Below, one piece after another: positions 1 to 64,000 of a stretch of 64,000 nucleotides of DNA (the first letter of the stretch is position 1; each line of letters opens with the position of its first letter). The notes below the pieces were generated by a model. It was given only the letters and a program-made list of their open reading frames with translations, ran no database searches and was not told the DNA's origin. The stretch spans positions 1 to 64,000 of the forward strand of contig NZ_JAFUSK010000048.1 in assembly GCF_017471675.1 (NCBI RefSeq), in the 5' to 3' direction. Source of the stretch: Pseudobutyrivibrio sp. Lineage in GTDB: Bacteria > Bacillota > Clostridia > Lachnospirales > Lachnospiraceae. A program made the translations under genes and the position numbers.

Positions 1-1916
1 ATAAGTACACGGCGACGCTGCTTGTAAATAAGCTCTCTCTGCTCATTCATAACTGCATCATAATCAAGCAAGTTCTTACGAGCTGAGAAGTTGTTTTCCT
101 CTATCTTCTTCTGTGCCTTTTCGATGGCATCAGAAAGCATCTTGTGTTTAATCTGCTCGCCCTCTGGAACGCCAAGAGAGTTGAACATTGTGATGAGACG
201 GTCTGAACCGAAGAGTCTCATAAGGTCATCCTCAAGTGAGATGAAGAACTGTGACTCACCAACATCACCCTGACGACCTGAACGTCCACGGAGCTGGTTA
301 TCAATACGACGAGATTCATGACGCTCTGTACCGATAATCTTAAGACCACCTGCTGCACGTGCATCCTCGTCAAGCTTAATATCTGTACCACGACCAGCCA
401 TGTTAGTAGCGATTGTAACGGCACCGTGCTTACCTGCCTCTGCTACGATTTCAGCTTCCTTTTCGTGGAACTTGGCATTTAATACGTTGTGCTCGATTCC
501 TTCGCGACGAAGCATCTTTGAAACGAGCTCTGAAATATCAATATCGATTGTACCAACAAGTACTGGCTGTCCTTTTTCGTGAGCCTTCTTAACTTCCTCA
601 ACAACTGCCTTGTACTTTTCAGCCTTTGTCTTGTATACGGCATCATCATGGTCGATACGCTGAACAGGCTTGTTAGTAGGAACAACTACTACGTCCATTC
701 CATAGATATCACGGAATTCCTGCTCCTCTGTGAGAGCTGTACCAGTCATACCTGCCTTCTTATCGTATTTATTGAAGAAGCTCTGGAATGTGATGCTTGC
801 AAGAGTCATAGACTCGCGCTTAACCTCAACATGCTCCTTTGCCTCGATAGCCTGATGTAAACCGTCTGAATAACGACGACCTGGCATGATACGACCTGTG
901 AATGAATCAACAATCATAACCTGACCATCACTTACAACATAATCCTGATCCTTAAACATAAGGTTGTGAGCACGAAGTGCAAGGATGATGTTGTGCTGGA
1001 TTTCAAGGTTCTCAGGATCAGCAAGGTTCTCGATGTGGAAGAACTGCTCAACCTTTGCAACACCTTCTGCTGTAAGATTAACCACCTTGTCCTTTTCGTC
1101 TACGATGAAATCGCCAGTCTCGTTACGCTCAACGCCCATGATGGCATCCATCTTTGTGAATTCTGGAAGGTCCTCGCCTCGCTTAAGCTGACGAGCAAGA
1201 ACATCGCAAAGCTCATAAAGCTTTGTAGACTTACCAGACTGACCAGAAATGATAAGTGGTGTACGTGCCTCATCAATAAGAACTGAGTCAACCTCATCGA
1301 TGATGCAGTAGTGAAGGCCTCTCTGAACAAGGTCCTTTTCGTAAACACACATATTATCACGGAGGTAATCAAAACCAAGCTCGTTGTTAGTGATATATGT
1401 GATATCACAGTTGTAAGCTGCCTGGCGCTCCTCCTTTGTCATATCGTTAAGAACAACGCCTACTGTAAGGCCTAAGAAACGGTGAACCTCACCCATCCAC
1501 TCAGCATCACGCTTAGCAAGGTAATCGTTAACTGTAACGATGTGAACGCCCTTACCTTCAAGTGCGTTAAGGTATGCTGGAAGTGTAGAAACAAGTGTCT
1601 TACCTTCACCAGTACGCATCTCTGCGATACGTCCCTGATGGAGGATAATACCACCGATTAACTGAACACGGAAGTGCTCCATACCAAGGGCACGCTTACC
1701 TGCCTCACGGACAACTGCGTATGCCTCTGGCAAAATATCATCAAGTGTCTCTCCCTTTGAAAGACGCTCCTTAAACTCTGTAGTCTTTGCTCGAAGCTGT
1801 TCATCTGTAAGTGCCTGCATCTCAGGCCTTAACGCTTCTATTTTATCTACGATAGGCTTAATTCTTTTAAGCTCTCTATCGGAATGTGTACCAAATACTT
1901 TGTCAATAATACTCAT
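1..1916 (-). CDS. secA: Preprotein translocase ATPase SecA (3' end outside window)
   Basis: SecA is the cytosolic motor that pushes preproteins through SecYEG using ATP. Only the first 638 codons are here; the C-terminal part lies before base 1. Translation shows the first nucleotide-binding fold with Walker A RTGEGKT near residue 102, the [16 protein letters not shown] helicase motif, the preprotein cross-linking region, and the second fold with [12 protein letters not shown]. The ATG at 1914-1916 follows TTAGGAGAATTAAAA and gives the normal SecA N-terminus (MSIIDKVFG). A promoter lies about 45 bp upstream. No frame disruption is visible. Identity is essentially certain; whether this is the sole SecA copy cannot be told. 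Confidence 0.97.
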
Positions 1917-1959
1917 TTTTTAATTCTCCTAACCTAGGGTCACCCCACAAACTCCTACT

Positions 1960-1988
1960 ATTTTAACAGAAAAGTACATGCTTCACAA
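1960..1988 (-). promoter_or_regulatory. Probable sigma-A promoter of secA
   Basis: On the minus strand TTGTGA (1983-1988) and TAAAAT (1960-1965) are separated by exactly 17 bp, in the gap between the FHA gene stop and the secA start. I see no clear intrinsic terminator after the FHA gene, so some readthrough from the pilus operon is possible. Confidence 0.55.
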
Positions 1989-2089
1989 CATTATTAACTG
2001 TAATTACACCCCGACAAAGTAAAGTAGATACTATTCACGGACAGGATTGTTTTTCAAATATGTGGATTTAGCATGCCCTGATTAGTGGT

Positions 2090-3220
2090 TTACAAAAATA
2101 TATAGCTTTCCGTGGCGAAGCGGATTACGTCCATGGGCTTTAGCTTGTAGGGCTTGCGGTAGACCAGGGGGAGGCTGTTTAGGAAGCTTCCGTTGGTGCT
2201 GTTGGAGTCAGTGATGTAGTAGTCGTTGCCTTCCTTGGTGATTTTGGCGTGATTGCCGCTGACTGTTCTGGCGTGAATGATGGCATCATTAGCCTTGGCA
2301 GTGCCTATTCTGAATACGTCTTTGTTGATGATGAAATCGTCCTCGTTGCTGTTGCCGTCGTATACTAAGCGGCCTACAGGCTTGGCTTCGGATAAAAGCA
2401 CGGTCTTTTCATCTATTTCGTAGTCTGGCTCGATTACAAAATCCTCACTCTGCTGCACCACCATATCATCCTCGAAATTCAACCTTCCAAATATTGCCTT
2501 AGTCTTATCTATTATCGTATTTACGATACCCTTTTTCTCCACACTTTCTACATCATAATAATCCGATATATACTCAGCTCCCAATGCATCCCCATCGTCC
2601 TCGGCGTCATATAATTCCTTAGTATCTTCTTCCTCATCCAGCGATACCTTTTCCACGTAGATTTCTGGCACCTCTTCACCCTCTGCCTGTAGGCATTCGA
2701 TTATCTCACTAAGTGTGTAATCTCCCTTTTGGCAAAGATTGTAGGCATCGTAAATCTTCTTGGATTCTTCTCTGTTCCTCGTTAATAGCTTGGAGATAAA
2801 GTATTCCATGATACCCTTAAACTGCTGCTGCACAGAGCCATTGTTAACTGGCATATAACAAAGGCTGACCTTGCAATTATCCTTGGCTTTTTCCATAAAA
2901 ATTGTTTCCTTATCAAGGATAAAATGCTCTTCATCTATAAGAAATCTGCTTGCCTCGTCAAGTGCCTGCTGCAGATTTACAACAAATCGGTATAGCAAAT
3001 CCAGGGTCACATCATTTGATTCGATGTAATCAGATAGGTTTTCCTTTCTACTGATTTTATAGCTGATTTTCTTCGTTCCATCTATTTCAAAGCAAGTCAT
3101 ATCAAGGAGAGAATGAATCTCGTTATCCCTAATCATTTTATATTCGTAAGAGGCGGTATCAAGCTCCCCTTCTAGCACCATATAGCTTTCGTTGTGCTTT
3201 CTTTCGTATGTGATTTCCAT
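2090..3220 (-). CDS. FHA-domain protein of the Tad locus (DUF6382-like N-terminus)
   Basis: A 376-residue cytoplasmic protein. The last 90 residues are a forkhead-associated phosphothreonine-binding domain: RIG near 308, SGNH, then DSNSTNGSFLN, which are the conserved FHA phosphopeptide contacts. The first 190 residues resemble the DUF6382 region that I recall from FHA proteins in Lachnospiraceae Tad loci; the middle is acidic and probably flexible. It is the last gene of the pilus operon, 2 bp after the small pseudopilin. FHA domains read Ser/Thr kinase output, so it may connect phosphorylation to pilus assembly. A candidate kinase gene lies about 35 kb away at 38145-39434; a direct link is inference. 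Confidence 0.85.
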   Translation of the reverse strand: MEITYERKHNESYMVLEGELDTASYEYKMIRDNEIHSLLDMTCFEIDGTKKISYKISRKENLSDYIESNDVTLDLLYRFVVNLQQALDEASRFLIDEEHFILDKETIFMEKAKDNCKVSLCYMPVNNGSVQQQFKGIMEYFISKLLTRNREESKKIYDAYNLCQKGDYTLSEIIECLQAEGEEVPEIYVEKVSLDEEEDTKELYDAEDDGDALGAEYISDYYDVESVEKKGIVNTIIDKTKAIFGRLNFEDDMVVQQSEDFVIEPDYEIDEKTVLLSEAKPVGRLVYDGNSNEDDFIINKDVFRIGTAKANDAIIHARTVSGNHAKITKEGNDYYITDSNSTNGSFLNSLPLVYRKPYKLKPMDVIRFATESYIFL

Positions 3221-3222
3221 AT

Positions 3223-3429
3223 CTAATCAATAAGGGCGTGATATACACCCATTGCTCCTTCCTTTAACCTAAATGCGCTGACTGCATCAAATGTGCCGTC
3301 CCTTTGCCCTACATACTCTATGGTCATTTTGAAAAGCTCGTAGGCTAAGCCTATAGCAATTCCAAACAATATAAAGCAGAGGCTTATGATTATTGCAGCC
3401 TCCACTGTATAGCTTGCCTTTAACTTCAT
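3223..3429 (-). CDS. Small TadE-like pseudopilin
   Basis: A 68-residue protein with a short basic leader, the processing-like motif KASYTVEAAI and one hydrophobic helix (about residues 10-33), the layout of type IVb pseudopilins. The start is the ATG whose first base is 3429. It overlaps the TGA stop of the preceding peptidase gene as ATGA and sits 9 nt after AGGAGG. An ATG three codons upstream touches the ribosome site and is unlikely to be used. It is probably processed by one of the two TadV-type peptidases of the operon and would be a minor pilus component. Confidence 0.75.
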   Translation of the reverse strand: MKLKASYTVEAAIIISLCFILFGIAIGLAYELFKMTIEYVGQRDGTFDAVSAFRLKEGAMGVYHALID

Positions 3430-3863
3430 CCTATGCATCCTCCTAAGGTTTTGATAGTGTATAGAATTAAAAATGCCAGCAAAATGAATGGTACAAATGG
3501 CAATTCCTTATCCTTGCCATTATCGTATTTACGAATTAAAATCAGTCCTACAATCGCTGCCAAAACAGAGCTTAGCCAAAGCAATATAACAGTGTTCATA
3601 AAGCCTAAATATAGCCCTGTAACCATAACAAGCAGTGCATCTCCTCTTCCTATTTTTTCCTTGGATAAAATGCTGAAAATATACATAGCAACACCCACAC
3701 CTACACCGCCTAAAATGCTTGTAAGCGAATACTTCGTATATACGATATCAAGGCATATTCCTATCACTGCAAATATCAACACCTCCATCACCTTAATATG
3801 CCTTGTTCTATAATCATCAAAAGCTGTAATGCCGTATAGGCATACAAGTCCAAATGCTTCCAT
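3426..3863 (-). CDS. Prepilin peptidase, A24/TadV type (second copy)
   Basis: A 145-residue integral membrane aspartyl peptidase that cleaves the leader of Flp pilins and TadE-like pseudopilins. The two catalytic aspartates are visible in AFDDYRTRH near the N-terminus and in GRGDALLVMV (the GxGD motif); about five hydrophobic segments follow. The start chosen is the ATG with first base 3863, preceded by AGAAGGAGAAAT; a longer frame would overlap the previous gene and has no ribosome site. A second A24 peptidase opens the operon at 10671-11183, so the locus has one near each end. They may differ in substrate, which the sequence cannot show. Confidence 0.88.
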   Translation of the reverse strand: MEAFGLVCLYGITAFDDYRTRHIKVMEVLIFAVIGICLDIVYTKYSLTSILGGVGVGVAMYIFSILSKEKIGRGDALLVMVTGLYLGFMNTVILLWLSSVLAAIVGLILIRKYDNGKDKELPFVPFILLAFLILYTIKTLGGCIG

Positions 3864-3880
3864 ATTTCTCCTTCTAACTA

Positions 3881-4846
3881 TTAATGTCGCTCCCCTGCTG
3901 CACACTTGCTGCATGGGCGCATTGTATCCTTCACTTCCTCGTATAGCACCTTCTTAATGTTGTGCTTAATCTCCTTGCAGTTAATATCTCCGTGGTAAGC
4001 TGTGCCATAATCGGTAACATACAGCACCCCAGTAGGATGTTTACCTGGCTTACATTTTTCGCAAGGATAATATATTCCACCACCTACATTCCTCTTTCCA
4101 GATACTTCATCAGCTGATATTCTGTGAACGCTCGGATTAAGATATGTGCAGTAATAATTGCTGTGATATGCCTCTCCGTGGTCAGTGATATAGACATACC
4201 GTGAATCAGTGGTGTTTTCCGCTTTATCGTAGCCTACCCATTTCCTGCTTCTTGCTCTTTGGTTCACATCAAAGCTAAAATTGCCAAGGAGACCAACAGG
4301 AAATGTCATGGTATAGCTGGCCTTAACATCTATGTAGTTTCCTTCCACATTAGTGTCTAGCAGATTGATTCCGGCTACACCTAAATCGATATATCCTACC
4401 GGAACTTTCTCCTTGTATACTTCCACCGCTACAAGGCCTAAGGTAGCTGCTTCTAGCGCCCCCTCGGAAAGCTCCCCTCTTACCGTAGGCGAATCATTTG
4501 TAGTATTCACATCTTTATCGGATTCTCCCTTGTTTGCCACATTGCCTAATGTAACAGCCATGGTTCTGCTGGCATTATTGATAGCCCTTTGCATCCCCGA
4601 TTCCACCTGCAGTACCCTGAACGTAAACATGCCAAACACCATAAGCGTAATAAAAAGAGGCATGATAATCGCTGCCTCTATGGTATAGCTGGCCTTTTTC
4701 AAGGAGGCATAAATAGGCATCTCTTTCGAAGGTATATTTTTTGGTAAGCCGACTTTTTTACAACATCTAATCAACTTAAACTTACAATTCAATTCGTCTA
4801 GTGCAAGTAGACGATTTTGGGGAAAATCGTTTTTACATAGAGACAC
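3881..4846 (-). CDS. TadE-like pseudopilin with tandem His/Cys metal-site-like repeats
   Basis: A 321-residue secreted pilus protein. Residues about 51-80 carry KKASYTIEAAIIMP and a transmembrane helix, as in TadE/TadF pseudopilins. The C-terminal third has two copies of one unit: T-D-x-G-x-A-Y-H-x4-C, a linker, then C-x-K-C, ending at CEKC and CSKC. This resembles a Cys/His metal-binding module; metal binding is inference. The start is GTG (4844-4846), 9 nt after AGGAGG, giving an unusually long 50-residue leader before the pilin motif; a later ATG has no spaced ribosome site. It follows the DUF5702 gene by 17 bp. Confidence 0.82.
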   Translation of the reverse strand: MSLCKNDFPQNRLLALDELNCKFKLIRCCKKVGLPKNIPSKEMPIYASLKKASYTIEAAIIMPLFITLMVFGMFTFRVLQVESGMQRAINNASRTMAVTLGNVANKGESDKDVNTTNDSPTVRGELSEGALEAATLGLVAVEVYKEKVPVGYIDLGVAGINLLDTNVEGNYIDVKASYTMTFPVGLLGNFSFDVNQRARSRKWVGYDKAENTTDSRYVYITDHGEAYHSNYYCTYLNPSVHRISADEVSGKRNVGGGIYYPCEKCKPGKHPTGVLYVTDYGTAYHGDINCKEIKHNIKKVLYEEVKDTMRPCSKCAAGERH

Positions 4847-4863
4847 CTATTTATACCTCCTTT

Positions 4864-6351
4864 CTAATAGGACATTTGGCTTTGTTTTGTTATTGTATAT
4901 CCTTGAGTTTTACCACCATCAAGCAGTGATAAAAACATTTCATCTGCGGAATAATCCATAGTCACATCTGCATAAAACATCAGATTATCCATCTTGGTAT
5001 TTTTATAATCCTCGGTAGAATTGAGGGCTGTTTCCATAACATCACAGGCTCTCATCCCCAAGGTCTTGTTGCTCTTTATGGCAAGAAACCCTATCAGATA
5101 TTTCTCGTAGCTAATGCCACCTTTACACTGCTTCGCTTTTGCATTTACATTGATAAATGAAGATAAATGCAGCACGTCCGAGGTCCACTCATCTGCTGAT
5201 TTCTTAAGAGACACCGTGCCGCCTGAAAGCAATAGCCTTACATCCAAGACACTTTCTATGTAGGCCCATGCTGCTATTACCGCAGCCTCAACCACAGGCT
5301 CAATTGCCGGATTAACACTACTAAGGGTAGCCGCCACTCCCCTGGCTTGCGATAGTAAAACACCACTATTACAAATAGTTGCATAGTTTGCCGCCTCTCT
5401 GATAAGAAGCAGTTCTCCAACAACTGCTGCAAGATTCTGACTATCTGATTCCTTGCCAGCTATAAGATGCTCCACCTCATACTTCATTCCATCATGCTTT
5501 TTATCCAAATCGTACCTGCTATAATTTGCCAGCACATAATCAATAAACAGCGCTTTATCTGCTATGCCACTTCCATTTGAAAGCTCTGCAGTGCCCTTAT
5601 TCAGGCTTCGCTTAGATGGCAAGGCAGCCTTATCCCATTCCTTGTCAGACACAGCATTTGTCTCCACCACTGTTGATAAGAATCCCTTAGACAAGGCTTC
5701 CTTCATTACCTTAAAGGCATCCAAAGGATTGTCCTCTACCTCTTCAATTTCTGGATAATCAGCAGATGATGTATTTGGGTCATCGTCATTATCTGCGTTT
5801 GCTTTTTTCTCTTCTAATTCCCTCTTGGCATTTTCTAATGCGCTGGCGCCTTCACTAGCCTTGCTTTCCACTGATACCTTTTCTATGCCATTTATTGCAT
5901 CGCTGTGCCCTTGTATCCCGTCGATAATCTGGGCAGCAATATCATCCTTTGCAGCCTTCACCCCAAGCATTACCACCGCTTCACCATTCCCATCTGTAAG
6001 CAGGGAATAGTGATTAATGGTGGCCCCTGCAGGATTTAATCTTGCAAAGTTACTTCCCTCTTCAATGTCTGCATTAAATTTAGCGTAATCAAGAAGCTTC
6101 TGCTGAAATATGGATGGGCCAGTAACATCTGTGCCATAACCCAGATCCAAAGCAAGGATTTTATAATTTGACCATAGATATGGATTGTACTCAGAGAAAG
6201 CACTTTCCACAGCCATATCTGTGAATTGCTGCCCGAAATCGTTAAGCTCGTAAAGCCTTATACACTCACTCATGGTAAATAACAAGGTCATTACTGCTGT
6301 AAGAATCAGCGCCACAAAAACTGTAAGGCTCGCCTTTAGCCTGCCAATCAA
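4864..6351 (-). CDS. DUF5702-like membrane-anchored Tad locus protein
   Basis: A 495-residue protein with one N-terminal membrane helix (residues about 7-30, KASLTVFVALILTAVMTLLF) and a long extracytoplasmic part. It matches the DUF5702 proteins I recall from Gram-positive Tad loci, which have a pseudopilin-like N-terminus. It starts at TTG (6349-6351), overlapping the TGA stop of the Flp pilin gene and preceded by AAGGAG. The region around residues 180-210 is charged and low in complexity. Its role is unknown; a large minor pilin or surface component is plausible from context. Confidence 0.78.
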   Translation of the reverse strand: MIGRLKASLTVFVALILTAVMTLLFTMSECIRLYELNDFGQQFTDMAVESAFSEYNPYLWSNYKILALDLGYGTDVTGPSIFQQKLLDYAKFNADIEEGSNFARLNPAGATINHYSLLTDGNGEAVVMLGVKAAKDDIAAQIIDGIQGHSDAINGIEKVSVESKASEGASALENAKRELEEKKANADNDDDPNTSSADYPEIEEVEDNPLDAFKVMKEALSKGFLSTVVETNAVSDKEWDKAALPSKRSLNKGTAELSNGSGIADKALFIDYVLANYSRYDLDKKHDGMKYEVEHLIAGKESDSQNLAAVVGELLLIREAANYATICNSGVLLSQARGVAATLSSVNPAIEPVVEAAVIAAWAYIESVLDVRLLLSGGTVSLKKSADEWTSDVLHLSSFINVNAKAKQCKGGISYEKYLIGFLAIKSNKTLGMRACDVMETALNSTEDYKNTKMDNLMFYADVTMDYSADEMFLSLLDGGKTQGYTITKQSQMSY

Positions 6352-6545
6352 TATACGCTCCTTGCCTTCTCATTAATCTGCCTAAAGATGCTGTTTACAA
6401 GGGATGTAAGCTGAGACTTAAAGATTAGAACAAGGCCGATTAATACAACCAAAATAAGAATCATCTCAACTGTTCCAATTCCATCCTCTTCCTCAATAAA
6501 ATCAATTAATCTTTGCTTTAACATTAATAACTTAATTCCTAACAT
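6348..6545 (-). CDS. Flp-type major pilin (type IVb)
   Basis: A 65-residue prepilin: a leader of about 20 residues, the acidic-glycine processing region EEDGIGTVEM, one long hydrophobic helix and a short polar tail. This is the Flp/Flp1 pilin layout and it should polymerise into the Tad pilus after cleavage by an A24 peptidase. The ATG follows AAAGAGGTAAAAA. It lies 15 bp after the tadC-like frame and overlaps the DUF5702 gene by 4 bp, so translation is probably coupled. It is the only pilin of this form in the window. Confidence 0.9.
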   Translation of the reverse strand: MLGIKLLMLKQRLIDFIEEEDGIGTVEMILILVVLIGLVLIFKSQLTSLVNSIFRQINEKARSVY

Positions 6546-6560
6546 TTTTTACCTCTTTCT

Positions 6561-7766
6561 TTAAATATTCATTTGCATCAATGCTGGTACCACCAGTATT
6601 ACGATTACTATAAATAGCATTCCGGCCATTGGAACAAGCAGCTTTGTTGATGCTTCTTGGCCTGCTCTCATAGCTCTTTGTTTTCTTAATTCAAAGGAGT
6701 ACTGCTCTTCCTTTTGAAGACTGTCTAGCAAATCCTTGGACCCTTTTCTAAGATTTTGCGAAAGCAGCATAGCAAGCTTTCTGTATTCTTTGCTTTCGCT
6801 TTTCATACCAAGATCTTCAAGGGCTGCTATCTCGCCCATACCGTCTACCATCTTGCGATAGGTGAGGGCCATGTCTTCATAGCCAGGTCGGATTCCTGAT
6901 ACCTCTTTTTTGGCATTATATCTATGCACAATTCGCTCTAAGGCTTTCCTAAAGCTCATGCCTGCTGCAAGCAGTATCGACAGCTCACTTACTATCATTG
7001 GGTAATCCCGCTCCTTTTCTTCTAGGAGCTTCTTGCTAGCCTGTTTGGCATCTCTCTTTTGCCCTGCCACAAGTCCTGCTATAGCAGCTATTCCAAGAAC
7101 TATCAGCTGCAGTCCTCTATAGTTCATCTTCTTTTGCCATTTCAAGCTAATGTCGCCTGCCTTTTTAGGTAGCTTTAGATAGTCCTTTGTTCTTGTTTTT
7201 TCATCTGCAAATGCCACTGCCTTATCTATGACATTCAGCTGACCTTCTACAGTGTCCATTGATGGGGGCAGCACCACTATATTAAAGCTGTAAAGCTCTG
7301 TTGCATCCTCGTACCTAAGCTCCGCAATTACATTTACTACCTCACCATCTTCTTTAAGCTCTTCATATATCAGCCTGCCATCGTTATTGATTAGGCCATA
7401 TTTGTCAAACTTAAAATCCGCTACCACCAAACCATCGCAATAGCTGCTCTTAAAATTCAGGTCATACATAACCTTATCTGCTGATTTGTTCTTGCCAAGA
7501 TATGTATCTTCCAGCTCTTTTATTGCAGAGTTAAAAAGCTTCCTTTGCTGCTTTTTAGTTAGGCCCTTTTCAGAAACCTCTACGGTGTAGGTGCTATCAT
7601 TATCTTGAAATCTAAGATTTAGCTCTTAAGTTACCATGCCGCCACCTGCCTGATTTCTTGGGATTGCTCCATCAAAAAGAATCTTTGAATCTACATAATC
7701 GTATACAAGCAGACCTATTCCAAGTACCAGACATGCCACTAAGGTTTTTTTATACGTCGATTTCAA
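6561..7766 (-). pseudogene. tadC-like inner-membrane platform gene interrupted by an in-frame TAA
   Basis: TadC is the second GspF-type membrane protein of the Tad assembly platform. The frame reads from a TTG start (7764-7766, behind GGAAGGAGA) through an N-terminal membrane helix to codon 46. It then meets TAA at 7626-7628 and continues in the same frame without further stops to 6561, for 402 codons in all. Both sides look coding: a predicted helix and linker upstream, and a soluble domain plus GspF-like helices downstream. Without the stop this is one normal gene. A restart at the ATG with first base 7469 would give 302 residues, but no good ribosome site precedes it. The cause may be a true nonsense change or a sequencing error. 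Confidence 0.75.
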
Positions 7767-8532
7767 TGATTCTCCTTCCCAGCATAATTAGCAGGCCATA
7801 AGCCACCAAGCATGCTGTCATTATTGCTACTCCCATAGCATTTTTATAAAGTGGTGCAATAAATGAGCTTGATGTAAGGCTTATATAGGCAAGTATCCCT
7901 AAGGGCATTACACACATTACCTTTAGCTCCAAGCGCTTTTCTGTGGTGATAGTTTCTATCTCCTGCTTTACACCTAGGTTCTCTTCTATTTTGATAGCTG
8001 TGTCTCTAATATTTTTGCCATAGTTTCCGCCACTTCGCTTAGCAAAAGATATTATTTCTGCCAGGCTTATGGCTTCATCTATATTTATAGCCCTGGCGAA
8101 TTCTAAGAAGGCCTTTTCAAGCTGCATATTCACACCTATCTTTTGATTCATTATATGGACTAAAGGTAGCAGCATGGATTCCTCACTATATAGTCGCTTT
8201 AGCTCCACCTCAGATTGCATCAAAGCTTTTTCTAAGGAATAGCCGGTTTGAAGGCCTGCTACAATAAGCATCATGTATTCCTTAAATTCAAGCATTACGC
8301 TTACTTTTCTTTTGGCCTGCTTATCAGCCATGGCAAGCTTGTACCAAAATGGAATTACAATTACACCTACCAGCAAACCAAAAACAGACCTGTAGAATAA
8401 AAAGGCAATCACGGCAGTAAGACCCAAACCCTGCAAAATAATCAGCCAGCTTTTATCCTTTAGCTTTGCTAAGTCAAAAGACCACTTGCTGCTAATTTGT
8501 CTTTTCTTTTTAGGTCGCCTACTTTTTCCCAT
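7750..8532 (-). CDS. tadB: TadB-like inner-membrane platform protein
   Basis: A 260-residue GspF/TadB family protein. Two hydrophobic stretches near residues 28-60 are followed by the cytoplasmic GspF helical domain (about 80-200, with SFAKRSGGNYGKNIRDTA) and two C-terminal membrane helices. It would pair with TadC to form the platform on which the TadA ATPase drives pilus assembly. The ATG at 8532 lies inside the 3' end of tadA with a 64-bp overlap and follows GGAAGGA at about 11 nt. The next gene's TTG start is inside its last codons. Confidence 0.88.
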   Translation of the reverse strand: MGKSRRPKKKRQISSKWSFDLAKLKDKSWLIILQGLGLTAVIAFLFYRSVFGLLVGVIVIPFWYKLAMADKQAKRKVSVMLEFKEYMMLIVAGLQTGYSLEKALMQSEVELKRLYSEESMLLPLVHIMNQKIGVNMQLEKAFLEFARAINIDEAISLAEIISFAKRSGGNYGKNIRDTAIKIEENLGVKQEIETITTEKRLELKVMCVMPLGILAYISLTSSSFIAPLYKNAMGVAIMTACLVAYGLLIMLGRRIIEIDV

Positions 8533-9707
8533 TGGCCTATTATCCTTCCATTTACTTCTTCCAGTTCCTTAAAACGATACAGTGGATTAAGCTTTATCTC
8601 ATCCTGTTCAAGGTCTAGCACCTCTGTTATTTCTATGAGCTTTCTGCTTTTATCCCTAAGCCTACCAAGCTGCACGATTATATCTATTCCCGATGCAATC
8701 TGCTGCCTGATGGCACTTATTGGAATCTCTGCCCCCATAAGCACCATTGTTTCCAGTCTTGAAAGCATATCCTTACATGAATTACTATGTCCTGTGGACA
8801 AGCTTCCATCATGACCTGTATTAAAGGCCTGCAGCATCTCTAGTGCCTCGGCTCCACGGCATTCTCCAACTACGATTCTGTCGGGACGCATTCTTAATGA
8901 AGATTTCAGCAAATCCCTGATAGTGATTTCGTTATTACCCTCCAGATTGGCATTTCTTGCCTCCAGCCTAACAATGTTTTCAACATTCTTAAGCTGAAGC
9001 TCAGCCGAATCTTCTATAGTAATTACTCTTTCATCTGTTGGGATAAACTCACCTAATGCGTTGAGAAAGCTAGTCTTTCCACTTCCTGTTCCACCTGATA
9101 CGAATATGTTATATCCGCTGATTACCAGCTTTTTTAGAAACTCGATTTGTTCATCACTAATAGAACCATAGGACTTTAATCGCTCCATGGTCATCTGCTC
9201 TTTTGGAAATTTTCTAATAGATAAAATGCTGTAATCAACTGCTGCCGGTGGCAACACAATATTTATTCTGGAACCATCACTTAGCCTGGTATCCACTATG
9301 GGATTTGATTCATTTACAATCTTGTTAGTGCTTGCAACAATGCTTTGTATTACATCGTTTAGCTTTTCCTCCGAAGAGAACTGCTCCTTTGATTTTTCCA
9401 CCCGTCCATTCTTTTCTACAAAAATGTTCTTTGGTCCGTTTATCATAATCTCAGTAATCTCTTCATCCTTCAGTAAATCCTCTAGTACATCCAGCTTTCT
9501 AAGGGAATTAAACACATGTCCCTCTATCTTTTTTCTTTCTGATAAAGATATAGGCTGCATTTTTGCCAGCTCTATAATTTTGCTTCTAATTAGCTTTAGT
9601 ATCTCTTCATCAGAAACATCTACAGATAAATCAATAGATTCCATTACTTCTTTACGTATTTTTTCTTCGAAATTAATCATATTAATTTGCACTTTGTCCG
9701 TTAACAT
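8469..9707 (-). CDS. tadA: TadA/CpaF-type pilus assembly ATPase
   Basis: A 412-residue secretion ATPase of the VirB11/CpaF family that powers Flp pilus assembly as a hexamer at the inner face of the membrane. Visible: Walker A GGTGSGKT at 205-212, the Asp box region around IEDSAEL, Walker B RMRPDRIVVGECRG, and the His box LSTGHSNS. Length is normal. The start is uncertain between the ATG at 9707 and an ATG nine codons later, as neither has a strong ribosome site; the gene overlaps the TadZ-like gene by 26 bp. Confidence 0.95.
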   Translation of the reverse strand: MLTDKVQINMINFEEKIRKEVMESIDLSVDVSDEEILKLIRSKIIELAKMQPISLSERKKIEGHVFNSLRKLDVLEDLLKDEEITEIMINGPKNIFVEKNGRVEKSKEQFSSEEKLNDVIQSIVASTNKIVNESNPIVDTRLSDGSRINIVLPPAAVDYSILSIRKFPKEQMTMERLKSYGSISDEQIEFLKKLVISGYNIFVSGGTGSGKTSFLNALGEFIPTDERVITIEDSAELQLKNVENIVRLEARNANLEGNNEITIRDLLKSSLRMRPDRIVVGECRGAEALEMLQAFNTGHDGSLSTGHSNSCKDMLSRLETMVLMGAEIPISAIRQQIASGIDIIVQLGRLRDKSRKLIEITEVLDLEQDEIKLNPLYRFKELEEVNGRIIGQWEKVGDLKRKDKLAASGLLT

Positions 9708-10656
9708 TTATCAGCTTCTTCACAAACATCCCAAGATTCCCCTGTAACAGTTCCTCAATCTGATAACTATTATCAGACAGATTCTTTGCTGACATAGGCA
9801 GGATTACATTTTCAAGCTCAGATTCTACCCCAAGCCTGTCCATGTAGTTCATAAAAACTTCCTGCCCTTTTTTGAAATAATCACCAGGCTTTCCCAGGAC
9901 ATACAATCTATCCAGATTACCCACAATCCTGTTGAACCCGTTAATAGCCCTGCCAAACAAGATTACAATCACATCGTAATTCGCCACAGCTAACAGCGAA
10001 AACATTCTATCCCATGTATTAGCATCTATCTCAGCTATCTCGTTAGGGTTAAGAAATGGTTCGATGTAATCAAATCCCATAAAGCTATGCGCATATTCAT
10101 CTATATCTAAATCAGCAGTATCTATTTCATAAAGAAGATCCATAAGATTTCTTTCACAGTGATTGCCTAGAAGACTAGGCAAAATAGAAATCTCCTCAAG
10201 GTCTAAAAAGAGAACCCTGCCCTGGCTTTTGTATGCCTGGCCAAGTGCCATAGCAAATGGCAACGATAGTTCGTGGGCGACTGGAGAATAGACGCCGATA
10301 AGCTTCGAGTTAGAACCAGATTTTTTCGTGCTACCACTGCATTTCTTTCTCAAAGGTGTGATTTCATCCAGAATGCAGTTTACTGCCTGATATTTATAGA
10401 TGTGATTTTCTTTCTCATCATTTGCAGCTTCACTTAGAATGTATCTTTGCCCCAGATTTTTATTTGACATGAAATCAGATATTTCCTCAAACTCCTCCGT
10501 CATAATGGTAATGTCATAATTACCATCATCTGCAAAAAAGCTTTCTGTTGTGGTAAATATATGTATTCCAACATCCAATTCACTCATCAAATATGAAGCA
10601 AAGCGAAGTATGTAATCCTCGTTTAAATCACATAAAGCAATTTCCAAATCCTTCAA
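9682..10656 (-). CDS. TadZ/CpaE-like ATPase-fold localisation protein
   Basis: A 324-residue protein with an N-terminal receiver-like domain (about 1-110) and a C-terminal ParA/MinD-like fold, the arrangement of TadZ/CpaE, which localise the Tad machine. The usual deviant Walker A is not recognisable: at residues about 119-137 the sequence is GVYSPVAHELSLPFAMALG, with no GKT or GxGKS. ATP binding may be lost or atypical. The start is TTG (10654-10656), 8 nt after GGAGG. It lies between the first prepilin peptidase and tadA. Confidence 0.8.
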   Translation of the reverse strand: MKDLEIALCDLNEDYILRFASYLMSELDVGIHIFTTTESFFADDGNYDITIMTEEFEEISDFMSNKNLGQRYILSEAANDEKENHIYKYQAVNCILDEITPLRKKCSGSTKKSGSNSKLIGVYSPVAHELSLPFAMALGQAYKSQGRVLFLDLEEISILPSLLGNHCERNLMDLLYEIDTADLDIDEYAHSFMGFDYIEPFLNPNEIAEIDANTWDRMFSLLAVANYDVIVILFGRAINGFNRIVGNLDRLYVLGKPGDYFKKGQEVFMNYMDRLGVESELENVILPMSAKNLSDNSYQIEELLQGNLGMFVKKLINVNGQSAN

Positions 10657-10670
10657 TTTTTAATCCTCCA

Positions 10671-11183
10671 TTATCTAATACTTTGGACCTGAAGAAAAAA
10701 GAACGCGGCCGTTATGTAGTATGAATAATGAAGATTTCTTTTCATTAAATGCCCTTCATATATACTGACTGCCACAACAGCAATAGCAGCAATCATCACA
10801 GAGGCAACCATCACATCCACTGTTGATTTAGCTCCGATAATAGTAGCCACAACTGAGAACAGCTTGATGTCACCTGAACCAATCTGCTTACCAAATAGAT
10901 ACAGCATAGATAAGCAAATGTAAGGCCATACAGCCTTTAATATGAAGTATGCAATGCCCATCATCCCATACTGCTGCAGGTTTACAAATATTCCCGCCAG
11001 ATATCCCAGGATGATTAGCTGATTTGGAATTTTGTATTCCTTAGCATCAAATAAGGATGCTACGGTCAAAATGCTCCAGATCAAAAACGTGCTCGTTTCT
11101 TTCACCTCCGTTCCGAGTGACAAGTATAGGACCAGGGGGATAGATTCTCTATAACATTTCGGGCTATATTTTGTTTTGGACAA
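10671..11183 (-). CDS. Prepilin peptidase, A24/TadV type (first gene of pilus operon)
   Basis: An integral membrane aspartyl protease that removes pilin leaders. The catalytic aspartates are in SLFDAKEYKIPN and IGSGDIKLFS, with five or so hydrophobic segments. The N-terminus is uncertain. The longest frame begins at TTG (11183) behind a weak AGGA, but a GGAGG lies about 30 codons inside (near 11106) and the family normally starts only about 15 residues before the first aspartate. A shorter protein is therefore likely. It heads the Tad operon and is a paralogue of the peptidase at 3426-3863. Confidence 0.82.
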   Translation of the reverse strand: MSKTKYSPKCYRESIPLVLYLSLGTEVKETSTFLIWSILTVASLFDAKEYKIPNQLIILGYLAGIFVNLQQYGMMGIAYFILKAVWPYICLSMLYLFGKQIGSGDIKLFSVVATIIGAKSTVDVMVASVMIAAIAVVAVSIYEGHLMKRNLHYSYYITAAFFFLQVQSIR

Positions 11184-11282
11184 TTTTCCTATTTTATTTT
11201 TTGTGAATATCTTCTAGCTGATGTCCTTTTGTCATCAAAGGCTTGTGTGAAAATGGCACAATGTAATTTATCCTTTTGCATT

Positions 11283-11316
11283 AAAAAAAGAGATTCCACT
11301 TAACAGGAATCTCTTT
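11283..11316 (-). terminator. Intrinsic terminator after fliS
   Basis: An 11-bp perfect stem (11287-11297 with 11306-11316, AAAGAGATTCC and its complement) with an 8-nt loop is followed on the minus strand by a run of seven T. It lies 20 bp after the fliS stop and separates flagellar genes from the pilus operon. The remaining 100 bp before the first pilus gene should hold that operon's promoter, but I cannot single out a convincing one. Confidence 0.9.
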
Positions 11317-11336
11317 TCTGTAATCATTTATTAAAT

Positions 11337-11813
11337 TTATGCCCAAAAGCCTCTGCTGCTTTGGTTACCTAATATGCTTTCGTTTAACGACCCCTTTCCA
11401 TAAGTCATACCTGCAACTACTGACTGGGTGTTTTGCATTAATGGAGCTGAAGTATCCTCCTTTGCAAGCTGCTCAAATGCATCACCTAACTCATCCATTA
11501 CCTTCTTTGCTTCTATCAAACCTTCTGAATTTGCCTTGTATATGGACTTTGATACATTTCGCTGTACGTAATCGTAAAGCGCGTACAGATTTCCACTTAC
11601 CTTGTAATTAAAATTCAAATCCTTCTGGAGGTGGCCTACTACTGTAGCGCATTTCTTCAATGCTGCTATAGCCTCATCCACTTGGCCAGCTTCAAAATTA
11701 TCTAGCGCATCGGTTTCATATTCCTCATATATATCATAAAGAATGGATATCAATCCTAGACCGTTGCTAGACGCTATTTTTAAGGTAAAAGCTGAAATCT
11801 TATCTTTGTTCAT
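11337..11813 (-). CDS. fliS: Flagellar export chaperone FliS
   Basis: A 158-residue cytosolic helical-bundle chaperone that binds the C-terminal disordered region of flagellin and prevents early polymerisation. The helical pattern LISILYDIYEEYETDALDNFEAGQ and the downstream NLYALYDYVQRNVSKSIY region fit FliS; the tail is longer and more polar than in the Bacillus protein. It lies about 105 bp downstream of the flagellin gene in the same direction, as expected for its client, with a hairpin-rich repeat between them, and a strong terminator follows. Confidence 0.85.
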   Translation of the reverse strand: MNKDKISAFTLKIASSNGLGLISILYDIYEEYETDALDNFEAGQVDEAIAALKKCATVVGHLQKDLNFNYKVSGNLYALYDYVQRNVSKSIYKANSEGLIEAKKVMDELGDAFEQLAKEDTSAPLMQNTQSVVAGMTYGKGSLNESILGNQSSRGFWA

Positions 11814-11824
11814 TTACTATACTC

Positions 11825-11922
11825 CTTATAAGGCAAATCTTCTCGCGACATGTAAACGAGCAGATGAAAATTTATTTTCATCTCGCAGTTTACTACTTTT
11901 GAAAATCTGCTCGCGAAATTTA
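11825..11922 (-). repeat. CTCGCGA hairpin repeat, copy 1 (flagellin-fliS spacer)
   Basis: The spacer holds the 15-mer ATCTGCTCGCGAAAT (11905-11919), a related TCTTCTCGCGA at 11838-11848, and a hairpin with perfect GATGAAAA/TTTTCATC arms (about 11863-11882) flanked by CGAGC and CTCGC. The same 15-mer recurs at 16921-16935 in another flagellar leader. It begins right at the flagellin stop and forms the leader of fliS. Confidence 0.7.
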
Positions 11923-13530
11923 CTGCAGCAACTGCAATGCCAGCTGTGGTAATTCGTTGGCCTGAGCCAAAGCTGAAGTTCCTGCCTGCTCTAACACGTT
12001 GAGCTTAGTATACTCAACCATTGTTGTTGCCATATCTGCATCCTCTACACGAGAGATTGCTGCTGTCATATTCTCTTCTGTTGTATCAAGAGATTTGGTT
12101 GTATGGTCCAATCTGTTTTCGTATGCACCTAGCTGTGAGCGGACACCAGTTACATAGCTTAAAGCTATATCAAGAGAATTAAGTGCATCCTCTGGTCCAT
12201 TCACTCTAGTTACATTCAAATCATCTATGTACATGAATTCTGTTGTAACTGCTGCAATTCTAACTTCCATATTCTGGTTCTTGTTAGCACCTACGTGAAG
12301 TGTCATGGAACCAATATCTGTTACGTTAAATACAATCTTGCCCTTATCCGCTGTTGCTGTATCTGTTGTCTCATCAAATCCAGCTTCTGCCAGGAAGGAT
12401 AATTCAAATCCACCTACATCACTGATTGTAATGTGATTTCCATCTGCACTAGCTGTAGCCTGCGCACCAAACAATGACTTCGAACCGGCAGTGCCTTTTT
12501 CTACTAATGTAATCTCAGGATCTGTTCCAACCTTCTCGATTACAGGTGTCTTCTCATCCGGGAACATTGCTTCATCAAATCCCAATGCCCTTGCAAAAGC
12601 TACTGTAGAAAACTCTATTTTTAAGTTCGCATGTGCGCCATATTTGTATGACTCAATTGAAAAGCCCTCTCCATCCTTTGGATTAGAAATAACTGCTCCC
12701 GCTTCCTCGCATACATTTCTAAGTAATTCGTATACGCCTTCTCCAGAAGTCCCCTGTGTCAGTTGAACACCATGACCGTTAATTGTTATAGTGCCTGACA
12801 TACCAAGACCTGTGCCGGATTCTGTTGAAAGAGTCGCACCATTTCCTAAATCGGTAACATCCACTTGCCATGTAGTCTGATTAATAAAATCCTTGAAATC
12901 AGTCAAACCTGTTGGTGTTGTTACTGATGTGGTAGTGGTTGTATTTGAGTATGTGTTTACTGAAGAACTATTGTATGATGCCCCGATTAAGGTATTCTTA
13001 CCTGTAGTTCCACGTGTTGCTGCCTTGTTAATAGTAAGCTCATAAATACCAGCAGCTACAGACTTAGATGTCTGCATTCTGGTTGCATGCTCTCCATAGG
13101 TTCTATTATCAAGTGAGCCGTTAAGCAGATTGATATTGTTGAACTCTGTAGTCTCAGCAACTCTATCGATTTCCTCTAGCAGAGAATCGATTTCCTTTTG
13201 AATTGTCTTTCTTTCTGAAAGTGAATTGGTGCCGTTGGCTGCCTGAACAGAAAGCTCTCTCATTCTTTGAATCATATCTGTTACTTCATTGAGAGCACCT
13301 TCTGCTGTCTGAAGTACGGATATACCATCCGAACTGTTTGTTGATGCCTGTGACAATCCATCTATCTGAGATTGCATCTTACCTGCAATTGCAATACCAG
13401 ATGGATCATCTGACGCATGATTAATACTAAATCCAGAACTTAACTTTTCCATTACATCTGCAAGGGAACTTTCAGTACCTAGAAGTTGATTGTTAGTAAT
13501 CACCGCTGACATGTTGTTATTAATTCTCAT
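11920..13530 (-). CDS. fliC: Flagellin
   Basis: A 536-residue flagellin, the filament subunit exported by the flagellar type III apparatus. The conserved N-terminal D0/D1 region (about 1-165: MRINNNMSAV, LSSGFSINHASDDPSG, ERKTIQKEIDSLLEEIDRVAETTEFNNINLL) and C-terminal D1/D0 region (about 445-536: GAYENRLDHTTKSLD, ISRVEDADMATTMVEYTKLNVLEQAG) frame a threonine-rich variable middle exposed on the filament. The ATG follows CAGGAGGCAGCAT. A sigma-28-type promoter lies about 80 bp upstream and fliS is downstream. Larger than the smallest Firmicutes flagellins because of the middle insert. Confidence 0.97.
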   Translation of the reverse strand: MRINNNMSAVITNNQLLGTESSLADVMEKLSSGFSINHASDDPSGIAIAGKMQSQIDGLSQASTNSSDGISVLQTAEGALNEVTDMIQRMRELSVQAANGTNSLSERKTIQKEIDSLLEEIDRVAETTEFNNINLLNGSLDNRTYGEHATRMQTSKSVAAGIYELTINKAATRGTTGKNTLIGASYNSSSVNTYSNTTTTTSVTTPTGLTDFKDFINQTTWQVDVTDLGNGATLSTESGTGLGMSGTITINGHGVQLTQGTSGEGVYELLRNVCEEAGAVISNPKDGEGFSIESYKYGAHANLKIEFSTVAFARALGFDEAMFPDEKTPVIEKVGTDPEITLVEKGTAGSKSLFGAQATASADGNHITISDVGGFELSFLAEAGFDETTDTATADKGKIVFNVTDIGSMTLHVGANKNQNMEVRIAAVTTEFMYIDDLNVTRVNGPEDALNSLDIALSYVTGVRSQLGAYENRLDHTTKSLDTTEENMTAAISRVEDADMATTMVEYTKLNVLEQAGTSALAQANELPQLALQLLQ

Positions 13531-13612
13531 ATGCTGCCTCCTGATAAAAGCTAGTCAAGCATCCGTGCGGTGTATTTTTAGTTGTATAGGTCTTCCATGT
13601 CCTTACAACAAT

Positions 13613-13640
13613 AATATCGGTTCTAGGGCTTCAAACTTAA
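13613..13640 (-). promoter_or_regulatory. Sigma-28 (FliA/SigD) promoter of flagellin
   Basis: On the minus strand TTAAGTTT (13633-13640), an 11-bp spacer, then ACCGATAT (13614-13621). The SigD consensus is TAAAGTTT-N11-GCCGATAA, so spacing is exact and most positions match. It lies about 80 bp upstream of the flagellin start. Confidence 0.85.
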
Positions 13641-13650
13641 CCCGACCTTG

Positions 13651-16551
13651 CTAGAAAATTTCTGCCATAACATCGATGTAACCTCTAGCAATTTTGTACA
13701 GAGCCTGTGTTTGAATGGTGTCTTCTCTGGCCTTAGCCACATCTTCTGCCACAGCAATATTTCCTGCGTCCCAGTTGTAAATATCTGCTGCGCTAAGCCC
13801 CATAGATCTGGTAAATGAAAAGCTAAAGGCGTAGCCTGTGGAATCCTTCATGATGCCTGCAATGCGGTCGGCCTGCTCTTCAAATAGCTGTCGCATCTGG
13901 GCGGTCTCGCATTCTACTGATGCATTTACTTCACCTGCTTCATATCTGAAGGTGGTAGATATTGTGCCTGTAGATTGCAAGTAAAGTGCCATCTTAATAA
14001 GGCCTACTTCGCCGCTGCCACGAACTACTCTAAGGCTCATGGCTCCAGCCTCATCATTTATCATCATAGGAATGTGATAGGTTTCACCTGTGGCTGCCAT
14101 TTGTTGCATTGCCCTGGTCTGCTGCACTACCAGCTTCATTCCGTCCATATCGATAGTACGGACATCCTCGGTTTCTATCATGGTCTTCATTACATTTTCA
14201 GCTAAATCACCTAAAGCCTCCTGTGCTTCAAGCATATCATCGGGATTGTGGCAGGCTTCTGAGAAACGTTCATAAGCCATGTTTATCAAATCCTCTATGC
14301 CCATCTCCTGCTGCCTTGCAGCCCTGCCATACAAATCCCTAATAACCTTGCCATTATCGCTGATGAGTGCTTCCACTGCTGCAATCATGTTTGCAGAATG
14401 TGGCACATTGTATTCATCTAAGATTGCCGCTACACTTTCATCGGCTTTTATTGCGGTCTTTAGCTGCTCAGTAACATACTGGTTGTAGGCGATTTCTGAT
14501 TGCTCATCAAGTGTCTCTTCCATTGCTGTAGCGAATTCATCAGGATTCATTGAAAGGATTGCATCCTCTCCAAATACCTTCATCTTGGCAGGAGTCATTG
14601 CCTCCTTAGCATCGCGGCAACGGTCTGTTAGAAATACTTTTTCAATCTGTTCTGTGATAGAAAGGTCTGTCACCACCATCTCATTAAGCTGGCCGAATTT
14701 GTCACTTACTTCGTATTCGCGACCAGTGTGCTTTGCACTTCTTACAGCTGTCATAAGATTTCTGAGGGTAACTTCTGTACCCTGACTTATCAACGCACCG
14801 ATAGCTGCGCCGTCGGACTTTTCCACTTGATGAAGTAACCTGTACACGCCGATGTAAGCATCACGCTCACTATCAGTTATATCTGCACTTCTCTCAGCCT
14901 TCCACAGGAATTTGGCAAAGCTTTCTTCATCCGATGTGCTTCCCATTTCTGCTTTGATTTCCTCTGCTTTTGCCTTCAGCTGCTCCATGGTCATATCCAG
15001 AGGATTGTCCCCACGCTTTATCATTTCAGCTACAACAGCTGGAGTCATGATTTTGAAGGTTCTGCTTACCATTTCTGTGGTGGCCTTCACTGTTGTTACA
15101 GATTCTGCTGTTATTTCCATTTGATTGTATGCAAGGGCGCGCACAGCCTTCCTACTTGATTCTGTTGCCTCTATATCAAGGTCTGCAAGTATGTCATCTA
15201 CATTCCTAAATGCCTTTGTCATGCTGTCCCCAAGGTCACGGCGCACTTCTGTTCCAACTGCCTCGTAGGTCATTTCCATGCGGCTATATTCTGCTGTTAC
15301 AGATACACTTACCTCATGGACATAAGAGAATGTCTCGGCATTGATGTTAGAAAATCTAGCAAGACCTGCTGCAGGTGATGCCTCTATTTCTGCCATCTCA
15401 TTCATCACTTGAGTGAACAGCTTTACGTTATTATTAGTAGCCTCCTTATTCTCAGCCTTCATTAGTACCTGTAGAAGATTTGTCTCCTGCAGCTTAAGCT
15501 TATCTAGCAGATCAGACAGGTTGGTGGTATCCACATCTATACCATTTTTCATCATTGTAAATGTGGCCTCCACTGTCATGGTAAGCTGTATTTCAGTAAG
15601 CTGACGTTTGGCTGTTATGGTTGGCAAGTCGTTTACGTCCATCGCCATTACTTCTTCAAAGGTCTTCTTGGCTTGATCCATAAGAGAATAGCCAGGGAGC
15701 AGGTATGCATCTGTAGGCTCTTTGCCTTCAGCCATAATATCGCCTATCGCATTTACGATAGCTGCCTCAGCAGGCTTTTCATAATCCTGCAACTGAACCA
15801 TGTATTCAAGATGTTCCTTTGTAATAGGAACATCTTGCTTAACCATGGTCGCCACAGTGGCTTTCAGCGCAGACTGAGTATGTTCACCTTCAACACTGTC
15901 TATAAGTGTATCCAGCTTATTACCTAAATTATCTAGTAAATCTACTATCACCTCATCAGCTTCCATGCCAGTTGCCTTATCGTTAACTGGAGCTGAATAG
16001 GTTGCATTATATATGTTTGTGATTGTAGGCTTTAAATCATTTTTTACAAGATATGCCTGTGTTTCAACTGGTAGCTTATCAGCAAGGCCTCTTGTCATTT
16101 CAACAGCCTGGGCAACCGAACCTGTCATGGCTTCGATTTCATCTGAGGATAGGCCCCCCATTTTGCTGATATCAGCGCCAGCCTTTGCAAGGTTCATCTT
16201 TATCTCATCTACTACAGTTATAAGGGTGTCCTCTGACATATCCATAGGATCATGTCCATCCTCGCGAACCTTTGCTGTGGCCTCTTCATCCCAGGCGTTT
16301 TCGATGTTTTTCACCTTTTCAACTGTAGACATGCCAAGAGCTGATGCCTCATTCACGTCATCCATGAAATCTTCATCAGTCATCTTTCCTTTATTATCAT
16401 AAAAGGCATTATCCACTGATAATGTTCTAAGCTCTATGTTAATGTTTGCTTTGCTATCATCCTTGATACCGCTGGTACTTACGCCAAAACCTTGATTGTC
16501 TGTACCTTCTGTTTTAATGTAATCCGTTACCTTGAGTGCTTCAATTTGCAT
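13651..16551 (-). CDS. Large flagellar-locus protein (DUF6240-like) with FliK-like C-terminus
   Basis: A 966-residue, largely helical, methionine-rich acidic protein without signal peptide or membrane segment. It resembles the DUF6240 proteins I recall beside flagellin genes of Butyrivibrio and Roseburia. The last part (about residues 810-935: an ATGETYHIPMMI segment, then an alternating beta pattern and QMRQLFEEQADRIAG) resembles the C-terminal domain of the hook-length protein FliK, which engages FlhB. The ATG follows TGGAGGAACTAT. A sigma-28-like promoter sits upstream and the flagellin promoter lies at its 3' end, so it belongs to the late flagellar regulon. A role in hook length or secretion switching is inference. 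Confidence 0.65.
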   Translation of the reverse strand: MQIEALKVTDYIKTEGTDNQGFGVSTSGIKDDSKANINIELRTLSVDNAFYDNKGKMTDEDFMDDVNEASALGMSTVEKVKNIENAWDEEATAKVREDGHDPMDMSEDTLITVVDEIKMNLAKAGADISKMGGLSSDEIEAMTGSVAQAVEMTRGLADKLPVETQAYLVKNDLKPTITNIYNATYSAPVNDKATGMEADEVIVDLLDNLGNKLDTLIDSVEGEHTQSALKATVATMVKQDVPITKEHLEYMVQLQDYEKPAEAAIVNAIGDIMAEGKEPTDAYLLPGYSLMDQAKKTFEEVMAMDVNDLPTITAKRQLTEIQLTMTVEATFTMMKNGIDVDTTNLSDLLDKLKLQETNLLQVLMKAENKEATNNNVKLFTQVMNEMAEIEASPAAGLARFSNINAETFSYVHEVSVSVTAEYSRMEMTYEAVGTEVRRDLGDSMTKAFRNVDDILADLDIEATESSRKAVRALAYNQMEITAESVTTVKATTEMVSRTFKIMTPAVVAEMIKRGDNPLDMTMEQLKAKAEEIKAEMGSTSDEESFAKFLWKAERSADITDSERDAYIGVYRLLHQVEKSDGAAIGALISQGTEVTLRNLMTAVRSAKHTGREYEVSDKFGQLNEMVVTDLSITEQIEKVFLTDRCRDAKEAMTPAKMKVFGEDAILSMNPDEFATAMEETLDEQSEIAYNQYVTEQLKTAIKADESVAAILDEYNVPHSANMIAAVEALISDNGKVIRDLYGRAARQQEMGIEDLINMAYERFSEACHNPDDMLEAQEALGDLAENVMKTMIETEDVRTIDMDGMKLVVQQTRAMQQMAATGETYHIPMMINDEAGAMSLRVVRGSGEVGLIKMALYLQSTGTISTTFRYEAGEVNASVECETAQMRQLFEEQADRIAGIMKDSTGYAFSFSFTRSMGLSAADIYNWDAGNIAVAEDVAKAREDTIQTQALYKIARGYIDVMAEIF

Positions 16552-16587
16552 ATAGTTCCTCCAGGGTATTTTTCGTTTACAATATGT

Positions 16588-16614
16588 ATTTCGGATGAGA
16601 TGGGAAAAATGTTA
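16588..16614 (-). promoter_or_regulatory. Sigma-28-like promoter of the DUF6240-like gene
   Basis: Minus strand TAACATTT (16607-16614), an 11-bp spacer and TCCGAAAT (16588-16595): about six of eight matches in each box to the SigD consensus with exact spacing. It lies between an intrinsic terminator and the gene's ribosome site, where a promoter is expected. Confidence 0.6.
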
Positions 16615-16650
16615 ACTAAAAAAGGTCGGGGTTTTACAACCTCGACCTTT
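16615..16650 (-). terminator. Intrinsic terminator after the 58-residue gene
   Basis: A 13-bp stem with one G-T pair (16621-16633 with 16638-16650, AAAGGTCG at its base) and a 4-nt loop, followed on the minus strand by TTTTTT. It ends the transcript of the small gene at 16664-16840. Confidence 0.85.
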
Positions 16651-16663
16651 ATTCTCTATTATG

Positions 16664-16840
16664 TTATGAGCAGTTAACACTGACTGCTACCTGCTTCGCA
16701 GGAGGTATAACTCCCTTGAAATTATCATAAATATTTTTCAAATCTGCTGTGGCAAAACTAGGGAAACAGACACACAATGTGTCAAAATCCATCCCACAAC
16801 TACACATAGCCTCAACGGCTCTAACATCCTGCTCTTTCAT
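16664..16840 (-). CDS. Small cysteine-containing protein of the flagellar locus, function unknown
   Basis: A 58-residue protein without signal peptide. It begins MKEQDVRAVEAMCSCGMDFDTLCVCFP, with four cysteines (C-x-C and C-x-C pairs) and a fifth near the end. I recall similar small proteins in flagellar loci of this family but no function. The start is the ATG with first base 16840, 7 nt after GGGAGG; an ATG five codons upstream is inside the ribosome site. It has its own promoter and a 117-nt leader containing the CTCGCGA hairpin repeat, and a terminator follows. A cysteine-based metal or redox site is possible. Confidence 0.6.
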   Translation of the reverse strand: MKEQDVRAVEAMCSCGMDFDTLCVCFPSFATADLKNIYDNFKGVIPPAKQVAVSVNCS

Positions 16841-16869
16841 ACCGGTACCTCCCATTACATAACTCTAAC

Positions 16870-16935
16870 CTTCTCCGCTGCTCGCGAAATTTTGGTTCGC
16901 TGTGAGATTTCTTGACAGAAATCTGCTCGCGAAAT
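16870..16935 (-). repeat. CTCGCGA hairpin repeat, copy 2 (leader of the 58-residue gene)
   Basis: Two copies of CTGCTCGCGAAAT (16878-16890 and 16923-16935) flank a hairpin with perfect AGATTTCT/AGAAATCT arms and a TGAC loop (about 16906-16925). The 15-mer ATCTGCTCGCGAAAT is identical to that at 11905-11919, but the hairpin arms differ in sequence while both copies pair. It lies in the transcribed leader of the small flagellar gene. Confidence 0.7.
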
Positions 16936-16962
16936 ACAAAATATTGATTTAATATGCTATCT

Positions 16963-16990
16963 AGTATAACAAGATGTTGTGAAAATACAA
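16963..16990 (-). promoter_or_regulatory. Probable sigma-A promoter of the 58-residue gene
   Basis: Minus strand TTGTAT (16985-16990), 16-bp spacer, TATACT (16963-16968), just after the recR stop. Transcription would begin near 16956 and include the hairpin repeat. Confidence 0.5.
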
Positions 16991-17011
16991 TGATTAATTT
17001 GTCAAATATAT

Positions 17012-17611
17012 TTACAATTCTGTTCTACCATCCAGTGCCCTAAGCAGCGTTACCTCGTCGATATATTCCAGGTTTCCACCTACTGGCACGCCGGATGCTA
17101 TGCGGCTTACCTTGATTCCTGTAGGCTTAATCAGCTTGCTGATGTAGGCGGCTGTGGTTTCGCCCTCTAATGATGAATTAGTAGCGATGATTACTTCCTC
17201 AGCATCCACCTGCTGCAACCTTACCATCAGCTCCTTTAGCTTGATGTCACCAGGTCCAATGCCTGCCATAGGTGAGATTGCACCGTGAAGTACATGATAC
17301 ACCCCATCAAATTTGCCTGTCTTTTCATAGGCTGCCAAATCCCTGGTGTCCTCCACAACCATAATGACATTGTGGTTACGCTTAGGATTAGCACATATTG
17401 GGCACAGCTCATCATCTGTGAGGGTAAAGCACTGCTTGCAGTATCTCACATTCTTCCTTGCTGTAACTATCGCATTGGCAAGGTCATTTACCTTGTCCTC
17501 ATCCATACCTAAAATATGGAAAGCCAGCCTCTGGGCTGACTTGTTTCCAATGCTTGGCAAATCGCTTAGCTCCGCTATTAAGTTGCTAATTTCTTTGCTG
17601 TAATATTCCAT
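17012..17611 (-). CDS. recR: Recombination mediator RecR
   Basis: A 199-residue RecR, which works with RecO (and RecF) to load RecA on gapped DNA. Visible: the N-terminal helix-hairpin-helix (LSDLPSIGNKSAQRLAFHIL), a C4 zinc finger with cysteines at 58, 61, 70 and 73, and a Toprim domain with the VVEDTRDLAAYE and ATNSSLEGETTAAYI motifs. Full length and normal. It is 3 bp downstream of ybaB and part of the conserved dnaX-ybaB-recR cluster. Confidence 0.98.
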   Translation of the reverse strand: MEYYSKEISNLIAELSDLPSIGNKSAQRLAFHILGMDEDKVNDLANAIVTARKNVRYCKQCFTLTDDELCPICANPKRNHNVIMVVEDTRDLAAYEKTGKFDGVYHVLHGAISPMAGIGPGDIKLKELMVRLQQVDAEEVIIATNSSLEGETTAAYISKLIKPTGIKVSRIASGVPVGGNLEYIDEVTLLRALDGRTEL

Positions 17612-17614
17612 CTA

Positions 17615-17956
17615 TTAGAATCCTAGTCCACCTGGCATCTTTGGCATAGATGCTGCTGTAATCTCATCAATCTTGTGAAGTGCTTCGTTTGTTGCTGCCA
17701 TAACAAGGTCTTCAAGCATTTCTACATCATCTGGGTCTACTGCCTCTGGGTCGATGTGTACCTTTGTGATTTCCTTTGCGCCTGTAGCTGTTACCTCTAC
17801 AACACCGCCACCGGCTGTGCCTGTAACCTCTGTTTCCTCAAGCTTTGCCTGAGCCTCTTCCATCTGACGCTGCATACGCTGAGCCTGCTTCATAAGGTTA
17901 GCCATGTTAGCTCCACCCATTGCTCCGCCTGGAAATCCGCCTCTTCCTTTACCCAT
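17615..17956 (-). CDS. ybaB: Nucleoid-associated protein YbaB/EbfC
   Basis: A 113-residue small DNA-binding protein of the YbaB/EbfC family, a dimer with a tweezer-like shape. The family core is clear: ANLMKQAQRMQRQMEEAQAKLEE, then a glycine-rich turn, then VEVTATGAKEITKVHIDPE. The glycine-rich N-terminus and the GG-rich C-terminus are typical. It lies between dnaX and recR, the usual order. Confidence 0.96.
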   Translation of the reverse strand: MGKGRGGFPGGAMGGANMANLMKQAQRMQRQMEEAQAKLEETEVTGTAGGGVVEVTATGAKEITKVHIDPEAVDPDDVEMLEDLVMAATNEALHKIDEITAASMPKMPGGLGF

Positions 17957-17998
17957 ATCTTTAATCCTCCATTTTCTATCTGGTTAATGTTACGTAGA

Positions 17999-19591
17999 CT
18001 ATTCAGGGTCTACTTCTATTTCAATTCCTTTGCTAGCGAAGAAATCACGGATATCTGTCTTGGAATCCTGTGAGCTTACGCTGCCGGAATTAATCTCTAC
18101 TTTAATCTTTACAGTCTTGTTTATCAGGGCTTCGATAGCCTTAGAAATCTCTTCGATGACCTCTGGTCTGTTTACGAAATCACCTGCCATGCGCTCGCTT
18201 CCCTGTGGCTGGTCGAATATAAGCACTAATTCCCCTAGCTCGTTAACTGTAATGGTAGTAACTTCTTTCAGGTACATCTTAATGTTTGGTGGTACCTTGC
18301 CTAGCACATTACCCCAGCTGGATGCCACCTGCTTTACCTCTTCTGGCACTGCTGCTGGAAGTGGCTCCTTCTTCACTGGTGCGGCACTTGTAGCTGGCGC
18401 CTGTCCTGCTATAGGTGGGGCCATTACCACTGACACACCCTTTTCTACCTTTTTCTCAAGGTTCGCCATTCTATTGTTAAGAGCGGAAATATCCTGCTCC
18501 ATCTCTGGCTTGCACAGCTTGATAAGTGCAATCTCAATCAGAACTCGCTTACCGCTTGCATACTTAATATCATTAGAAAGTGCTGAGAGAACTTGAATAT
18601 ATCGCATCAAAATCTCTGTGTCAACCATCTTGGCTTCTTCTTTTAATAAAGCCAGATTATCAGAAGACATTTCAAGCACATCCTCCATATCATCTGAACT
18701 CTTTAGAAGCATCAGGTTTCTAAGATACCAGGTAAAATCTATTACAAACTGGTTCAGGTCACGACCCTGAGTAATTATCTCCTCTAAGATGCCGATGCAC
18801 TGGGTAATTTCCCCATTAATGATATGGCGAAGCAATCTGGAGAACACCTCGGTATCGATTGCACCCAGCACCTTTAGCACATTATCATAAGTAAGAGTCT
18901 GGCCTATGTAAAACGCGATACACTGATCCAGCAGGCTTAGGCCATCACGCATAGAACCATCTGCCGCCTTGGCAATGTAGCGGATTGCCTTATCCTCTAC
19001 CTCTACCCCTTCCTTATCCATCAGCTCCTTTAGACGGGCCGCTATAGTGTCGATGGAAATACGATGGAAATCGTACCTCTGGCATCGGCTAAGGATAGTG
19101 ATTGGAATCTTGTGTACCTCTGTTGTAGCCAGAATAAACACAACATAAGAAGGTGGCTCCTCTAAGGTCTTAAGCAAGGCATTGAAGGCGCCGGTACTAA
19201 GCATGTGCACCTCGTCGATAATGTAAACCTTGTATTTACCTTCTGTAGGAGGATATGCCACCTCCTCTACTATCTGTCGGATGCTATCTACACCGTTGTT
19301 TGAGGCAGCATCCATTTCTATTACATTCATGGAATTGCCGGCTGTGATGGATTTGCACATGGCACATTCCATACATGGACAGCCGTCCACAGGATTCTCG
19401 CAGTTGATGGTGCGGGCAAGAATCTTTGCGATAGTTGTCTTACCGGTACCTCTGGTTCCTGTGAAAAGATATGCATGTCCTATACGGTCACTCTTTATCT
19501 GATTCTTTAAAGTTGTCACGATGTGGTCCTGGCCCTTAACATCCTCGAAGGTTTGTGGCCTGAACTTTCTATATAATGCCATATAAGACAT
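17999..19591 (-). CDS. dnaX: DNA polymerase III subunit gamma/tau
   Basis: A 530-residue clamp-loader ATPase. N-terminal MSYMALYRKFRPQTFEDVKGQ is the family start. Walker A GTRGTGKT lies near residue 45, a cysteine-rich zinc module follows (CENPVDGCPCMECAMC), then the DEVHML Walker B and the ATTEVHKIP sensor. Domain III and an Ala/Pro-rich tau linker follow, with a C-terminal tail. I see no A-run slippage site that would clearly make a separate gamma form. It is the first gene of dnaX-ybaB-recR. Confidence 0.97.
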   Translation of the reverse strand: MSYMALYRKFRPQTFEDVKGQDHIVTTLKNQIKSDRIGHAYLFTGTRGTGKTTIAKILARTINCENPVDGCPCMECAMCKSITAGNSMNVIEMDAASNNGVDSIRQIVEEVAYPPTEGKYKVYIIDEVHMLSTGAFNALLKTLEEPPSYVVFILATTEVHKIPITILSRCQRYDFHRISIDTIAARLKELMDKEGVEVEDKAIRYIAKAADGSMRDGLSLLDQCIAFYIGQTLTYDNVLKVLGAIDTEVFSRLLRHIINGEITQCIGILEEIITQGRDLNQFVIDFTWYLRNLMLLKSSDDMEDVLEMSSDNLALLKEEAKMVDTEILMRYIQVLSALSNDIKYASGKRVLIEIALIKLCKPEMEQDISALNNRMANLEKKVEKGVSVVMAPPIAGQAPATSAAPVKKEPLPAAVPEEVKQVASSWGNVLGKVPPNIKMYLKEVTTITVNELGELVLIFDQPQGSERMAGDFVNRPEVIEEISKAIEALINKTVKIKVEINSGSVSSQDSKTDIRDFFASKGIEIEVDPE

Positions 19592-19615
19592 AACAATTAC
19601 CTACCCTTTTATTTA

Positions 19616-20689
19616 TTAATCACCGAAGCTAATGCCGATTCGCTTAGCCTCTTCTATCATCTGGCAATCTGGCTCTACTACCTTTAGCTTGCCTGCCACC
19701 TTTTCAAGTGGGATTCGCTTAGTCTTGCCATCTACCATTGCAATCATGTTGCCGAAATCGCCCTCCATGATAGCTGCTGCAGCTGCAGAACCAAGACGTG
19801 TGCAAAGCACTCTATCGTATGGATCTGGGCTACCGCCTCGCTGCATGTGGCCTGGCACTGTAACACGTACCTCGATGCCTGTTTCCTTTTGGATTCTATC
19901 AGCGATTTCATAGGAAACAGATGGATACTTAGAAGTCTCAAGCTTCTTCTTGTAATCCTTCTTAGAAAGCTTAGCGTCTTCCTTGGAAATAGCACCCTCG
20001 GCAACCGCAAGAATAGTGAAGCCCTTGCCCTCTTCCGCACGATGATTGATAGCCTTAACTACCTTTTTGATATCGTATGGAATCTCAGGAAGCAGGATGA
20101 TATCAGCACCAGATGCAACACCTGCATACAGTGTAAGCCAGCCTACCTTGTGTCCCATAACCTCTACGATGAACACGCGGCTATGTGATGATGCTGTAGT
20201 GTGAATGCAGTCGATGGTGTTACATGCAATATCAATAGCACTCTGGAAACCAAATGTTACATCTGTTCCAAAGATATCGTTATCGATTGTCTTTGGAAGA
20301 TGGATGATGTTAAGGCCCTCTTCCCTAAGAAGATTAGCTGTCTTCTGTGTTCCGTTACCACCAAGGATAACCAGGCAGTTAAGATTCAGCTTGTAGTAGT
20401 TAGACTTCATAGCCTCTACCTTATCAAGGCCATTTTCATCAGGCTCACGCATGAGCTTGAATGGCTGACGGCTAGAGCCCAATATTGTGCCACCACGTGT
20501 AAGAATTCCTGAGAAATCCTGGCTGGTAAGAAGCCTGTAATCCCCATAAATCAGGCCCTTATAACCATTGAAGAAGCCGTAAACCTCCAGGTCCTTCACA
20601 TTGGCTGCCAAGCCCTTAACAACACCACGCATAGCAGCGTTTAACGCCTGGCAGTCACCACCACTTGTAAGCATTCCGATTCTAAGCAT
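19616..20689 (-). CDS. pfkA: 6-phosphofructokinase, ATP type of the group III lineage
   Basis: A 357-residue phosphofructokinase that phosphorylates fructose 6-phosphate in glycolysis. Motifs: TSGGDCQALNA at the N-terminus, GGNGTQKTAN, PKTIDND, VEVMGHKVGW and the GHMQRGGSPDPYDR region. The glycine of GGNGT is the ATP-type residue, whereas pyrophosphate enzymes have aspartate there. The lysine of PKTIDND is typical of group III and PPi enzymes and differs from PGTIDND of the E. coli type. The asparagine in GGNGT replaces the usual acidic residue. ATP is the likely donor; the mixed signature leaves some doubt. Confidence 0.9.
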   Translation of the reverse strand: MLRIGMLTSGGDCQALNAAMRGVVKGLAANVKDLEVYGFFNGYKGLIYGDYRLLTSQDFSGILTRGGTILGSSRQPFKLMREPDENGLDKVEAMKSNYYKLNLNCLVILGGNGTQKTANLLREEGLNIIHLPKTIDNDIFGTDVTFGFQSAIDIACNTIDCIHTTASSHSRVFIVEVMGHKVGWLTLYAGVASGADIILLPEIPYDIKKVVKAINHRAEEGKGFTILAVAEGAISKEDAKLSKKDYKKKLETSKYPSVSYEIADRIQKETGIEVRVTVPGHMQRGGSPDPYDRVLCTRLGSAAAAAIMEGDFGNMIAMVDGKTKRIPLEKVAGKLKVVEPDCQMIEEAKRIGISFGD

Positions 20690-20742
20690 AGTCCTTCTCC
20701 TTCCTGTAACCCCTTATTATTTTGTTCTTATCTTTGGTTCGC

Positions 20743-22176
20743 CTACTGCATTTCGATAACTCGGCGAACGTAATTGTATATTCTCTCTGTAGAAGCAATT
20801 CCAAGGCGCTCCTTTGGAGTATGAATATCGTAAAGCTCTGGACCGATTGATACTGCATCAAGTCCTGGTAGCTTAGATGCTAAAAGTCCGCACTCTACAC
20901 CTGCGTGCATTGTCTCAACGATTGCATCCTCGCCTGTCATTTCTTTATATAAAGCTACAAGCTCATCTCTGAATGTAGATTCACGCTTGAACTCCCATGC
21001 TGGGTACTCGCCATGAGTAGATGTCTTGCAACCAAAGCCCTCTGCAATCATTCTTACCTTGCGCATAAGAGCGGCCTTTGCGCTATCTACTGAGCTTCTA
21101 AGTGAGAATGAGAACTTAAGCTCGTCCTCAAGTAAGTTAAGAATTCCTAAGTTTAATGAAGTCTCAACTAAGCCCTCGATATCGTGACTCATTGCCTGAA
21201 CACCGTTTGGTAAAGAAAGAATTAACTCTACCATCTTTCTTGTATCTGCTGGGTTTACGCCATCAACTACTACATTGCCTTCAGACTTGATTTCGATTTT
21301 CATCTCTGGGTCTGTAACTGCGTATTCGTTCTTAATTGCGGCAGCCTCTGCCTCCATAGCCTTGATAGCTTCAGCGTTTGTAACCACCTTTGCTGTAGTT
21401 GCGCGTGGGATAGCATTATCCTTTGTACCACCTACATAATCTGCAAGGCAAACATCTGCTGTATCAGTACCTGCTGCAAGGATTCTGTTTACCATCTGTG
21501 TAGCATTAGCTCTACCCTTGATGATTTCTGTACCTGAGTGTCCACCTGTACAATCCTTAACTTCGATTGAAACAAGTGCGCCCTTAACTGATTCCTTCTT
21601 AAATGGGTACTCAATATCCATTCTGCATCCACCGGCACATCCGCTAAGGAAATGTCCCTCTTCCTCAGAATCAAGGTTAAGCATCTTGCGACCCTTAAGC
21701 ATCGATACATCGATGCCTGCTGCACCTTCCATACCAACTTCCTCAGATACTGTGATGATTACCTCAAGACGTGGGTGCTTAAGTGTATCATCCTCTAAGA
21801 TTGCAAGTGCCATTGCTACTGCGATTCCATCATCACCGCCAAGTGTTGTGCCCTTAGCTGTAACGAATCCATCAACTACCTCAAGATCAAGACCTTCTGT
21901 AAGCATGTCCTTCTTGCAATCTGGCTCCTGCTCAGCAACCATATCCATGTGGCCCTGAAGGATAAGTGGTGCAACACCTTCCATTCCCTCAGATGCTTCC
22001 TTAATCATGATTACGTTGTAAAGGTCATCTGTGTAATATTCAAGATTGTGTGCCTTTGCAAATTCTACAAGATATGCACTAATCTTTTCCTCGTGATAAC
22101 TTGGGTGAGGGATACTACAAATCTCCTCGAAATAATGAAATACTCTTTCTGGCTGTAAACCTGCTAAAACTGCCAT
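20743..22176 (-). CDS. pepD: Aminoacyl-histidine dipeptidase (PepD, M20)
   Basis: A 477-residue cytosolic zinc dipeptidase of family M20C that splits Xaa-His and other dipeptides. The N-terminal FHYFEEICSIPHPSYHEE and the metal-site motifs LQGHMDMV, GDDGIAVAMALAIL, EEVGMEGA and HSGTEIIKGRANA are all intact. The C-terminal HAGVECGLL and PELYDIHTPKERL segments also fit PepD. Length is normal. The 150-bp leader holds a stable three-part hairpin, reported separately. Confidence 0.96.
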   Translation of the reverse strand: MAVLAGLQPERVFHYFEEICSIPHPSYHEEKISAYLVEFAKAHNLEYYTDDLYNVIMIKEASEGMEGVAPLILQGHMDMVAEQEPDCKKDMLTEGLDLEVVDGFVTAKGTTLGGDDGIAVAMALAILEDDTLKHPRLEVIITVSEEVGMEGAAGIDVSMLKGRKMLNLDSEEEGHFLSGCAGGCRMDIEYPFKKESVKGALVSIEVKDCTGGHSGTEIIKGRANATQMVNRILAAGTDTADVCLADYVGGTKDNAIPRATTAKVVTNAEAIKAMEAEAAAIKNEYAVTDPEMKIEIKSEGNVVVDGVNPADTRKMVELILSLPNGVQAMSHDIEGLVETSLNLGILNLLEDELKFSFSLRSSVDSAKAALMRKVRMIAEGFGCKTSTHGEYPAWEFKRESTFRDELVALYKEMTGEDAIVETMHAGVECGLLASKLPGLDAVSIGPELYDIHTPKERLGIASTERIYNYVRRVIEMQ

Positions 22177-22218
22177 TTTTAAAATTACTTCCTTTCTATT
22201 TCTAACATCTATTCAGAA

Positions 22219-22268
22219 TCTCCATTCGCAAAATCACAGTTTCACTGTTTTCCTTTTGCTCATGGAGA
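22219..22268 (-). promoter_or_regulatory. Structured leader hairpin upstream of pepD
   Basis: Three stacked perfect helices: TCTCCAT/ATGGAGA (22219-22225 with 22262-22268), GCAAAA/TTTTGC (22228-22233 with 22254-22259) and ACAGT/ACTGT (22236-22240 with 22244-22248), closed by a 3-nt loop and joined by small internal loops. It lies 43 bp before the pepD start. I recognise no riboswitch class; orientation and transcription are inferred from pepD. Confidence 0.5.
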
Positions 22269-22280
22269 GTTCTCACCAAA

Positions 22281-22330
22281 TTAATGCAACTATGATTTTT
22301 TATGCAAGCATAAAATCATAGTTACATTAA
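22281..22330 (-). terminator. Long hairpin after the tocopherol-cyclase-like gene
   Basis: Near-perfect arms (AACTATGATTTT...ATGC with its complement, extended by TTAATG/CATTAA) form a stem of about 20 bp beginning at the stop codon. The T-run after it is weak (TTAATTTGG), so it may act as an RNA-stabilising element as much as a terminator. Confidence 0.6.
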
Positions 22331-23601
22331 CTTGGCTCTGAATAGATGCCATACTCGCAACCTATATTATAGGCTTCCATATCATCCACAAGCTCCCATT
22401 TCCACTCAGCCTTTTTATTAGCTGTAGTGTCCTTGGTCTTTAGGATTTTCTTATATAGCTTAATCTCGCCTGTACCATTGCCGCCATTCCACAGATTGTT
22501 ATGGCGCTTCTCACCGTTTGGAGCCTCGTAATTAATCAGAAGCATATCCTCCTTATCACAGGTAATTTTCGCTTCAAGCTTGGCAAGAGGTGTCTCCTGG
22601 GTGATTTCCCATACTACCTGCTCGCCATCTGTATTGCAATTGAAATCTGTGCTGGTGAGAGTCCAAAAACGAGAGAAGTTAAACTCGTAAGGCTGACCCT
22701 CATACCAAAAAGCACCAAGAATAACATCGTCAAAGCTATGACCTGTTCTTACCTTAGGACGGCCACCGCCAATATCAAATGCACTGTTATCTAGCCACTT
22801 ACCTGATATTTTACTCTTAATATGTGATGAAGCAAGCCATACCCATGGGGATGTGAAGTCCTTGCCCCAGTTCTTATCTGCGTAGCCATAGCAGCTATCT
22901 GGACTAACTTCATATTCTACACCATCTAGTATAACTGAGCCACTAAATAATGTCTTCATGCCCTCTGCATGCCAGAACATTTCAAATGCCTCTATCTCAC
23001 GTGATGCCCAGCCTGCGCCGTAGCCCACGTTGAAAGCTATCTGCTTTTCGATGTTAAGGTCCCAAACCATCTTACCTGCCTGACACATCCACTCTGGATG
23101 AGCCTTTGCATCCGCCTCTGTCACCTCTACCTTACCAAGAGTACGGCTTTCTGAGCAGAAACAATCCTCTGCACTAATAAGAAATGGAACATCTTCCTTA
23201 ATATTAACCTTGTTCCAGCCAAAGAAGCGATGCATCTGCTTAGCGCCTTCGCCCCAGCAGCCGACCTTCACCATCATGTAAGATGGCTTCACGCCCGATG
23301 CTTTATTCTCTGGCAGCTGGCCAAACACTGGCTCGTCCCCACCAAGCTCAGGATTAATAGTAAAAAACTCTATAAAGAAAGCCTTTTCCTCGCCCGTCTG
23401 TTTGTTATGACCGGTGAAGCTGTGCCACCACCAGTCATACCCCTCACTGGCAAGAGCTCCCTTTAGCATAAAATCATCTCTTGTTATATCCGAATGGTTA
23501 AAGCTATGCTCGATAAGCTTGTCCTTCACATCAAGCCCATCGATTTTTTCAAGTACTGTCTCCCCAATTTGACTAAGCTTCTCTTTCACCATAATTCTCA
23601 C
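22327..23601 (-). CDS. Tocopherol-cyclase-like family protein
   Basis: A 424-residue soluble protein. The pattern fits the tocopherol cyclase-like/lipocalin-fold family (PF14249 as I recall): GYDWWWHSFTG near residue 54, then FNVGYGAGWASRE, SPDSCYGYADKNWGKDFTSPWVWLASS and the RFWTLTS region. An anaerobic bacterium does not make tocopherol, so the substrate is unknown; a hydrophobic ligand or lipid-related role is inference. The frame begins MRIMVKEKL; the second methionine may be the true start. It stands alone between greA and pepD. Confidence 0.65.
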   Translation of the reverse strand: MRIMVKEKLSQIGETVLEKIDGLDVKDKLIEHSFNHSDITRDDFMLKGALASEGYDWWWHSFTGHNKQTGEEKAFFIEFFTINPELGGDEPVFGQLPENKASGVKPSYMMVKVGCWGEGAKQMHRFFGWNKVNIKEDVPFLISAEDCFCSESRTLGKVEVTEADAKAHPEWMCQAGKMVWDLNIEKQIAFNVGYGAGWASREIEAFEMFWHAEGMKTLFSGSVILDGVEYEVSPDSCYGYADKNWGKDFTSPWVWLASSHIKSKISGKWLDNSAFDIGGGRPKVRTGHSFDDVILGAFWYEGQPYEFNFSRFWTLTSTDFNCNTDGEQVVWEITQETPLAKLEAKITCDKEDMLLINYEAPNGEKRHNNLWNGGNGTGEIKLYKKILKTKDTTANKKAEWKWELVDDMEAYNIGCEYGIYSEPS

Positions 23602-23671
23602 CCCATTTTCTCATAAAAATCTAATATAAATATACCATTATTTATAGGTAAATTCTATTCTGAAAGTAATA

Positions 23672-23700
23672 TAAAAAAGCCGCTCTATAAAAGCAGCTTT
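23672..23700 (-). terminator. Intrinsic terminator after greA
   Basis: Stem AAGCCGCT (23677-23684) with AGCAGCTT (23692-23699) including one G-U pair, 7-nt loop, followed on the minus strand by TTTTTT. Confidence 0.8.
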
Positions 23701-23708
23701 TGTAATCT

Positions 23709-24212
23709 TTAATATCTCTTTATCTTGTCGTCCTCGTCTGTTGTTGATTTATCAATCAACCTAATCTCCACTTCATAGGAATAATCATCGTTTACTTTTA
23801 CCATGACTCTATCGCCTACATGCTTGCCACGTATTGCAGCTCCTAGTGGTGATTCTATGGAAATTAGCCCTTTAAGTGAGTTACCTCGGATACTTGTAAC
23901 GAGCTTATATGTTTCCTCACAATCGTCCTCTGGGATGTAGATTGTTACTGTGTTATTGATTCCTACTTCGTCATCGGCACTGCTATCATCTACTACTTCA
24001 GCAAACTTTAGCATCTTCTCCAAATAGCGAATACGGCTATCATTCATGTTCTTGGCGCGCTTTGCCTCATGGTACTCAAAATTCTCAGACAAATCTCCTT
24101 GAGCCCTTGTCTCTTTAACTTCATCTAGAAGCTTTGGGCGAAGCACCAGCTTACGCTCATCTATCTCTGCCTGAATCTTTTCTATATCACCCTTTGTAAG
24201 TCTCTCTCCCAT
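23709..24212 (-). CDS. greA: Transcription elongation factor of the GreA family
   Basis: A 167-residue factor that enters the RNA polymerase secondary channel and stimulates cleavage of backtracked RNA. The coiled-coil tip motif GDLSENFEYHEAKR with the acidic pair D and E is intact; the C-terminal FKBP-like domain (about 85-160) includes ESPLGAAIRGKHVGD. The start is ATG (first base 24212), 8 nt after GGAGG. A TTG seven codons upstream lies before that ribosome site and is not needed. The acidic C-terminal tail is a little longer than usual. It follows the Nudix gene closely. Confidence 0.9.
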   Translation of the reverse strand: MGERLTKGDIEKIQAEIDERKLVLRPKLLDEVKETRAQGDLSENFEYHEAKRAKNMNDSRIRYLEKMLKFAEVVDDSSADDEVGINNTVTIYIPEDDCEETYKLVTSIRGNSLKGLISIESPLGAAIRGKHVGDRVMVKVNDDYSYEVEIRLIDKSTTDEDDKIKRY

Positions 24213-24233
24213 TTGTGTTACCTCCGTTTCCAA

Positions 24234-24701
24234 CTACTCTACCACAACTTCTGTCTTCCCTTTAGCCCAATCTGTAATTGCCCTTGCATCTGGAGCAAAC
24301 AAATCTGCTGGAATATCCTGTGGGTCAAAAAATCTATGCTCAAGCACTTCGGAATCCTCATCTGAGATGGTTCCGTCATACTTATTTGTCTTAAAAATCA
24401 CTGCAAGTGAATAGACAACATCCTGGTTTGGATATGTAATCATCCTATCATCACCTGAATACAGGCCAAACAGCTGAAGCTCCTTAACTTCTATACCAAC
24501 CTCTTCCCTAAGCTCTCTTGCAGCAGCTTCCTTATATGTCTCCCCAAGCTCTAATGCCCCGCCTGGTACACACCACTGACCATTATCGCTTCGCTTTTGC
24601 AATAGCACCTGGCCCTTTTCATTTTCCACTAACACGCCACATCCTACAGTCATTATAGTATCGTGACCAATCACTTTTCGTAAATCGCCTATATAGTTCA
24701 T
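24234..24701 (-). CDS. Nudix hydrolase
   Basis: A 155-residue cytosolic enzyme that hydrolyses a nucleoside diphosphate linked to another group. The Nudix box is complete: G-x5-E-x7-REVGI-type signature in GALELGETYKEAAARELREEVGIEV-like order (about residues 48-70, with RELREEVG). The N-terminal strand pattern VGCGVLVENEKGQVLLQKR and WCVPGGALELGE fit ADP-ribose or nucleotide pyrophosphatases, but the substrate cannot be read. It lies 21 bp before the greA start and is probably cotranscribed. Confidence 0.9.
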   Translation of the reverse strand: MNYIGDLRKVIGHDTIMTVGCGVLVENEKGQVLLQKRSDNGQWCVPGGALELGETYKEAAARELREEVGIEVKELQLFGLYSGDDRMITYPNQDVVYSLAVIFKTNKYDGTISDEDSEVLEHRFFDPQDIPADLFAPDARAITDWAKGKTEVVVE

Positions 24702-24925
24702 AAATCTTCATTCCTCTTCTTTCATAGATTACCTATAAATTTTAATTCTTTTTTATGAAATTTCATACGTTATAATCATTATTTTATATGTACATGACTA
24801 CTTATGTATAACTTTTTATTGACATTAATAATTACTACTGATATTATTAATTGGTCTTTTTTTCTTAATTTATCTTTTTCTTTTTAATTCCCACAAAAAG
24901 CATATTAATTTAAGGAGGGATACAT
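24702..24925 (+). promoter_or_regulatory. AT-rich spacer with a consensus promoter for the orphan nuclease-like gene
   Basis: This gene-free stretch is very AT-rich. It carries TTGACA (24819-24824), 17 bp, TATTAT (24842-24847), a near-perfect sigma-A promoter on the plus strand about 70 bp before the presumed translation start. The segment CATATTAATT occurs at 24901-24910 and again at 24923-24932, on each side of the ribosome site AAGGAGGG. Confidence 0.7.
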
Positions 24926-25684
24926 ATTAATTATTTAAAAGCGAAATATAATTCTATTGAAAATAAAATAGCAAATTTAGAAAAGCAAGTTGCCCAACTT
25001 CCAGATGGCGAACTACAATGTAGAACCAATGGAAAATACACGAAATATTATCAACGTATAAACAATAAAACTAATTATATTCCCATGAACAATATATCTT
25101 TGGCAAAGGATTTAGCAACTAAGAAGAAGCTTCAATTAGAATTAAAGCTTCTAAAAAACAAAGCCATGTACATTGACCTATTACTTAGCAATACGGCTGA
25201 GGCAGAGCTTTTACAATATAAATCAAATCCTAAAGTCTGCTCACTTCTTAATGATAATTCAAAAGCTATAAGCATTTCAGAATGGAGCAATGCGCCATAT
25301 AATAAAAACCCAAACTATAAAGAGCAACTTACTTTTCCCTGCCCATCAGGTCAAATAGTACGATCTAAATCTGAAGTCTTTATAGATATGGTGCTTTCTT
25401 CAAACAATATTCCTTATAGATATGAATGTGAGCTTTTACTAAGTAATCATTGTTATTATCCAGATTTCACTTTTAAACATCCAATCACTGGCGAAATCTT
25501 TTATTGGGAGCACTTTGGCATAATGGACAATGAAGATTATGCCTTTGCAGCATTCAATAAGCTTAAACAGTACTATCATCATGGTCTCATACAAGGGAAA
25601 AATCTGATAACCACCTATGAATCTAAGGCCAAGCCTTTCAGCTATAAAGAAGCGGAAGCCGCTATTAGCTTTTTACTTATCTAA
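24926..25684 (+). CDS. Orphan PD-(D/E)XK nuclease-like protein, probable ATT start
   Basis: The frame reads as one protein of 252 residues from ATT at 24926, 6-7 nt after AAGGAGGG. The first in-frame ATG is at 25085 without a ribosome site, and the 53 codons before it look coding: a coiled-coil start, then LPDGELQCRTNGKYTKYYQR. I recall this as a Lachnospiraceae family of unknown function with the same N-terminus. The C-terminal half has V-R-S-K-S-E (about residue 146), YECELLL, YPDFTF and YWEHFG, the spacing of a PD-(D/E)XK nuclease core. Base composition is much more AT-rich than neighbours, suggesting transfer. ATT initiation or a lost ATG start are both possible. Confidence 0.6.
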   Translation: MNYLKAKYNSIENKIANLEKQVAQLPDGELQCRTNGKYTKYYQRINNKTNYIPMNNISLAKDLATKKKLQLELKLLKNKAMYIDLLLSNTAEAELLQYKSNPKVCSLLNDNSKAISISEWSNAPYNKNPNYKEQLTFPCPSGQIVRSKSEVFIDMVLSSNNIPYRYECELLLSNHCYYPDFTFKHPITGEIFYWEHFGIMDNEDYAFAAFNKLKQYYHHGLIQGKNLITTYESKAKPFSYKEAEAAISFLLI

Positions 25685-25727
25685 ATAGGCCTGGTTACTT
25701 TCACATCTTACTGATAGCTCTGCTTAA

Positions 25728-25998
25728 TTGGGCGCGATTTCTACACACCCCCACTACTTTCGTATTTAGCGCCCAACGTAACTTCAATTATTGCCATGTT
25801 TTGGGCGGATTCTTCGCGTAAAGTCACTGTTTACGTTATTCGCGCCCATGAAATCAACTATCAGTGTTATTTCATTGGGCGTGATATTGCTATAAAGCCC
25901 ATATTTCCGTCGATGAGCGCCCAATCCACAAATCAACCTAATATCACCTTGGGCGCAATCTAGCCGCTATCCCCATGTTTTCGTTCCTATGCGCCCAA
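25728..25998. repeat. Four-copy, 74-bp-period array of TTGGGCG-bounded units
   Basis: Four diverged units of 48-50 bp lie at 25728-25776, 25801-25848, 25875-25924 and 25949-25998. Each opens with TTGGGCG and closes with CGCCCAA (CGCCCAT in unit 2), so unit ends are complementary. Starts are 73, 74 and 74 bp apart. A weaker internal core (CCCAY, TTTNCGT) and spacers resembling ATCAAC-TAAT-ATCACC are also shared. It lies between the orphan nuclease-like gene and the ATP synthase terminator and fills most of a 380-bp gene-free stretch (25685-26066). No open frame or known RNA family is apparent. Confidence 0.85.
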
Positions 25999-26004
25999 TC
26001 CACA

Positions 26005-26033
26005 CAAAAATAAGGCGCCGCAAACGCGGCGCC
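26005..26033 (-). terminator. Intrinsic terminator of the ATP synthase operon
   Basis: Perfect 8-bp GC stem GGCGCCGC (26014-26021) with GCGGCGCC (26026-26033), loop AAAC, followed on the minus strand by TTATTTTTG. It is 33 bp after the last gene of the operon. Confidence 0.88.
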
Positions 26034-26066
26034 ATGATTATACACTCCCGGCCATGCCAGGATTCT

Positions 26067-26294
26067 TTATTCTGTTGGCTTTTTGGCAGCACCATGTCGT
26101 TGCTGATACACCATAGTCAGCATATCCTGCTGATATTTGTCATCGTTGCTGAGGACCTTGAGTTTGTCTTTGACCTCATTCTTTCGGGCACGTAAGGTCT
26201 CAAGCTCTTTCATGAGCTGTGCTTCCTCATCCTCATACCTTTTCAATTGAATCTTTAAATCTTCAATATCACGTTTTGTATCAGCATCAAGCAT
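26067..26294 (-). CDS. Small coiled-coil protein at the end of the ATP synthase operon
   Basis: A 75-residue charged protein, nearly all predicted coiled coil (about residues 4-50: KRDIEDLKIQLKRYEDEEAQ and LMKELETLRARKNEVKDKLK). I do not recognise the family. The ATG with first base 26294 is 8 nt after GGGAGG; an upstream in-frame codon lies before the ribosome site. It follows atpC by 45 bp and precedes the operon terminator, so it is cotranscribed. Its role may be unrelated to the enzyme. Confidence 0.65.
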   Translation of the reverse strand: MLDADTKRDIEDLKIQLKRYEDEEAQLMKELETLRARKNEVKDKLKVLSNDDKYQQDMLTMVYQQRHGAAKKPTE

Positions 26295-26339
26295 AGTGTT
26301 ACCTCCCAGCCACACGTAAGGCTAATTTCAGGAGAAGCC

Positions 26340-26747
26340 TTATCGTGTTTGATGAATCTCTTGTCTAACCAGCGCTTTCTTAAGCGCAACTTCCGCTCTT
26401 AGCACATCAAGACTGGCATCCTTTTGTGCTAAACGATTCTTAGCTCTTTCTTCAGCCTTTTTAGCTCGCTCTACATCTATCTCGTCTGGCCACTCAGCAA
26501 TTTCGGCAAGCAATGTCACCTTATCTGGGAGAATCTCAGCGAGACCCGCATGTATAGCTGCTTTCTTCACACCATCAGCCTCTGTAATAGTACAGATACC
26601 TGGCGCGATTACTGTGGTAAGTGGTATATGCTTTGGCAGAACGCCAATCTCACCACAGGCAGTATTAAATTCAACCATTGTAGCTTCTCCCTCATAAAAG
26701 CTACGCTCTGGCGTGATGATTGATACCTTAAAGGTGTTATCTGCCAT
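26340..26747 (-). CDS. atpC: F-type ATP synthase subunit epsilon
   Basis: A 135-residue subunit of the F1 central stalk that couples rotation and can inhibit ATP hydrolysis. The N-terminal beta sandwich shows TFKVSIITPERSFYEGEA, VEFNTACGEIGVLPKHIPL and the C-terminal two-helix domain (about 88-135, RAKKAEERAKNRLAQ) is complete. It follows atpD by 12 bp. Confidence 0.95.
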   Translation of the reverse strand: MADNTFKVSIITPERSFYEGEATMVEFNTACGEIGVLPKHIPLTTVIAPGICTITEADGVKKAAIHAGLAEILPDKVTLLAEIAEWPDEIDVERAKKAEERAKNRLAQKDASLDVLRAEVALKKALVRQEIHQTR

Positions 26748-26759
26748 TTACGCCACCTC

Positions 26760-29049
<2,290 letters not shown>

Positions 29050-29064
29050 AACAGATCACCCTCC

Positions 29065-31120
<2,056 letters not shown>

Positions 31121-31133
<13 letters not shown>

Positions 31134-31636
31134 GTGCTTTCACCCATTTCCTTAAGAGTTTGCTCTACTAAGGTGTTCTGAATAGTTGTGTCGATATTAG
31201 CAGCAACAACCTTGCTAGCCATAACAGCTGCAACTGATATCATTTCCTGCTTAACCTCATCAGCAACCTTCTTCTTCTCAAGCTCAGCCTCCTCGTTTGC
31301 ACGAGCGATAATAGCTGCGGCTTCTTCCTTAGCGTCGCTAATAATTTTGGTTTCATTCTTCAAGGCCTTTTGTCTTGCTTCAGCCAGGATAGCATCTCTT
31401 TCTTTGTTGATATCCTTAAGCTTTGCCTCGTACTCGAGCCTTAGCTTTTCTGCCTCTTCCTTATCTTTCTTAGCATCTGCGATGTCCCTTGCAATGCCAT
31501 CCTTTCTATCCTGCAAAAGCTTTCTTGCTGGATTGAAAAGCTTGTTTGACATTATAAGGAATAGGAAGAATACTGCTATGGCTAAAAGTACTACGTCGTT
31601 CACCAACTGAACGTCTAAGTCAAATAGTCTTTCCAA
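31121..31636 (-). CDS. atpF: F-type ATP synthase subunit b
   Basis: A 171-residue peripheral-stalk subunit with one N-terminal membrane helix (about 12-32) and a long charged coiled coil (about 40-140, rich in K, E and A), then a short C-terminal region. Length and layout are normal for a Firmicutes b subunit. It lies 43 bp after atpE. Confidence 0.95.
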
Positions 31637-31679
31637 CTTTTAGCCCCTCCTTTTTTATAATCTATCTTCCTGGTTCCGC

Positions 31680-31973
<294 letters not shown>

Positions 31974-31980
31974 TCAGCTG

Positions 31981-32709
31981 TTAGCTGTCTCCATAACTTT
32001 GAGCGATGTATGTCATTGTCAACATACAGAATACATAGGTCTGTATTGCACCAGAGAAAATATCAAAGTACACATGAAGTGCTGCAGGCCATACCAGGGC
32101 GAACTTTCCTAGCAATCCATATACAAGACCCATAATGATAGTTCCTGAAAGAACGTTTGCAAACAAACGTAGTGACATAGAAATTGGTACCGCAATGTCG
32201 GAAATGACATTGATAGGCATCCAAATTGGCAACCATGGTGGCAATGGAGAACACTTGTCAATCCAAATGTCCTTTGCACTCTGATGCCTAATCTTAACTA
32301 CATGGATGCAAACAAAGGTAATTAATGCCAGCGCAAGTGTTGTACCGTAATCGGCTGTTGGTGGTCTTAGTCCAACCAAACCAGATAAGTTAGATACCAA
32401 GATGAAACAGAATATCGTACAAATCCAGTTTGCAAACACTGGTGCGTGCTTACCCATACTGCCTTCCACCATTCCATCTAAAAGTGAAACAATCAACTCT
32501 AAGATGCTTTGGAAGGTATCAGGAACTTCAGTGGCATGCTTTAGCTTATGGTTGGCTATTAAAGAGAAAATAACCAGCGAAAGCCAAACGATAAGAATAC
32601 AGACATGAGATGTGGTAATCCAAACTTCCTGTCCAAATACTTCGTACTTGTACAGACCCTTAATCATGTCCACAGTATCGCTCGAGGCCAGTAAAATTCC
32701 TTCTGTCAC
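31981..32709 (-). CDS. atpB: F-type ATP synthase subunit a
   Basis: A 242-residue integral membrane stator subunit carrying the ion half-channels. Five or six hydrophobic helices are visible. The conserved arginine lies in SMSLRLFANVLSGTIIMGL and the last helix includes AAIQTYVFCMLTMTYI-like sequence. Its start overlaps the stop of the preceding gene. Downstream atpE follows after 43 bp. Confidence 0.96.
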   Translation of the reverse strand: MTEGILLASSDTVDMIKGLYKYEVFGQEVWITTSHVCILIVWLSLVIFSLIANHKLKHATEVPDTFQSILELIVSLLDGMVEGSMGKHAPVFANWICTIFCFILVSNLSGLVGLRPPTADYGTTLALALITFVCIHVVKIRHQSAKDIWIDKCSPLPPWLPIWMPINVISDIAVPISMSLRLFANVLSGTIIMGLVYGLLGKFALVWPAALHVYFDIFSGAIQTYVFCMLTMTYIAQSYGDS

Positions 32710-33152
32710 ACTTTCACCTCCTTCGTATTTAGTTCGTTGTTAATCCCCTCGGCTGTATTTAAATTGTTATTACCGAGAATTTTATTTAGCAAAGGCTGCG
32801 CATAAGCACTAACCTTGAGCCCTAAAATACCGATGAGTGCCGTAAACATGTTGCCAAGCTTAAACACCATCATAAGAATCATCACTGCACATACAATCAG
32901 ATATCGCATCACCGATTTGAATGAAAGGTACTTTTCATGCCCTTCACCAATTCGCACTGATTCTTCGATTATCATGGCTATATGTATGGCCATAAATATT
33001 GCACAGCCGATTCCAAATACTAAACCTGTGGTATATCTGATTTTGTCTTTTACAAACCACACTCCCACAAGCTCTACTAATCCGCCGAATATAAGTATTC
33101 CTAAAACCAAGCCTGGCAAAGCTTGATTTAGTCTTTTCATCCAATTAATCAT
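32706..33152 (-). CDS. atpI: ATP synthase subunit I-like membrane protein
   Basis: A 148-residue protein with four predicted membrane helices (about 13-34, 40-62, 82-105 and 108-130). It lies directly before atpB and overlaps it by 4 bp. Position, size and topology match ATP synthase subunit I, which helps c-ring assembly in other bacteria; sequence conservation in this family is low, so the call leans on context. Confidence 0.75.
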   Translation of the reverse strand: MINWMKRLNQALPGLVLGILIFGGLVELVGVWFVKDKIRYTTGLVFGIGCAIFMAIHIAMIIEESVRIGEGHEKYLSFKSVMRYLIVCAVMILMMVFKLGNMFTALIGILGLKVSAYAQPLLNKILGNNNLNTAEGINNELNTKEVKV

Positions 33153-33393
33153 GCTTTTCCTTTGACTCGAATCGTTTTAAATATCCTCTTAGGTAACGGT
33201 ACGCCCCATTACATGCTGCTACTACACCTATAAGGATTCCCCCTATAGTGAACCCCTTTGAACCAAAGTGATTAGTTAGCAAAACACCTATTACCGTACA
33301 TAAGAGAATAGGTACTATTACATTTATTCCTAGCTGAAGCACCATTACCAGTGCACTTGCTACATCCTTACTTGCCTTTTTCTTGTCCCTCAC
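33145..33393 (-). CDS. AtpZ/AtpI-like small membrane protein
   Basis: An 82-residue protein with two membrane helices (about 15-40 and 46-68) and the family segment GSKGFTIGGILIGVVAACNGAYRYL. These AtpZ-like proteins head many Firmicutes ATP synthase operons and are linked to c-ring assembly or cation transport. It starts at GTG (33391-33393) behind ATAGGAG and overlaps the next gene by 8 bp. The gap of 28 bp to the dCMP deaminase gene leaves little room for a separate promoter, so the operon may begin further upstream. Confidence 0.78.
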   Translation of the reverse strand: MRDKKKASKDVASALVMVLQLGINVIVPILLCTVIGVLLTNHFGSKGFTIGGILIGVVAACNGAYRYLRGYLKRFESKEKHD

Positions 33394-33421
33394 TGCTTGC
33401 TCCTATCTGGTAAGTTTAATG

Positions 33422-33907
33422 TTATAGAGTAAATGATATTTCTCTACCAGTATGTTGATATTGATAAAACTCAACACCAGCTGCTCTTAGCATACGCTTT
33501 GATGCGATAACTGATGGTGTGTTCTCATATTTATCACTATCGTAGATGATAGTTTTGATGCCTGACTGAATGATAGCCTTGGCACATTCATTACATGGAA
33601 AAAGTGACACATACAGCTTTGAGCCTTCCAATGAACCGCCTCTATAATTGAGGATTGCATTTAGCTCGCTGTGTGTTGTATAGAAATATTTATTCTCCAG
33701 AGGGTCTCCTACTCTTGCCCAAGGAAACTCATCATCTGAACAACCATTTGGAAAACCATTGTAGCCCATAGATAGAATCTTATTATCCTGGCTAACAATA
33801 CAAGCTCCAACCTGTGTGTTTGGGTCTTTAGATCTCATACCCGATAATACTGCTACGCCCATAAAGTATTCATCCCAGCTAATGTAATCAAGTCTCTTGT
33901 CACTCAT
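33422..33907 (-). CDS. dCMP deaminase (ComEB-like)
   Basis: A 161-residue zinc deaminase that converts dCMP to dUMP for thymidylate synthesis. The zinc and catalytic motifs are THSELNAI (H, E) and PCNECAKAI (two cysteines); SKDPNTQVGACIV near the N-terminus is typical. The ATG with first base 33907 is 8 nt after TTGGAGG. A TTG five codons upstream would lie inside the ribosome site. It is followed by atpZ in the same direction. Confidence 0.92.
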   Translation of the reverse strand: MSDKRLDYISWDEYFMGVAVLSGMRSKDPNTQVGACIVSQDNKILSMGYNGFPNGCSDDEFPWARVGDPLENKYFYTTHSELNAILNYRGGSLEGSKLYVSLFPCNECAKAIIQSGIKTIIYDSDKYENTPSVIASKRMLRAAGVEFYQYQHTGREISFTL

Positions 33908-33934
33908 GGTCTTGTCCTCCAATACGTATATAAT

Positions 33935-34387
33935 TTATGCCGAAAGTACCCTCATTAACTTCTCTATTGATGCCTTTAAGACCTCGTAGCACAGACCGTA
34001 TGTCTGTACCGAACCACCATAAGGATCCATGACTTCAAGCTCGTCCCCCACAAGCTCGTTTAGAAGTCTCACATTCTCCTCGGTGGCGTTTGCATATTCA
34101 TTTAATATCTTTTGCCTCTGGCTTTCCTCCATTGTTATAACCAGGGTGTTTTCGGAAAAATCCGAATCCATCAACTGCTTTGAGGAATAATCCGTCAGCG
34201 TAATGCCATTACTGATAAGTATCGCTTCCGCCTTTTGATTAAGTGGCTCTGGAAACTGAACTATCAAGCCTCTGGCCTCACATATAATAGGCCTTGAGTG
34301 CTCAGTGGCGTGGAATATGGCTGTTGCCATAGGCGCCCTTGCAGTTCCGCTTCCGGAAGCAAATATCACTCTATTAATTTTTTCCAT
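33935..34387 (-). CDS. Low-molecular-weight phosphatase homologue lacking the catalytic cysteine
   Basis: A 150-residue protein with the fold pattern of low-molecular-weight tyrosine phosphatases. The loop that should read C-x5-R-S-P is ASGSGTARAPMA: serine at the nucleophile position, alanine at the second cysteine, arginine kept. The late aspartate region DPYGGSVQTY is kept. Without the cysteine it cannot use the usual mechanism and may be a pseudophosphatase that binds phospho-ligands. It lies between tsaC and the dCMP deaminase gene, a place where a functional YwlE-type phosphatase often sits next to Sua5. Confidence 0.75.
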   Translation of the reverse strand: MEKINRVIFASGSGTARAPMATAIFHATEHSRPIICEARGLIVQFPEPLNQKAEAILISNGITLTDYSSKQLMDSDFSENTLVITMEESQRQKILNEYANATEENVRLLNELVGDELEVMDPYGGSVQTYGLCYEVLKASIEKLMRVLSA

Positions 34388-34415
34388 TCCATTATCTCCT
34401 GACTGCGGGCTGTGA

Positions 34416-35477
34416 CTATACTTCTATTGTCTTTTGGCCTGCCGCCTTAAGCAATCTGTTCATAATCGCCTGCCCCATCTTAGGTGTTGCAAAGCTTTCT
34501 GAATAGATAACATCTACACCAATTTCATCAAACTGACGAAGGATATCGTATAGATTGTGAGCTATACTTCCCTCATCTGCTCTGTCTCCAATGACTAGCA
34601 CCTGGCCATCTTTGTATCTGTCCGCTGATTCAGATGTAGCTATAATGCCTACCCTTTGACCTTTATCAAGTGCCTCTTTTGTCATTTGGTTGATTGTGGC
34701 TACAACAATATCCTCTTCCCCTGAGATTATTGTTAAATCGCCCTTTGGTGCATAGTGCTTATATCTCATGCCAGGCGCCTTTGGCCTAGCACCTGATGTG
34801 GTACCCTTATCATTGTAAACAATGCCTGGGTCCATTCTGACTTCTCCTACCACTTCACGCAGCATATCCATATTGATATATCCTGGGCGTAGGATTGTCA
34901 CCACATCCTCTGTCAAATCTACTATTGTAGATTCAAGACCTATATCTACTGAACCACCATCTAATATAGCTTCTATCTTGCCAGATAAATCCTCGTATAC
35001 ATGGCTTGCCTTTGTAGGGCTTGGTCTGCCTGATGTATTAGCACTAGGGGCTGCAATCATGCATCCGCTTTCTTCTATAAGAGCTAGTGCCACTGGGTTG
35101 TTAGGCATTCTAACAGCCACTGTGTCAAGACCTCCTGTGGTTTCATAAGGGATTACTTCGTTCTTATTAACCACCATTGTAAGTGGACCTGGCCAAAATG
35201 CATCTGCAAGCTTCTTGGCATTGTCTGGCAAATCCTTTGAAATATCTTCTAACTGTGAAAACTTTGCAATATGCACTATAAGTGGGTTGTCCGATGGACG
35301 CCCCTTAGCCGCATATATCTTTTTTGATGCTTCTTTATCTGTGGCGTCTCCACCCAAACCATATACTGTCTCAGTTGGAAAGGCTACGAGCCCGCCGTTT
35401 CTTAGTATCTCTGATGCCTCTTTGATGTAATGCATGTTCATAGGCTCAGTCGATACATCCATAATCCTAGTAATCAT
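34416..35477 (-). CDS. L-threonylcarbamoyladenylate synthase (Sua5/TsaC2 type)
   Basis: A 353-residue two-domain enzyme that makes threonylcarbamoyl-AMP for the t6A modification of ANN-decoding tRNAs. The N-terminal YrdC domain has GGLVAFPTETVYGLGGDA, KGRPSDNPLIVH, WPGPLTMVV, RMPNNPVA and PSANTSGRPSPT. The C-terminal Sua5 domain starts after APGMRYKHYAPK. The start is uncertain: ATG at 35477 is used here; a TTG two codons earlier and an ATG five codons later (after AGGATT) are alternatives. Confidence 0.93.
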   Translation of the reverse strand: MITRIMDVSTEPMNMHYIKEASEILRNGGLVAFPTETVYGLGGDATDKEASKKIYAAKGRPSDNPLIVHIAKFSQLEDISKDLPDNAKKLADAFWPGPLTMVVNKNEVIPYETTGGLDTVAVRMPNNPVALALIEESGCMIAAPSANTSGRPSPTKASHVYEDLSGKIEAILDGGSVDIGLESTIVDLTEDVVTILRPGYINMDMLREVVGEVRMDPGIVYNDKGTTSGARPKAPGMRYKHYAPKGDLTIISGEEDIVVATINQMTKEALDKGQRVGIIATSESADRYKDGQVLVIGDRADEGSIAHNLYDILRQFDEIGVDVIYSESFATPKMGQAIMNRLLKAAGQKTIEV

Positions 35478-35530
35478 ACTCAAAATTATAACACTTTTGC
35501 TTTATAACACAAACCCTTTAAACCGTCTCA

Positions 35531-35570
35531 GAACCTAACAAACAGTGATTTTTCTGTGTCTTAGGTGGGA
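35531..35570 (-). other. Hairpin between the GH18 and Sua5 genes
   Basis: ACCTAA/TTAGGT outer and ACAG/CTGT inner pairs form a bulged hairpin in the 100-bp spacer. There is no T-run, so it is not a standard terminator. Function unknown. Confidence 0.3.
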
Positions 35571-35578
35571 TTACAAAT

Positions 35579-37330
35579 TTATAAATATTTTGCAATCACG
35601 TTCCAAGCGCCTGTGTTATCAAATCCTTTCTTCCAGAATGCACCGCCGGCTAATCCATAATTATCCATAACTTTTAGCTTCTCCTCTAAGGAAGCTTCAT
35701 CCTCTACCCACACCTTGTAAGTGGTGCCGTCCTTAACATATTCACCATAATACTGACCACTTGCATCATCCCATGCAGTGGAAACTCCATTTGTATTAAG
35801 ATATGTCTGGACTGCGTCCATTCCGTACGCCTTGCTGGAAATGCTGCCATCCTCTGCAATGTTCCAAACTCTACAATAGAAAGGCATTCCAAGAACCACC
35901 TGCTCTGCTGGTACTTCTTCTAGGGTATCCTTAACCCCCTGCTCAACCCAGCCTATTGATGCAACTGAGCCTGCCTCTTCACTACCTGAGTAATGCTCAT
36001 CATACCCCATGATTATTACATAATCTGCATATTTAGCCTGCTCTTTTCTGTTATAGCCTGCTGATGATGCAGTTGGTACGTAATTATCTACAGATAAAAT
36101 GATATCATTTTTCTCACACTTTATTGATAGCTCCTTAACGAACTGAATGAAGCCATCTGAAGCTGCGCCTGGGAGCTGCTCTATATCAATATTAATTCCA
36201 TCAAGACCGTAGGTTATGGCCTGAGCAATCAGGTTGTTTACCAGGGAATCTCTTGAGCTTGTTGTGTTTAACACTGTTGCAGTATCAACACTTTCATCCT
36301 CAAGATTGCTGATAAGTCCCCAAACCTGCACCCCTGCTGCATGGCAAGTGCTTACGTAGCTACTACTTGCAATAGATGCGATTCCGCCCTTGTTATCACT
36401 AAGATGGAACCATGTAGGTGAGATTACATTTACCTTGCCAGAATCTGCTAACACTGTTGCAATATCAGCGTTTGCAGCCTGTGCAGTCACCTGATGCCAT
36501 AGTAATGATATTTCTTTTCCAGTAGAAATATGATTGTAGGTTCTCTCAGGAAGTGTAGCTTTCACCTTTTCTTCTTTTCCTGCCGCAATCTTATTATTTT
36601 TCATGTAGCCCATAACGCCCTTTTCAGACACTACAAAGCTCCATTTGCCTGTATCTCTAACTACTGTAATGGCCTCGCCCTTTTCAACATCCTCTAAGAT
36701 TGGGCTCTTAGGGCCATTAAGAATTCTTATCTGTGTTTTGCCTTTAGCTTTAGCTGTTTGCTTCGCATAGCCTGCTTTTTCAATAAATACTCGGTCTGGC
36801 GATTCAAAATATTCATACTGAATATCTGTAAGAAGCTTCACGTAATCAGCCAGAATAAACACTGTATCATCACCTGCAATTACAATGTTGTTATCCATTG
36901 TATTGTTGGATTTATCGATTAGGTAAGCATTGCTTCCCAGATTTGCAGTATAAATCTCTGTATCTGTAGCATATCGAAGTGTTATTTCTGTAGGGTCATA
37001 TACATACCCATCATCAAGATAATCCTTTACAAATCCAAGCTCTAAGTACACCTTGCCAGAATCTATCATGGCATATCCGTGTGCTACATCCTCAGTAGGC
37101 TCGATATATTCACTATTTAAAACAACAGCCGCCTGATTGTCATGTGTTAGTACAAATACATCTGTTAATGGGGCATGCTCTTTGGTAGGTGTATATTTCT
37201 TGATTGCATATATTCCTACTATAAACGCCGCCAATATTATCAGCAGTGCCGCTATATAAATATAGCCTCTAGGTACTCTATATCTCTTTTTTCTTTTTCT
37301 ATTGTAATGTGTATTATGTCGATAGCTCAT
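35579..37330 (-). CDS. Membrane-anchored GH18-family protein with SH3-like domain
   Basis: A 583-residue protein. An Arg/Lys-rich cytoplasmic start and one membrane helix (about 22-43) act as a signal anchor. Residues about 55-190 resemble a stalk or copper-amine-oxidase-like domain, 195-255 look like a bacterial SH3 domain, and 275-583 are a GH18 barrel with LDGINIDIEQLPG carrying the catalytic D-x-D-x-E. Homologues include spore and cell-wall glycosidases such as YaaH. It probably hydrolyses or binds peptidoglycan or chitin-like sugars at the cell surface. The ATG at 37330 is 6 nt after AAGGGAG; an ATG two codons earlier abuts it. Confidence 0.85.
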   Translation of the reverse strand: MSYRHNTHYNRKRKKRYRVPRGYIYIAALLIILAAFIVGIYAIKKYTPTKEHAPLTDVFVLTHDNQAAVVLNSEYIEPTEDVAHGYAMIDSGKVYLELGFVKDYLDDGYVYDPTEITLRYATDTEIYTANLGSNAYLIDKSNNTMDNNIVIAGDDTVFILADYVKLLTDIQYEYFESPDRVFIEKAGYAKQTAKAKGKTQIRILNGPKSPILEDVEKGEAITVVRDTGKWSFVVSEKGVMGYMKNNKIAAGKEEKVKATLPERTYNHISTGKEISLLWHQVTAQAANADIATVLADSGKVNVISPTWFHLSDNKGGIASIASSSYVSTCHAAGVQVWGLISNLEDESVDTATVLNTTSSRDSLVNNLIAQAITYGLDGINIDIEQLPGAASDGFIQFVKELSIKCEKNDIILSVDNYVPTASSAGYNRKEQAKYADYVIIMGYDEHYSGSEEAGSVASIGWVEQGVKDTLEEVPAEQVVLGMPFYCRVWNIAEDGSISSKAYGMDAVQTYLNTNGVSTAWDDASGQYYGEYVKDGTTYKVWVEDEASLEEKLKVMDNYGLAGGAFWKKGFDNTGAWNVIAKYL

Positions 37331-37413
37331 AAGCATCTCCCTTATATCTATATTCCGTTAAAGTATAACAAAACAGCGGTTTAAATTCCACTTTTTAGGT
37401 GATTTAGCGCAAA

Positions 37414-37437
37414 TAAATAGAGGGCTTGCGCCCTCTA
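37414..37437 (-). terminator. Intrinsic terminator after the P-loop protein gene
   Basis: Perfect 8-bp stem TAGAGGGC (37418-37425) with GCCCTCTA (37430-37437) and a 4-nt loop, followed on the minus strand by TTTATTTG. It lies about 90 bp after the stop of the ATPase-like gene. Confidence 0.7.
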
Positions 37438-37528
37438 ATATAACTTATACTATTATTTCACTTAAATTTGTCTTTTCCGTTATAAAATTCCTTTGACGAT
37501 ATTGGAATCTCCAATAAATACATTGCAG

Positions 37529-38161
37529 CTACAAAATCATTTCAACAATTGCGTTAAAATCTTCTTCTTTTAATTTAAAAGGATTTTCAATGAATGGCCT
37601 TGTTCGTATGGTACATCCTAATGAATTCCCGCTTGGTTTCGTATTGGTGTCGTTCTCATATGTATATATGAATTTTTCCTTTAAGCCATCTCCTTTCAAT
37701 TTTTCAATCATCATTTCTACATCCTTGATGCACCATGGTTGCAAGGAGCCAATCATTATTTTCTTATCACATCGACACAAAACCTGATATGATTTTTTAG
37801 AATAATCAGCCACATCAATCACTATATGCCCATTCCAGCTATTAATCAGACTAACAGCCTCTTCCCCGTCACAAGCAAGCACGTAATTTACTTTCTTATA
37901 AGAAAATGCAATATGACCATCAAAGTTAATTTGCTTTTCACCTACAACTGGAAGTAACTGGCTATCTTCCGCAAGCTCTATATATAGAACATTCTGCTTT
38001 AACGCCGATTGCAAGAAATTTGCAATACATAGGCATATATGGGTTACACCCATCTTTCTTGATGCACCGATTACACCAATGACTTTTTTGTTTTTTATTA
38101 TTTTTTGAATTTTGTTTGTTGACGTTTTCTGCCAATGTTTAAATTTAAAAATCCCTTTCAT
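37529..38161 (-). CDS. ParA/MinD-like P-loop protein partnered with the kinase fusion
   Basis: A 210-residue protein with a deviant Walker A (VIGVIGASRKMGVTHICLCIANFL, about residues 26-49) and IVIDVADYSKK in a Walker B position, similar to TadZ/CpaE or MinD folds. No membrane segment. The ATG with first base 38161 overlaps the end of the kinase gene by 17 bp, so translation is probably coupled; a longer upstream frame is not supported. It looks like a duplicate of the ATPase half of the preceding gene (GAAKSVGTTKIAISM there). Function unknown. Confidence 0.7.
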   Translation of the reverse strand: MKGIFKFKHWQKTSTNKIQKIIKNKKVIGVIGASRKMGVTHICLCIANFLQSALKQNVLYIELAEDSQLLPVVGEKQINFDGHIAFSYKKVNYVLACDGEEAVSLINSWNGHIVIDVADYSKKSYQVLCRCDKKIMIGSLQPWCIKDVEMMIEKLKGDGLKEKFIYTYENDTNTKPSGNSLGCTIRTRPFIENPFKLKEEDFNAIVEMIL

Positions 38162-39434
38162 TTCGCAATAATTCCTGAATAATCCTTTCCTCTTCTTTTG
38201 CCAAACCATTAGCACTAACTGTTTGTGGATACATATAAATCTTCTTTTTAAGCTCCTTAGCCAGCTTAATACAAGCAAGCTTAGTACACATGTTACCTAT
38301 CACATAAACAGACTTATCCCTTATCCATTCTGGATAGCTAACACTTATCCATGGAGCGCTACCTGTGACAATTATTACCCTGTCACAGCTCATTGCAAGA
38401 TCATAATCTGTTCCACAATCAACTATGTATATACCTATAGGAGGCGTTATATTTTCAATCACATCCCCATAATTTAAGATGCCTTTAAAATTTTTGTGGT
38501 ATAAAACTCCATCCTTTAGTCTAGCGCCATGTAGGTTTTTCAAAAGATTATGAACAGTATCACTCTTTTCATCCTTGTAGTACGCGTCTATTTTATTTTT
38601 GTTCAAGTACATACACATACTAATTGCGATTTTCGTGGTTCCAACAGATTTAGCTGCCCCGACCACTGCAATTCTTTTGCCAAGATACCTATTTTCCTCT
38701 TTTTTACTTTCTTTATTCCCCTGAATTTTTAGCAACTCATTTTTCAATACTGTTATAGATTTTATTCTAGTGTCTATATTTTCATCAGTAGCCTGACTTA
38801 CAAGTTTTTTTATCTTAAAATCTTCCTTTACGTTACTATGTTTTTGCATAAATTCAATAATCTTGCCAACGCCATAAACATCGCATCTTTCATCTATAAA
38901 TCCACCATTCAGTTGTTCTGGTGCAGCCCAATTTACTGTGCCTAAGGGGCGTGCCTTTGCTGCTTTAGACTTCCTTACTGAAATACCAAAATCTATAAGA
39001 CGAACACTATCGTCCTGCAATATTACATGCTCAGGCTTCATATCGCGATAAATGATAGGATCATCATCGCAGGTATGCATTGCCTCTATAACATCGCATA
39101 GACTAATTGCGTATTTTAATAGCTTTTCTTTAGAGATTATTGTTTCTAGTAGATACTCACGCAGAGATTGACCCTCTACATATTCTTCAACCAGATAATA
39201 CATCTCGTTTGTATCTTCTACAGTATAAATTGTGGGTATTTGGGATGATTTAATCCCATGTAAAAGATTTGCTTCGGATAGGATGCTGTATGCATCAGGA
39301 TGGGCCCTGTGAATAGCCTTTAGAATCCTTAATGCTCCTATCTGTCTGTAATTGACAAGTAATACTGCTGTAGCTGCTGTTTCTTGCAGTATTTGAACTA
39401 TATCGTACCTGTCTTCAATACCTTCAGGTATCAT
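38145..39434 (-). CDS. Ser/Thr protein kinase fused to a ParA/MinD-like P-loop domain
   Basis: A 429-residue protein. Residues about 8-225 are a Hanks-type kinase: the lysine in LRILKAIH, YRDMKPEHVIL as the catalytic loop (Y in place of H of HRD), DFGIS, and GTVNWAAPEQLNG. The glycine-rich loop is poor (LQETAATAV). Residues about 250-420 are a P-loop ATPase-like domain with GAAKSVGTTKIAISM and IVDCGTDYDLA. No membrane or extracellular sensor part. The ATG follows AAGGAG at 10 nt. It is cotranscribed with the smaller P-loop protein. It could phosphorylate partners read by the FHA protein of the pilus locus; this is inference. Confidence 0.8.
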   Translation of the reverse strand: MIPEGIEDRYDIVQILQETAATAVLLVNYRQIGALRILKAIHRAHPDAYSILSEANLLHGIKSSQIPTIYTVEDTNEMYYLVEEYVEGQSLREYLLETIISKEKLLKYAISLCDVIEAMHTCDDDPIIYRDMKPEHVILQDDSVRLIDFGISVRKSKAAKARPLGTVNWAAPEQLNGGFIDERCDVYGVGKIIEFMQKHSNVKEDFKIKKLVSQATDENIDTRIKSITVLKNELLKIQGNKESKKEENRYLGKRIAVVGAAKSVGTTKIAISMCMYLNKNKIDAYYKDEKSDTVHNLLKNLHGARLKDGVLYHKNFKGILNYGDVIENITPPIGIYIVDCGTDYDLAMSCDRVIIVTGSAPWISVSYPEWIRDKSVYVIGNMCTKLACIKLAKELKKKIYMYPQTVSANGLAKEEERIIQELLRNERDF

Positions 39435-39625
39435 ATTACATCAGCTCCTTCCTTTCGGAAAGGCATCTCGCAGATAAGTTTATATCACATATAAAATTAT
39501 ATTGCAACCCCTAATTTAAAAATAGATATTTTTCTGTAACGTAACGATTTTATAAAAATTTAATACTTTTATCACGATTTATATAGCTTCTTTCCTTTAC
39601 ATTCCGATATAATATATATATAATT

Positions 39626-39661
39626 CGAATAAGAAATTTGCTTAAGACGCATCTTATTTCG
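39626..39661 (+). promoter_or_regulatory. Hairpin in the mecA leader next to the ribosome site
   Basis: CGAATAAGA (39626-39634) pairs with TCTTATTTCG (39652-39661) with one bulge; GGGAGG follows within a few bases. A -10 like box TATAAT (39608-39613) lies just upstream, so the hairpin begins the transcript. The 245-bp spacer between the kinase gene and mecA is otherwise AT-rich and must hold both divergent promoters. Confidence 0.4.
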
Positions 39662-39679
39662 ATTCGGGAGGTGATTTTT

Positions 39680-40429
39680 ATGAAGATTGAAAGAATCAAC
39701 GAGAACCAGATCAGATGCACTTTATCGAGAGAAGATTTAATCAGCCGTCACATCAAGCTATCCGAGCTTGCTTACGGCTCAGCCAAGGCCAGAGAGCTTT
39801 TTAGAGAGCTTATGGAACAGGCTGCATACCAGTACGGTTTCGAAGCAGAAGATATTCCGCTTATGATAGAAGCTATACCACTTTCATCAGAATCCATTGT
39901 ACTTTTAGTTACAAAGGTTGAAAATCCTGATGAGTTGGACACTCGTTTCTCCAGATTTTCTGAGAGCGATGATGATTTCGACGATGACGATATGGATATT
40001 GTGGATACACCAGCTAAGCCATTCAACGAATCAGCTGCTGATGACATTCTTAATATCTTTAACAGCCTCATCGAAAAAGCTCAGGCCGCAATAGCAGCTT
40101 CCCCAGAGAAGGCTGCAAAGGAGGGCTTACCTGTAGACATTACTAAGATGTTTGTTTTTGACAACTTGGATGATGTTCTTAGATTATCAGGTATCCTGGC
40201 AACATTTTACACTGGTAAGAATTCTCTCTATAAGAGTCCATTTGATAACAAGTATTATTTAGTCGTTAGCAAATCTGAAGACTCAGCCGAGACTTACAAT
40301 AAAGTTTGCAATATTCTATCTGAATATAGCAACCAGCAGAACTACGTAGTAGGCACAGACCAATATATGTCAGAGCACTACGAAATAATGGCTGAGGGCG
40401 ATGCTGTACAAAAGCTCGCCGCAATTTAA
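39680..40429 (+). CDS. mecA: Adaptor protein MecA
   Basis: A 249-residue adaptor that hands substrates to ClpC-ClpP for degradation. The family start MKIERINENQIRCTLSREDL is clear; the N-terminal domain (1-85) binds substrates and the C-terminal domain (about 130-249, with NIFNSLIEKAQ and YKSPFDNKYYLVVSK) binds ClpC. An acidic linker (SESDDDFDDDDMDI) joins them. The ATG at 39680 follows GGGAGGTGATTTTT; a longer frame from 39638 lacks a ribosome site. It is not the beta-lactam resistance gene of the same name. Confidence 0.92.
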   Translation: MKIERINENQIRCTLSREDLISRHIKLSELAYGSAKARELFRELMEQAAYQYGFEAEDIPLMIEAIPLSSESIVLLVTKVENPDELDTRFSRFSESDDDFDDDDMDIVDTPAKPFNESAADDILNIFNSLIEKAQAAIAASPEKAAKEGLPVDITKMFVFDNLDDVLRLSGILATFYTGKNSLYKSPFDNKYYLVVSKSEDSAETYNKVCNILSEYSNQQNYVVGTDQYMSEHYEIMAEGDAVQKLAAI

Positions 40430-40435
40430 ATTTAA

Positions 40436-40485
40436 AAGAGCATAAAAAAATGGCCTGCATTCGCAGGTCATTTTTTTATGCTCTT
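40436..40485. terminator. Bidirectional terminator between mecA and the DUF1858 gene
   Basis: A long hairpin: AAGAGCATAAAAAAATG-type arm with its complement around GCCTG/CAGG(T)C and the loop CATTCG. Each arm carries a run of A or T, so it can stop transcripts from both sides. It overlaps the last codons of the DUF1858 gene. Confidence 0.9.
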
Positions 40486-40682
40486 GAATCTAAGAATGTA
40501 TTAATCTCTTCTACAAGATCATCAGCATCGATACCGTGTACCATAGCTGCCTCCTCGATAGTCTCCATCTGAGATGATGGACATCCGAGACAGTGCATGC
40601 CGATATTAAGTAAAATAGGAGCTACATCAGCATCAATCTGAAGAAGCTCACCAATCATAGTTGCCTTTGATACTCTTGCCAT
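40476..40682 (-). CDS. DUF1858 domain protein
   Basis: A 68-residue protein consisting of one DUF1858 (ScdA-like helical) domain with the motif MHCLGCPSSQMETIEEAA, where two cysteines may form a redox pair. The family is common in anaerobes beside iron-sulfur or hybrid-cluster proteins. Here it is divergent from a ferredoxin gene 330 bp away. Start ATG follows GGAAG. Function not established. Confidence 0.85.
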   Translation of the reverse strand: MARVSKATMIGELLQIDADVAPILLNIGMHCLGCPSSQMETIEEAAMVHGIDADDLVEEINTFLDSRA

Positions 40683-41011
40683 TTCAAATACTTCCTTTCT
40701 TATTTGATTTCAATTGATAATAACATGGTTTTTGGTTTTTCGCAATTGAATTTAGATATTGTTTATACTCTTAATAAAATTTTTCAAAAATAACAAGTTT
40801 ATTATCAACTAATTTGTGTACACAGTTTAAACCTGCGTTAGCCTAAATCAACAGAAGTTAGTCTTTGTGAACTGCCATAAGCCTTGATTTTACATGGTTT
40901 TTAAAAAATACAAAATTTGTCCTTGCTTTAGACACAATTTAGATGTATTATATTCTCATCAACTTGTAATTGATAATTTTTATTAATTAGTTTTTAAGGA
41001 GGAATTTTATT
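40683..41011 (+). promoter_or_regulatory. AT-rich intergenic stretch with the ferredoxin promoter
   Basis: This 329-bp gene-free stretch holds TTGCTT (40923-40928), 17 bp, TATTAT (40946-40951), a good sigma-A promoter about 60 bp before the ferredoxin start. A promoter for the divergent DUF1858 gene must also be here but is not distinct. I see no RNA gene in the rest. Confidence 0.6.
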
Positions 41012-41182
41012 ATGGCATACGTAATTTCTGATTCATGTGTATCATGTGGTACATGCGAGCCTGAGTGCCCAGTAGGCGCTATCTCTCAGGGAGATTCACA
41101 GTTCAACATCGATGCAGGTGCATGTGTTGATTGTGGTACTTGCGCAGGTGTTTGCCCAACAGGAGCTATCGCTCAGGGCTAA
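41012..41182 (+). CDS. 2[4Fe-4S] ferredoxin
   Basis: A 56-residue clostridial-type ferredoxin, the small electron carrier for pyruvate:ferredoxin oxidoreductase, hydrogenase, Rnf and related enzymes. Two complete cluster motifs are visible: CVSCGTCEPECP and CVDCGTCAGVCP, each followed by (T/V)GAI. The ATG follows AAGGAGGAATTTTATT. Its own promoter and a strong terminator make it a single-gene transcript. Codons are those of highly expressed genes. Confidence 0.97.
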   Translation: MAYVISDSCVSCGTCEPECPVGAISQGDSQFNIDAGACVDCGTCAGVCPTGAIAQG

Positions 41183-41216
41183 TCATTAAGTAATAACTTA
41201 ATCAAGAAAACCGGTT

Positions 41217-41249
41217 AAGAAGTGTTGCGTTGCAGCACTTCTTTTTTTG
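41217..41249 (+). terminator. Intrinsic terminator after the ferredoxin
   Basis: Twelve-base arms AAGAAGTGTTGC and GCAGCACTTCTT with a 3-nt loop and a run of seven T. Confidence 0.92.
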
Positions 41250-41260
41250 CGCATAAAAAA

Positions 41261-41369
41261 GCCTTCTCCCTATGGGAGAAGGTGGCTGCGAAGCAGACGG
41301 ATGAGGGTCATTTGTAATTATCCCCTCATCAGTCACCTGCGGTGACAGCTTCTCCACCAGGGAGAAGCC
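41261..41369. repeat. Dispersed palindromic repeat, full-length copy
   Basis: A composite of hairpins: CTTCTCCC/GGGAGAAG at the left, a GGATGAGGG...CCCTCATC pairing across the middle, GTCACC/GGTGAC and GCTTCTCC/GGAGAAGC at the right. The right half matches 54721-54770. It abuts the dnaB stop and may serve as its terminator. Similar CCCTCATCAGTCA elements are, from memory, widespread in clostridial genomes. Confidence 0.8.
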
Positions 41370-42716
41370 TTATTCATGATTTGACTGACCGCTATGGTCT
41401 CTATTAGCAAATCTTGTGTATTCTGGTAACCAGGTAAGCTCGATTGTTCCGATAGGACCGTTACGTTGCTTAGCTACGATGATTTCAGATACGCCCTTAA
41501 GCTCGGTGTCGTGATTATAGTAATCATCACGGTAGATGAACATAACCACGTCCGCATCCTGCTCGATGGCTCCGGATTCACGAAGATCGGACATCATAGG
41601 ACGATGGTCTGGACGCTGCTCTACGGCACGGGAAAGCTGCGACAGTGCAATAACTGGAACGTTCAGCTCTCTGGCAAGTCCCTTAAGAGAACGGGAAATC
41701 TCTGAGATTTCCTGCTGTCTACTTTCTGATTTACCATTACCTGACATCAACTGCAGGTAGTCGATGATGATAATGGAAAGACCGAATTCCATCTTGAATT
41801 TTCTACATTTACTACGAAGCTCACCAATTGATATACCTGGTGTATCATCGATGATAAGCTTTGAATTACCGATTTTACCAGCACCCTCGATAAGATTTTC
41901 CCAATCTGCTTCCTGCAGATTACCGGTACGAAGCTTCTGGGCATCTACTCTGGATTCCAAGGCAAATAGACGGTTAACCAGCTGCTCCTTTGACATTTCC
42001 AGTGAGAATATAGCTGCACACAAATGCTCATGAATGGTAATATGCTGTGCCAGGTTAAGAACGAAGGCTGTTTTACCCATTGATGGACGGGCCGCAATAA
42101 GAATAAGGTCTGATGGCTGCAAGCCTGCAGTCTGTCTATCCAAATCAATAAAGCCAGTTGGAATACCTGTTACCACGCCTCGCTGCTTAGACGCCTGCTC
42201 AATCTTTGCAATGGCATTCATAACAACCTGCTTGATTGGCACATAATCTGTGTTACCACGGTTCTGAACCAGAGCGAATATGTCATGCTCAGTCTGATTA
42301 AGGATGGTATCAACCTCTTCAGAACCTTCAAAGCACATGTTCTCGATATTTTGATTTACCTTAATGATATTTCTAAGCACTGCCTTATCCTTTACGATAT
42401 TGGCATAGCTTTTTGCATTAACTGTTGTAGGAACACCTAAAACCAGCTCCTGGATAAATTCCAGTGAAGCAAATTCAGGTGGCACTCCCTTCTCCTTCAG
42501 CTTATTCTGCAGTGTTACCTCATCAACAGGCTCCCCCGCATTATATAGCTCAACGATTGCCTCAAAGAGCATTCCGTACTGCTGATGATAGAAATCATCC
42601 TTAATAAGGATTTCGGAACATTCTACAATAACATCCCTATCAACTATCATGGAACCAATAACAGACTGCTCTGCCTCCAAGGAGTTAGGCATTTGTCTTT
42701 TGATTACGTCTTCCAT
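41370..42716 (-). CDS. dnaB: Replicative DNA helicase DnaB
   Basis: A 448-residue hexameric helicase that unwinds DNA at the replication fork. N-terminal domain MPNSLEAEQSVIGSMIVDRDVI; RecA-like domain with Walker A ARPSMGKTAF near residue 210, FSLEMSKEQLVNRL, IIIDYLQLMSG and LSQLSRAVEQRPDHRPMMSDLRESGAIEQDAD. Full length. It follows rplI by 19 bp, the common Firmicutes order gdpP-rplI-dnaB. Confidence 0.98.
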   Translation of the reverse strand: MEDVIKRQMPNSLEAEQSVIGSMIVDRDVIVECSEILIKDDFYHQQYGMLFEAIVELYNAGEPVDEVTLQNKLKEKGVPPEFASLEFIQELVLGVPTTVNAKSYANIVKDKAVLRNIIKVNQNIENMCFEGSEEVDTILNQTEHDIFALVQNRGNTDYVPIKQVVMNAIAKIEQASKQRGVVTGIPTGFIDLDRQTAGLQPSDLILIAARPSMGKTAFVLNLAQHITIHEHLCAAIFSLEMSKEQLVNRLFALESRVDAQKLRTGNLQEADWENLIEGAGKIGNSKLIIDDTPGISIGELRSKCRKFKMEFGLSIIIIDYLQLMSGNGKSESRQQEISEISRSLKGLARELNVPVIALSQLSRAVEQRPDHRPMMSDLRESGAIEQDADVVMFIYRDDYYNHDTELKGVSEIIVAKQRNGPIGTIELTWLPEYTRFANRDHSGQSNHE

Positions 42717-42735
42717 TAATTATTCCCCTAAATTA

Positions 42736-43182
42736 TTATTGTTCTGACACGTGCACACGAAGTGTAGCAGTTACCTTAGGATGAAGCTTTACCTTTACCT
42801 CGTATGTGCCAAGGGCTCTGATTGGATCATCAAGAACGATTTTCTTCTTATCGATGTCCTTGCCATACTGCTTCTTTGCAGCCTCCGTGATTTCCTTAGT
42901 AGATACAGAGCCGAAGGTACGTCCACCCTCGCCTGTCTTGATTTTAGTCTCTACCTTCCACTCAGCAATTTCCTTTTCAAATGCAAGTGCTGCCTCATAA
43001 TTCTCCTGTGCAACCTTTTTATCATGCTTATTCTGAAGCTTAAGGTCGTTAAGAGCTGCGTTTGTAGCCTCAACACCAAGCTTTTTCTTAAATAACATAT
43101 TTCTAGCGTAGCCTTCGCTTACTTCTACTACCTCACCCTTCTTACCAAGTGATTTAACATCTGCAAGTAATATTACTTTCAT
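42736..43182 (-). CDS. rplI: 50S ribosomal protein L9
   Basis: A 148-residue ribosomal protein with the L9 N-terminal signature [28 protein letters not shown]..., a long connecting helix (about 45-80) and the C-terminal RNA-binding domain with [13 protein letters not shown]. The ATG overlaps the TGA stop of gdpP as ATGA. Normal length. Confidence 0.98.
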
Positions 43183-45233
43183 AATTTGATTTCTCCTTCT
43201 TCTAGCATTTTATCTATTGTGGCCTCGAGGTCCTCGCGAACCTCTTCTATTGTCCTGTTTTGAATTTGGGCGCCGGCGATATTAACATGTCCACCGCCAC
43301 CAAGGCGAGCCATGATGCTTTGAACATCTATCTCATCGATTGAACGTGAGCTTATGAATATCTTATCCATAAACTTAGTAAGTACAAAGGATGCCTTGAT
43401 ACCTACTATGTTAAGAAGCTCATTAGCTGCCTGCGCACCTACTACTGTTGGGCTTTCCAGGTTACCATCTGGCTCACATTCTGCGATAGCGAATGACTCT
43501 CTGTAAACCTGAGCATTTCTAACGATTTCCGCACGTGCCTTGTATGTTTCCATGTTCTCACGAAGCATCTTACGAACTCTGGTAACCTCTGCACCGTTTC
43601 TACGCAAGAATGCGGCTGCCTCAAATGTACGGACACCTGTCTTAGTCATAAAGTTGTTGGTATCTATAAGGATACCAGCATAAATACAATCAGCCTCTGT
43701 AGGGTTGATGTTGATTTTGTCTGCAAAATACTGTAAAACCTCGGCAATCATCTCACTGGCAGATGATGCGTATGGCTCTATATAAGAAAGAATTGGGTTC
43801 TCAATAACCTCTTCTACCTGTCTGTGGTGGTCGATTACAACGATGTTCTTATTCTTATATAGAAGATTTGGACACTCTACATAGCTTGGTCTATTGGTAT
43901 CGACTACCATGATAAGAGTGTTATCGTTGCACAGATTTAAAGCCTGCTCGCTGGTGATAAACATATCATCAGGATACTCGCCCTTTTCTGTGAAGGACTC
44001 AACTACTGGCCTCATAGAGCTTGTAATGGTGTCGATTACGATGTTAACAGGCTTGCCAATCTCGCGGCCTGCGCAGTACACACCAACAGATGCACCTAAG
44101 CAATCTGCATCAGATAAGTTGTGCCCCATTACGATGATTCGTTCACGTGTCTCCATCAGCTCACGAAGAGCCTGAGCCTTAACACGAGCCTTAACACGTG
44201 TGGTACGCTCCACTTCCTTACCATGTGTTCCATAGTAAGATACGTTCTGGCCATTCTTCACTACTACCTGACATCCGCCACGGGCTAGAGCAAGGTCAAT
44301 AGCCACATGTGCATACTGAGCCTTTTGTGTGTAGTTATCACTACCAAGACCAATTCCGATACTGATTGTTATTTCCTTATCATTACCCATCTTAATTGTG
44401 GTAATGTCCTCGACAATAGAAAACTTATCTTCTTTAAACTGCTTAAGATACTTTTTCTGGAAGAAGATTAGATATTTGTCCTTCTCAAGACGTCTTACGA
44501 TGGCATTTCCCTCGCCAAAGTACTTGTTAATCTTTCTATCAAGCAGCGCCAAAAGCATTGAGCGCTTGGCATTTTCAACCTGCTCAAATACTTCGTCGTA
44601 ATTATCTACATACAGAAGTGCCATAACCATTGACTGGTCGTTAATCTTGGCCTTAGTAGCCTGGATGTCTGTCTCATCAAATAGTATAACTGCCACAAGA
44701 CCATCGGCATTGCCCTCTATATTCATAGGCATCCCACCGGAAAGTGGCTCTGTCATATCAAGGCGCTGCAAGCAGGCTAAGTACTTTCTATCATTGTATT
44801 CGATATGCATATCGAAGTTATCATCCTTAGCGTGGTCAATGCCCTCACGGGTGATTTCGGAAAAGATGCTGGTGATAGATTTGTTATAGGTCTTGCTCTT
44901 GTCTACAAGCTCGCTGAACTCATTATTCATCCAGATAATCCTGCCAGAGGCATCAAGAAGCACATAAGGCAGCCTGAAATTCTTGATAAGCTCCTTTTGC
45001 ACGGTGCCATAATGCACAGCGTATTCAATTATAGTGTTTTTGAAAGATTTAAGATTAGCTCTGTAATATATGTAACAAATTATTCCATACAAAAAGACGA
45101 AAGAAGTCATGATGCTGGCTACCTTCGTGTCTACAAAGCTTACCACAATACATCCTATTAGAAAGATAATAAGCATGTATAAAGGAAATCTTAGATATCG
45201 ATTTAGACGATTTCTATATTTTAAAGCTTCCAT
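43179..45233 (-). CDS. gdpP: Cyclic-di-AMP phosphodiesterase GdpP
   Basis: A 684-residue membrane enzyme that degrades cyclic di-AMP and so tunes cell-wall and potassium homeostasis. Two membrane helices (about 12-55), a PAS-like domain, a degenerate GGDEF domain (about 170-300, no GGDEF motif), then DHH ([32 protein letters not shown]) and DHHA1 ([12 protein letters not shown]) domains. The ATG with first base 45233 follows GGGAG at 10 nt; an upstream TTG frame adds 15 residues without a better site. Confidence 0.95.
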
Positions 45234-45303
45234 AAATTCAATTCTCCCAATAATTCCCTTTTCGACCATTTTGGTCAATTCTAAAAATCATTCTTTGGGT
45301 TGT

Positions 45304-45477
45304 ATTATATCACACTATTTACTAATATATATACAATTTCTCTTTAAGTAGGTATATGTGCTCAATTTCTGCAAGCTCTTTTTGTGCATGTTTAACATAG
45401 GGTTGTCAAAATAACGAAAGGATTTTGTATTTTTTGGTTATTCTAACATTGTTCACAATTTATTCATTTTTTATAAT
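45304..45477. promoter_or_regulatory. Divergent promoters of gdpP and the msmK-type gene
   Basis: Plus strand: TTGTTC (45449-45454), 17 bp, TATAAT (45472-45477), about 57 bp before the ABC ATPase start. Minus strand: extended -10 TGATATAAT (TATAAT at 45304-45309) about 70 bp before gdpP, with no clear -35. The rest of this 300-bp gap shows nothing else. Confidence 0.6.
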
Positions 45478-45533
45478 CGTAGATAGTTAAAGGGAGATTC
45501 CCAATAAATAAAAAACAAGAGAGGATTTTTACA

Positions 45534-46640
45534 ATGGCAGACATTCAATTAAAAAACATTAACAAGAAATATCCTAATGGCTTCCACGCTGTTAAGGATT
45601 TCAACCTTGACATTAAGGATCAGGAATTCATCATCTTCGTAGGCCCTTCTGGTTGTGGTAAGTCTACAACACTTCGTATGATCGCTGGTCTTGAAGAGAT
45701 TTCAGACGGTGAGCTTCTCATCGATGGAAAGCTTATGAACGATGTAGAGCCTAAGGACAGAGATATCGCAATGGTATTCCAGAACTACGCTCTTTACCCA
45801 CATATGACAGTTTACGATAACATGGCATTTGGTCTTAAGTTACGTAAGGTACCAAAGGATGAGATCGACAAGAAGGTACGTGAGGCAGCTAGAATCCTTG
45901 ACCTTGAGAAGCTTCTTGACAGAAAGCCAAAGGCTCTTTCAGGTGGTCAGAGACAGCGTGTTGCTATGGGTCGTGCAATCGTTCGTAACCCTAAGGTATT
46001 CCTTATGGATGAGCCTCTTTCAAACCTTGATGCTAAGCTTCGTGTTCAGATGAGAACTGAGATTTCTAAGCTTCATGATTCACTTGGAGCAACAATGATT
46101 TACGTTACACATGATCAGACAGAGGCTATGACACTTGGTACAAGAATCGTTGTTATGAAGGACGGTGTTGTTCAGCAGATCGATACACCAGCTAACCTTT
46201 ACCAGAAGCCATGCAACCTCTTCGTTGCTGGATTCATCGGATCACCTCAGATGAACTTCCTTGAGGGAACACTTAACGCTGATTGCTCAGCTATCCAGGT
46301 TAACGGTGCTAGCCTTCAGATTCCACCAGCAAAGACAAAGGCTCTTGCAGATGCTGGTTATGCTAACAAGTCTGTTATCCTTGGTATCCGTCCAGAAGAT
46401 ATCCATGATTCACAGATCTTCGTTGATACACAGTCTGCTTCAGTTATCGAAGCTAAGATTTCTGTATACGAGCTTCTTGGTGCAGAAGTTTACTTATACT
46501 TCGATTATGCTGGAACTCAGGTTACAGCAAGAGTTGACCCACGTACAACAGCTAGAGGTGGCGATACAGTTAAGTTTGCTCTTGATATGGAGAAGGCTCA
46601 CTTCTTCGACAAGGATACAGAGCTTACAATTGCTAACTAA
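45534..46640 (+). CDS. msmK: Sugar ABC transporter ATPase, MsmK/UgpC type
   Basis: A 368-residue ATPase of the CUT1 sugar importer family. Walker A GPSGCGKST at about 37-45, Q-loop VFQNYALYPHMTV, signature LSGGQRQRVAMGRA, Walker B VFLMDEPLSNLDA, H-loop VTHDQTEAMTL, then a C-terminal TOBE/regulatory domain. No permease or binding protein is nearby, so it is probably a shared ATPase energising several importers, as MsmX does in Bacillus. Codon bias is strong and the promoter is near-consensus, fitting high constant expression. Confidence 0.93.
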   Translation: MADIQLKNINKKYPNGFHAVKDFNLDIKDQEFIIFVGPSGCGKSTTLRMIAGLEEISDGELLIDGKLMNDVEPKDRDIAMVFQNYALYPHMTVYDNMAFGLKLRKVPKDEIDKKVREAARILDLEKLLDRKPKALSGGQRQRVAMGRAIVRNPKVFLMDEPLSNLDAKLRVQMRTEISKLHDSLGATMIYVTHDQTEAMTLGTRIVVMKDGVVQQIDTPANLYQKPCNLFVAGFIGSPQMNFLEGTLNADCSAIQVNGASLQIPPAKTKALADAGYANKSVILGIRPEDIHDSQIFVDTQSASVIEAKISVYELLGAEVYLYFDYAGTQVTARVDPRTTARGGDTVKFALDMEKAHFFDKDTELTIAN

Positions 46641-46659
46641 TATTTATCTTTGTAAATTA

Positions 46660-46689
46660 AACTGGATGCACTTCGCATCCAGTTTTTTT
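46660..46689 (+). terminator. Intrinsic terminator after msmK
   Basis: Ten-base arms AACTGGATGC and GCATCCAGTT with a 5-nt loop and a run of seven T. Confidence 0.92.
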
Positions 46690-46725
46690 ATGCTATAATA
46701 TGGCTATCTTTGCGAGGTAGGATCT

Positions 46726-47622
46726 ATGAATATTGAAGATAAAAAGAACAAATTACTAGAACAGTTAAATAAAGCTACTGGAATCAATTTTTCTATTTCT
46801 GATTCCGATTTATCTGATGAAGAGACCGTTAACAAGCTTAAGGAAATGGTGGTACGCTTTAATGTGCTGGATTCAAAGAGTGCTTTCTACCGCTCATTTT
46901 TGACTAGAGAGCTTTCTTATTCTGATGCTGCAGCCTACATTCACCGCTTCCACATAGACGAAAACGCTGTTCGCATGGTGTTTTACTTAGAAAGCCAGAC
47001 TGACTATACTAAGGAAGCTGTATCTCTGTTAAAGAGTCTTCTTCCTGATTCTCAGGATGCCTTGGTTCAGATTGATTCTAAGCACATTGCATTGATTGTA
47101 CACTTTGAAAAGACGCCTGATTCCGAAGAGATTAATCAGTACTGTATGGAATTTTTGGATATGCTTGAATCCGAAGCCTTTATGTCTTTTAAGGTTTCCT
47201 ATGATTTACCTATAAATAAGTTCACCGAGCTTCCTACTTCCTACAAGGATATAGTGCTTGCTATGCACATTGGCAATATCTTTAAGAGCTCGGACCACAT
47301 ATACTCATACAGTACTCTTGGTCTTGGTCGTTTGCTTTACAACATTCCCGCCGATGAAGTTGAGACATATTTAAACAACCATATCAATAGTGACCTTTTA
47401 TCTAGTCTTGACGCGGAAACTTTGAACCTTTTAGAGGCATTTTTCGATAATGACTTATCTTTGGCCGAAACCAGCCGCAAGATGTTTATTCACCGCAATA
47501 CTCTTATCTACCGCCTGGATAAATTCGCTGATTTGACTGGATATGATGTAAGAAAATTCTCAGATGCAATCACTGTAAAGCTCTCGCTCATGCTTTACAA
47601 CTATATAAGAGCCACTAAATAG
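46726..47622 (+). CDS. PucR/CdaR-family transcription regulator
   Basis: A 298-residue regulator with a CdaR GGDEF-like middle domain (about 70-200) and a C-terminal PucR helix-turn-helix (about 235-295: LNLLEAFFDNDLSLAETSRKMFIHRNTLIYRL...). The sugar-diacid regulator CdaR has this layout, but the ligand here cannot be read. It lies 85 bp after the shared ATPase gene behind a terminator; a role in sugar regulation is suggested only by that position. The stop codon is within a terminator hairpin. Confidence 0.85.
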   Translation: MNIEDKKNKLLEQLNKATGINFSISDSDLSDEETVNKLKEMVVRFNVLDSKSAFYRSFLTRELSYSDAAAYIHRFHIDENAVRMVFYLESQTDYTKEAVSLLKSLLPDSQDALVQIDSKHIALIVHFEKTPDSEEINQYCMEFLDMLESEAFMSFKVSYDLPINKFTELPTSYKDIVLAMHIGNIFKSSDHIYSYSTLGLGRLLYNIPADEVETYLNNHINSDLLSSLDAETLNLLEAFFDNDLSLAETSRKMFIHRNTLIYRLDKFADLTGYDVRKFSDAITVKLSLMLYNYIRATK

Positions 47623-47637
47623 TGGCTCTTTTTTTAT
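47607..47637. terminator. Terminator overlapping the PucR gene stop
   Basis: Arms AAGAGCCACT (47607-47616) and AGTGGCTCTT (47621-47630), 4-nt loop, then a run of T. It lies between convergent genes and ends the plus-strand transcript. Confidence 0.9.
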
Positions 47638-48182
47638 AATAAATACCATCTTTTTTTCACAGGATAATATTCCCCTGTGATCCAAAAATCTTTTAGATTC
47701 ATTTTATTCCAATCCCTTTTTTTGAACTGGTTTTTGTATACTACATAACAGAGTTTGACTTGCTTTTCTTCTTTGGCTTTCAAATCAATATCTAGCCTGT
47801 ACGTATCGGTTAGTTTCTGGATTTCTGCAGCGATTCCGTTAGCATATGTTAGATTCTCTATATACAAATCATATATGTAGACTACAGTGTTGGTATCGGA
47901 TGTGTTTTTTATCGTGGCATTTACTTCTATAAGCCTAAAGTCCACGGTTCCATCTAAATCCTTTATGATACCTTTGCCAAACTCTTCTATTGCTTGTTCC
48001 TTATCTAGTATTTTTCCTCCATTTATTTTTAATGTGCAATCGTTCCATTTAGCCTCCTGCCCTAGGACCACGTCCTGATACTGAACCTGAGGATACTGTT
48101 TATTAACCCAAATGATTCTAAATACAACAGCAAGCATTATCAGTAGTCCGATTGCAAATTGAATTTTAGTGTAATTTTTCAA
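47634..48182 (-). CDS. Membrane-anchored extracytoplasmic protein of the BlaRI-ABC operon (DUF5028-like)
   Basis: A 182-residue protein with one N-terminal membrane helix (about 8-26) and a beta-rich outer domain with NATIKNTSDTNTVVYIYDLYIE, the pattern of extracellular immunoglobulin-like domains such as DUF5028/DUF4352. It overlaps the ABC ATPase gene by 17 bp and closes the operon. A paralogous lipoprotein lies at 50365-51048. A ligand-binding or transporter-associated role is inferred from context. Confidence 0.6.
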   Translation of the reverse strand: MKNYTKIQFAIGLLIMLAVVFRIIWVNKQYPQVQYQDVVLGQEAKWNDCTLKINGGKILDKEQAIEEFGKGIIKDLDGTVDFRLIEVNATIKNTSDTNTVVYIYDLYIENLTYANGIAAEIQKLTDTYRLDIDLKAKEEKQVKLCYVVYKNQFKKRDWNKMNLKDFWITGEYYPVKKRWYLL

Positions 48183-48801
48183 GACAGCCCTCTTTCATCT
48201 GATAGATTTCATTTGACAGAATCTCTAATTCCTCAAAATCATGGGATACTACAATTATCAGCGCTCCTTTATCTCGCTCCGTTTTAAGGATGTTCTGAAG
48301 TTTCATCACTGATTCATCGTCAAGACCATTTGTGGGCTCGTCTAAAAGGATGATGTCGGGATGCTCCATGATAGCTGCTGCAATCCCAAGTTTTTGACGC
48401 ATTCCAAGAGAATACTGTCTATATCTTTTTTCCAGATCCCTTTCTAGTCCAACCTTAATAAGCGCTTCTTCAATATCCTTATCCGTTATTTTGTTTTTAA
48501 TGGATGCTATAACCTTTAGATTATCGAAGGCTTTTAGGCCACCTGGAAACCCAGGATTTTCAATTAACACACCTATGCTTTCAGGGAAATCCATATCTTT
48601 GCCAATCACTTTTCCATCCACAATTATCCTGCCCTCATCAGTTTTGATTAAACCGCAAATGGCCTTTATGAGCATGGTCTTTCCCGAACCATTTTTACCT
48701 CTGATTCCGTAGATATTTCCCGATTCAAATTCCACGGAAATGTTTTTTAAAATTTCATTATTCTTTATTTTCTTACTTACATTTTGTACAGATATATTCA
48801 T
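48166..48801 (-). CDS. ABC transporter ATPase of the BlaRI operon
   Basis: A 211-residue single-domain ATPase, short for the family. Walker A GKNGSGKT near residue 36, signature YSLGMRQKLGIAAA, Walker B IILLDEPTNGLDDES and the switch VVSHDFEEL are intact. The LGMRQ signature is that of exporter/immunity ABC systems such as LanF or BcrA. It should pair with the two permeases just upstream, the first of which is 1 bp away. Confidence 0.88.
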   Translation of the reverse strand: MNISVQNVSKKIKNNEILKNISVEFESGNIYGIRGKNGSGKTMLIKAICGLIKTDEGRIIVDGKVIGKDMDFPESIGVLIENPGFPGGLKAFDNLKVIASIKNKITDKDIEEALIKVGLERDLEKRYRQYSLGMRQKLGIAAAIMEHPDIILLDEPTNGLDDESVMKLQNILKTERDKGALIIVVSHDFEELEILSNEIYQMKEGCLEKLH

Positions 48802-48802
48802 T

Positions 48803-49576
48803 CTAGTTATCCTCTTTTGCCCCTTGGATAATCCATAAAAAAATTGTGGTTATCGTAAATACGATAATTTCTACAAAGCAGGCAATTCCCTTTAGACCGT
48901 GTCCTGGGTTTAGCGCCATATTTAAAGAAATGCATTCCCACGCAAACAAATTGCTTATCGTTACAAGGGCATAATAAATACCATATGGCACTATTACTGC
49001 CAAGAAATAGTTCTCCATGCAATTGCAAAGTACAGCCGTAAATAAAGAAATCGTCCCAGCAAATATTCCGTCGAAAATAATATAGCCTATCGTATATACC
49101 ATAGGATGAGAGTAGAAAAGTTTCGCTCCGATTTCATTTGCATAGGGACCTATCGCTACCAAAGAATCTGGATACAGCAGAGGCTTTACCATCATGGTCA
49201 AAATGAAATTTAGGGCGAGTGGAATTGCAATTACTAAAAATCCAATTGCAAAAATTCTAAACCCCAAAAGCATTGTATATCTGGCTTTTCCCATCCGGAT
49301 TCTATATTGATAGAAGTACTTGTTTTTCTTAAGTATTCCGTATTCTATTCCTGTTGCAATTGATGCAAGCAATGGAAAAATCAAATAGAACCAGTAACTT
49401 TGAGAAAAGAATAATGTTCCGCCAAGCCAACTGATATATGCATTTTCAGGAATACCATAAGCAGGATTGTTCCACATAAGAACACCTTTTTCAAAATGCC
49501 AAAGAGCTATTCCTATTCCTATAGCTATGGACACAATAGAAATTTTATGTATGCTAATAAATTTTTTAAAATCCAT
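48803..49576 (-). CDS. ABC transporter permease 1 of the BlaRI operon
   Basis: A 257-residue membrane protein with about six predicted helices, beginning near 11-30. It has no recognisable binding-protein-dependent EAA loop, so it is of the ABC-2 kind used for peptide or lipid export and immunity. It overlaps the second permease by 11 bp and precedes the ATPase. Confidence 0.75.
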   Translation of the reverse strand: MDFKKFISIHKISIVSIAIGIGIALWHFEKGVLMWNNPAYGIPENAYISWLGGTLFFSQSYWFYLIFPLLASIATGIEYGILKKNKYFYQYRIRMGKARYTMLLGFRIFAIGFLVIAIPLALNFILTMMVKPLLYPDSLVAIGPYANEIGAKLFYSHPMVYTIGYIIFDGIFAGTISLFTAVLCNCMENYFLAVIVPYGIYYALVTISNLFAWECISLNMALNPGHGLKGIACFVEIIVFTITTIFLWIIQGAKEDN

Positions 49577-50354
49577 TTTTACTAAGTTGTCTCCCTGTTA
49601 TTTGCTCACTAATTAGTAACAGGATTCCCAAGATAATCAATCCGATTGTTAAACTAGTATTCTGCAGAATGGATGAGTTTTTAGCAATCATAGCCAGGTG
49701 ACATGGCAGGATGAATTTGGTTGAAAAAATTCCTGACAGCATAATTCCTATATTGATTATAAATGCCACGGTTGATTGAATTTTCAATTCCATACACATC
49801 TGCAACATTCCAAATAACAGCGAATGGAGAATAAAAAATATTATCGTATATACGTATATCTTTGGCTCAAAATTGCCAAATCGGCTATTAATTATTTCAA
49901 CATTATTTGGAATAATTATCATCAATTCTAGCCTATGTTCCATCAATTCAAAGAGGCCAATCAAAAGATAATATCCAATTGAAAGAGTGTAAAACCAACA
50001 AATCTTTCGCCACCACCACCTTCGGTAGGTGCCATACAAGATGATGTTTGCCTGGCGATTCTGTCGCTCTTCGTGAACAAAGCCACTTATTGTTAATAAA
50101 TAGCTGAATTGTATTAGCATCCACTGGGTTGGAAGTTGCCTGTTTCGCTCAATTGAGCCACCATTCATGATTTTTATTCCATATAATATTTTTCCAAGAT
50201 GATATGAAATTGTATTTGGAAATGCTGCACCTAGAGTTAAGCCTGATTTGTACAATATATATTGATTTATAAACAAAAAGATAATTGGTATAAACGCTAT
50301 ACATATAATCAACCATCTCTTTTTTATCCCGTATGTTATTTCATAAGATAGCAA
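49566..50354 (-). CDS. ABC transporter permease 2 of the BlaRI operon
   Basis: A 262-residue membrane protein with about six helices and a large outer loop after the first helix. Similar in size and layout to the neighbouring permease but not closely alike in sequence, suggesting a heteromeric channel as in LanEG-type systems. It lies 11 bp after the lipoprotein gene. Confidence 0.7.
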   Translation of the reverse strand: MLSYEITYGIKKRWLIICIAFIPIIFLFINQYILYKSGLTLGAAFPNTISYHLGKILYGIKIMNGGSIERNRQLPTQWMLIQFSYLLTISGFVHEERQNRQANIILYGTYRRWWWRKICWFYTLSIGYYLLIGLFELMEHRLELMIIIPNNVEIINSRFGNFEPKIYVYTIIFFILHSLLFGMLQMCMELKIQSTVAFIINIGIMLSGIFSTKFILPCHLAMIAKNSSILQNTSLTIGLIILGILLLISEQITGRQLSKNGF

Positions 50355-50364
50355 TTTTTTACCT

Positions 50365-51048
50365 CTATAAGTCTATTTGGGGCTCCAGTTTAACTAGGGC
50401 TACATGTTCTCTTCCCTGATCATATTCAATAGTAGCGGTGTTCTCCTCTACCAAGAAATAGAAAATATTTTCATTGTTAATGTAATATTCATCCTCTAAT
50501 TGGAAGATAAAATCCTGATTAACAATATCTTCCCCTTCCTTTGGATAATCTACGAAAATGTCGTCGGATTCCCTCTTAGTTTCCGATAAATCATTGTAAT
50601 ATGTGCTTGAGACGATACTGCTATTCTGGATGCTTTGGCCTGTTACTTTATTTAAAACACCAGCTTTAAATCCACAAAAACCCATGATGTGATCCTTTCT
50701 ATCCTTCACATGAATAGTTAGATTCACTATGTAATAGCATGACTTATCTGTAACCTTGCCATTTTCATCTTCATCTGGATAATAATCTGCCAAGTTTTCC
50801 CAGTCACCTTTTTGCTTTGTGATTCTAGAAGAGTTCACTGTTATCTCCATACCTTCTTTTTCAAAAGTATCCCCTTCTTTATAGACTTCGCAGCCTTTAC
50901 CATATTCTTTTAAACATTCTGTATCTGAAACATTTAAAGGCTTTGTGTCTATCTGAATATTATCATCTTCTACCGAATCATTCTTGCAGCTAGTCAAAAG
51001 ACTAGCCGCAAGCAATGCACCCACAAGAAGTTGCTTCATGCATTTCAT
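50365..51048 (-). CDS. Lipoprotein of the BlaRI operon (DUF5028-like)
   Basis: A 227-residue lipoprotein: signal with lipobox LLTSC (cysteine near residue 21), an acidic spacer, then a beta-rich domain with YYIVNLTIHVKDRKDHIMGF. Similar overall to the anchored protein at 47634-48182. It follows the DUF2712-like gene by 3 bp behind GGGAG. A possible binding or immunity component for the ABC transporter; the ligand is unknown. Confidence 0.65.
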   Translation of the reverse strand: MKCMKQLLVGALLAASLLTSCKNDSVEDDNIQIDTKPLNVSDTECLKEYGKGCEVYKEGDTFEKEGMEITVNSSRITKQKGDWENLADYYPDEDENGKVTDKSCYYIVNLTIHVKDRKDHIMGFCGFKAGVLNKVTGQSIQNSSIVSSTYYNDLSETKRESDDIFVDYPKEGEDIVNQDFIFQLEDEYYINNENIFYFLVEENTATIEYDQGREHVALVKLEPQIDL

Positions 51049-51051
51049 TTT

Positions 51052-51498
51052 TTAGTATCTCCCACTAATATTGTCTGGACTCCATTTTCCTGATAAACGA
51101 TGGGCTCTATTATCTTGTCCAACCGTGAAAATTGGATATACATTTCTAAATCTTCCATAAGCATTATTTGAAATATATCTATATGAACCAGCTGGCATAA
51201 TTGCATAGCTTGATACAATATTTGATGTCATTGCATCAGCATTATTTCCATTAGTTCCACCAAACCATACAGAAAATTGATCTACACCTGCATTGCTCTT
51301 TACATAACTAGCAGTGTTATCATTTTTCGCTCTTGGAGCCTCAGGTGCAATGTCTGAACCATCAGCTATAAAAGAAAAATTAAACACTTTATCCGTGTGA
51401 TTATTTGCCTTTACTAACATGCTTGTTTGCATGAATGTGCAGGCCAACATTAACCCTAAAATACCTGTTGAAATTAACTTTTTAACTTTCATAATCAT
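51052..51498 (-). CDS. Secreted DUF2712-like protein
   Basis: A 148-residue protein with a signal peptide (about 1-31, ending KVKA-like at MLVKA). The mature part is polar with no cysteine: FNFSFIADGSDIAPE near the start, YVKSNAGVDQFSVWFGG in the middle and LSGKWSPDN at the end. I recall this as DUF2712, small secreted proteins of Firmicutes often beside ABC transporters. Some bacteriocins (lactococcin 972 type) have similar size and neighbours, but direct homology is not shown. Start ATG follows AAAGGAG. Confidence 0.6.
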   Translation of the reverse strand: MIMKVKKLISTGILGLMLACTFMQTSMLVKANNHTDKVFNFSFIADGSDIAPEAPRAKNDNTASYVKSNAGVDQFSVWFGGTNGNNADAMTSNIVSSYAIMPAGSYRYISNNAYGRFRNVYPIFTVGQDNRAHRLSGKWSPDNISGRY

Positions 51499-51509
51499 TC
51501 ATTCTCCTT

Positions 51510-51737
51510 TCAGTCTACCCTCTTCCATTCAGGGTCTATCCACTTGTTGTTTGATGCATCCCATCTTCTTATATATTTGACACCATCAACGTATTTTACC
51601 TTTATTACAATTTTGGTTACTTTTACTTCGTACTGTTTTGTGTACTCTGTGTCTGGTTTTTCAATATTTACTGGCAAACTAGTAGATAGAATTGTCATGC
51701 CAAGCATACAAGAAATGATGGTTTTCTTGAAAAACAA
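51510..51737 (-). CDS. Small secreted cationic protein, first structural gene of the BlaRI operon
   Basis: A 75-residue protein starting at TTG (51735-51737), 9 nt after GGAAGGAGG. It has a signal peptide (about 1-24) and a mature part of about 50 residues rich in K, R, Y, V and W, ending YIRRWDASNNKWIDPEWKRVD. This resembles small secreted Firmicutes proteins ending in RRW...W-x-DP-x-W that I recall without function. It is the first gene after a near-consensus promoter. It could be a peptide effector or a marker of envelope stress. Confidence 0.6.
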   Translation of the reverse strand: MFFKKTIISCMLGMTILSTSLPVNIEKPDTEYTKQYEVKVTKIVIKVKYVDGVKYIRRWDASNNKWIDPEWKRVD

Positions 51738-51764
51738 AATACTATTCCTCCTTCCATTATTTTT

Positions 51765-51802
51765 TATTGATTATCATTATAGTATATTCGTAATTATTGT
51801 CA
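51765..51802 (-). promoter_or_regulatory. Near-consensus promoter of the secreted-protein/ABC operon
   Basis: Minus strand TTGACA, 16 bp, TATAAT between the blaR1 terminator and the 75-residue gene (boxes about 51797-51802 and 51775-51780). The spacer and -10 contain TTACGAATATACTATAATG; a similar ACGAATAT is in the blaI promoter region, a possible shared BlaI operator. Confidence 0.75.
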
Positions 51803-51804
51803 AC

Positions 51805-51835
51805 AAAAAAGTAAGAGAGATATTTTTCTCTTACT
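51805..51835 (-). terminator. Intrinsic terminator after blaR1
   Basis: Nine-base arms AGTAAGAGA (51810-51818) and TCTCTTACT (51827-51835), 8-nt loop, then TTTTTT on the minus strand. Confidence 0.88.
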
Positions 51836-51851
51836 TCCGTTTCTTAAGTAA

Positions 51852-53006
51852 TTATTCTATTTTTATTCCCGTATCTGTATAATACGAAAGTTCCTCTTCC
51901 GCCACATCTAGAATTACTTGTTCCTGACCCAAAATCGATTCTTTGTAAATCAATGAATAGGTTCCATCATCATTCTTTCTCAAATACGAATTAAAACCAT
52001 CGATTGAAAGAACCTCACCTTCATAATCTCCCAAGTTTGCTTCAGTAGGTTCATAGTTTGCCTGAATAATAAAGCTGTAAGATATCATTACTATCGCTAA
52101 TAGGCAAAATGAAATGACAAACTGATTAATAATTGATTTCTTTCTTTTTGCTGATGAGATAGCCTTAAATCGCTCATATAATTCTTCTGGATTACCATCT
52201 GCTAATGCAAGCATAAGCTCGTGTTCTATTTCGTTATGCCTTTTATATTCCTGCAAAATAGTTTCCAGATATTCGATTCGGTACTCCTGAGTATTGTTCT
52301 CAAGAACTCTCATATCACAGTTTAATTCTAAACTCTGATTGATATTCTTTTTTACAAACAGTACAACAGGATTCCACCAGTATATTTTGCAGATAATATT
52401 GATGAGATGTTTTATTAAAACATCATTGTTTCTAAGGTGCTCGTTTTCATGTTTTAGGATAATTTCTAATTCCCTGCTTGTGTAATTCTCATTTGGAATT
52501 GCAATTATTCTTTTAAAAATACCCATACAACAAGGCGCATCTATAAAGTTAATTCTTTTTATTTTGGTAGAGATAAATCGATTGTTTGTTACTTCAGTGA
52601 ATTCGTCTGCTTCGATCTCTTCCCCAGAATACCAAAAGATATTGTGAATCCTTCTATATTTTTTTATATATTGAACTAGTTTTACTGCTGCAACAGCAAA
52701 CCAAATAGCTATGATTAGATGGATAATTGTTACTGGATATCCAGATATTTTACACACTTCTGCTGACAAGAAATCGTTTACATAATTCCACACAGGTCCC
52801 CCGGAAATTGGTCGTGTATATCCTTCGAATTCCACAGGAAATAGCATTCTTAATAAACACAATGAGTATATTATTAAGAATACTTTTGGATTAACTTTAT
52901 CGAATAGCTTGTCTTCTTTTCTAATCTTGTAAATCAAAATCATCATAATGCTAGATGTAACTGAAGCCTGCATTATGGAATTCACAGAAATGCAATTGAA
53001 TAACAT
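51852..53006 (-). CDS. BlaR1-like M56 membrane metalloprotease sensor without penicillin-binding domain
   Basis: A 384-residue integral membrane zinc protease. Four or so helices are visible; the HENEH (HExxH) zinc site lies in the loop before IYWWNPVVLFVKK, with LELNCDMRVLE downstream. After the last helix (about residue 295) only about 70 outer residues remain (NYEPTEANLGDYEGEVLSID...), far too few for the beta-lactam sensor domain of true BlaR1. It should detect another signal and cleave BlaI. Its ATG overlaps the blaI stop by 1 bp. Confidence 0.85.
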   Translation of the reverse strand: MLFNCISVNSIMQASVTSSIMMILIYKIRKEDKLFDKVNPKVFLIIYSLCLLRMLFPVEFEGYTRPISGGPVWNYVNDFLSAEVCKISGYPVTIIHLIIAIWFAVAAVKLVQYIKKYRRIHNIFWYSGEEIEADEFTEVTNNRFISTKIKRINFIDAPCCMGIFKRIIAIPNENYTSRELEIILKHENEHLRNNDVLIKHLINIICKIYWWNPVVLFVKKNINQSLELNCDMRVLENNTQEYRIEYLETILQEYKRHNEIEHELMLALADGNPEELYERFKAISSAKRKKSIINQFVISFCLLAIVMISYSFIIQANYEPTEANLGDYEGEVLSIDGFNSYLRKNDDGTYSLIYKESILGQEQVILDVAEEELSYYTDTGIKIE

Positions 53007-53410
53007 TAGTCTTCACCTTTTAGCTGCGATATAACCTCTTCTAACTTTTTGATTACCTGTTTGTTTTTGTCCTTTTGCTTTAAGCTATTTGCTCCAATAA
53101 ATGATGCAGTCAATTCTGCAATAGCGCTGCTATCAAATCCCTTGTCCATCAGAAGACTTGAGTAGTATTCTTCCTTTGAAATAGTTGGGATAAGCTTTCT
53201 TGCATAAGTCTTGGCTGTCTTTTCAAAGCTGTCTATCTCCAAGTAGTTCTCTTCAGACAATGCCTGAACAATCTTATAAACTGTTACGTTACTCCAACCA
53301 TCCTTTTGAAGCTCACTTGCCATTTCATTTGGAGTCATTGGCTCCTTTTTCTCCCACAAGAAATTCATCAAAGCTTCTTCACGTGGTTTTAATTCTCTTC
53401 TCTTTTCCAT
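53006..53410 (-). CDS. BlaI/MecI-family repressor
   Basis: A 134-residue winged-helix repressor of the BlaI/MecI/CopY family. N-terminal LKPREEALMNFLWEKKEPMTPNEMA and the recognition helix region WSNVTVYKIVQALSEENYLEIDS, then a C-terminal dimer helix with SLLMDKGFDSSAIAELTASF. It is cotranscribed with the M56 sensor gene, and cleavage of BlaI by the sensor is the known family logic. It probably controls both its own promoter and the structural operon. Confidence 0.9.
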   Translation of the reverse strand: MEKRRELKPREEALMNFLWEKKEPMTPNEMASELQKDGWSNVTVYKIVQALSEENYLEIDSFEKTAKTYARKLIPTISKEEYYSSLLMDKGFDSSAIAELTASFIGANSLKQKDKNKQVIKKLEEVISQLKGED

Positions 53411-53445
53411 TGCACCCTCACAAATTTATTATTCTCAAAATCTGA

Positions 53446-53490
53446 TATTCGTTATATTTATTATATATATATCAGTACAATAATACAATT
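53446..53490 (-). promoter_or_regulatory. Probable blaI-blaR1 promoter with operator candidates
   Basis: Minus strand TTGTAT, 17 bp, TATAAT about 60 bp before blaI. On the plus strand TACAAT occurs twice (in GTACAATAATACAATTATA around 53475-53493), and AACGAATATCA lies just downstream of the -10. BlaI family operators contain TACA/TGTA half-sites, so either may be the site. Confidence 0.5.
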
Positions 53491-53513
53491 ATAAAAGCTC
53501 CCCGAAGGGAGCT
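53491..53513 (-). terminator. Intrinsic terminator after galK
   Basis: AGCTCCC (53496-53502) and GGGAGCT (53507-53513) with a stable UUCG loop on the minus strand, then TTTTATAATT. Confidence 0.88.
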
Positions 53514-53518
53514 ATCAT

Positions 53519-54688
53519 TTATGCTAATCGGCGAGCGCCATCTCCTATGTCTACTACATAGAACTCAGCGTCCAGATTATATTTTTCTTTGTAAGCCTTT
53601 CCTACGATTGACTTGAAGTTTTCTACGGCATCGTTTTCTACGATTGCTACTGTACAACCGCCGAAGCCGCCGCCTGTGATGCGGGCGCCGATGACACCTG
53701 GTACAGACCACTCTGTCTCAACAAGGAAATCTACTTCCTCGCATGATACTTCGTAATCATCGCGAAGTGAAATGTGGCTGGCATTCATAAGCTTTCCGAA
53801 TGTAGCGATGTCGTTGTTGTTGAGGGCTTCTACTGCTTTGATTGTACGCTGGTTTTCAGCAACAGCATGCTTTGCTCTGCGGTAGTTAACCTCATCCTTG
53901 ATAGCTGAGCCGTATTTTTCGAATTCCTCGTCTGTAAGCTCACCAAGCTCCTTGATACCACATACTGTCTGAAGATCAGCAAGTGCCTGAGCGCTCTCGT
54001 TTCTTCTATCATTATATGCACTGTCTACAAGTGAGTGCTTTACCTTAGAATTTGTGATAACAATCTTAGCTCCTTCAAGCTTTACGCTTGCATATTTATA
54101 GGATAAATCTGCACAGTCAAGGAAAATGGCGTGGTCTTTTTGTCCCATTGCTACCGCAAATTGGTCCATTATACCACAGTTACATCCATTGAAATTATTT
54201 TCTGAATACTGTCCGATAAGGGCTAAATCAATCATTGTCTTGTTAAGGCCAAACATATCGTTAAGCATAGTGCCTGTAAGCACCTCAAGAGATGCTGATG
54301 AAGAAAGGCCTGAACCGTTGGGAATATTGCCCCAAACTACCATTTCAAATCCTGATTTAATTTCTGCACCCTTCTCTATAAGAGCCCAAACAACACCAAG
54401 AGGATAGTTTGCCCAGTGATATTCGTCCTTGTTTGTAAGGTCATCAAGTGAGCTTTCGATTACTCCTACATTTTCGATATTGGCTGAGTAGAGTTTGATA
54501 ACTCTGTCCTCACGCTTTCTTGCTACGGCGTATGTGCCGATTGTAAGGGCACATGGGAATACGTGGCCACCGTTGTAGTCGGTGTGCTCGCCGATAAGGT
54601 TTACGCGGCCTGGGGCGAAGTATGTGCGGATATCGCCTGAAGGGCCGAATTTTTCTTCGAATATAGTTTTTAATTCTTGTGCGTTCAT
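53519..54688 (-). CDS. galK: Galactokinase
   Basis: A 389-residue GHMP kinase that phosphorylates galactose in the Leloir pathway. The signature GRVNLIGEHTDYNGG lies near residue 28, the ATP loop NGSGLSSSASLEV near 130, and GARITGGGFGGCTVAI near the C-terminus. Full length. The ATG follows AAAAGGAGAATTAA. It lies downstream of lacZ and the DUF6106 gene in the galactoside locus; galT and galE are not in the window. Confidence 0.97.
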   Translation of the reverse strand: MNAQELKTIFEEKFGPSGDIRTYFAPGRVNLIGEHTDYNGGHVFPCALTIGTYAVARKREDRVIKLYSANIENVGVIESSLDDLTNKDEYHWANYPLGVVWALIEKGAEIKSGFEMVVWGNIPNGSGLSSSASLEVLTGTMLNDMFGLNKTMIDLALIGQYSENNFNGCNCGIMDQFAVAMGQKDHAIFLDCADLSYKYASVKLEGAKIVITNSKVKHSLVDSAYNDRRNESAQALADLQTVCGIKELGELTDEEFEKYGSAIKDEVNYRRAKHAVAENQRTIKAVEALNNNDIATFGKLMNASHISLRDDYEVSCEEVDFLVETEWSVPGVIGARITGGGFGGCTVAIVENDAVENFKSIVGKAYKEKYNLDAEFYVVDIGDGARRLA

Positions 54689-54720
54689 TTAATTCTCCTT
54701 TTAGACACCTCATACGTATA

Positions 54721-54770
54721 CCCTCATCAGTCAGCTGCGCTGACAGCTTCTCCCTAAAAAGGGAGAAGCC
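54721..54770. repeat. Dispersed palindromic repeat, half copy upstream of galK
   Basis: CCCTCATCAGTCA, hairpin GTCAGC-TGC-GCTGAC, then GCTTCTCCCT/AGGGAGAAGC. Same family as the right half of 41261-41369. In that copy the first hairpin reads GTCACC-TGC-GGTGAC, so one base pair is exchanged with pairing kept. Confidence 0.8.
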
Positions 54771-54782
54771 TTTGGGAAGGCT

Positions 54783-55310
54783 TTAGAGGTATATGTCGTG
54801 TTTGTTGTATTTTGCCATTGCGTTAAGTAATTTGTCGGAAGGTGTGAATATTACTTTGAAATCGTTGCCTTTTGCCTCGCTGTGAGCTACTAAAATGTAA
54901 TCTTTTTGCTCTGAATCATGGGCGCTGCAATCGTAAGTCTTAAGCTGCACATGGTCGTATTTAAGTGATTCGTTTGTGCCAACTGCTGCAACCATCTTTA
55001 CTTCGTTTGATTCAATATTAACAACCTTTTTTCTCTTTTCATTGTTAATAATCTTTGCGATTTCAAGGCTACCATTTGTATAGTCATATTCATATTCAAT
55101 ATTTTTGTTCGTATATAAGATTATCGTAAATATAGCCATAATAATGAGCAAAATCGCCATTATAATTGTCAAAATCCCTCTCGAATAAGTAACAGTAGCT
55201 ACTAATAATAAAAATGTTACTACAGCAGCACCGGTTTTTTTTGTTTTATCCTGAGCTGTTTCAATTACCTTTACTGCCTCTTCTACGAATGTGTCATTTG
55301 TTTCAAACAT
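54783..55310 (-). CDS. DUF6106-like membrane protein
   Basis: A 175-residue protein with two adjacent membrane helices (about 28-68) between a short cytoplasmic start and a C-terminal domain with EYEYDYTNGSLEIAKIINNEKRK, as I recall for DUF6106 of Lachnospiraceae. It lies between lacZ and galK in the same direction but has no evident link to sugar use. Function unknown. Confidence 0.65.
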   Translation of the reverse strand: MFETNDTFVEEAVKVIETAQDKTKKTGAAVVTFLLLVATVTYSRGILTIIMAILLIIMAIFTIILYTNKNIEYEYDYTNGSLEIAKIINNEKRKKVVNIESNEVKMVAAVGTNESLKYDHVQLKTYDCSAHDSEQKDYILVAHSEAKGNDFKVIFTPSDKLLNAMAKYNKHDIYL

Positions 55311-55351
55311 AATTAACCCTCAACTTTCCTTCTAGTAATTAACATTGTATC

Positions 55352-55384
55352 TAAAAAATGTCGGCTACAACCTGCAGCCGACAT
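55352..55384 (-). terminator. Intrinsic terminator after lacZ
   Basis: ATGTCGGCT (55358-55366) and AGCCGACAT (55376-55384) with a 9-nt loop, then a run of six T on the minus strand. Confidence 0.9.
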
Positions 55385-55408
55385 TCATTATAACATATAA
55401 ATAATGCC

Positions 55409-58400
55409 TTAAATACCCCTAAAACTAAAGGAAATCTCCATATCCTTGCTATTATCTAGCATGAATTCCGGATGGGTTTTAGAGCCCCATGTATCGTCTC
55501 CTGCAACACCCATCTGCTTGCCTATTCTCACATGTGTGAAATGTACTGGTGGCAGCTCTGTAGGGTGCATTGCCTCGTCTATTTCATGAACTGTGTAAGG
55601 AAGTGCCGAGAATCCGTTACATTCTGTTAAGAACAATATTCCATTGCCCCTTTCATCTGTAAGCTTTGCGTAGCGTACCTCCTCATGGTTTCCACATTCC
55701 TGAGGAACCAGGTATTTTGCCATATTATCAGCCACTTTATTTCTAAATATACCAAGCTTTGCATGGCATTTATCATTGTAGGTTTCCTCTGGTCCTCTTC
55801 CGTACCATTCAAGGTTTTCTAAGCTGCTATCAAGTGTTAGCGCCATTGAAAGCTCAGGCAATTCTCCGATTTCAGCCGAAGCAGGAAGCTTCAATGTACA
55901 ATCTACTAATCCATCGGCATGAACTATATATGTAACCTGACACTTGCCAGCTGGCTTTGTGGCCAGATGATATGTGTATACCACCTTTACTCTGTCTTCT
56001 GATACCTCAACCAAAGGAATCTCATTAATGCCATCATCCATGCGATTTGTAGCTAAATACTTGCTTGCAAGCTTCCACTGACCAGCTCTAAATGGCAGTT
56101 GATTAGCCAAATCGTTTTCTGTCATTGGACGCCAGAAGTTTGGCATTACAAAGCGCTTAAGAAGCTCCTTGCCATGGTATTTATAAGAGCTTAAGCCCTT
56201 CACGCCTACAAATAGGACTTCAAAATCATCCCCCTTTACCCCCAGGTTATGGAAGCCTTGGGTTACTGTAAGCTTCTGCGCTGGTCCTCGCTCAAAGATA
56301 AATCGGCCTACTGTAGTCTGGCCAAATGCCACCTCATGGCCTGCTCTTGCCCAAAGATTGTCCTCTTTTAACAAGAATGAAAGTGTAACAATATACTCAT
56401 CATCCTTTGGTAAATCCAGCTCCAGGGCATACTCTGTAGTAGTAAGCGGTGGACAATCGATTGTAAGCTCTTCCTCAGCTATTAAATCTCCAAGCCGCTC
56501 CACTGTAAGTAGCGCTGTGTATTCATTTGTATTTGTAAACAGATTTCTGTTTTCAATGATAGCTTTGCCGCCATCAAAAGTGATTTTGATGTTTTGGTAA
56601 TCGTATTTTACCTCCTGCATCTTTGGGCTAGGCTCTCTATTCTTGCTATAACAAATACCATCGCCAGAAAAGCTACCATCATTTGGCCTATCGTCGAAAT
56701 CACCGCCGTAGCCTTCAAATTCTACTCCTCTGTTATCCTTGATGGTGATAGCCTGGTCTATATAATCCCAGATAAATCCACCCTGGAACAATGGCTCCTC
56801 ATAAGCCAGCTCCGTATATTTGCTCATTGCACCACAGCTGTTTCCCATGGCATGCATGTATTCACAGTTGATGTAAGGCTTATCCTTATGGTCCTTTAGC
56901 CATTCCTTAATAGCCTTCACTGGTGCGTACATTGTGGATTCCATATCGGAAAGATCCACACGTCTATCGTTAAATACTCCCTCATAATGCACAAGTCTTG
57001 TGCTATCCCACTCATGGAATTTATCCTGCATGCGCCTTAGGTTGCTTCCGCCGTAGCTTTCATTTCCTAAAGACCAGATAAGTATACATGGATGATTCTT
57101 GTCACGTTCAAACATGCTATGGGCTCTATCCACTACATTATCTGCAAACTCTGGCCTGTCACCTGGCACCGCATAGCTATCATCCTTAAGCTTCATAATC
57201 TGAATAGGCGTCTGCCAAGTACCGTGGGTCTCCAAGTTAGTCTCATCGATTACATATAATCCAAAAATATCGCACAATCTGTAGAAGTATGTTTGGTTTG
57301 GATAATGACTGGTTCGGATTGCATTGATATTGTTCTTTTTGATAGTGATAATATCCTTTAGGATATCCTCCTCTGAAAGAACTCGACCTGTTGATGAAGA
57401 AAATTCATGGCGGTTAACACCCTTAAACACAATGCGCCTTCCATTAATGTGCATCATGCCATCCTTCATCTCGAACCTTCTAAAGCCAACCTTTTCTTTG
57501 ATAACCTCTGCAATTCTTCCTGTTTCACCAAAGACATTTAACTGCAAATCGAATAGATAAGGCTTTTCTGCACTCCACAGCTTTGGCTCCCTCACATGTA
57601 CTTCCATGTGATTCATGCCCTCTTCTACAGCAAGCTTATTAAGGATATCTGTATCGTCATCTGAAAGTGTCATCTGAACCATGCCACTTCCAATCACATC
57701 CATATCGATAACAAGGGTTGCATCCTTGTAATCATCATCAAGAAGTGTCTGGATTCGCAAGTCTCTAATATGAGTCTTTGGCACTGTGTACAGGTAAACC
57801 TCTCTGAAGATTCCCGAGAATCTAAAGAAATCCTGGTCTTCACACCAGCTACCTGATGTCCATTTGAACACCTGCACTGCCAGCTTGTTCTCTCCATCCT
57901 TTATGAAAGGTGTCAGGTCAAACTCGCTAGGTGTAAAAGAATCCTCGCTATAGCCAACATATTCACCGTTGAGCCAAATTGCGAAGCCGCTTTCCACACC
58001 CTGGAATGAGATGTACACAGGTCCCTCCTTCATAAAAGAAGGGACTGTGAAATACTTTACGTAATTTCCAACAGGATTCTCCTTGGTAGGAATCTCACCT
58101 GGCTCTAGCGCCTCATGTCCATCCCAAGGATACTGGGTGTTCACATACATTATCTTATCGTAGCCTTCAAGCTGAATATGGGCAGGAACCTTTATATCAT
58201 CAAAGCTTTTGCAATCTCTGTCTAATCTATAAAAGTCCTTGTCGCAAACCTCATAATTCTTGGCAAATTCAAACTTCCAGGTGCCATTTAAGGAATACTT
58301 GAAGCTTGATTTCTCCCCATAGGCATAGGCTTCGCTATCGTAATACTCATGGTCTGAGTGAGCCTTTAATCTATTTTGTTCAAATACTTTTGGGTCCTTT

Positions 58401-58426
58401 ACAATTTCATAATCGAAATTTTTCAT
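55409..58426 (-). CDS. lacZ: Beta-galactosidase, GH2 (LacZ type)
   Basis: A 1005-residue cytosolic enzyme that hydrolyses lactose and other beta-galactosides. Order: sugar-binding jelly roll (about 40-210), Ig-like domain, TIM barrel (about 310-600) with VNRHEFSS, the acid/base Glu in ILIWSLGNESYGG and the nucleophile Glu in INCEYMHAMGNSCGA, then the C-terminal beta-sandwich domains with the WYGRGPEETYNDK motif. No signal peptide, so it acts on imported sugars. It follows the permease gene by 1 bp and is in the same operon as the sugar transporter. Confidence 0.97.
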   Translation of the reverse strand: MKNFDYEIVKDPKVFEQNRLKAHSDHEYYDSEAYAYGEKSSFKYSLNGTWKFEFAKNYEVCDKDFYRLDRDCKSFDDIKVPAHIQLEGYDKIMYVNTQYPWDGHEALEPGEIPTKENPVGNYVKYFTVPSFMKEGPVYISFQGVESGFAIWLNGEYVGYSEDSFTPSEFDLTPFIKDGENKLAVQVFKWTSGSWCEDQDFFRFSGIFREVYLYTVPKTHIRDLRIQTLLDDDYKDATLVIDMDVIGSGMVQMTLSDDDTDILNKLAVEEGMNHMEVHVREPKLWSAEKPYLFDLQLNVFGETGRIAEVIKEKVGFRRFEMKDGMMHINGRRIVFKGVNRHEFSSSTGRVLSEEDILKDIITIKKNNINAIRTSHYPNQTYFYRLCDIFGLYVIDETNLETHGTWQTPIQIMKLKDDSYAVPGDRPEFADNVVDRAHSMFERDKNHPCILIWSLGNESYGGSNLRRMQDKFHEWDSTRLVHYEGVFNDRRVDLSDMESTMYAPVKAIKEWLKDHKDKPYINCEYMHAMGNSCGAMSKYTELAYEEPLFQGGFIWDYIDQAITIKDNRGVEFEGYGGDFDDRPNDGSFSGDGICYSKNREPSPKMQEVKYDYQNIKITFDGGKAIIENRNLFTNTNEYTALLTVERLGDLIAEEELTIDCPPLTTTEYALELDLPKDDEYIVTLSFLLKEDNLWARAGHEVAFGQTTVGRFIFERGPAQKLTVTQGFHNLGVKGDDFEVLFVGVKGLSSYKYHGKELLKRFVMPNFWRPMTENDLANQLPFRAGQWKLASKYLATNRMDDGINEIPLVEVSEDRVKVVYTYHLATKPAGKCQVTYIVHADGLVDCTLKLPASAEIGELPELSMALTLDSSLENLEWYGRGPEETYNDKCHAKLGIFRNKVADNMAKYLVPQECGNHEEVRYAKLTDERGNGILFLTECNGFSALPYTVHEIDEAMHPTELPPVHFTHVRIGKQMGVAGDDTWGSKTHPEFMLDNSKDMEISFSFRGI

Positions 58427-58427
58427 G

Positions 58428-59264
58428 TTATTTTACCGATCCTGTAATTCCTTCTGCAAACTGCTTCTGAAGTACGAAGAATACTATCATTGTAGGAAGT
58501 GAGCAGAATAATACGCCTAGCATTGTCATACCGTAATCTACTGTGTAACCGCTTGAAATGTTTGCAATGAACATTGGCATTGTCTGAGCTCGGTTGTCGC
58601 TCATTACTACCTTTGGCCACATATATGCGTTCCAAGCGTTCATAAATGTAATAACTGCTGCTGCTGCATAGATTGATTTTTGAACAGGTACGTACATCTT
58701 GAAGAAGATTTTCCATTCTGAAAGTCCATCTATTCTGGCAGCTTCCATGATGTCAGGTGGGAAATTACGAGAATTCTGTCTGAACATCATAATCATAAAT
58801 GGTGTTGAAATACCAGGAAGGATGAAAGCCCATACTGTGTTAAGGAGCTTTGCCTTAGAAACAAGTCCATACAAAGGAACCATTGTTGCTACTGCTGGTA
58901 CCATCATTGCAAGAAGAAGGATTCCAAATAATCTGTCCTTGCCCTTGTCGTGGTATAGCTCAAATCCATATCCTGCTATTGAACATACAAAAAGTGTAAC
59001 GATTGTCTGCACAATTGAATAAAGGAATGAATTTCCCATACTGCTCCAAAGTGTGCCCTGTACTGCATTTTTCAGGTTCGCAAAGTTTACCATCAACTGA
59101 TTGCCAAATGCTATTGAACCTCTTGCCACGTTAAGTGACGAGTTTGTTGCTGCTGCAATCATCCAGTATAATGGAAATACTGATATGAATGAGCAGATAA
59201 TCAAAAATATGTATGTAGGAATCAGTCTGCGCTGAATCATTGATCTGTTTTTCTTCTTAGTCAC
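58428..59264 (-). CDS. Sugar ABC transporter permease, MalG/UgpE type
   Basis: A 278-residue CUT1 permease with six membrane helices. The EAA loop is MEAARIDGLSEWKIFFKMYVP, the ATPase contact. The start chosen is GTG (first base 59264), 8 nt after AGG of GTAGG; an upstream GTG lies inside the ribosome site. It overlaps the other permease by 8 bp and precedes lacZ, so the imported sugar is probably a beta-galactoside. Confidence 0.93.
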   Translation of the reverse strand: MTKKKNRSMIQRRLIPTYIFLIICSFISVFPLYWMIAAATNSSLNVARGSIAFGNQLMVNFANLKNAVQGTLWSSMGNSFLYSIVQTIVTLFVCSIAGYGFELYHDKGKDRLFGILLLAMMVPAVATMVPLYGLVSKAKLLNTVWAFILPGISTPFMIMMFRQNSRNFPPDIMEAARIDGLSEWKIFFKMYVPVQKSIYAAAAVITFMNAWNAYMWPKVVMSDNRAQTMPMFIANISSGYTVDYGMTMLGVLFCSLPTMIVFFVLQKQFAEGITGSVK

Positions 59265-60159
59265 GTGTATCACCTACTTTCAAATTGATAAATGCCAGGA
59301 TTGCAACCATGATAAATACAATAAATGACATTGCTGATGTGTAACCAAAGTTACCAACACCCTGTCCAAATGCCTGGTTGTAAATGTAGTGTGACATTGT
59401 GATTGTCTGGTTTGCAGGACCACCACTTGTTAAGTTTACTGACTCATCAAAGAGCTGTAATGTACCGTTGATTGACATGATTGCTGTCATTACGATTGTT
59501 GGCTTAAGAAGTGGCACTGTAATATACCAGAAGGTCTTCCATCCGTTTGCGCCGTCAATCTTGGCTGCCTCATATACTGAATACTCAATATTCTGAAGAC
59601 CAGCTAAGTAGAACACCATGTTGTAGCATGTCCATCTCCAGATAAGAGCGATGATGATGATTGCTCTAGCTGTTGATGCTGTACCGAGGAAGTTAATGTT
59701 TTCACTGATTATGCCTATCTTAAGTAAGATTGAATTGATAAGGCCCTGTGTTGCAAACATTGACTTAAAAATTAATGAATATGATACAAGAGATGTTGCA
59801 CATGGTAAGAATATACATGTTCTGAACAATCCCTTGAACTTAAGGTCCTTATTGTTAAGAAGCTGCGCTAATAAGATAGCGAAGATTAACATGATAGGAA
59901 CCTCTACTATTAAATAAAGGAATGTATTCTTCATTGATGTTTTGAAAATTACATCCTGTAGCATTCGAGAGTAATTGTAAGTTAGTGGGTCAGCAAACTT
60001 AATGTTGATGCCCTTTCCTGTTTTAAATGATGTGATAAAAGCCTGTATGATTGGATAAAAGCTCATTATGAAAATTAAAATTGTTGCTGGTGTAAGGAAC
60101 AACCAGCCAGCTGCCAATTGCTTTTTTGCAAGTGTCATTCCCTTTTTCTTCTTCTCCAC
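59257..60159 (-). CDS. Sugar ABC transporter permease, MalF/UgpA type
   Basis: A 300-residue CUT1 permease with six helices. The EAA loop is YEAAKIDGANGWKTFWYITVP. The start is taken as GTG (first base 60159), 8 nt after AAAGGG, giving VEKKKKGMTLAKK; a longer frame reads through a hairpin and has no ribosome site. It lies after the binding-protein gene with a terminator-like hairpin between. The locus has no ATPase of its own. Confidence 0.93.
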   Translation of the reverse strand: MEKKKKGMTLAKKQLAAGWLFLTPATILIFIMSFYPIIQAFITSFKTGKGINIKFADPLTYNYSRMLQDVIFKTSMKNTFLYLIVEVPIMLIFAILLAQLLNNKDLKFKGLFRTCIFLPCATSLVSYSLIFKSMFATQGLINSILLKIGIISENINFLGTASTARAIIIIALIWRWTCYNMVFYLAGLQNIEYSVYEAAKIDGANGWKTFWYITVPLLKPTIVMTAIMSINGTLQLFDESVNLTSGGPANQTITMSHYIYNQAFGQGVGNFGYTSAMSFIVFIMVAILAFINLKVGDTRD

Positions 60160-60178
60160 GATGTCTACCCTTTCTTTT

Positions 60179-60209
60179 AAAAATGGGAAGTGGGCTAGCC
60201 ACTTCCCAT
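60179..60209 (-). terminator. Intra-operon hairpin between binding-protein and permease genes
   Basis: Eleven-base arms ATGGGAAGTGG (60183-60193) and CCACTTCCCAT (60199-60209), then TTTTTAAAAG on the minus strand. It should act as a partial terminator or 3' stabiliser, giving more binding protein than permease. Confidence 0.8.
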
Positions 60210-60231
60210 GATTATACATTATACTTTCTGA

Positions 60232-61596
60232 TTAAAGTCCCATTTCAAATCTAAGATTTGTTTCAGCTTCCTCTAAAGCTGCATCTGGCTCATAACCATT
60301 CTGAAGTACATTGATAAGAGCTGTTGCAAGAGCTGTTCTTGCCTGATAGTGATAATCTGACTGCTCTACTGTTGCAACGTTCTGTGTGTACTCTACGATG
60401 TCAGCGTAGATTGCCTGGCCGTTGAAGAAATCAACACCCTGCTGATATACATCTGACTCTGCAGCTGCTGCACATGTTCCGATAACACCACCGTTAAGAA
60501 GTGCCTCATCATATGTGATTGACTGTCCGTCTTCTGCTGAACGTCCACCAAATGTGTAAGCTAAGAAGTCCTTAGCAAGGTCTGTCTTCTTGCAGTTAGC
60601 TGTGATGTAAAGTGAAGAACCACCATTTGAAGCGTATCCTGGCTTACCTGTAAGTGTTGGAGCTGGAACGATTTCCCACTTACCTGAGTTATCTGTAACT
60701 TGCTTCATTGTTGGGATAATCCAGTTACCATTGAATACACCAGCTACCATATCGCCCTGGATTGCCTGATCTGTATAATCAGACCAATCGTTAGCAAGGT
60801 AAAGAACATTGTCCTGAGCAAGTGTTACAAGTGTGTTGAATACCTTAACAAGTGTTTCGTTCTCTGTGAAGTATGGCTCGCCATCCTTGAACTGTGAAAC
60901 GCCTTCTTCCTGAAGCATCATATAGAATAAGTCGTTTCCATCACCGTCCATGCAAAGGAGATACTTTCCTGTTGCAGCGTATACATCCTTACCAATCTTG
61001 TCGAACTCATCCCATGTGATTCCTGTTACATCATCAATTGTGTAACCAGCCTGCTCAAGAAGGTCTGTTCTGTAAGCGAAAATTGCTGTACCTGCATCTA
61101 CAGGGAAACCGTAATGTGTTCCATCAACTGTAGAGTATGAAAGCTTTTCAGCGCCAAGTCCATCCCAATCGCAATCTGCTCCGTCAGCTGACTGCCATGC
61201 ATCTGGATAGTTTGTAACGTACTGCTGGAAATAGTGATCCTGGAAAAGTACGATATCTGGTAATGTGCTATAGTCACCAGCTTCTGCTGCAAGTGTTACT
61301 GCCTGCTCAACATCTGAAGACTGTGACTGTGTGATAACCTCAAGCTTGAAATCTGGATTAACTTCCTGATAATCCTTCTCAGCTGCCTTAAGAGCTGGGA
61401 TATTGAAGTTTTCGTCCCAAGCGTAAACTGTTAATGTGTTCTCATCATCTGATTGAACTGCTTCTGTAGCAGCTGAATCTGTTGTTGCATCTTGTGATGC
61501 GTTGTCTGTTGTTGCTGTGTCAGCACTGCTTCCGCAAGCTACCATTGATGCAGCCATTGTGCCTACAAGCATGAGTGAAAGTAACTTTCTCTTCAT
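60232..61596 (-). CDS. Sugar ABC transporter substrate-binding lipoprotein
   Basis: A 454-residue extracellular binding protein (CUT1, MalE/UgpB like). Signal with lipobox SMVAC (cysteine near 21), a Thr/Ser/Asp-rich tether (about 22-50), then the two-lobe domain with LTVYAWDENFNIPALK and a Trp-rich binding region (WKYE-like W residues near 280-300). ATG follows AAGGAGAATGGAGA. It is the first gene of the galactoside transporter operon, downstream of the AraC regulator gene in the same direction. Confidence 0.93.
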   Translation of the reverse strand: MKRKLLSLMLVGTMAASMVACGSSADTATTDNASQDATTDSAATEAVQSDDENTLTVYAWDENFNIPALKAAEKDYQEVNPDFKLEVITQSQSSDVEQAVTLAAEAGDYSTLPDIVLFQDHYFQQYVTNYPDAWQSADGADCDWDGLGAEKLSYSTVDGTHYGFPVDAGTAIFAYRTDLLEQAGYTIDDVTGITWDEFDKIGKDVYAATGKYLLCMDGDGNDLFYMMLQEEGVSQFKDGEPYFTENETLVKVFNTLVTLAQDNVLYLANDWSDYTDQAIQGDMVAGVFNGNWIIPTMKQVTDNSGKWEIVPAPTLTGKPGYASNGGSSLYITANCKKTDLAKDFLAYTFGGRSAEDGQSITYDEALLNGGVIGTCAAAAESDVYQQGVDFFNGQAIYADIVEYTQNVATVEQSDYHYQARTALATALINVLQNGYEPDAALEEAETNLRFEMGL

Positions 61597-61634
61597 TCTC
61601 CATTCTCCTTATTTGTAAAAATTTGCGGACACAT

Positions 61635-61653
61635 ATTGTGCAACATGCACAAT
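61635..61653 (-). promoter_or_regulatory. Perfect palindrome at the start of the transporter transcript
   Basis: ATTGTGCA-ACA-TGCACAAT, arms of 8 bp with a 3-bp centre. It begins at about +1 of the predicted promoter, a repressor-like position, and its half-sites resemble the TTGCGCA motifs upstream. Confidence 0.6.
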
Positions 61654-61660
61654 AATTATT

Positions 61661-61743
61661 ATTATATCCGCCCCTCATATGGTCATAATACTAGTTTTGC
61701 GCAACAGTTAGGTCTATATATTTGCGCTTTAAATGTGCAAATT
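61661..61743 (-). promoter_or_regulatory. Activator-type promoter region of the galactoside transporter operon
   Basis: Minus strand TTATGA (61683-61688), 16 bp, TATAAT (61661-61666): good -10, weak -35. Upstream lie TTGCGCAAAA (about 61695-61704), GCGCAAATA (61718-61727) and TTTGCACATTT (61731-61741). The shared TTGCGCA/TTGCACA core at about -45 to -90 is where an AraC activator would bind. Confidence 0.6.
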
Positions 61744-61803
61744 CGACTATTTGGGATTGTTGAATAATTGTTTTTTTACGAAAATTTGTTGAAATTATGA
61801 AGA

Positions 61804-61846
61804 AAGGATAGTGATTTGCTAAAGCAAATCACCATCCTTTCTTAGC
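61804..61846 (-). other. Long palindrome across the AraC gene stop codon
   Basis: Arms of about 20 bp (GAAAGGATAGTGATTTGCT and its near-complement) around the centre AA, with one mismatch. It includes the last codons of the AraC gene. There is no T-run directly after it, so termination is uncertain; transcript stabilisation is another option. Confidence 0.5.
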
Positions 61847-62764
61847 ACTTATTTGATAATTCTTTTTTGATATTCCTAAAGTATTTTCTTCTTTTTTCCA
61901 CTGATAAGGAGTCTTTCCCGTCAGCTTTTTGAAGTTACGGTTAAAGGTTGATGGTGTCTGATAACCAACTCTAAAGCCTACCTCTTCCATAGCGTAGTCT
62001 TTATTTTGTATGATTTCACAGGCCTTATCAATTCGAACCATATTCAAATAATCAAGCGGCTTCATGCTCATACTCTCTTCAAATATGCGCCTGAAATGAC
62101 TTTCAGAAAGGCCACATTCATAGGCCACATCAGACATTTTTATATCTTCAGCAAAATGCTCTGAGATATAGTTAACACTTCTTTCGATATAGCTGTTTAA
62201 TCTCTTTTCCTCCAGGGTAAGCGAAGAGCTCATATCCTCGTTAATCCTTAGAAGCTCTACTACAAAAGCCCTTAAATACCCTTTAACAGCCTCCTTGTAA
62301 TAAGGCTTTGTCTCCCTGTATTCCTCAATAATGTTGCGGATAATAGAAGTCATCACCTTATTTTGATTCCACTGGATAACATATCCATGATTGTTAAGTC
62401 TCTTTATCACTTCCTCAGGCAACATTCGCTTAAACTGCATTTCATTCCTGATGAAACTATCAATATCTATGTACAGGTATTCCCACTTGCAAATACCCTG
62501 ATTGTAGCTCTTGGTCTCATGGGGAATATTCTCTGGAATTATGGTAATCAGCCCACCCTTATATGGCACGTTGGCCTCCTCAATAGTGAGCTGCCCGTTA
62601 CCCCAATAGCAATAGCCAATCTCCATATAATTATGAAAATGAAGAAGATTTTCCTGCTCGGCTCCGTAGCTTCTAACCCATGATTCGCCAAGTAGCGCCA
62701 TAACATAGTGGCCATCTGGTATCTCGTAGTATCTATACTCTATCTGTTTTTTCTGTTTTGCCAT
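61829..62764 (-). CDS. AraC-family transcription regulator
   Basis: A 311-residue regulator. N-terminal cupin-like sugar-sensing domain (about 1-165, with LLHFHNYMEIGYCYWGNG and IIPENIPHE) and C-terminal double helix-turn-helix (about 200-298: AYECGLSESHFRRIFEESMS and VGFRVGYQTPSTFNRNFKKLTGKTPYQWKKE). Such regulators control sugar loci; here the next gene downstream is the transporter operon, whose promoter region has repeated TTGCGCA-like motifs. It is 8 bp after the diguanylate cyclase gene and probably cotranscribed with it. Confidence 0.93.
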   Translation of the reverse strand: MAKQKKQIEYRYYEIPDGHYVMALLGESWVRSYGAEQENLLHFHNYMEIGYCYWGNGQLTIEEANVPYKGGLITIIPENIPHETKSYNQGICKWEYLYIDIDSFIRNEMQFKRMLPEEVIKRLNNHGYVIQWNQNKVMTSIIRNIIEEYRETKPYYKEAVKGYLRAFVVELLRINEDMSSSLTLEEKRLNSYIERSVNYISEHFAEDIKMSDVAYECGLSESHFRRIFEESMSMKPLDYLNMVRIDKACEIIQNKDYAMEEVGFRVGYQTPSTFNRNFKKLTGKTPYQWKKEENTLGISKKNYQISAKKGW

Positions 62765-62772
62765 AACTTTAC

Positions 62773-64000
62773 CTAGTGTCTGCGATCCTTACTATTCTGA
62801 TAATACTCTGCTTTGTCATTATACATTAGCTGGTCGGCATAATTAACAAGTTCCTCTATATTCTCGGGATTATACTGCCATATTGCACCTATTGCCATAG
62901 GAATCTTTTTGCTTTTTTTCCTAAGCTTTTCAGATAATGCCGCAAAATGCTCTTGCTCAATCTGAGGAACAACAGCTATAAATTCGTCCCCGCCTATCCT
63001 GTAACAGTATTTTTTCTTGAATACTGAGCCTATAGCATTTGCAACATCTTTGATAAGATTATCTCCCGCATCATGTCCTTTTGTATCATTAACCTCTTTC
63101 AAGCCATTGATATCAACAAAGCAGATTCCTACAGGTAATTTCATGCCATCTAGCATTCTAAGAGTCGATGAAAATGCCTGTCTGTTGCCCAAATCCGTGA
63201 GCACATCATGAGTACTCATGTACATCATTTCTTTTGCCATATTATTATTTCTAAGCTCTTCAGAAATGAAAATAGCAACAGATTCCATTACCTCTCTTAG
63301 GTTAATATCTAAATTAGGTGTATAGTTATCAACTATTAAGTAACCTATAATGTCTTTTTTATCATTCAATGTAGCTATCGCATAACGAGATATGTTACCG
63401 GATAAAATCTCGTCATATATTGCCTTATTTAAATCCTTGATGATTGAAGCATCTTCTATGATGACGATATTGTTACCCTCTAGCTGCTTATTCCACATTG
63501 TAAAAATGTCGAATTGGTCAAATACTTTCTTAGATGGCAAGCCCCTGCCGCTTTGTCTATCCATCCATTCATACATTTCCCCAGGCTCACCTCTTTTGGC
63601 CTCAAGTATGTATACTCTATCAGCCTTTAAGACAGTTCCTAAGACCTTAAGCGCTGCTTTTACCCCTTTTTTGAAATCATTAGATGACAACAGCTTGGCA
63701 CATTCGATAATTACGTTGTTTGATTTGCTAATAATCTCTCTTGTCTCTTCTTTTCTCTTTTCTGCTGTAACATCATGTATGATATAAGCGCAATAGCCCT
63801 TTTTATATACAGGCACTGCCCAGAACTCAAACCATTTGTTGAACTGAGTATTAAATGTCCTGTTAATTACAGACTGACGCATAAAGGCCGCCTGGTAGCT
63901 AAGTCTAATCCAATCCTCATCCCTATTTGAAACTGTAGAATAATATGTTGCCCCATTTAATTCCGCTGTGGATTTACCAACCAAGGATGCATATTTTTCA
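62773..64000 (-). CDS. Diguanylate cyclase with PAS and GAF-like sensor domains (5' end outside window)
   Basis: At least 409 residues; the frame is open to the window edge, so the start is missing. Residues near the edge (EKYASLVGKSTAELNG) look like a PAS domain. A GAF-like domain follows (about 125-265 from the edge), then a GGDEF domain with FVDINGLKEVNDTKGHDAGD and the intact RIGGDEF active site. It should make cyclic di-GMP in response to a small molecule or redox cue. No RxxD inhibitory site is obvious. No EAL domain in the visible part. It is upstream of the AraC gene. Confidence 0.9.
   Translation of the reverse strand, partial: EKYASLVGKSTAELNGATYYSTVSNRDEDWIRLSYQAAFMRQSVINRTFNTQFNKWFEFWAVPVYKKGYCAYIIHDVTAEKRKEETREIISKSNNVIIECAKLLSSNDFKKGVKAALKVLGTVLKADRVYILEAKRGEPGEMYEWMDRQSGRGLPSKKVFDQFDIFTMWNKQLEGNNIVIIEDASIIKDLNKAIYDEILSGNISRYAIATLNDKKDIIGYLIVDNYTPNLDINLREVMESVAIFISEELRNNNMAKEMMYMSTHDVLTDLGNRQAFSSTLRMLDGMKLPVGICFVDINGLKEVNDTKGHDAGDNLIKDVANAIGSVFKKKYCYRIGGDEFIAVVPQIEQEHFAALSEKLRKKSKKIPMAIGAIWQYNPENIEELVNYADQLMYNDKAEYYQNSKDRRH

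What the first reader, a model, noticed from the sequence alone, without database searches (positions are those of the whole stretch)
25728..25998. Undescribed array: four TTGGGCG...CGCCCAA units at 74-bp spacing
Unit starts are 73, 74 and 74 bp apart, close to seven helical turns, and ends pair in each unit while interiors have diverged but retain a core (CCCAY, TTTNCGT). Unit 2 has an extra internal stem CGTAAA/TTTACG (25817-25822 with 25830-25835). Spacing is kept better than sequence, which suggests selection for phased protein binding or for a chain of RNA hairpins. It directly follows an orphan nuclease-like gene and could be its substrate, target or cotranscribed RNA. It is not a CRISPR since the repeated part is imperfect and the spacers are alike.
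Basis: partly seen in the sequence, partly recalled or inferred. Interest (0 to 1): 0.75.

Follow-up and report, generated by a model that had tools for sequence, protein, structure and literature searches.

The report
Nuclease with helically phased palindrome array
Four evenly spaced inverted-repeat units beside an unstudied nuclease gene turn out to be one case of a widespread pairing in which members of a nuclease family sit next to their own arrays of short mirrored DNA sites, spaced by about whole turns of the double helix, which points to a so far undescribed protein-on-DNA system.

Summary
Four units, TTGGGCG...CGCCCAA, start 73, 74 and 74 bp apart, 43 bp after a PD-(D/E)XK-like gene whose multi-copy family has no Pfam or NCBIfam match. 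Of 158 family loci examined, 88 carry a regular array of alternately inverted 7-mer arms (52 with six or more), against one four-arm array in 400 kb of control DNA of the same genus. Arms differ between family branches and follow the nuclease: proteins over 70% identical shared arms in all 23 pairs, those under 40% almost never. Across 35 arm groups the periods are only 50-54, 62-65, 72-75 and 83-86 bp, that is about 5, 6, 7 and 8 helical turns. Spacing changes inside arrays also tend to come in steps of about 10.5 bp. Arm mutations are mostly uncompensated without G-U bias, which argues against RNA hairpins. Arrays with the same arms also lie in other intergenic sites without the gene. Best reading: double-stranded DNA platforms for the cognate nuclease, spread as a mobile, REP/RAYT-like but unrelated system. 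Binding, cleavage and mobility are inferred, not shown.

The parts
24912..24919 (+). Shine-Dalgarno-like AAGGAGGG of the nuclease-like gene
   Evidence: read from sequence; a similar sequence at the same place in G008 and G023
24926..25684 (+). orphan PD-(D/E)XK-like nuclease gene, probable ATT start codon, 252 aa; N-terminal conserved region of unknown fold plus C-terminal T7-endonuclease-I-like domain
   Evidence: no ATG/GTG/TTG in frame before the conserved P.G.L motif
25728..25776 (.). array unit 1 (arms TTGGGCG and CGCCCAA)
25777..25800 (.). inter-unit spacer 1
25801..25849 (.). array unit 2 (right arm CGCCCAT; incidental inner stem 25817-25822/25830-25835)
25850..25874 (.). inter-unit spacer 2
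25875..25924 (.). array unit 3
25925..25948 (.). inter-unit spacer 3
25949..25998 (.). array unit 4
26001..26033 (-). terminator-like hairpin and T run of the convergent ATP synthase operon; the array begins directly beyond it
   Evidence: read from sequence; compared with sites that lack the array in G025 and G015

Best explanation
The array is a double-stranded DNA platform of alternately inverted, helically phased recognition sites for the nuclease encoded next to it. Shown by the sequence comparisons: array and gene are linked; arms co-diverge with the nuclease; periods cluster near whole helical turns, so arms of one orientation face about the same side of the helix; arms are kept mostly as sequence rather than as pairing; arrays also occur without the gene. 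Inferred: the N-terminal region of the nuclease reads the arm, two protomers bind an inverted pair, and dimers assemble cooperatively along the array with the endonuclease-I-like domains on one face. Inferred with less confidence: this assembly lets gene-plus-array cassettes and bare arrays be inserted or copied into intergenic sites, a REP/RAYT-like selfish cycle with an unrelated enzyme, while a weak start codon keeps the enzyme scarce in one branch.
For: Linkage: 88 of 158 family loci (665 kb) hold a regular array of at least 4 arms, 52 of 158 at least 6; 1 array, of 4 arms, in 20 random 20-kb pieces (400 kb) of six genomes of the genus and, with a looser chain detector, 70 chains of 6 or more in the family loci against 0 in those pieces. 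Among 30 atpC loci chains occur only in the 4 that hold this array or its orthologues. No other gene family recurs in more than 3 of 57 array loci. Phasing: 35 arm groups, mean resultant 0.82 at 10.5 bp, best 0.83 at 10.7, 0 of 20000 uniform simulations as high; the same with medians, and 0.82 for the 17 groups seen only outside this genus; 31 within-array deviations, resultant 0.62 at 10.5; same arms with spacing changed by about one turn, CTGTCAC 43/31 against 43/40-41 and TTTATCA 45/28 against 45/38. Co-divergence: Mantel r 0.585, 0 of 2000 permutations, 57 loci. Sequence, not pairing: of 421 deviating arm positions 386 are one-sided; A.C 107, G.T 94. Trans copies: CTGTCAC units at 11 places in G025; one (C57) has the gene, nine were read and have none, one was not read. 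Sites with and without insert.
Against: 70 of 158 family loci gave no array with the exact-7-mer detector. In 118 unrelated loci (870 kb, fetched because they hold one arm pair) the same detector found 5 with at least 4 arms and 2 with at least 6, two of these near 53 and 62.5 bp, so such chains also arise elsewhere, for reasons not looked into; an earlier detector without the regularity rule found 16 of 118. Arrays lie 5' of the gene in 41 and 3' in 16 of 57 loci, so there is no fixed geometry. Thirty-five of 421 deviating positions are two-sided, 21 of them complementary, against 15.5 two-sided expected, so a weak pairing constraint is not excluded. Gene and array are neighbours, so common descent alone gives some co-divergence. 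Arm groups come from 31 partly related genomes and are not fully independent. The canonical catalytic Lys position reads F, so activity is uncertain. No binding, cleavage or transposition was observed, and no structure could be predicted.
Confidence: 0.6

Rival explanations
1. The array is bound by a different host protein (a chromosome-organising or regulatory factor); the nuclease is a passenger that uses such sites as a safe harbour.
For: Arrays occur without the gene in intergenic sites and lie on either side of the gene.
Against: Arms change with the nuclease, and several arm types coexist in one genome, each beside its own nuclease; no other gene recurs at the loci.
Confidence: 0.17
2. 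Purely selfish REP-like element: arrays are products of repeated insertion or tandem duplication and the phasing merely reflects the geometry of the copying complex.
For: Dispersed arrays, arrays of different systems side by side, near-identical units in some arrays, sites with and without insert.
Against: Interiors have diverged while arms and phase persist, which suggests continued selection; only a few sites were compared and no target duplication is certain.
Confidence: 0.13
3. Chain of RNA hairpins: type III antitoxin-like or guide-like RNA processed by the neighbouring nuclease.
For: Each window unit can fold as RNA (z -1.1 to -3.1 over both strands); type III toxin-antitoxin loci also carry repeats beside a nuclease gene (recalled); a mild excess of two-sided complementary arm changes.
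Against: No G.U bias and mostly one-sided arm changes; near-whole-turn quantisation of spacing has no evident reason in RNA; no Rfam match above chance; arrays lie on either side of the gene.
Confidence: 0.08
4. Chance or ordinary low-complexity repeat.
For: The window array is small; chains of arms turn up in 5 of 118 unrelated loci too.
Against: Shuffles give no match; orthologous arrays persist at 87% identity in G006 and with diverged interiors in G008 and G023; strong linkage to the family.
Confidence: 0.02

Closest known systems
REP/REPIN sequences and RAYT (TnpA-REP) transposases
   Same: Short inverted repeats in extragenic DNA, non-autonomous, sequence groups tied to particular enzymes, enzyme genes flanked by the repeats (abstract of PMC3116915, passages of PMC3733652)
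   Different: Enzyme is PD-(D/E)XK/endonuclease-I-like, not an HUH tyrosine transposase; no GTAG end in the window arms; regular arrays near whole helical turns; most of each unit is not self-complementary
TIGR-Tas
   Same: Array next to one protein gene, upstream and/or downstream; repeats constant in a locus and different between loci (passages of PMC12045711)
   Different: Tas proteins carry a Nop domain; TIGR has two distinct 8-12-nt repeats with 9-nt spacers and makes 36-nt guide RNAs; here one arm alternates in orientation with period 50-86 bp and no RNA signature was found
COG4636 (Uma2, name recalled) PD-(D/E)XK family
   Same: PD-(D/E)XK proteins related to Holliday junction resolvases, displaced catalytic Lys, proliferating in genomes, proposed to be selfish (abstract of PMC551604)
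   Different: No Pfam match of our family at all; no phased arrays mentioned in the abstract
T7 endonuclease I
   Same: Profile of the family matches it over the RSKSE...PDF part (E about 3e-4)
   Different: Extra N-terminal region; the position of its catalytic Lys reads F (by-eye alignment, T7 residues recalled); chromosomal, multi-copy, array-linked
Plasmid centromeres such as sopC/SopB (recalled)
   Same: Tandem, roughly helically phased units each with an inverted repeat bound by a cognate protein
   Different: Protein is nuclease-like; no other gene recurs at the loci; chromosomal intergenic sites

Membership tests
REP/RAYT (REPtron) | HUH Y1 tyrosine transposase | tested here: not met
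   no Y1 transposase match in Pfam or NCBIfam for 60 members; the family profile matches T7 endonuclease I
REP/RAYT (REPtron) | GTAG tetranucleotide at one end | tested here: not met
   window arms TTGGGCG/CGCCCAA; other arm types not surveyed for it
REP/RAYT (REPtron) | dispersed intergenic non-autonomous copies matched to an enzyme lineage | tested here: met
   CTGTCAC, GACTATA and TTGGGCG arrays without the gene in relatives; not in this genome for TTGGGCG
TIGR-Tas | Nop-domain Tas protein | tested here: not met
   no Nop match in Pfam
TIGR-Tas | two alternating 8-12-nt repeats with 9-nt spacers | tested here: not met
   one arm in both orientations, arm-to-arm gaps of about 20-60 bp
CRISPR-Cas | near-identical repeats, unique spacers, cas genes | tested here: not met
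   interiors similar but diverged; no gene other than the nuclease recurs at array loci
Type III toxin-antitoxin | ToxN/AbiQ-like endoRNase with repeat RNA antitoxin | tested here: not met
   no toxin family match in Pfam; no clear RNA pairing signature; expression not tested
PD-(D/E)XK / T7 endonuclease I | sequence or fold relationship | tested here: met
   PDB profile E 3.3e-4 over about 40 positions; weak PHROG endonuclease and Holliday junction resolvase matches in up to 10 of 60 members; fold prediction switched off
PD-(D/E)XK / T7 endonuclease I | canonical (D/E)xK catalytic Lys | tested here: inconclusive
   E195-H196-F197; invariant K148, or K212 (90% or more), could substitute
PDC-S68 (PADLOC candidate defence protein) | large multidomain protein with this C-terminal domain | tested here: not met
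   60 of 60 members match; in the window protein only residues 119-248, against the end of a 1221-position model

The most novel reading that the evidence does not exclude
A previously undescribed class of bacterial genetic system: a lineage-diversified endonuclease-I-like protein and its own genome-dispersed arrays of inverted arms phased on the double helix, several orthogonal pairs per genome, the enzyme held down in one branch by AUA/AUU/AUC start codons, working as a mobile or genome-organising nucleoprotein array.
Probability: 0.55. Interest if true: 0.93.

Novelty: categorically new. Interest (0 to 1): 0.85.

Why it matters
The family is present in 31 of 391 sampled genomes of the class, in 17 of 222 genera, often in several copies, yet has no family model in Pfam or NCBIfam. 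If each nuclease reads its own arms, nature offers dozens of orthogonal compact protein-DNA pairs whose specificity can be compared directly, and a new kind of repeat-plus-enzyme element. The whole-turn rule gives a sharp, cheap test (+5 against +10 bp). It would also explain a class of intergenic repeats that could otherwise be taken for RNA hairpins.

Tried and rejected
Rfam on 24.7-26.4 kb: only two chance-level hits. The plasmid collection gave 7 and the phage collection 3 partial matches, none covering 80% of the protein; viral contigs gave 2 loci without an array. Weak Pfam/NCBIfam hits (AvrB_AvrC, XopAH, Tis1_ImmP and others) are below cut-off and were dropped as noise. The N-terminal region has no PDB match (best E 0.56); my idea of an integrase-arm-like fold is unsupported. 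The transposon-end reading (arms on both sides of the gene) holds in 10 of 57 loci against 0.9% by chance, so it is not the general plan. Integron attC-like ends were considered from memory and dropped, not tested. Paper searches for the system showed nothing describing it; only listings were seen, apart from four papers of which I saw abstract or passages. The control array in L261 (CAAAATA, 4 arms) and the chains in L026, L031, L068, L070 and L119 were counted and not followed.

Full report
WHAT IS THERE. The window holds four units framed by TTGGGCG and CGCCCAA at 25728-25776, 25801-25849, 25875-25924 and 25949-25998. Starts are 73, 74 and 74 bp apart. Between arm starts the gaps alternate 42-43 bp (inside a unit) and 31-32 bp (between units), roughly four and three helical turns. 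The array lies between a convergent pair: the orphan nuclease-like gene (ending 25684) and the terminator-like end of the ATP synthase operon (26001-26033). In this genome the exact arm pairs occur only here, in either order; with the shorter pattern TGGGCG...CGCCCA one further match lies on contig C50, of a kind that recurs as a single 39-bp unit in many relatives and is not an array.

THE GENE. The open frame begins upstream of the first in-frame ATG (25085); the conserved N-terminal motif lies before that ATG. Aligned with 59 relatives, the protein has invariant RSKSE, DF, E-H-x-G and other residues. It has no Pfam or NCBIfam family. A profile of the family finds T7 endonuclease I in the PDB (E 3.3e-4, profile positions 143-183) and all 60 members match the C-terminal part of the PADLOC candidate PDC-S68. 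So it is a PD-(D/E)XK-type protein with an N-terminal region of unknown fold. By eye, the usual catalytic Lys position reads F; the His before it is invariant.

RELATIVES OF THE LOCUS. G006 has the array at 87% identity; its contig begins inside the end of the gene, so the gene could not be read. G008 and G023 have a 65% identical gene at the same place with four units of the same arms but other interiors. G025 and G015 have the same neighbours without gene and array at this place.

THE FAMILY CARRIES ARRAYS. The gene is multi-copy: 8 matches in this genome, and 32 of 61 genomes examined, this one included, have it; 31 of 391 genomes of the class, 17 of 222 genera, at E up to 1e-20. I scanned 158 loci around family members (30 loci, 60 fetched, 40 fetched; a few are C-terminal matches inside larger proteins) for chains of alternately oriented exact 7-mers with regular spacing. 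88 of 158 have at least four arms in a chain, 52 of 158 at least six, 70 none. Controls: one four-arm chain in 20 random 20-kb pieces from six genomes of the genus, and with a looser detector 70 chains of six or more in the family loci and none in those pieces. In 118 unrelated loci of 870 kb, which had been fetched for holding one arm pair, the same regular detector found 5 loci with at least four arms and 2 with at least six, the latter with periods of 62.5 and 53 bp; the version without the regularity rule found 16. I did not look into what those are. No other gene family recurs in more than 3 of 57 array loci. For the later tests I kept arrays of at least five arms within 700 bp of the gene: 62 arrays in 57 loci; one array was further away. 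The window array itself, with four exact arms in the chain, is not among them; its orthologues in G008 and G023 are.

SPACING IS QUANTISED NEAR HELICAL TURNS. Grouping the 62 arrays by arm similarity gives 35 groups. Their mean periods are 50.2-53.8, 62.3-65.0, 71.8-75.3 and 83.0-86.0 with nothing between; the mean resultant is 0.82 at 10.5 bp and highest, 0.83, at 10.7; none of 20000 uniform draws between 49 and 87 bp reached it. One of these means (L271, 62.4) averages a 52-bp array with a larger gap in it; with medians the result is the same, and the 17 groups seen only outside this genus give 0.82 at 10.5 on their own. The detector allows periods from 24 to 150 bp. The loci come from 31 genomes, 18 of them of this genus (my count), so groups are not fully independent. 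Arrays with the same arm but different spacing differ by about a turn: CTGTCAC 43/31 in L135 against 43/40-41 in L134; TTTATCA 45/28 in L130 against 45/38 in L192. Inside arrays, 31 deviations of more than 4 bp from the usual gap have mean resultant 0.62 at 10.5; two orthologous loci count twice there, and some deviations (6, 37, 79) do not fit. In ten dispersed CTGTCAC arrays the 34 unit steps are 74 (23), 73 (5), 84 (4), 85 and 64.

ARMS FOLLOW THE NUCLEASE. For 57 loci, pairs of proteins over 70% identical share an arm run of at least 6 nt in all 23 cases, at 60-70% in 90% of 10, at 50-60% in 40% of 15, at 40-50% in 4% of 126, below that in about 1% of 838 or fewer; Mantel r 0.585, 0 of 2000 permutations. 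Exceptions above 50% include GACTATA against TGCTATAA at 69%. Because gene and array are neighbours, shared descent contributes.

DNA SITES RATHER THAN RNA STEMS. In 53 arrays with six or more arms, 386 arm positions deviate on one side only and 35 on both, 21 of the latter complementary; two-sided changes exceed the 15.5 expected, a mild result against my reading. Mismatched pairs on the gene strand are A.C 107 and G.T 94, so no G-U preference. Single window units can fold, as an inverted repeat would. A core, about AACGAAAATATNGGGTTT, starts 11-13 nt after the arm start in 78 of the 89 units that have the anchoring motif, of 113 units from arrays with several different arms; the alignment is anchored on the motif and counts some units twice, so it is partly circular. 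It runs on the minus strand in the window.

ARRAYS WITHOUT THE GENE. CTGTCAC unit counts per genome: G025 43, G000 32, G023 27, G016 11, G008 8, others 0-3, with 0-2 for the reversed control. In G025 they fall at 11 places: one beside the nuclease, nine read and without a family gene in the flanks held, one not read. GACTATA units: G019 and G001 16 each, G021 6, G012 4, others 0-3, against a reversed control of 0-6, so single matches of that pattern mean nothing and only its arrays count. Of 20 dispersed stretches fetched, two contain a family gene; of 30 arrays in 18 of these stretches two overlap, in part, an ORF of 100 aa or more. Arrays of different arm types lie side by side (L404, L407, L408, L413). 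At the hypF-side intergenic site G000 and G025 have gene plus CTGTCAC array, G022 a 46% identical gene with its own array, G023 a CTGTCAC array without a gene, G019 a GACTATA array without a gene, G012 neither. The G019/G012 comparison gives the cleanest insertion-like difference; at the other sites the boundaries were read by eye and are less sharp. The window's own arm type has an orphan three-unit array in G025 and G023 with no family gene in the flanks held (the G023 contig ends soon after).

START CODONS. Of 105 family genes with the N-terminal P.G.L motif, 66 have an ATG/GTG/TTG with a Shine-Dalgarno, 22 have none but an ATA/ATT/ATC with one; 11 have no ATG/GTG/TTG at all before the motif, the window gene among them, and 10 of these 11 have such an ATA/ATT codon. 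This looks like low or regulated initiation, as known for infC (recalled).

MECHANISM. I take the arrays to be double-stranded platforms: the nuclease binds an inverted pair of arms and assembles along one face. Binding is inferred from phase and co-divergence. What the platform is for is open; insertion differences and bare arrays favour a mobile element of REP/RAYT type, while persistent arms amid diverged interiors suggest the sites remain under selection.

KNOWN OR NEW. REP/RAYT and TIGR-Tas are the nearest in plan, and each fails a defining feature (see the membership table). Searches of the held papers showed nothing that describes such a pairing; most subscription papers and preprints are not held, so an earlier description is not excluded.

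Noticed in passing
window 24912-24928 and family loci such as L127, L132, L133, L141, L191: Family branch with AUU/AUA/AUC start codons behind strong Shine-Dalgarno sequences; 22 of 105 genes lack a canonical start with a Shine-Dalgarno but have such a codon.
   Followed up: partly
G023:C2, G000:C15, G016:C108, G025:C89, G008:C7, G006:C121, G027:C147: Family members also lie within about 2 kb of a second atpC-like gene in these seven genomes (coordinates), as if ATP synthase operon ends were favoured sites.
   Followed up: no
L404, L407, L408, L413: Arrays of different arm types sit side by side in the same intergenic region.
   Followed up: partly
L346 against L349: Bare GACTATA array in G019 where relative G012 has none; the junction is AT-rich with a possible short TTATTATT-like duplication.
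   Followed up: partly
L119 and L031: Unrelated genomes (Metallococcus carri, Tychonema sp.) hold regular chains of 13 and 6 inverted 7-mers with periods 53 and 62.5 bp; whether coding repeats or something alike was not checked.
   Followed up: no
window 26067-26315: Small coiled-coil-like ORF of unknown function directly after atpC, also there in the close relatives read.
   Followed up: no
L148 (G004) 2394-2988: Array of 24 arms with period 51 and near-identical units, a possible recent expansion.
   Followed up: no
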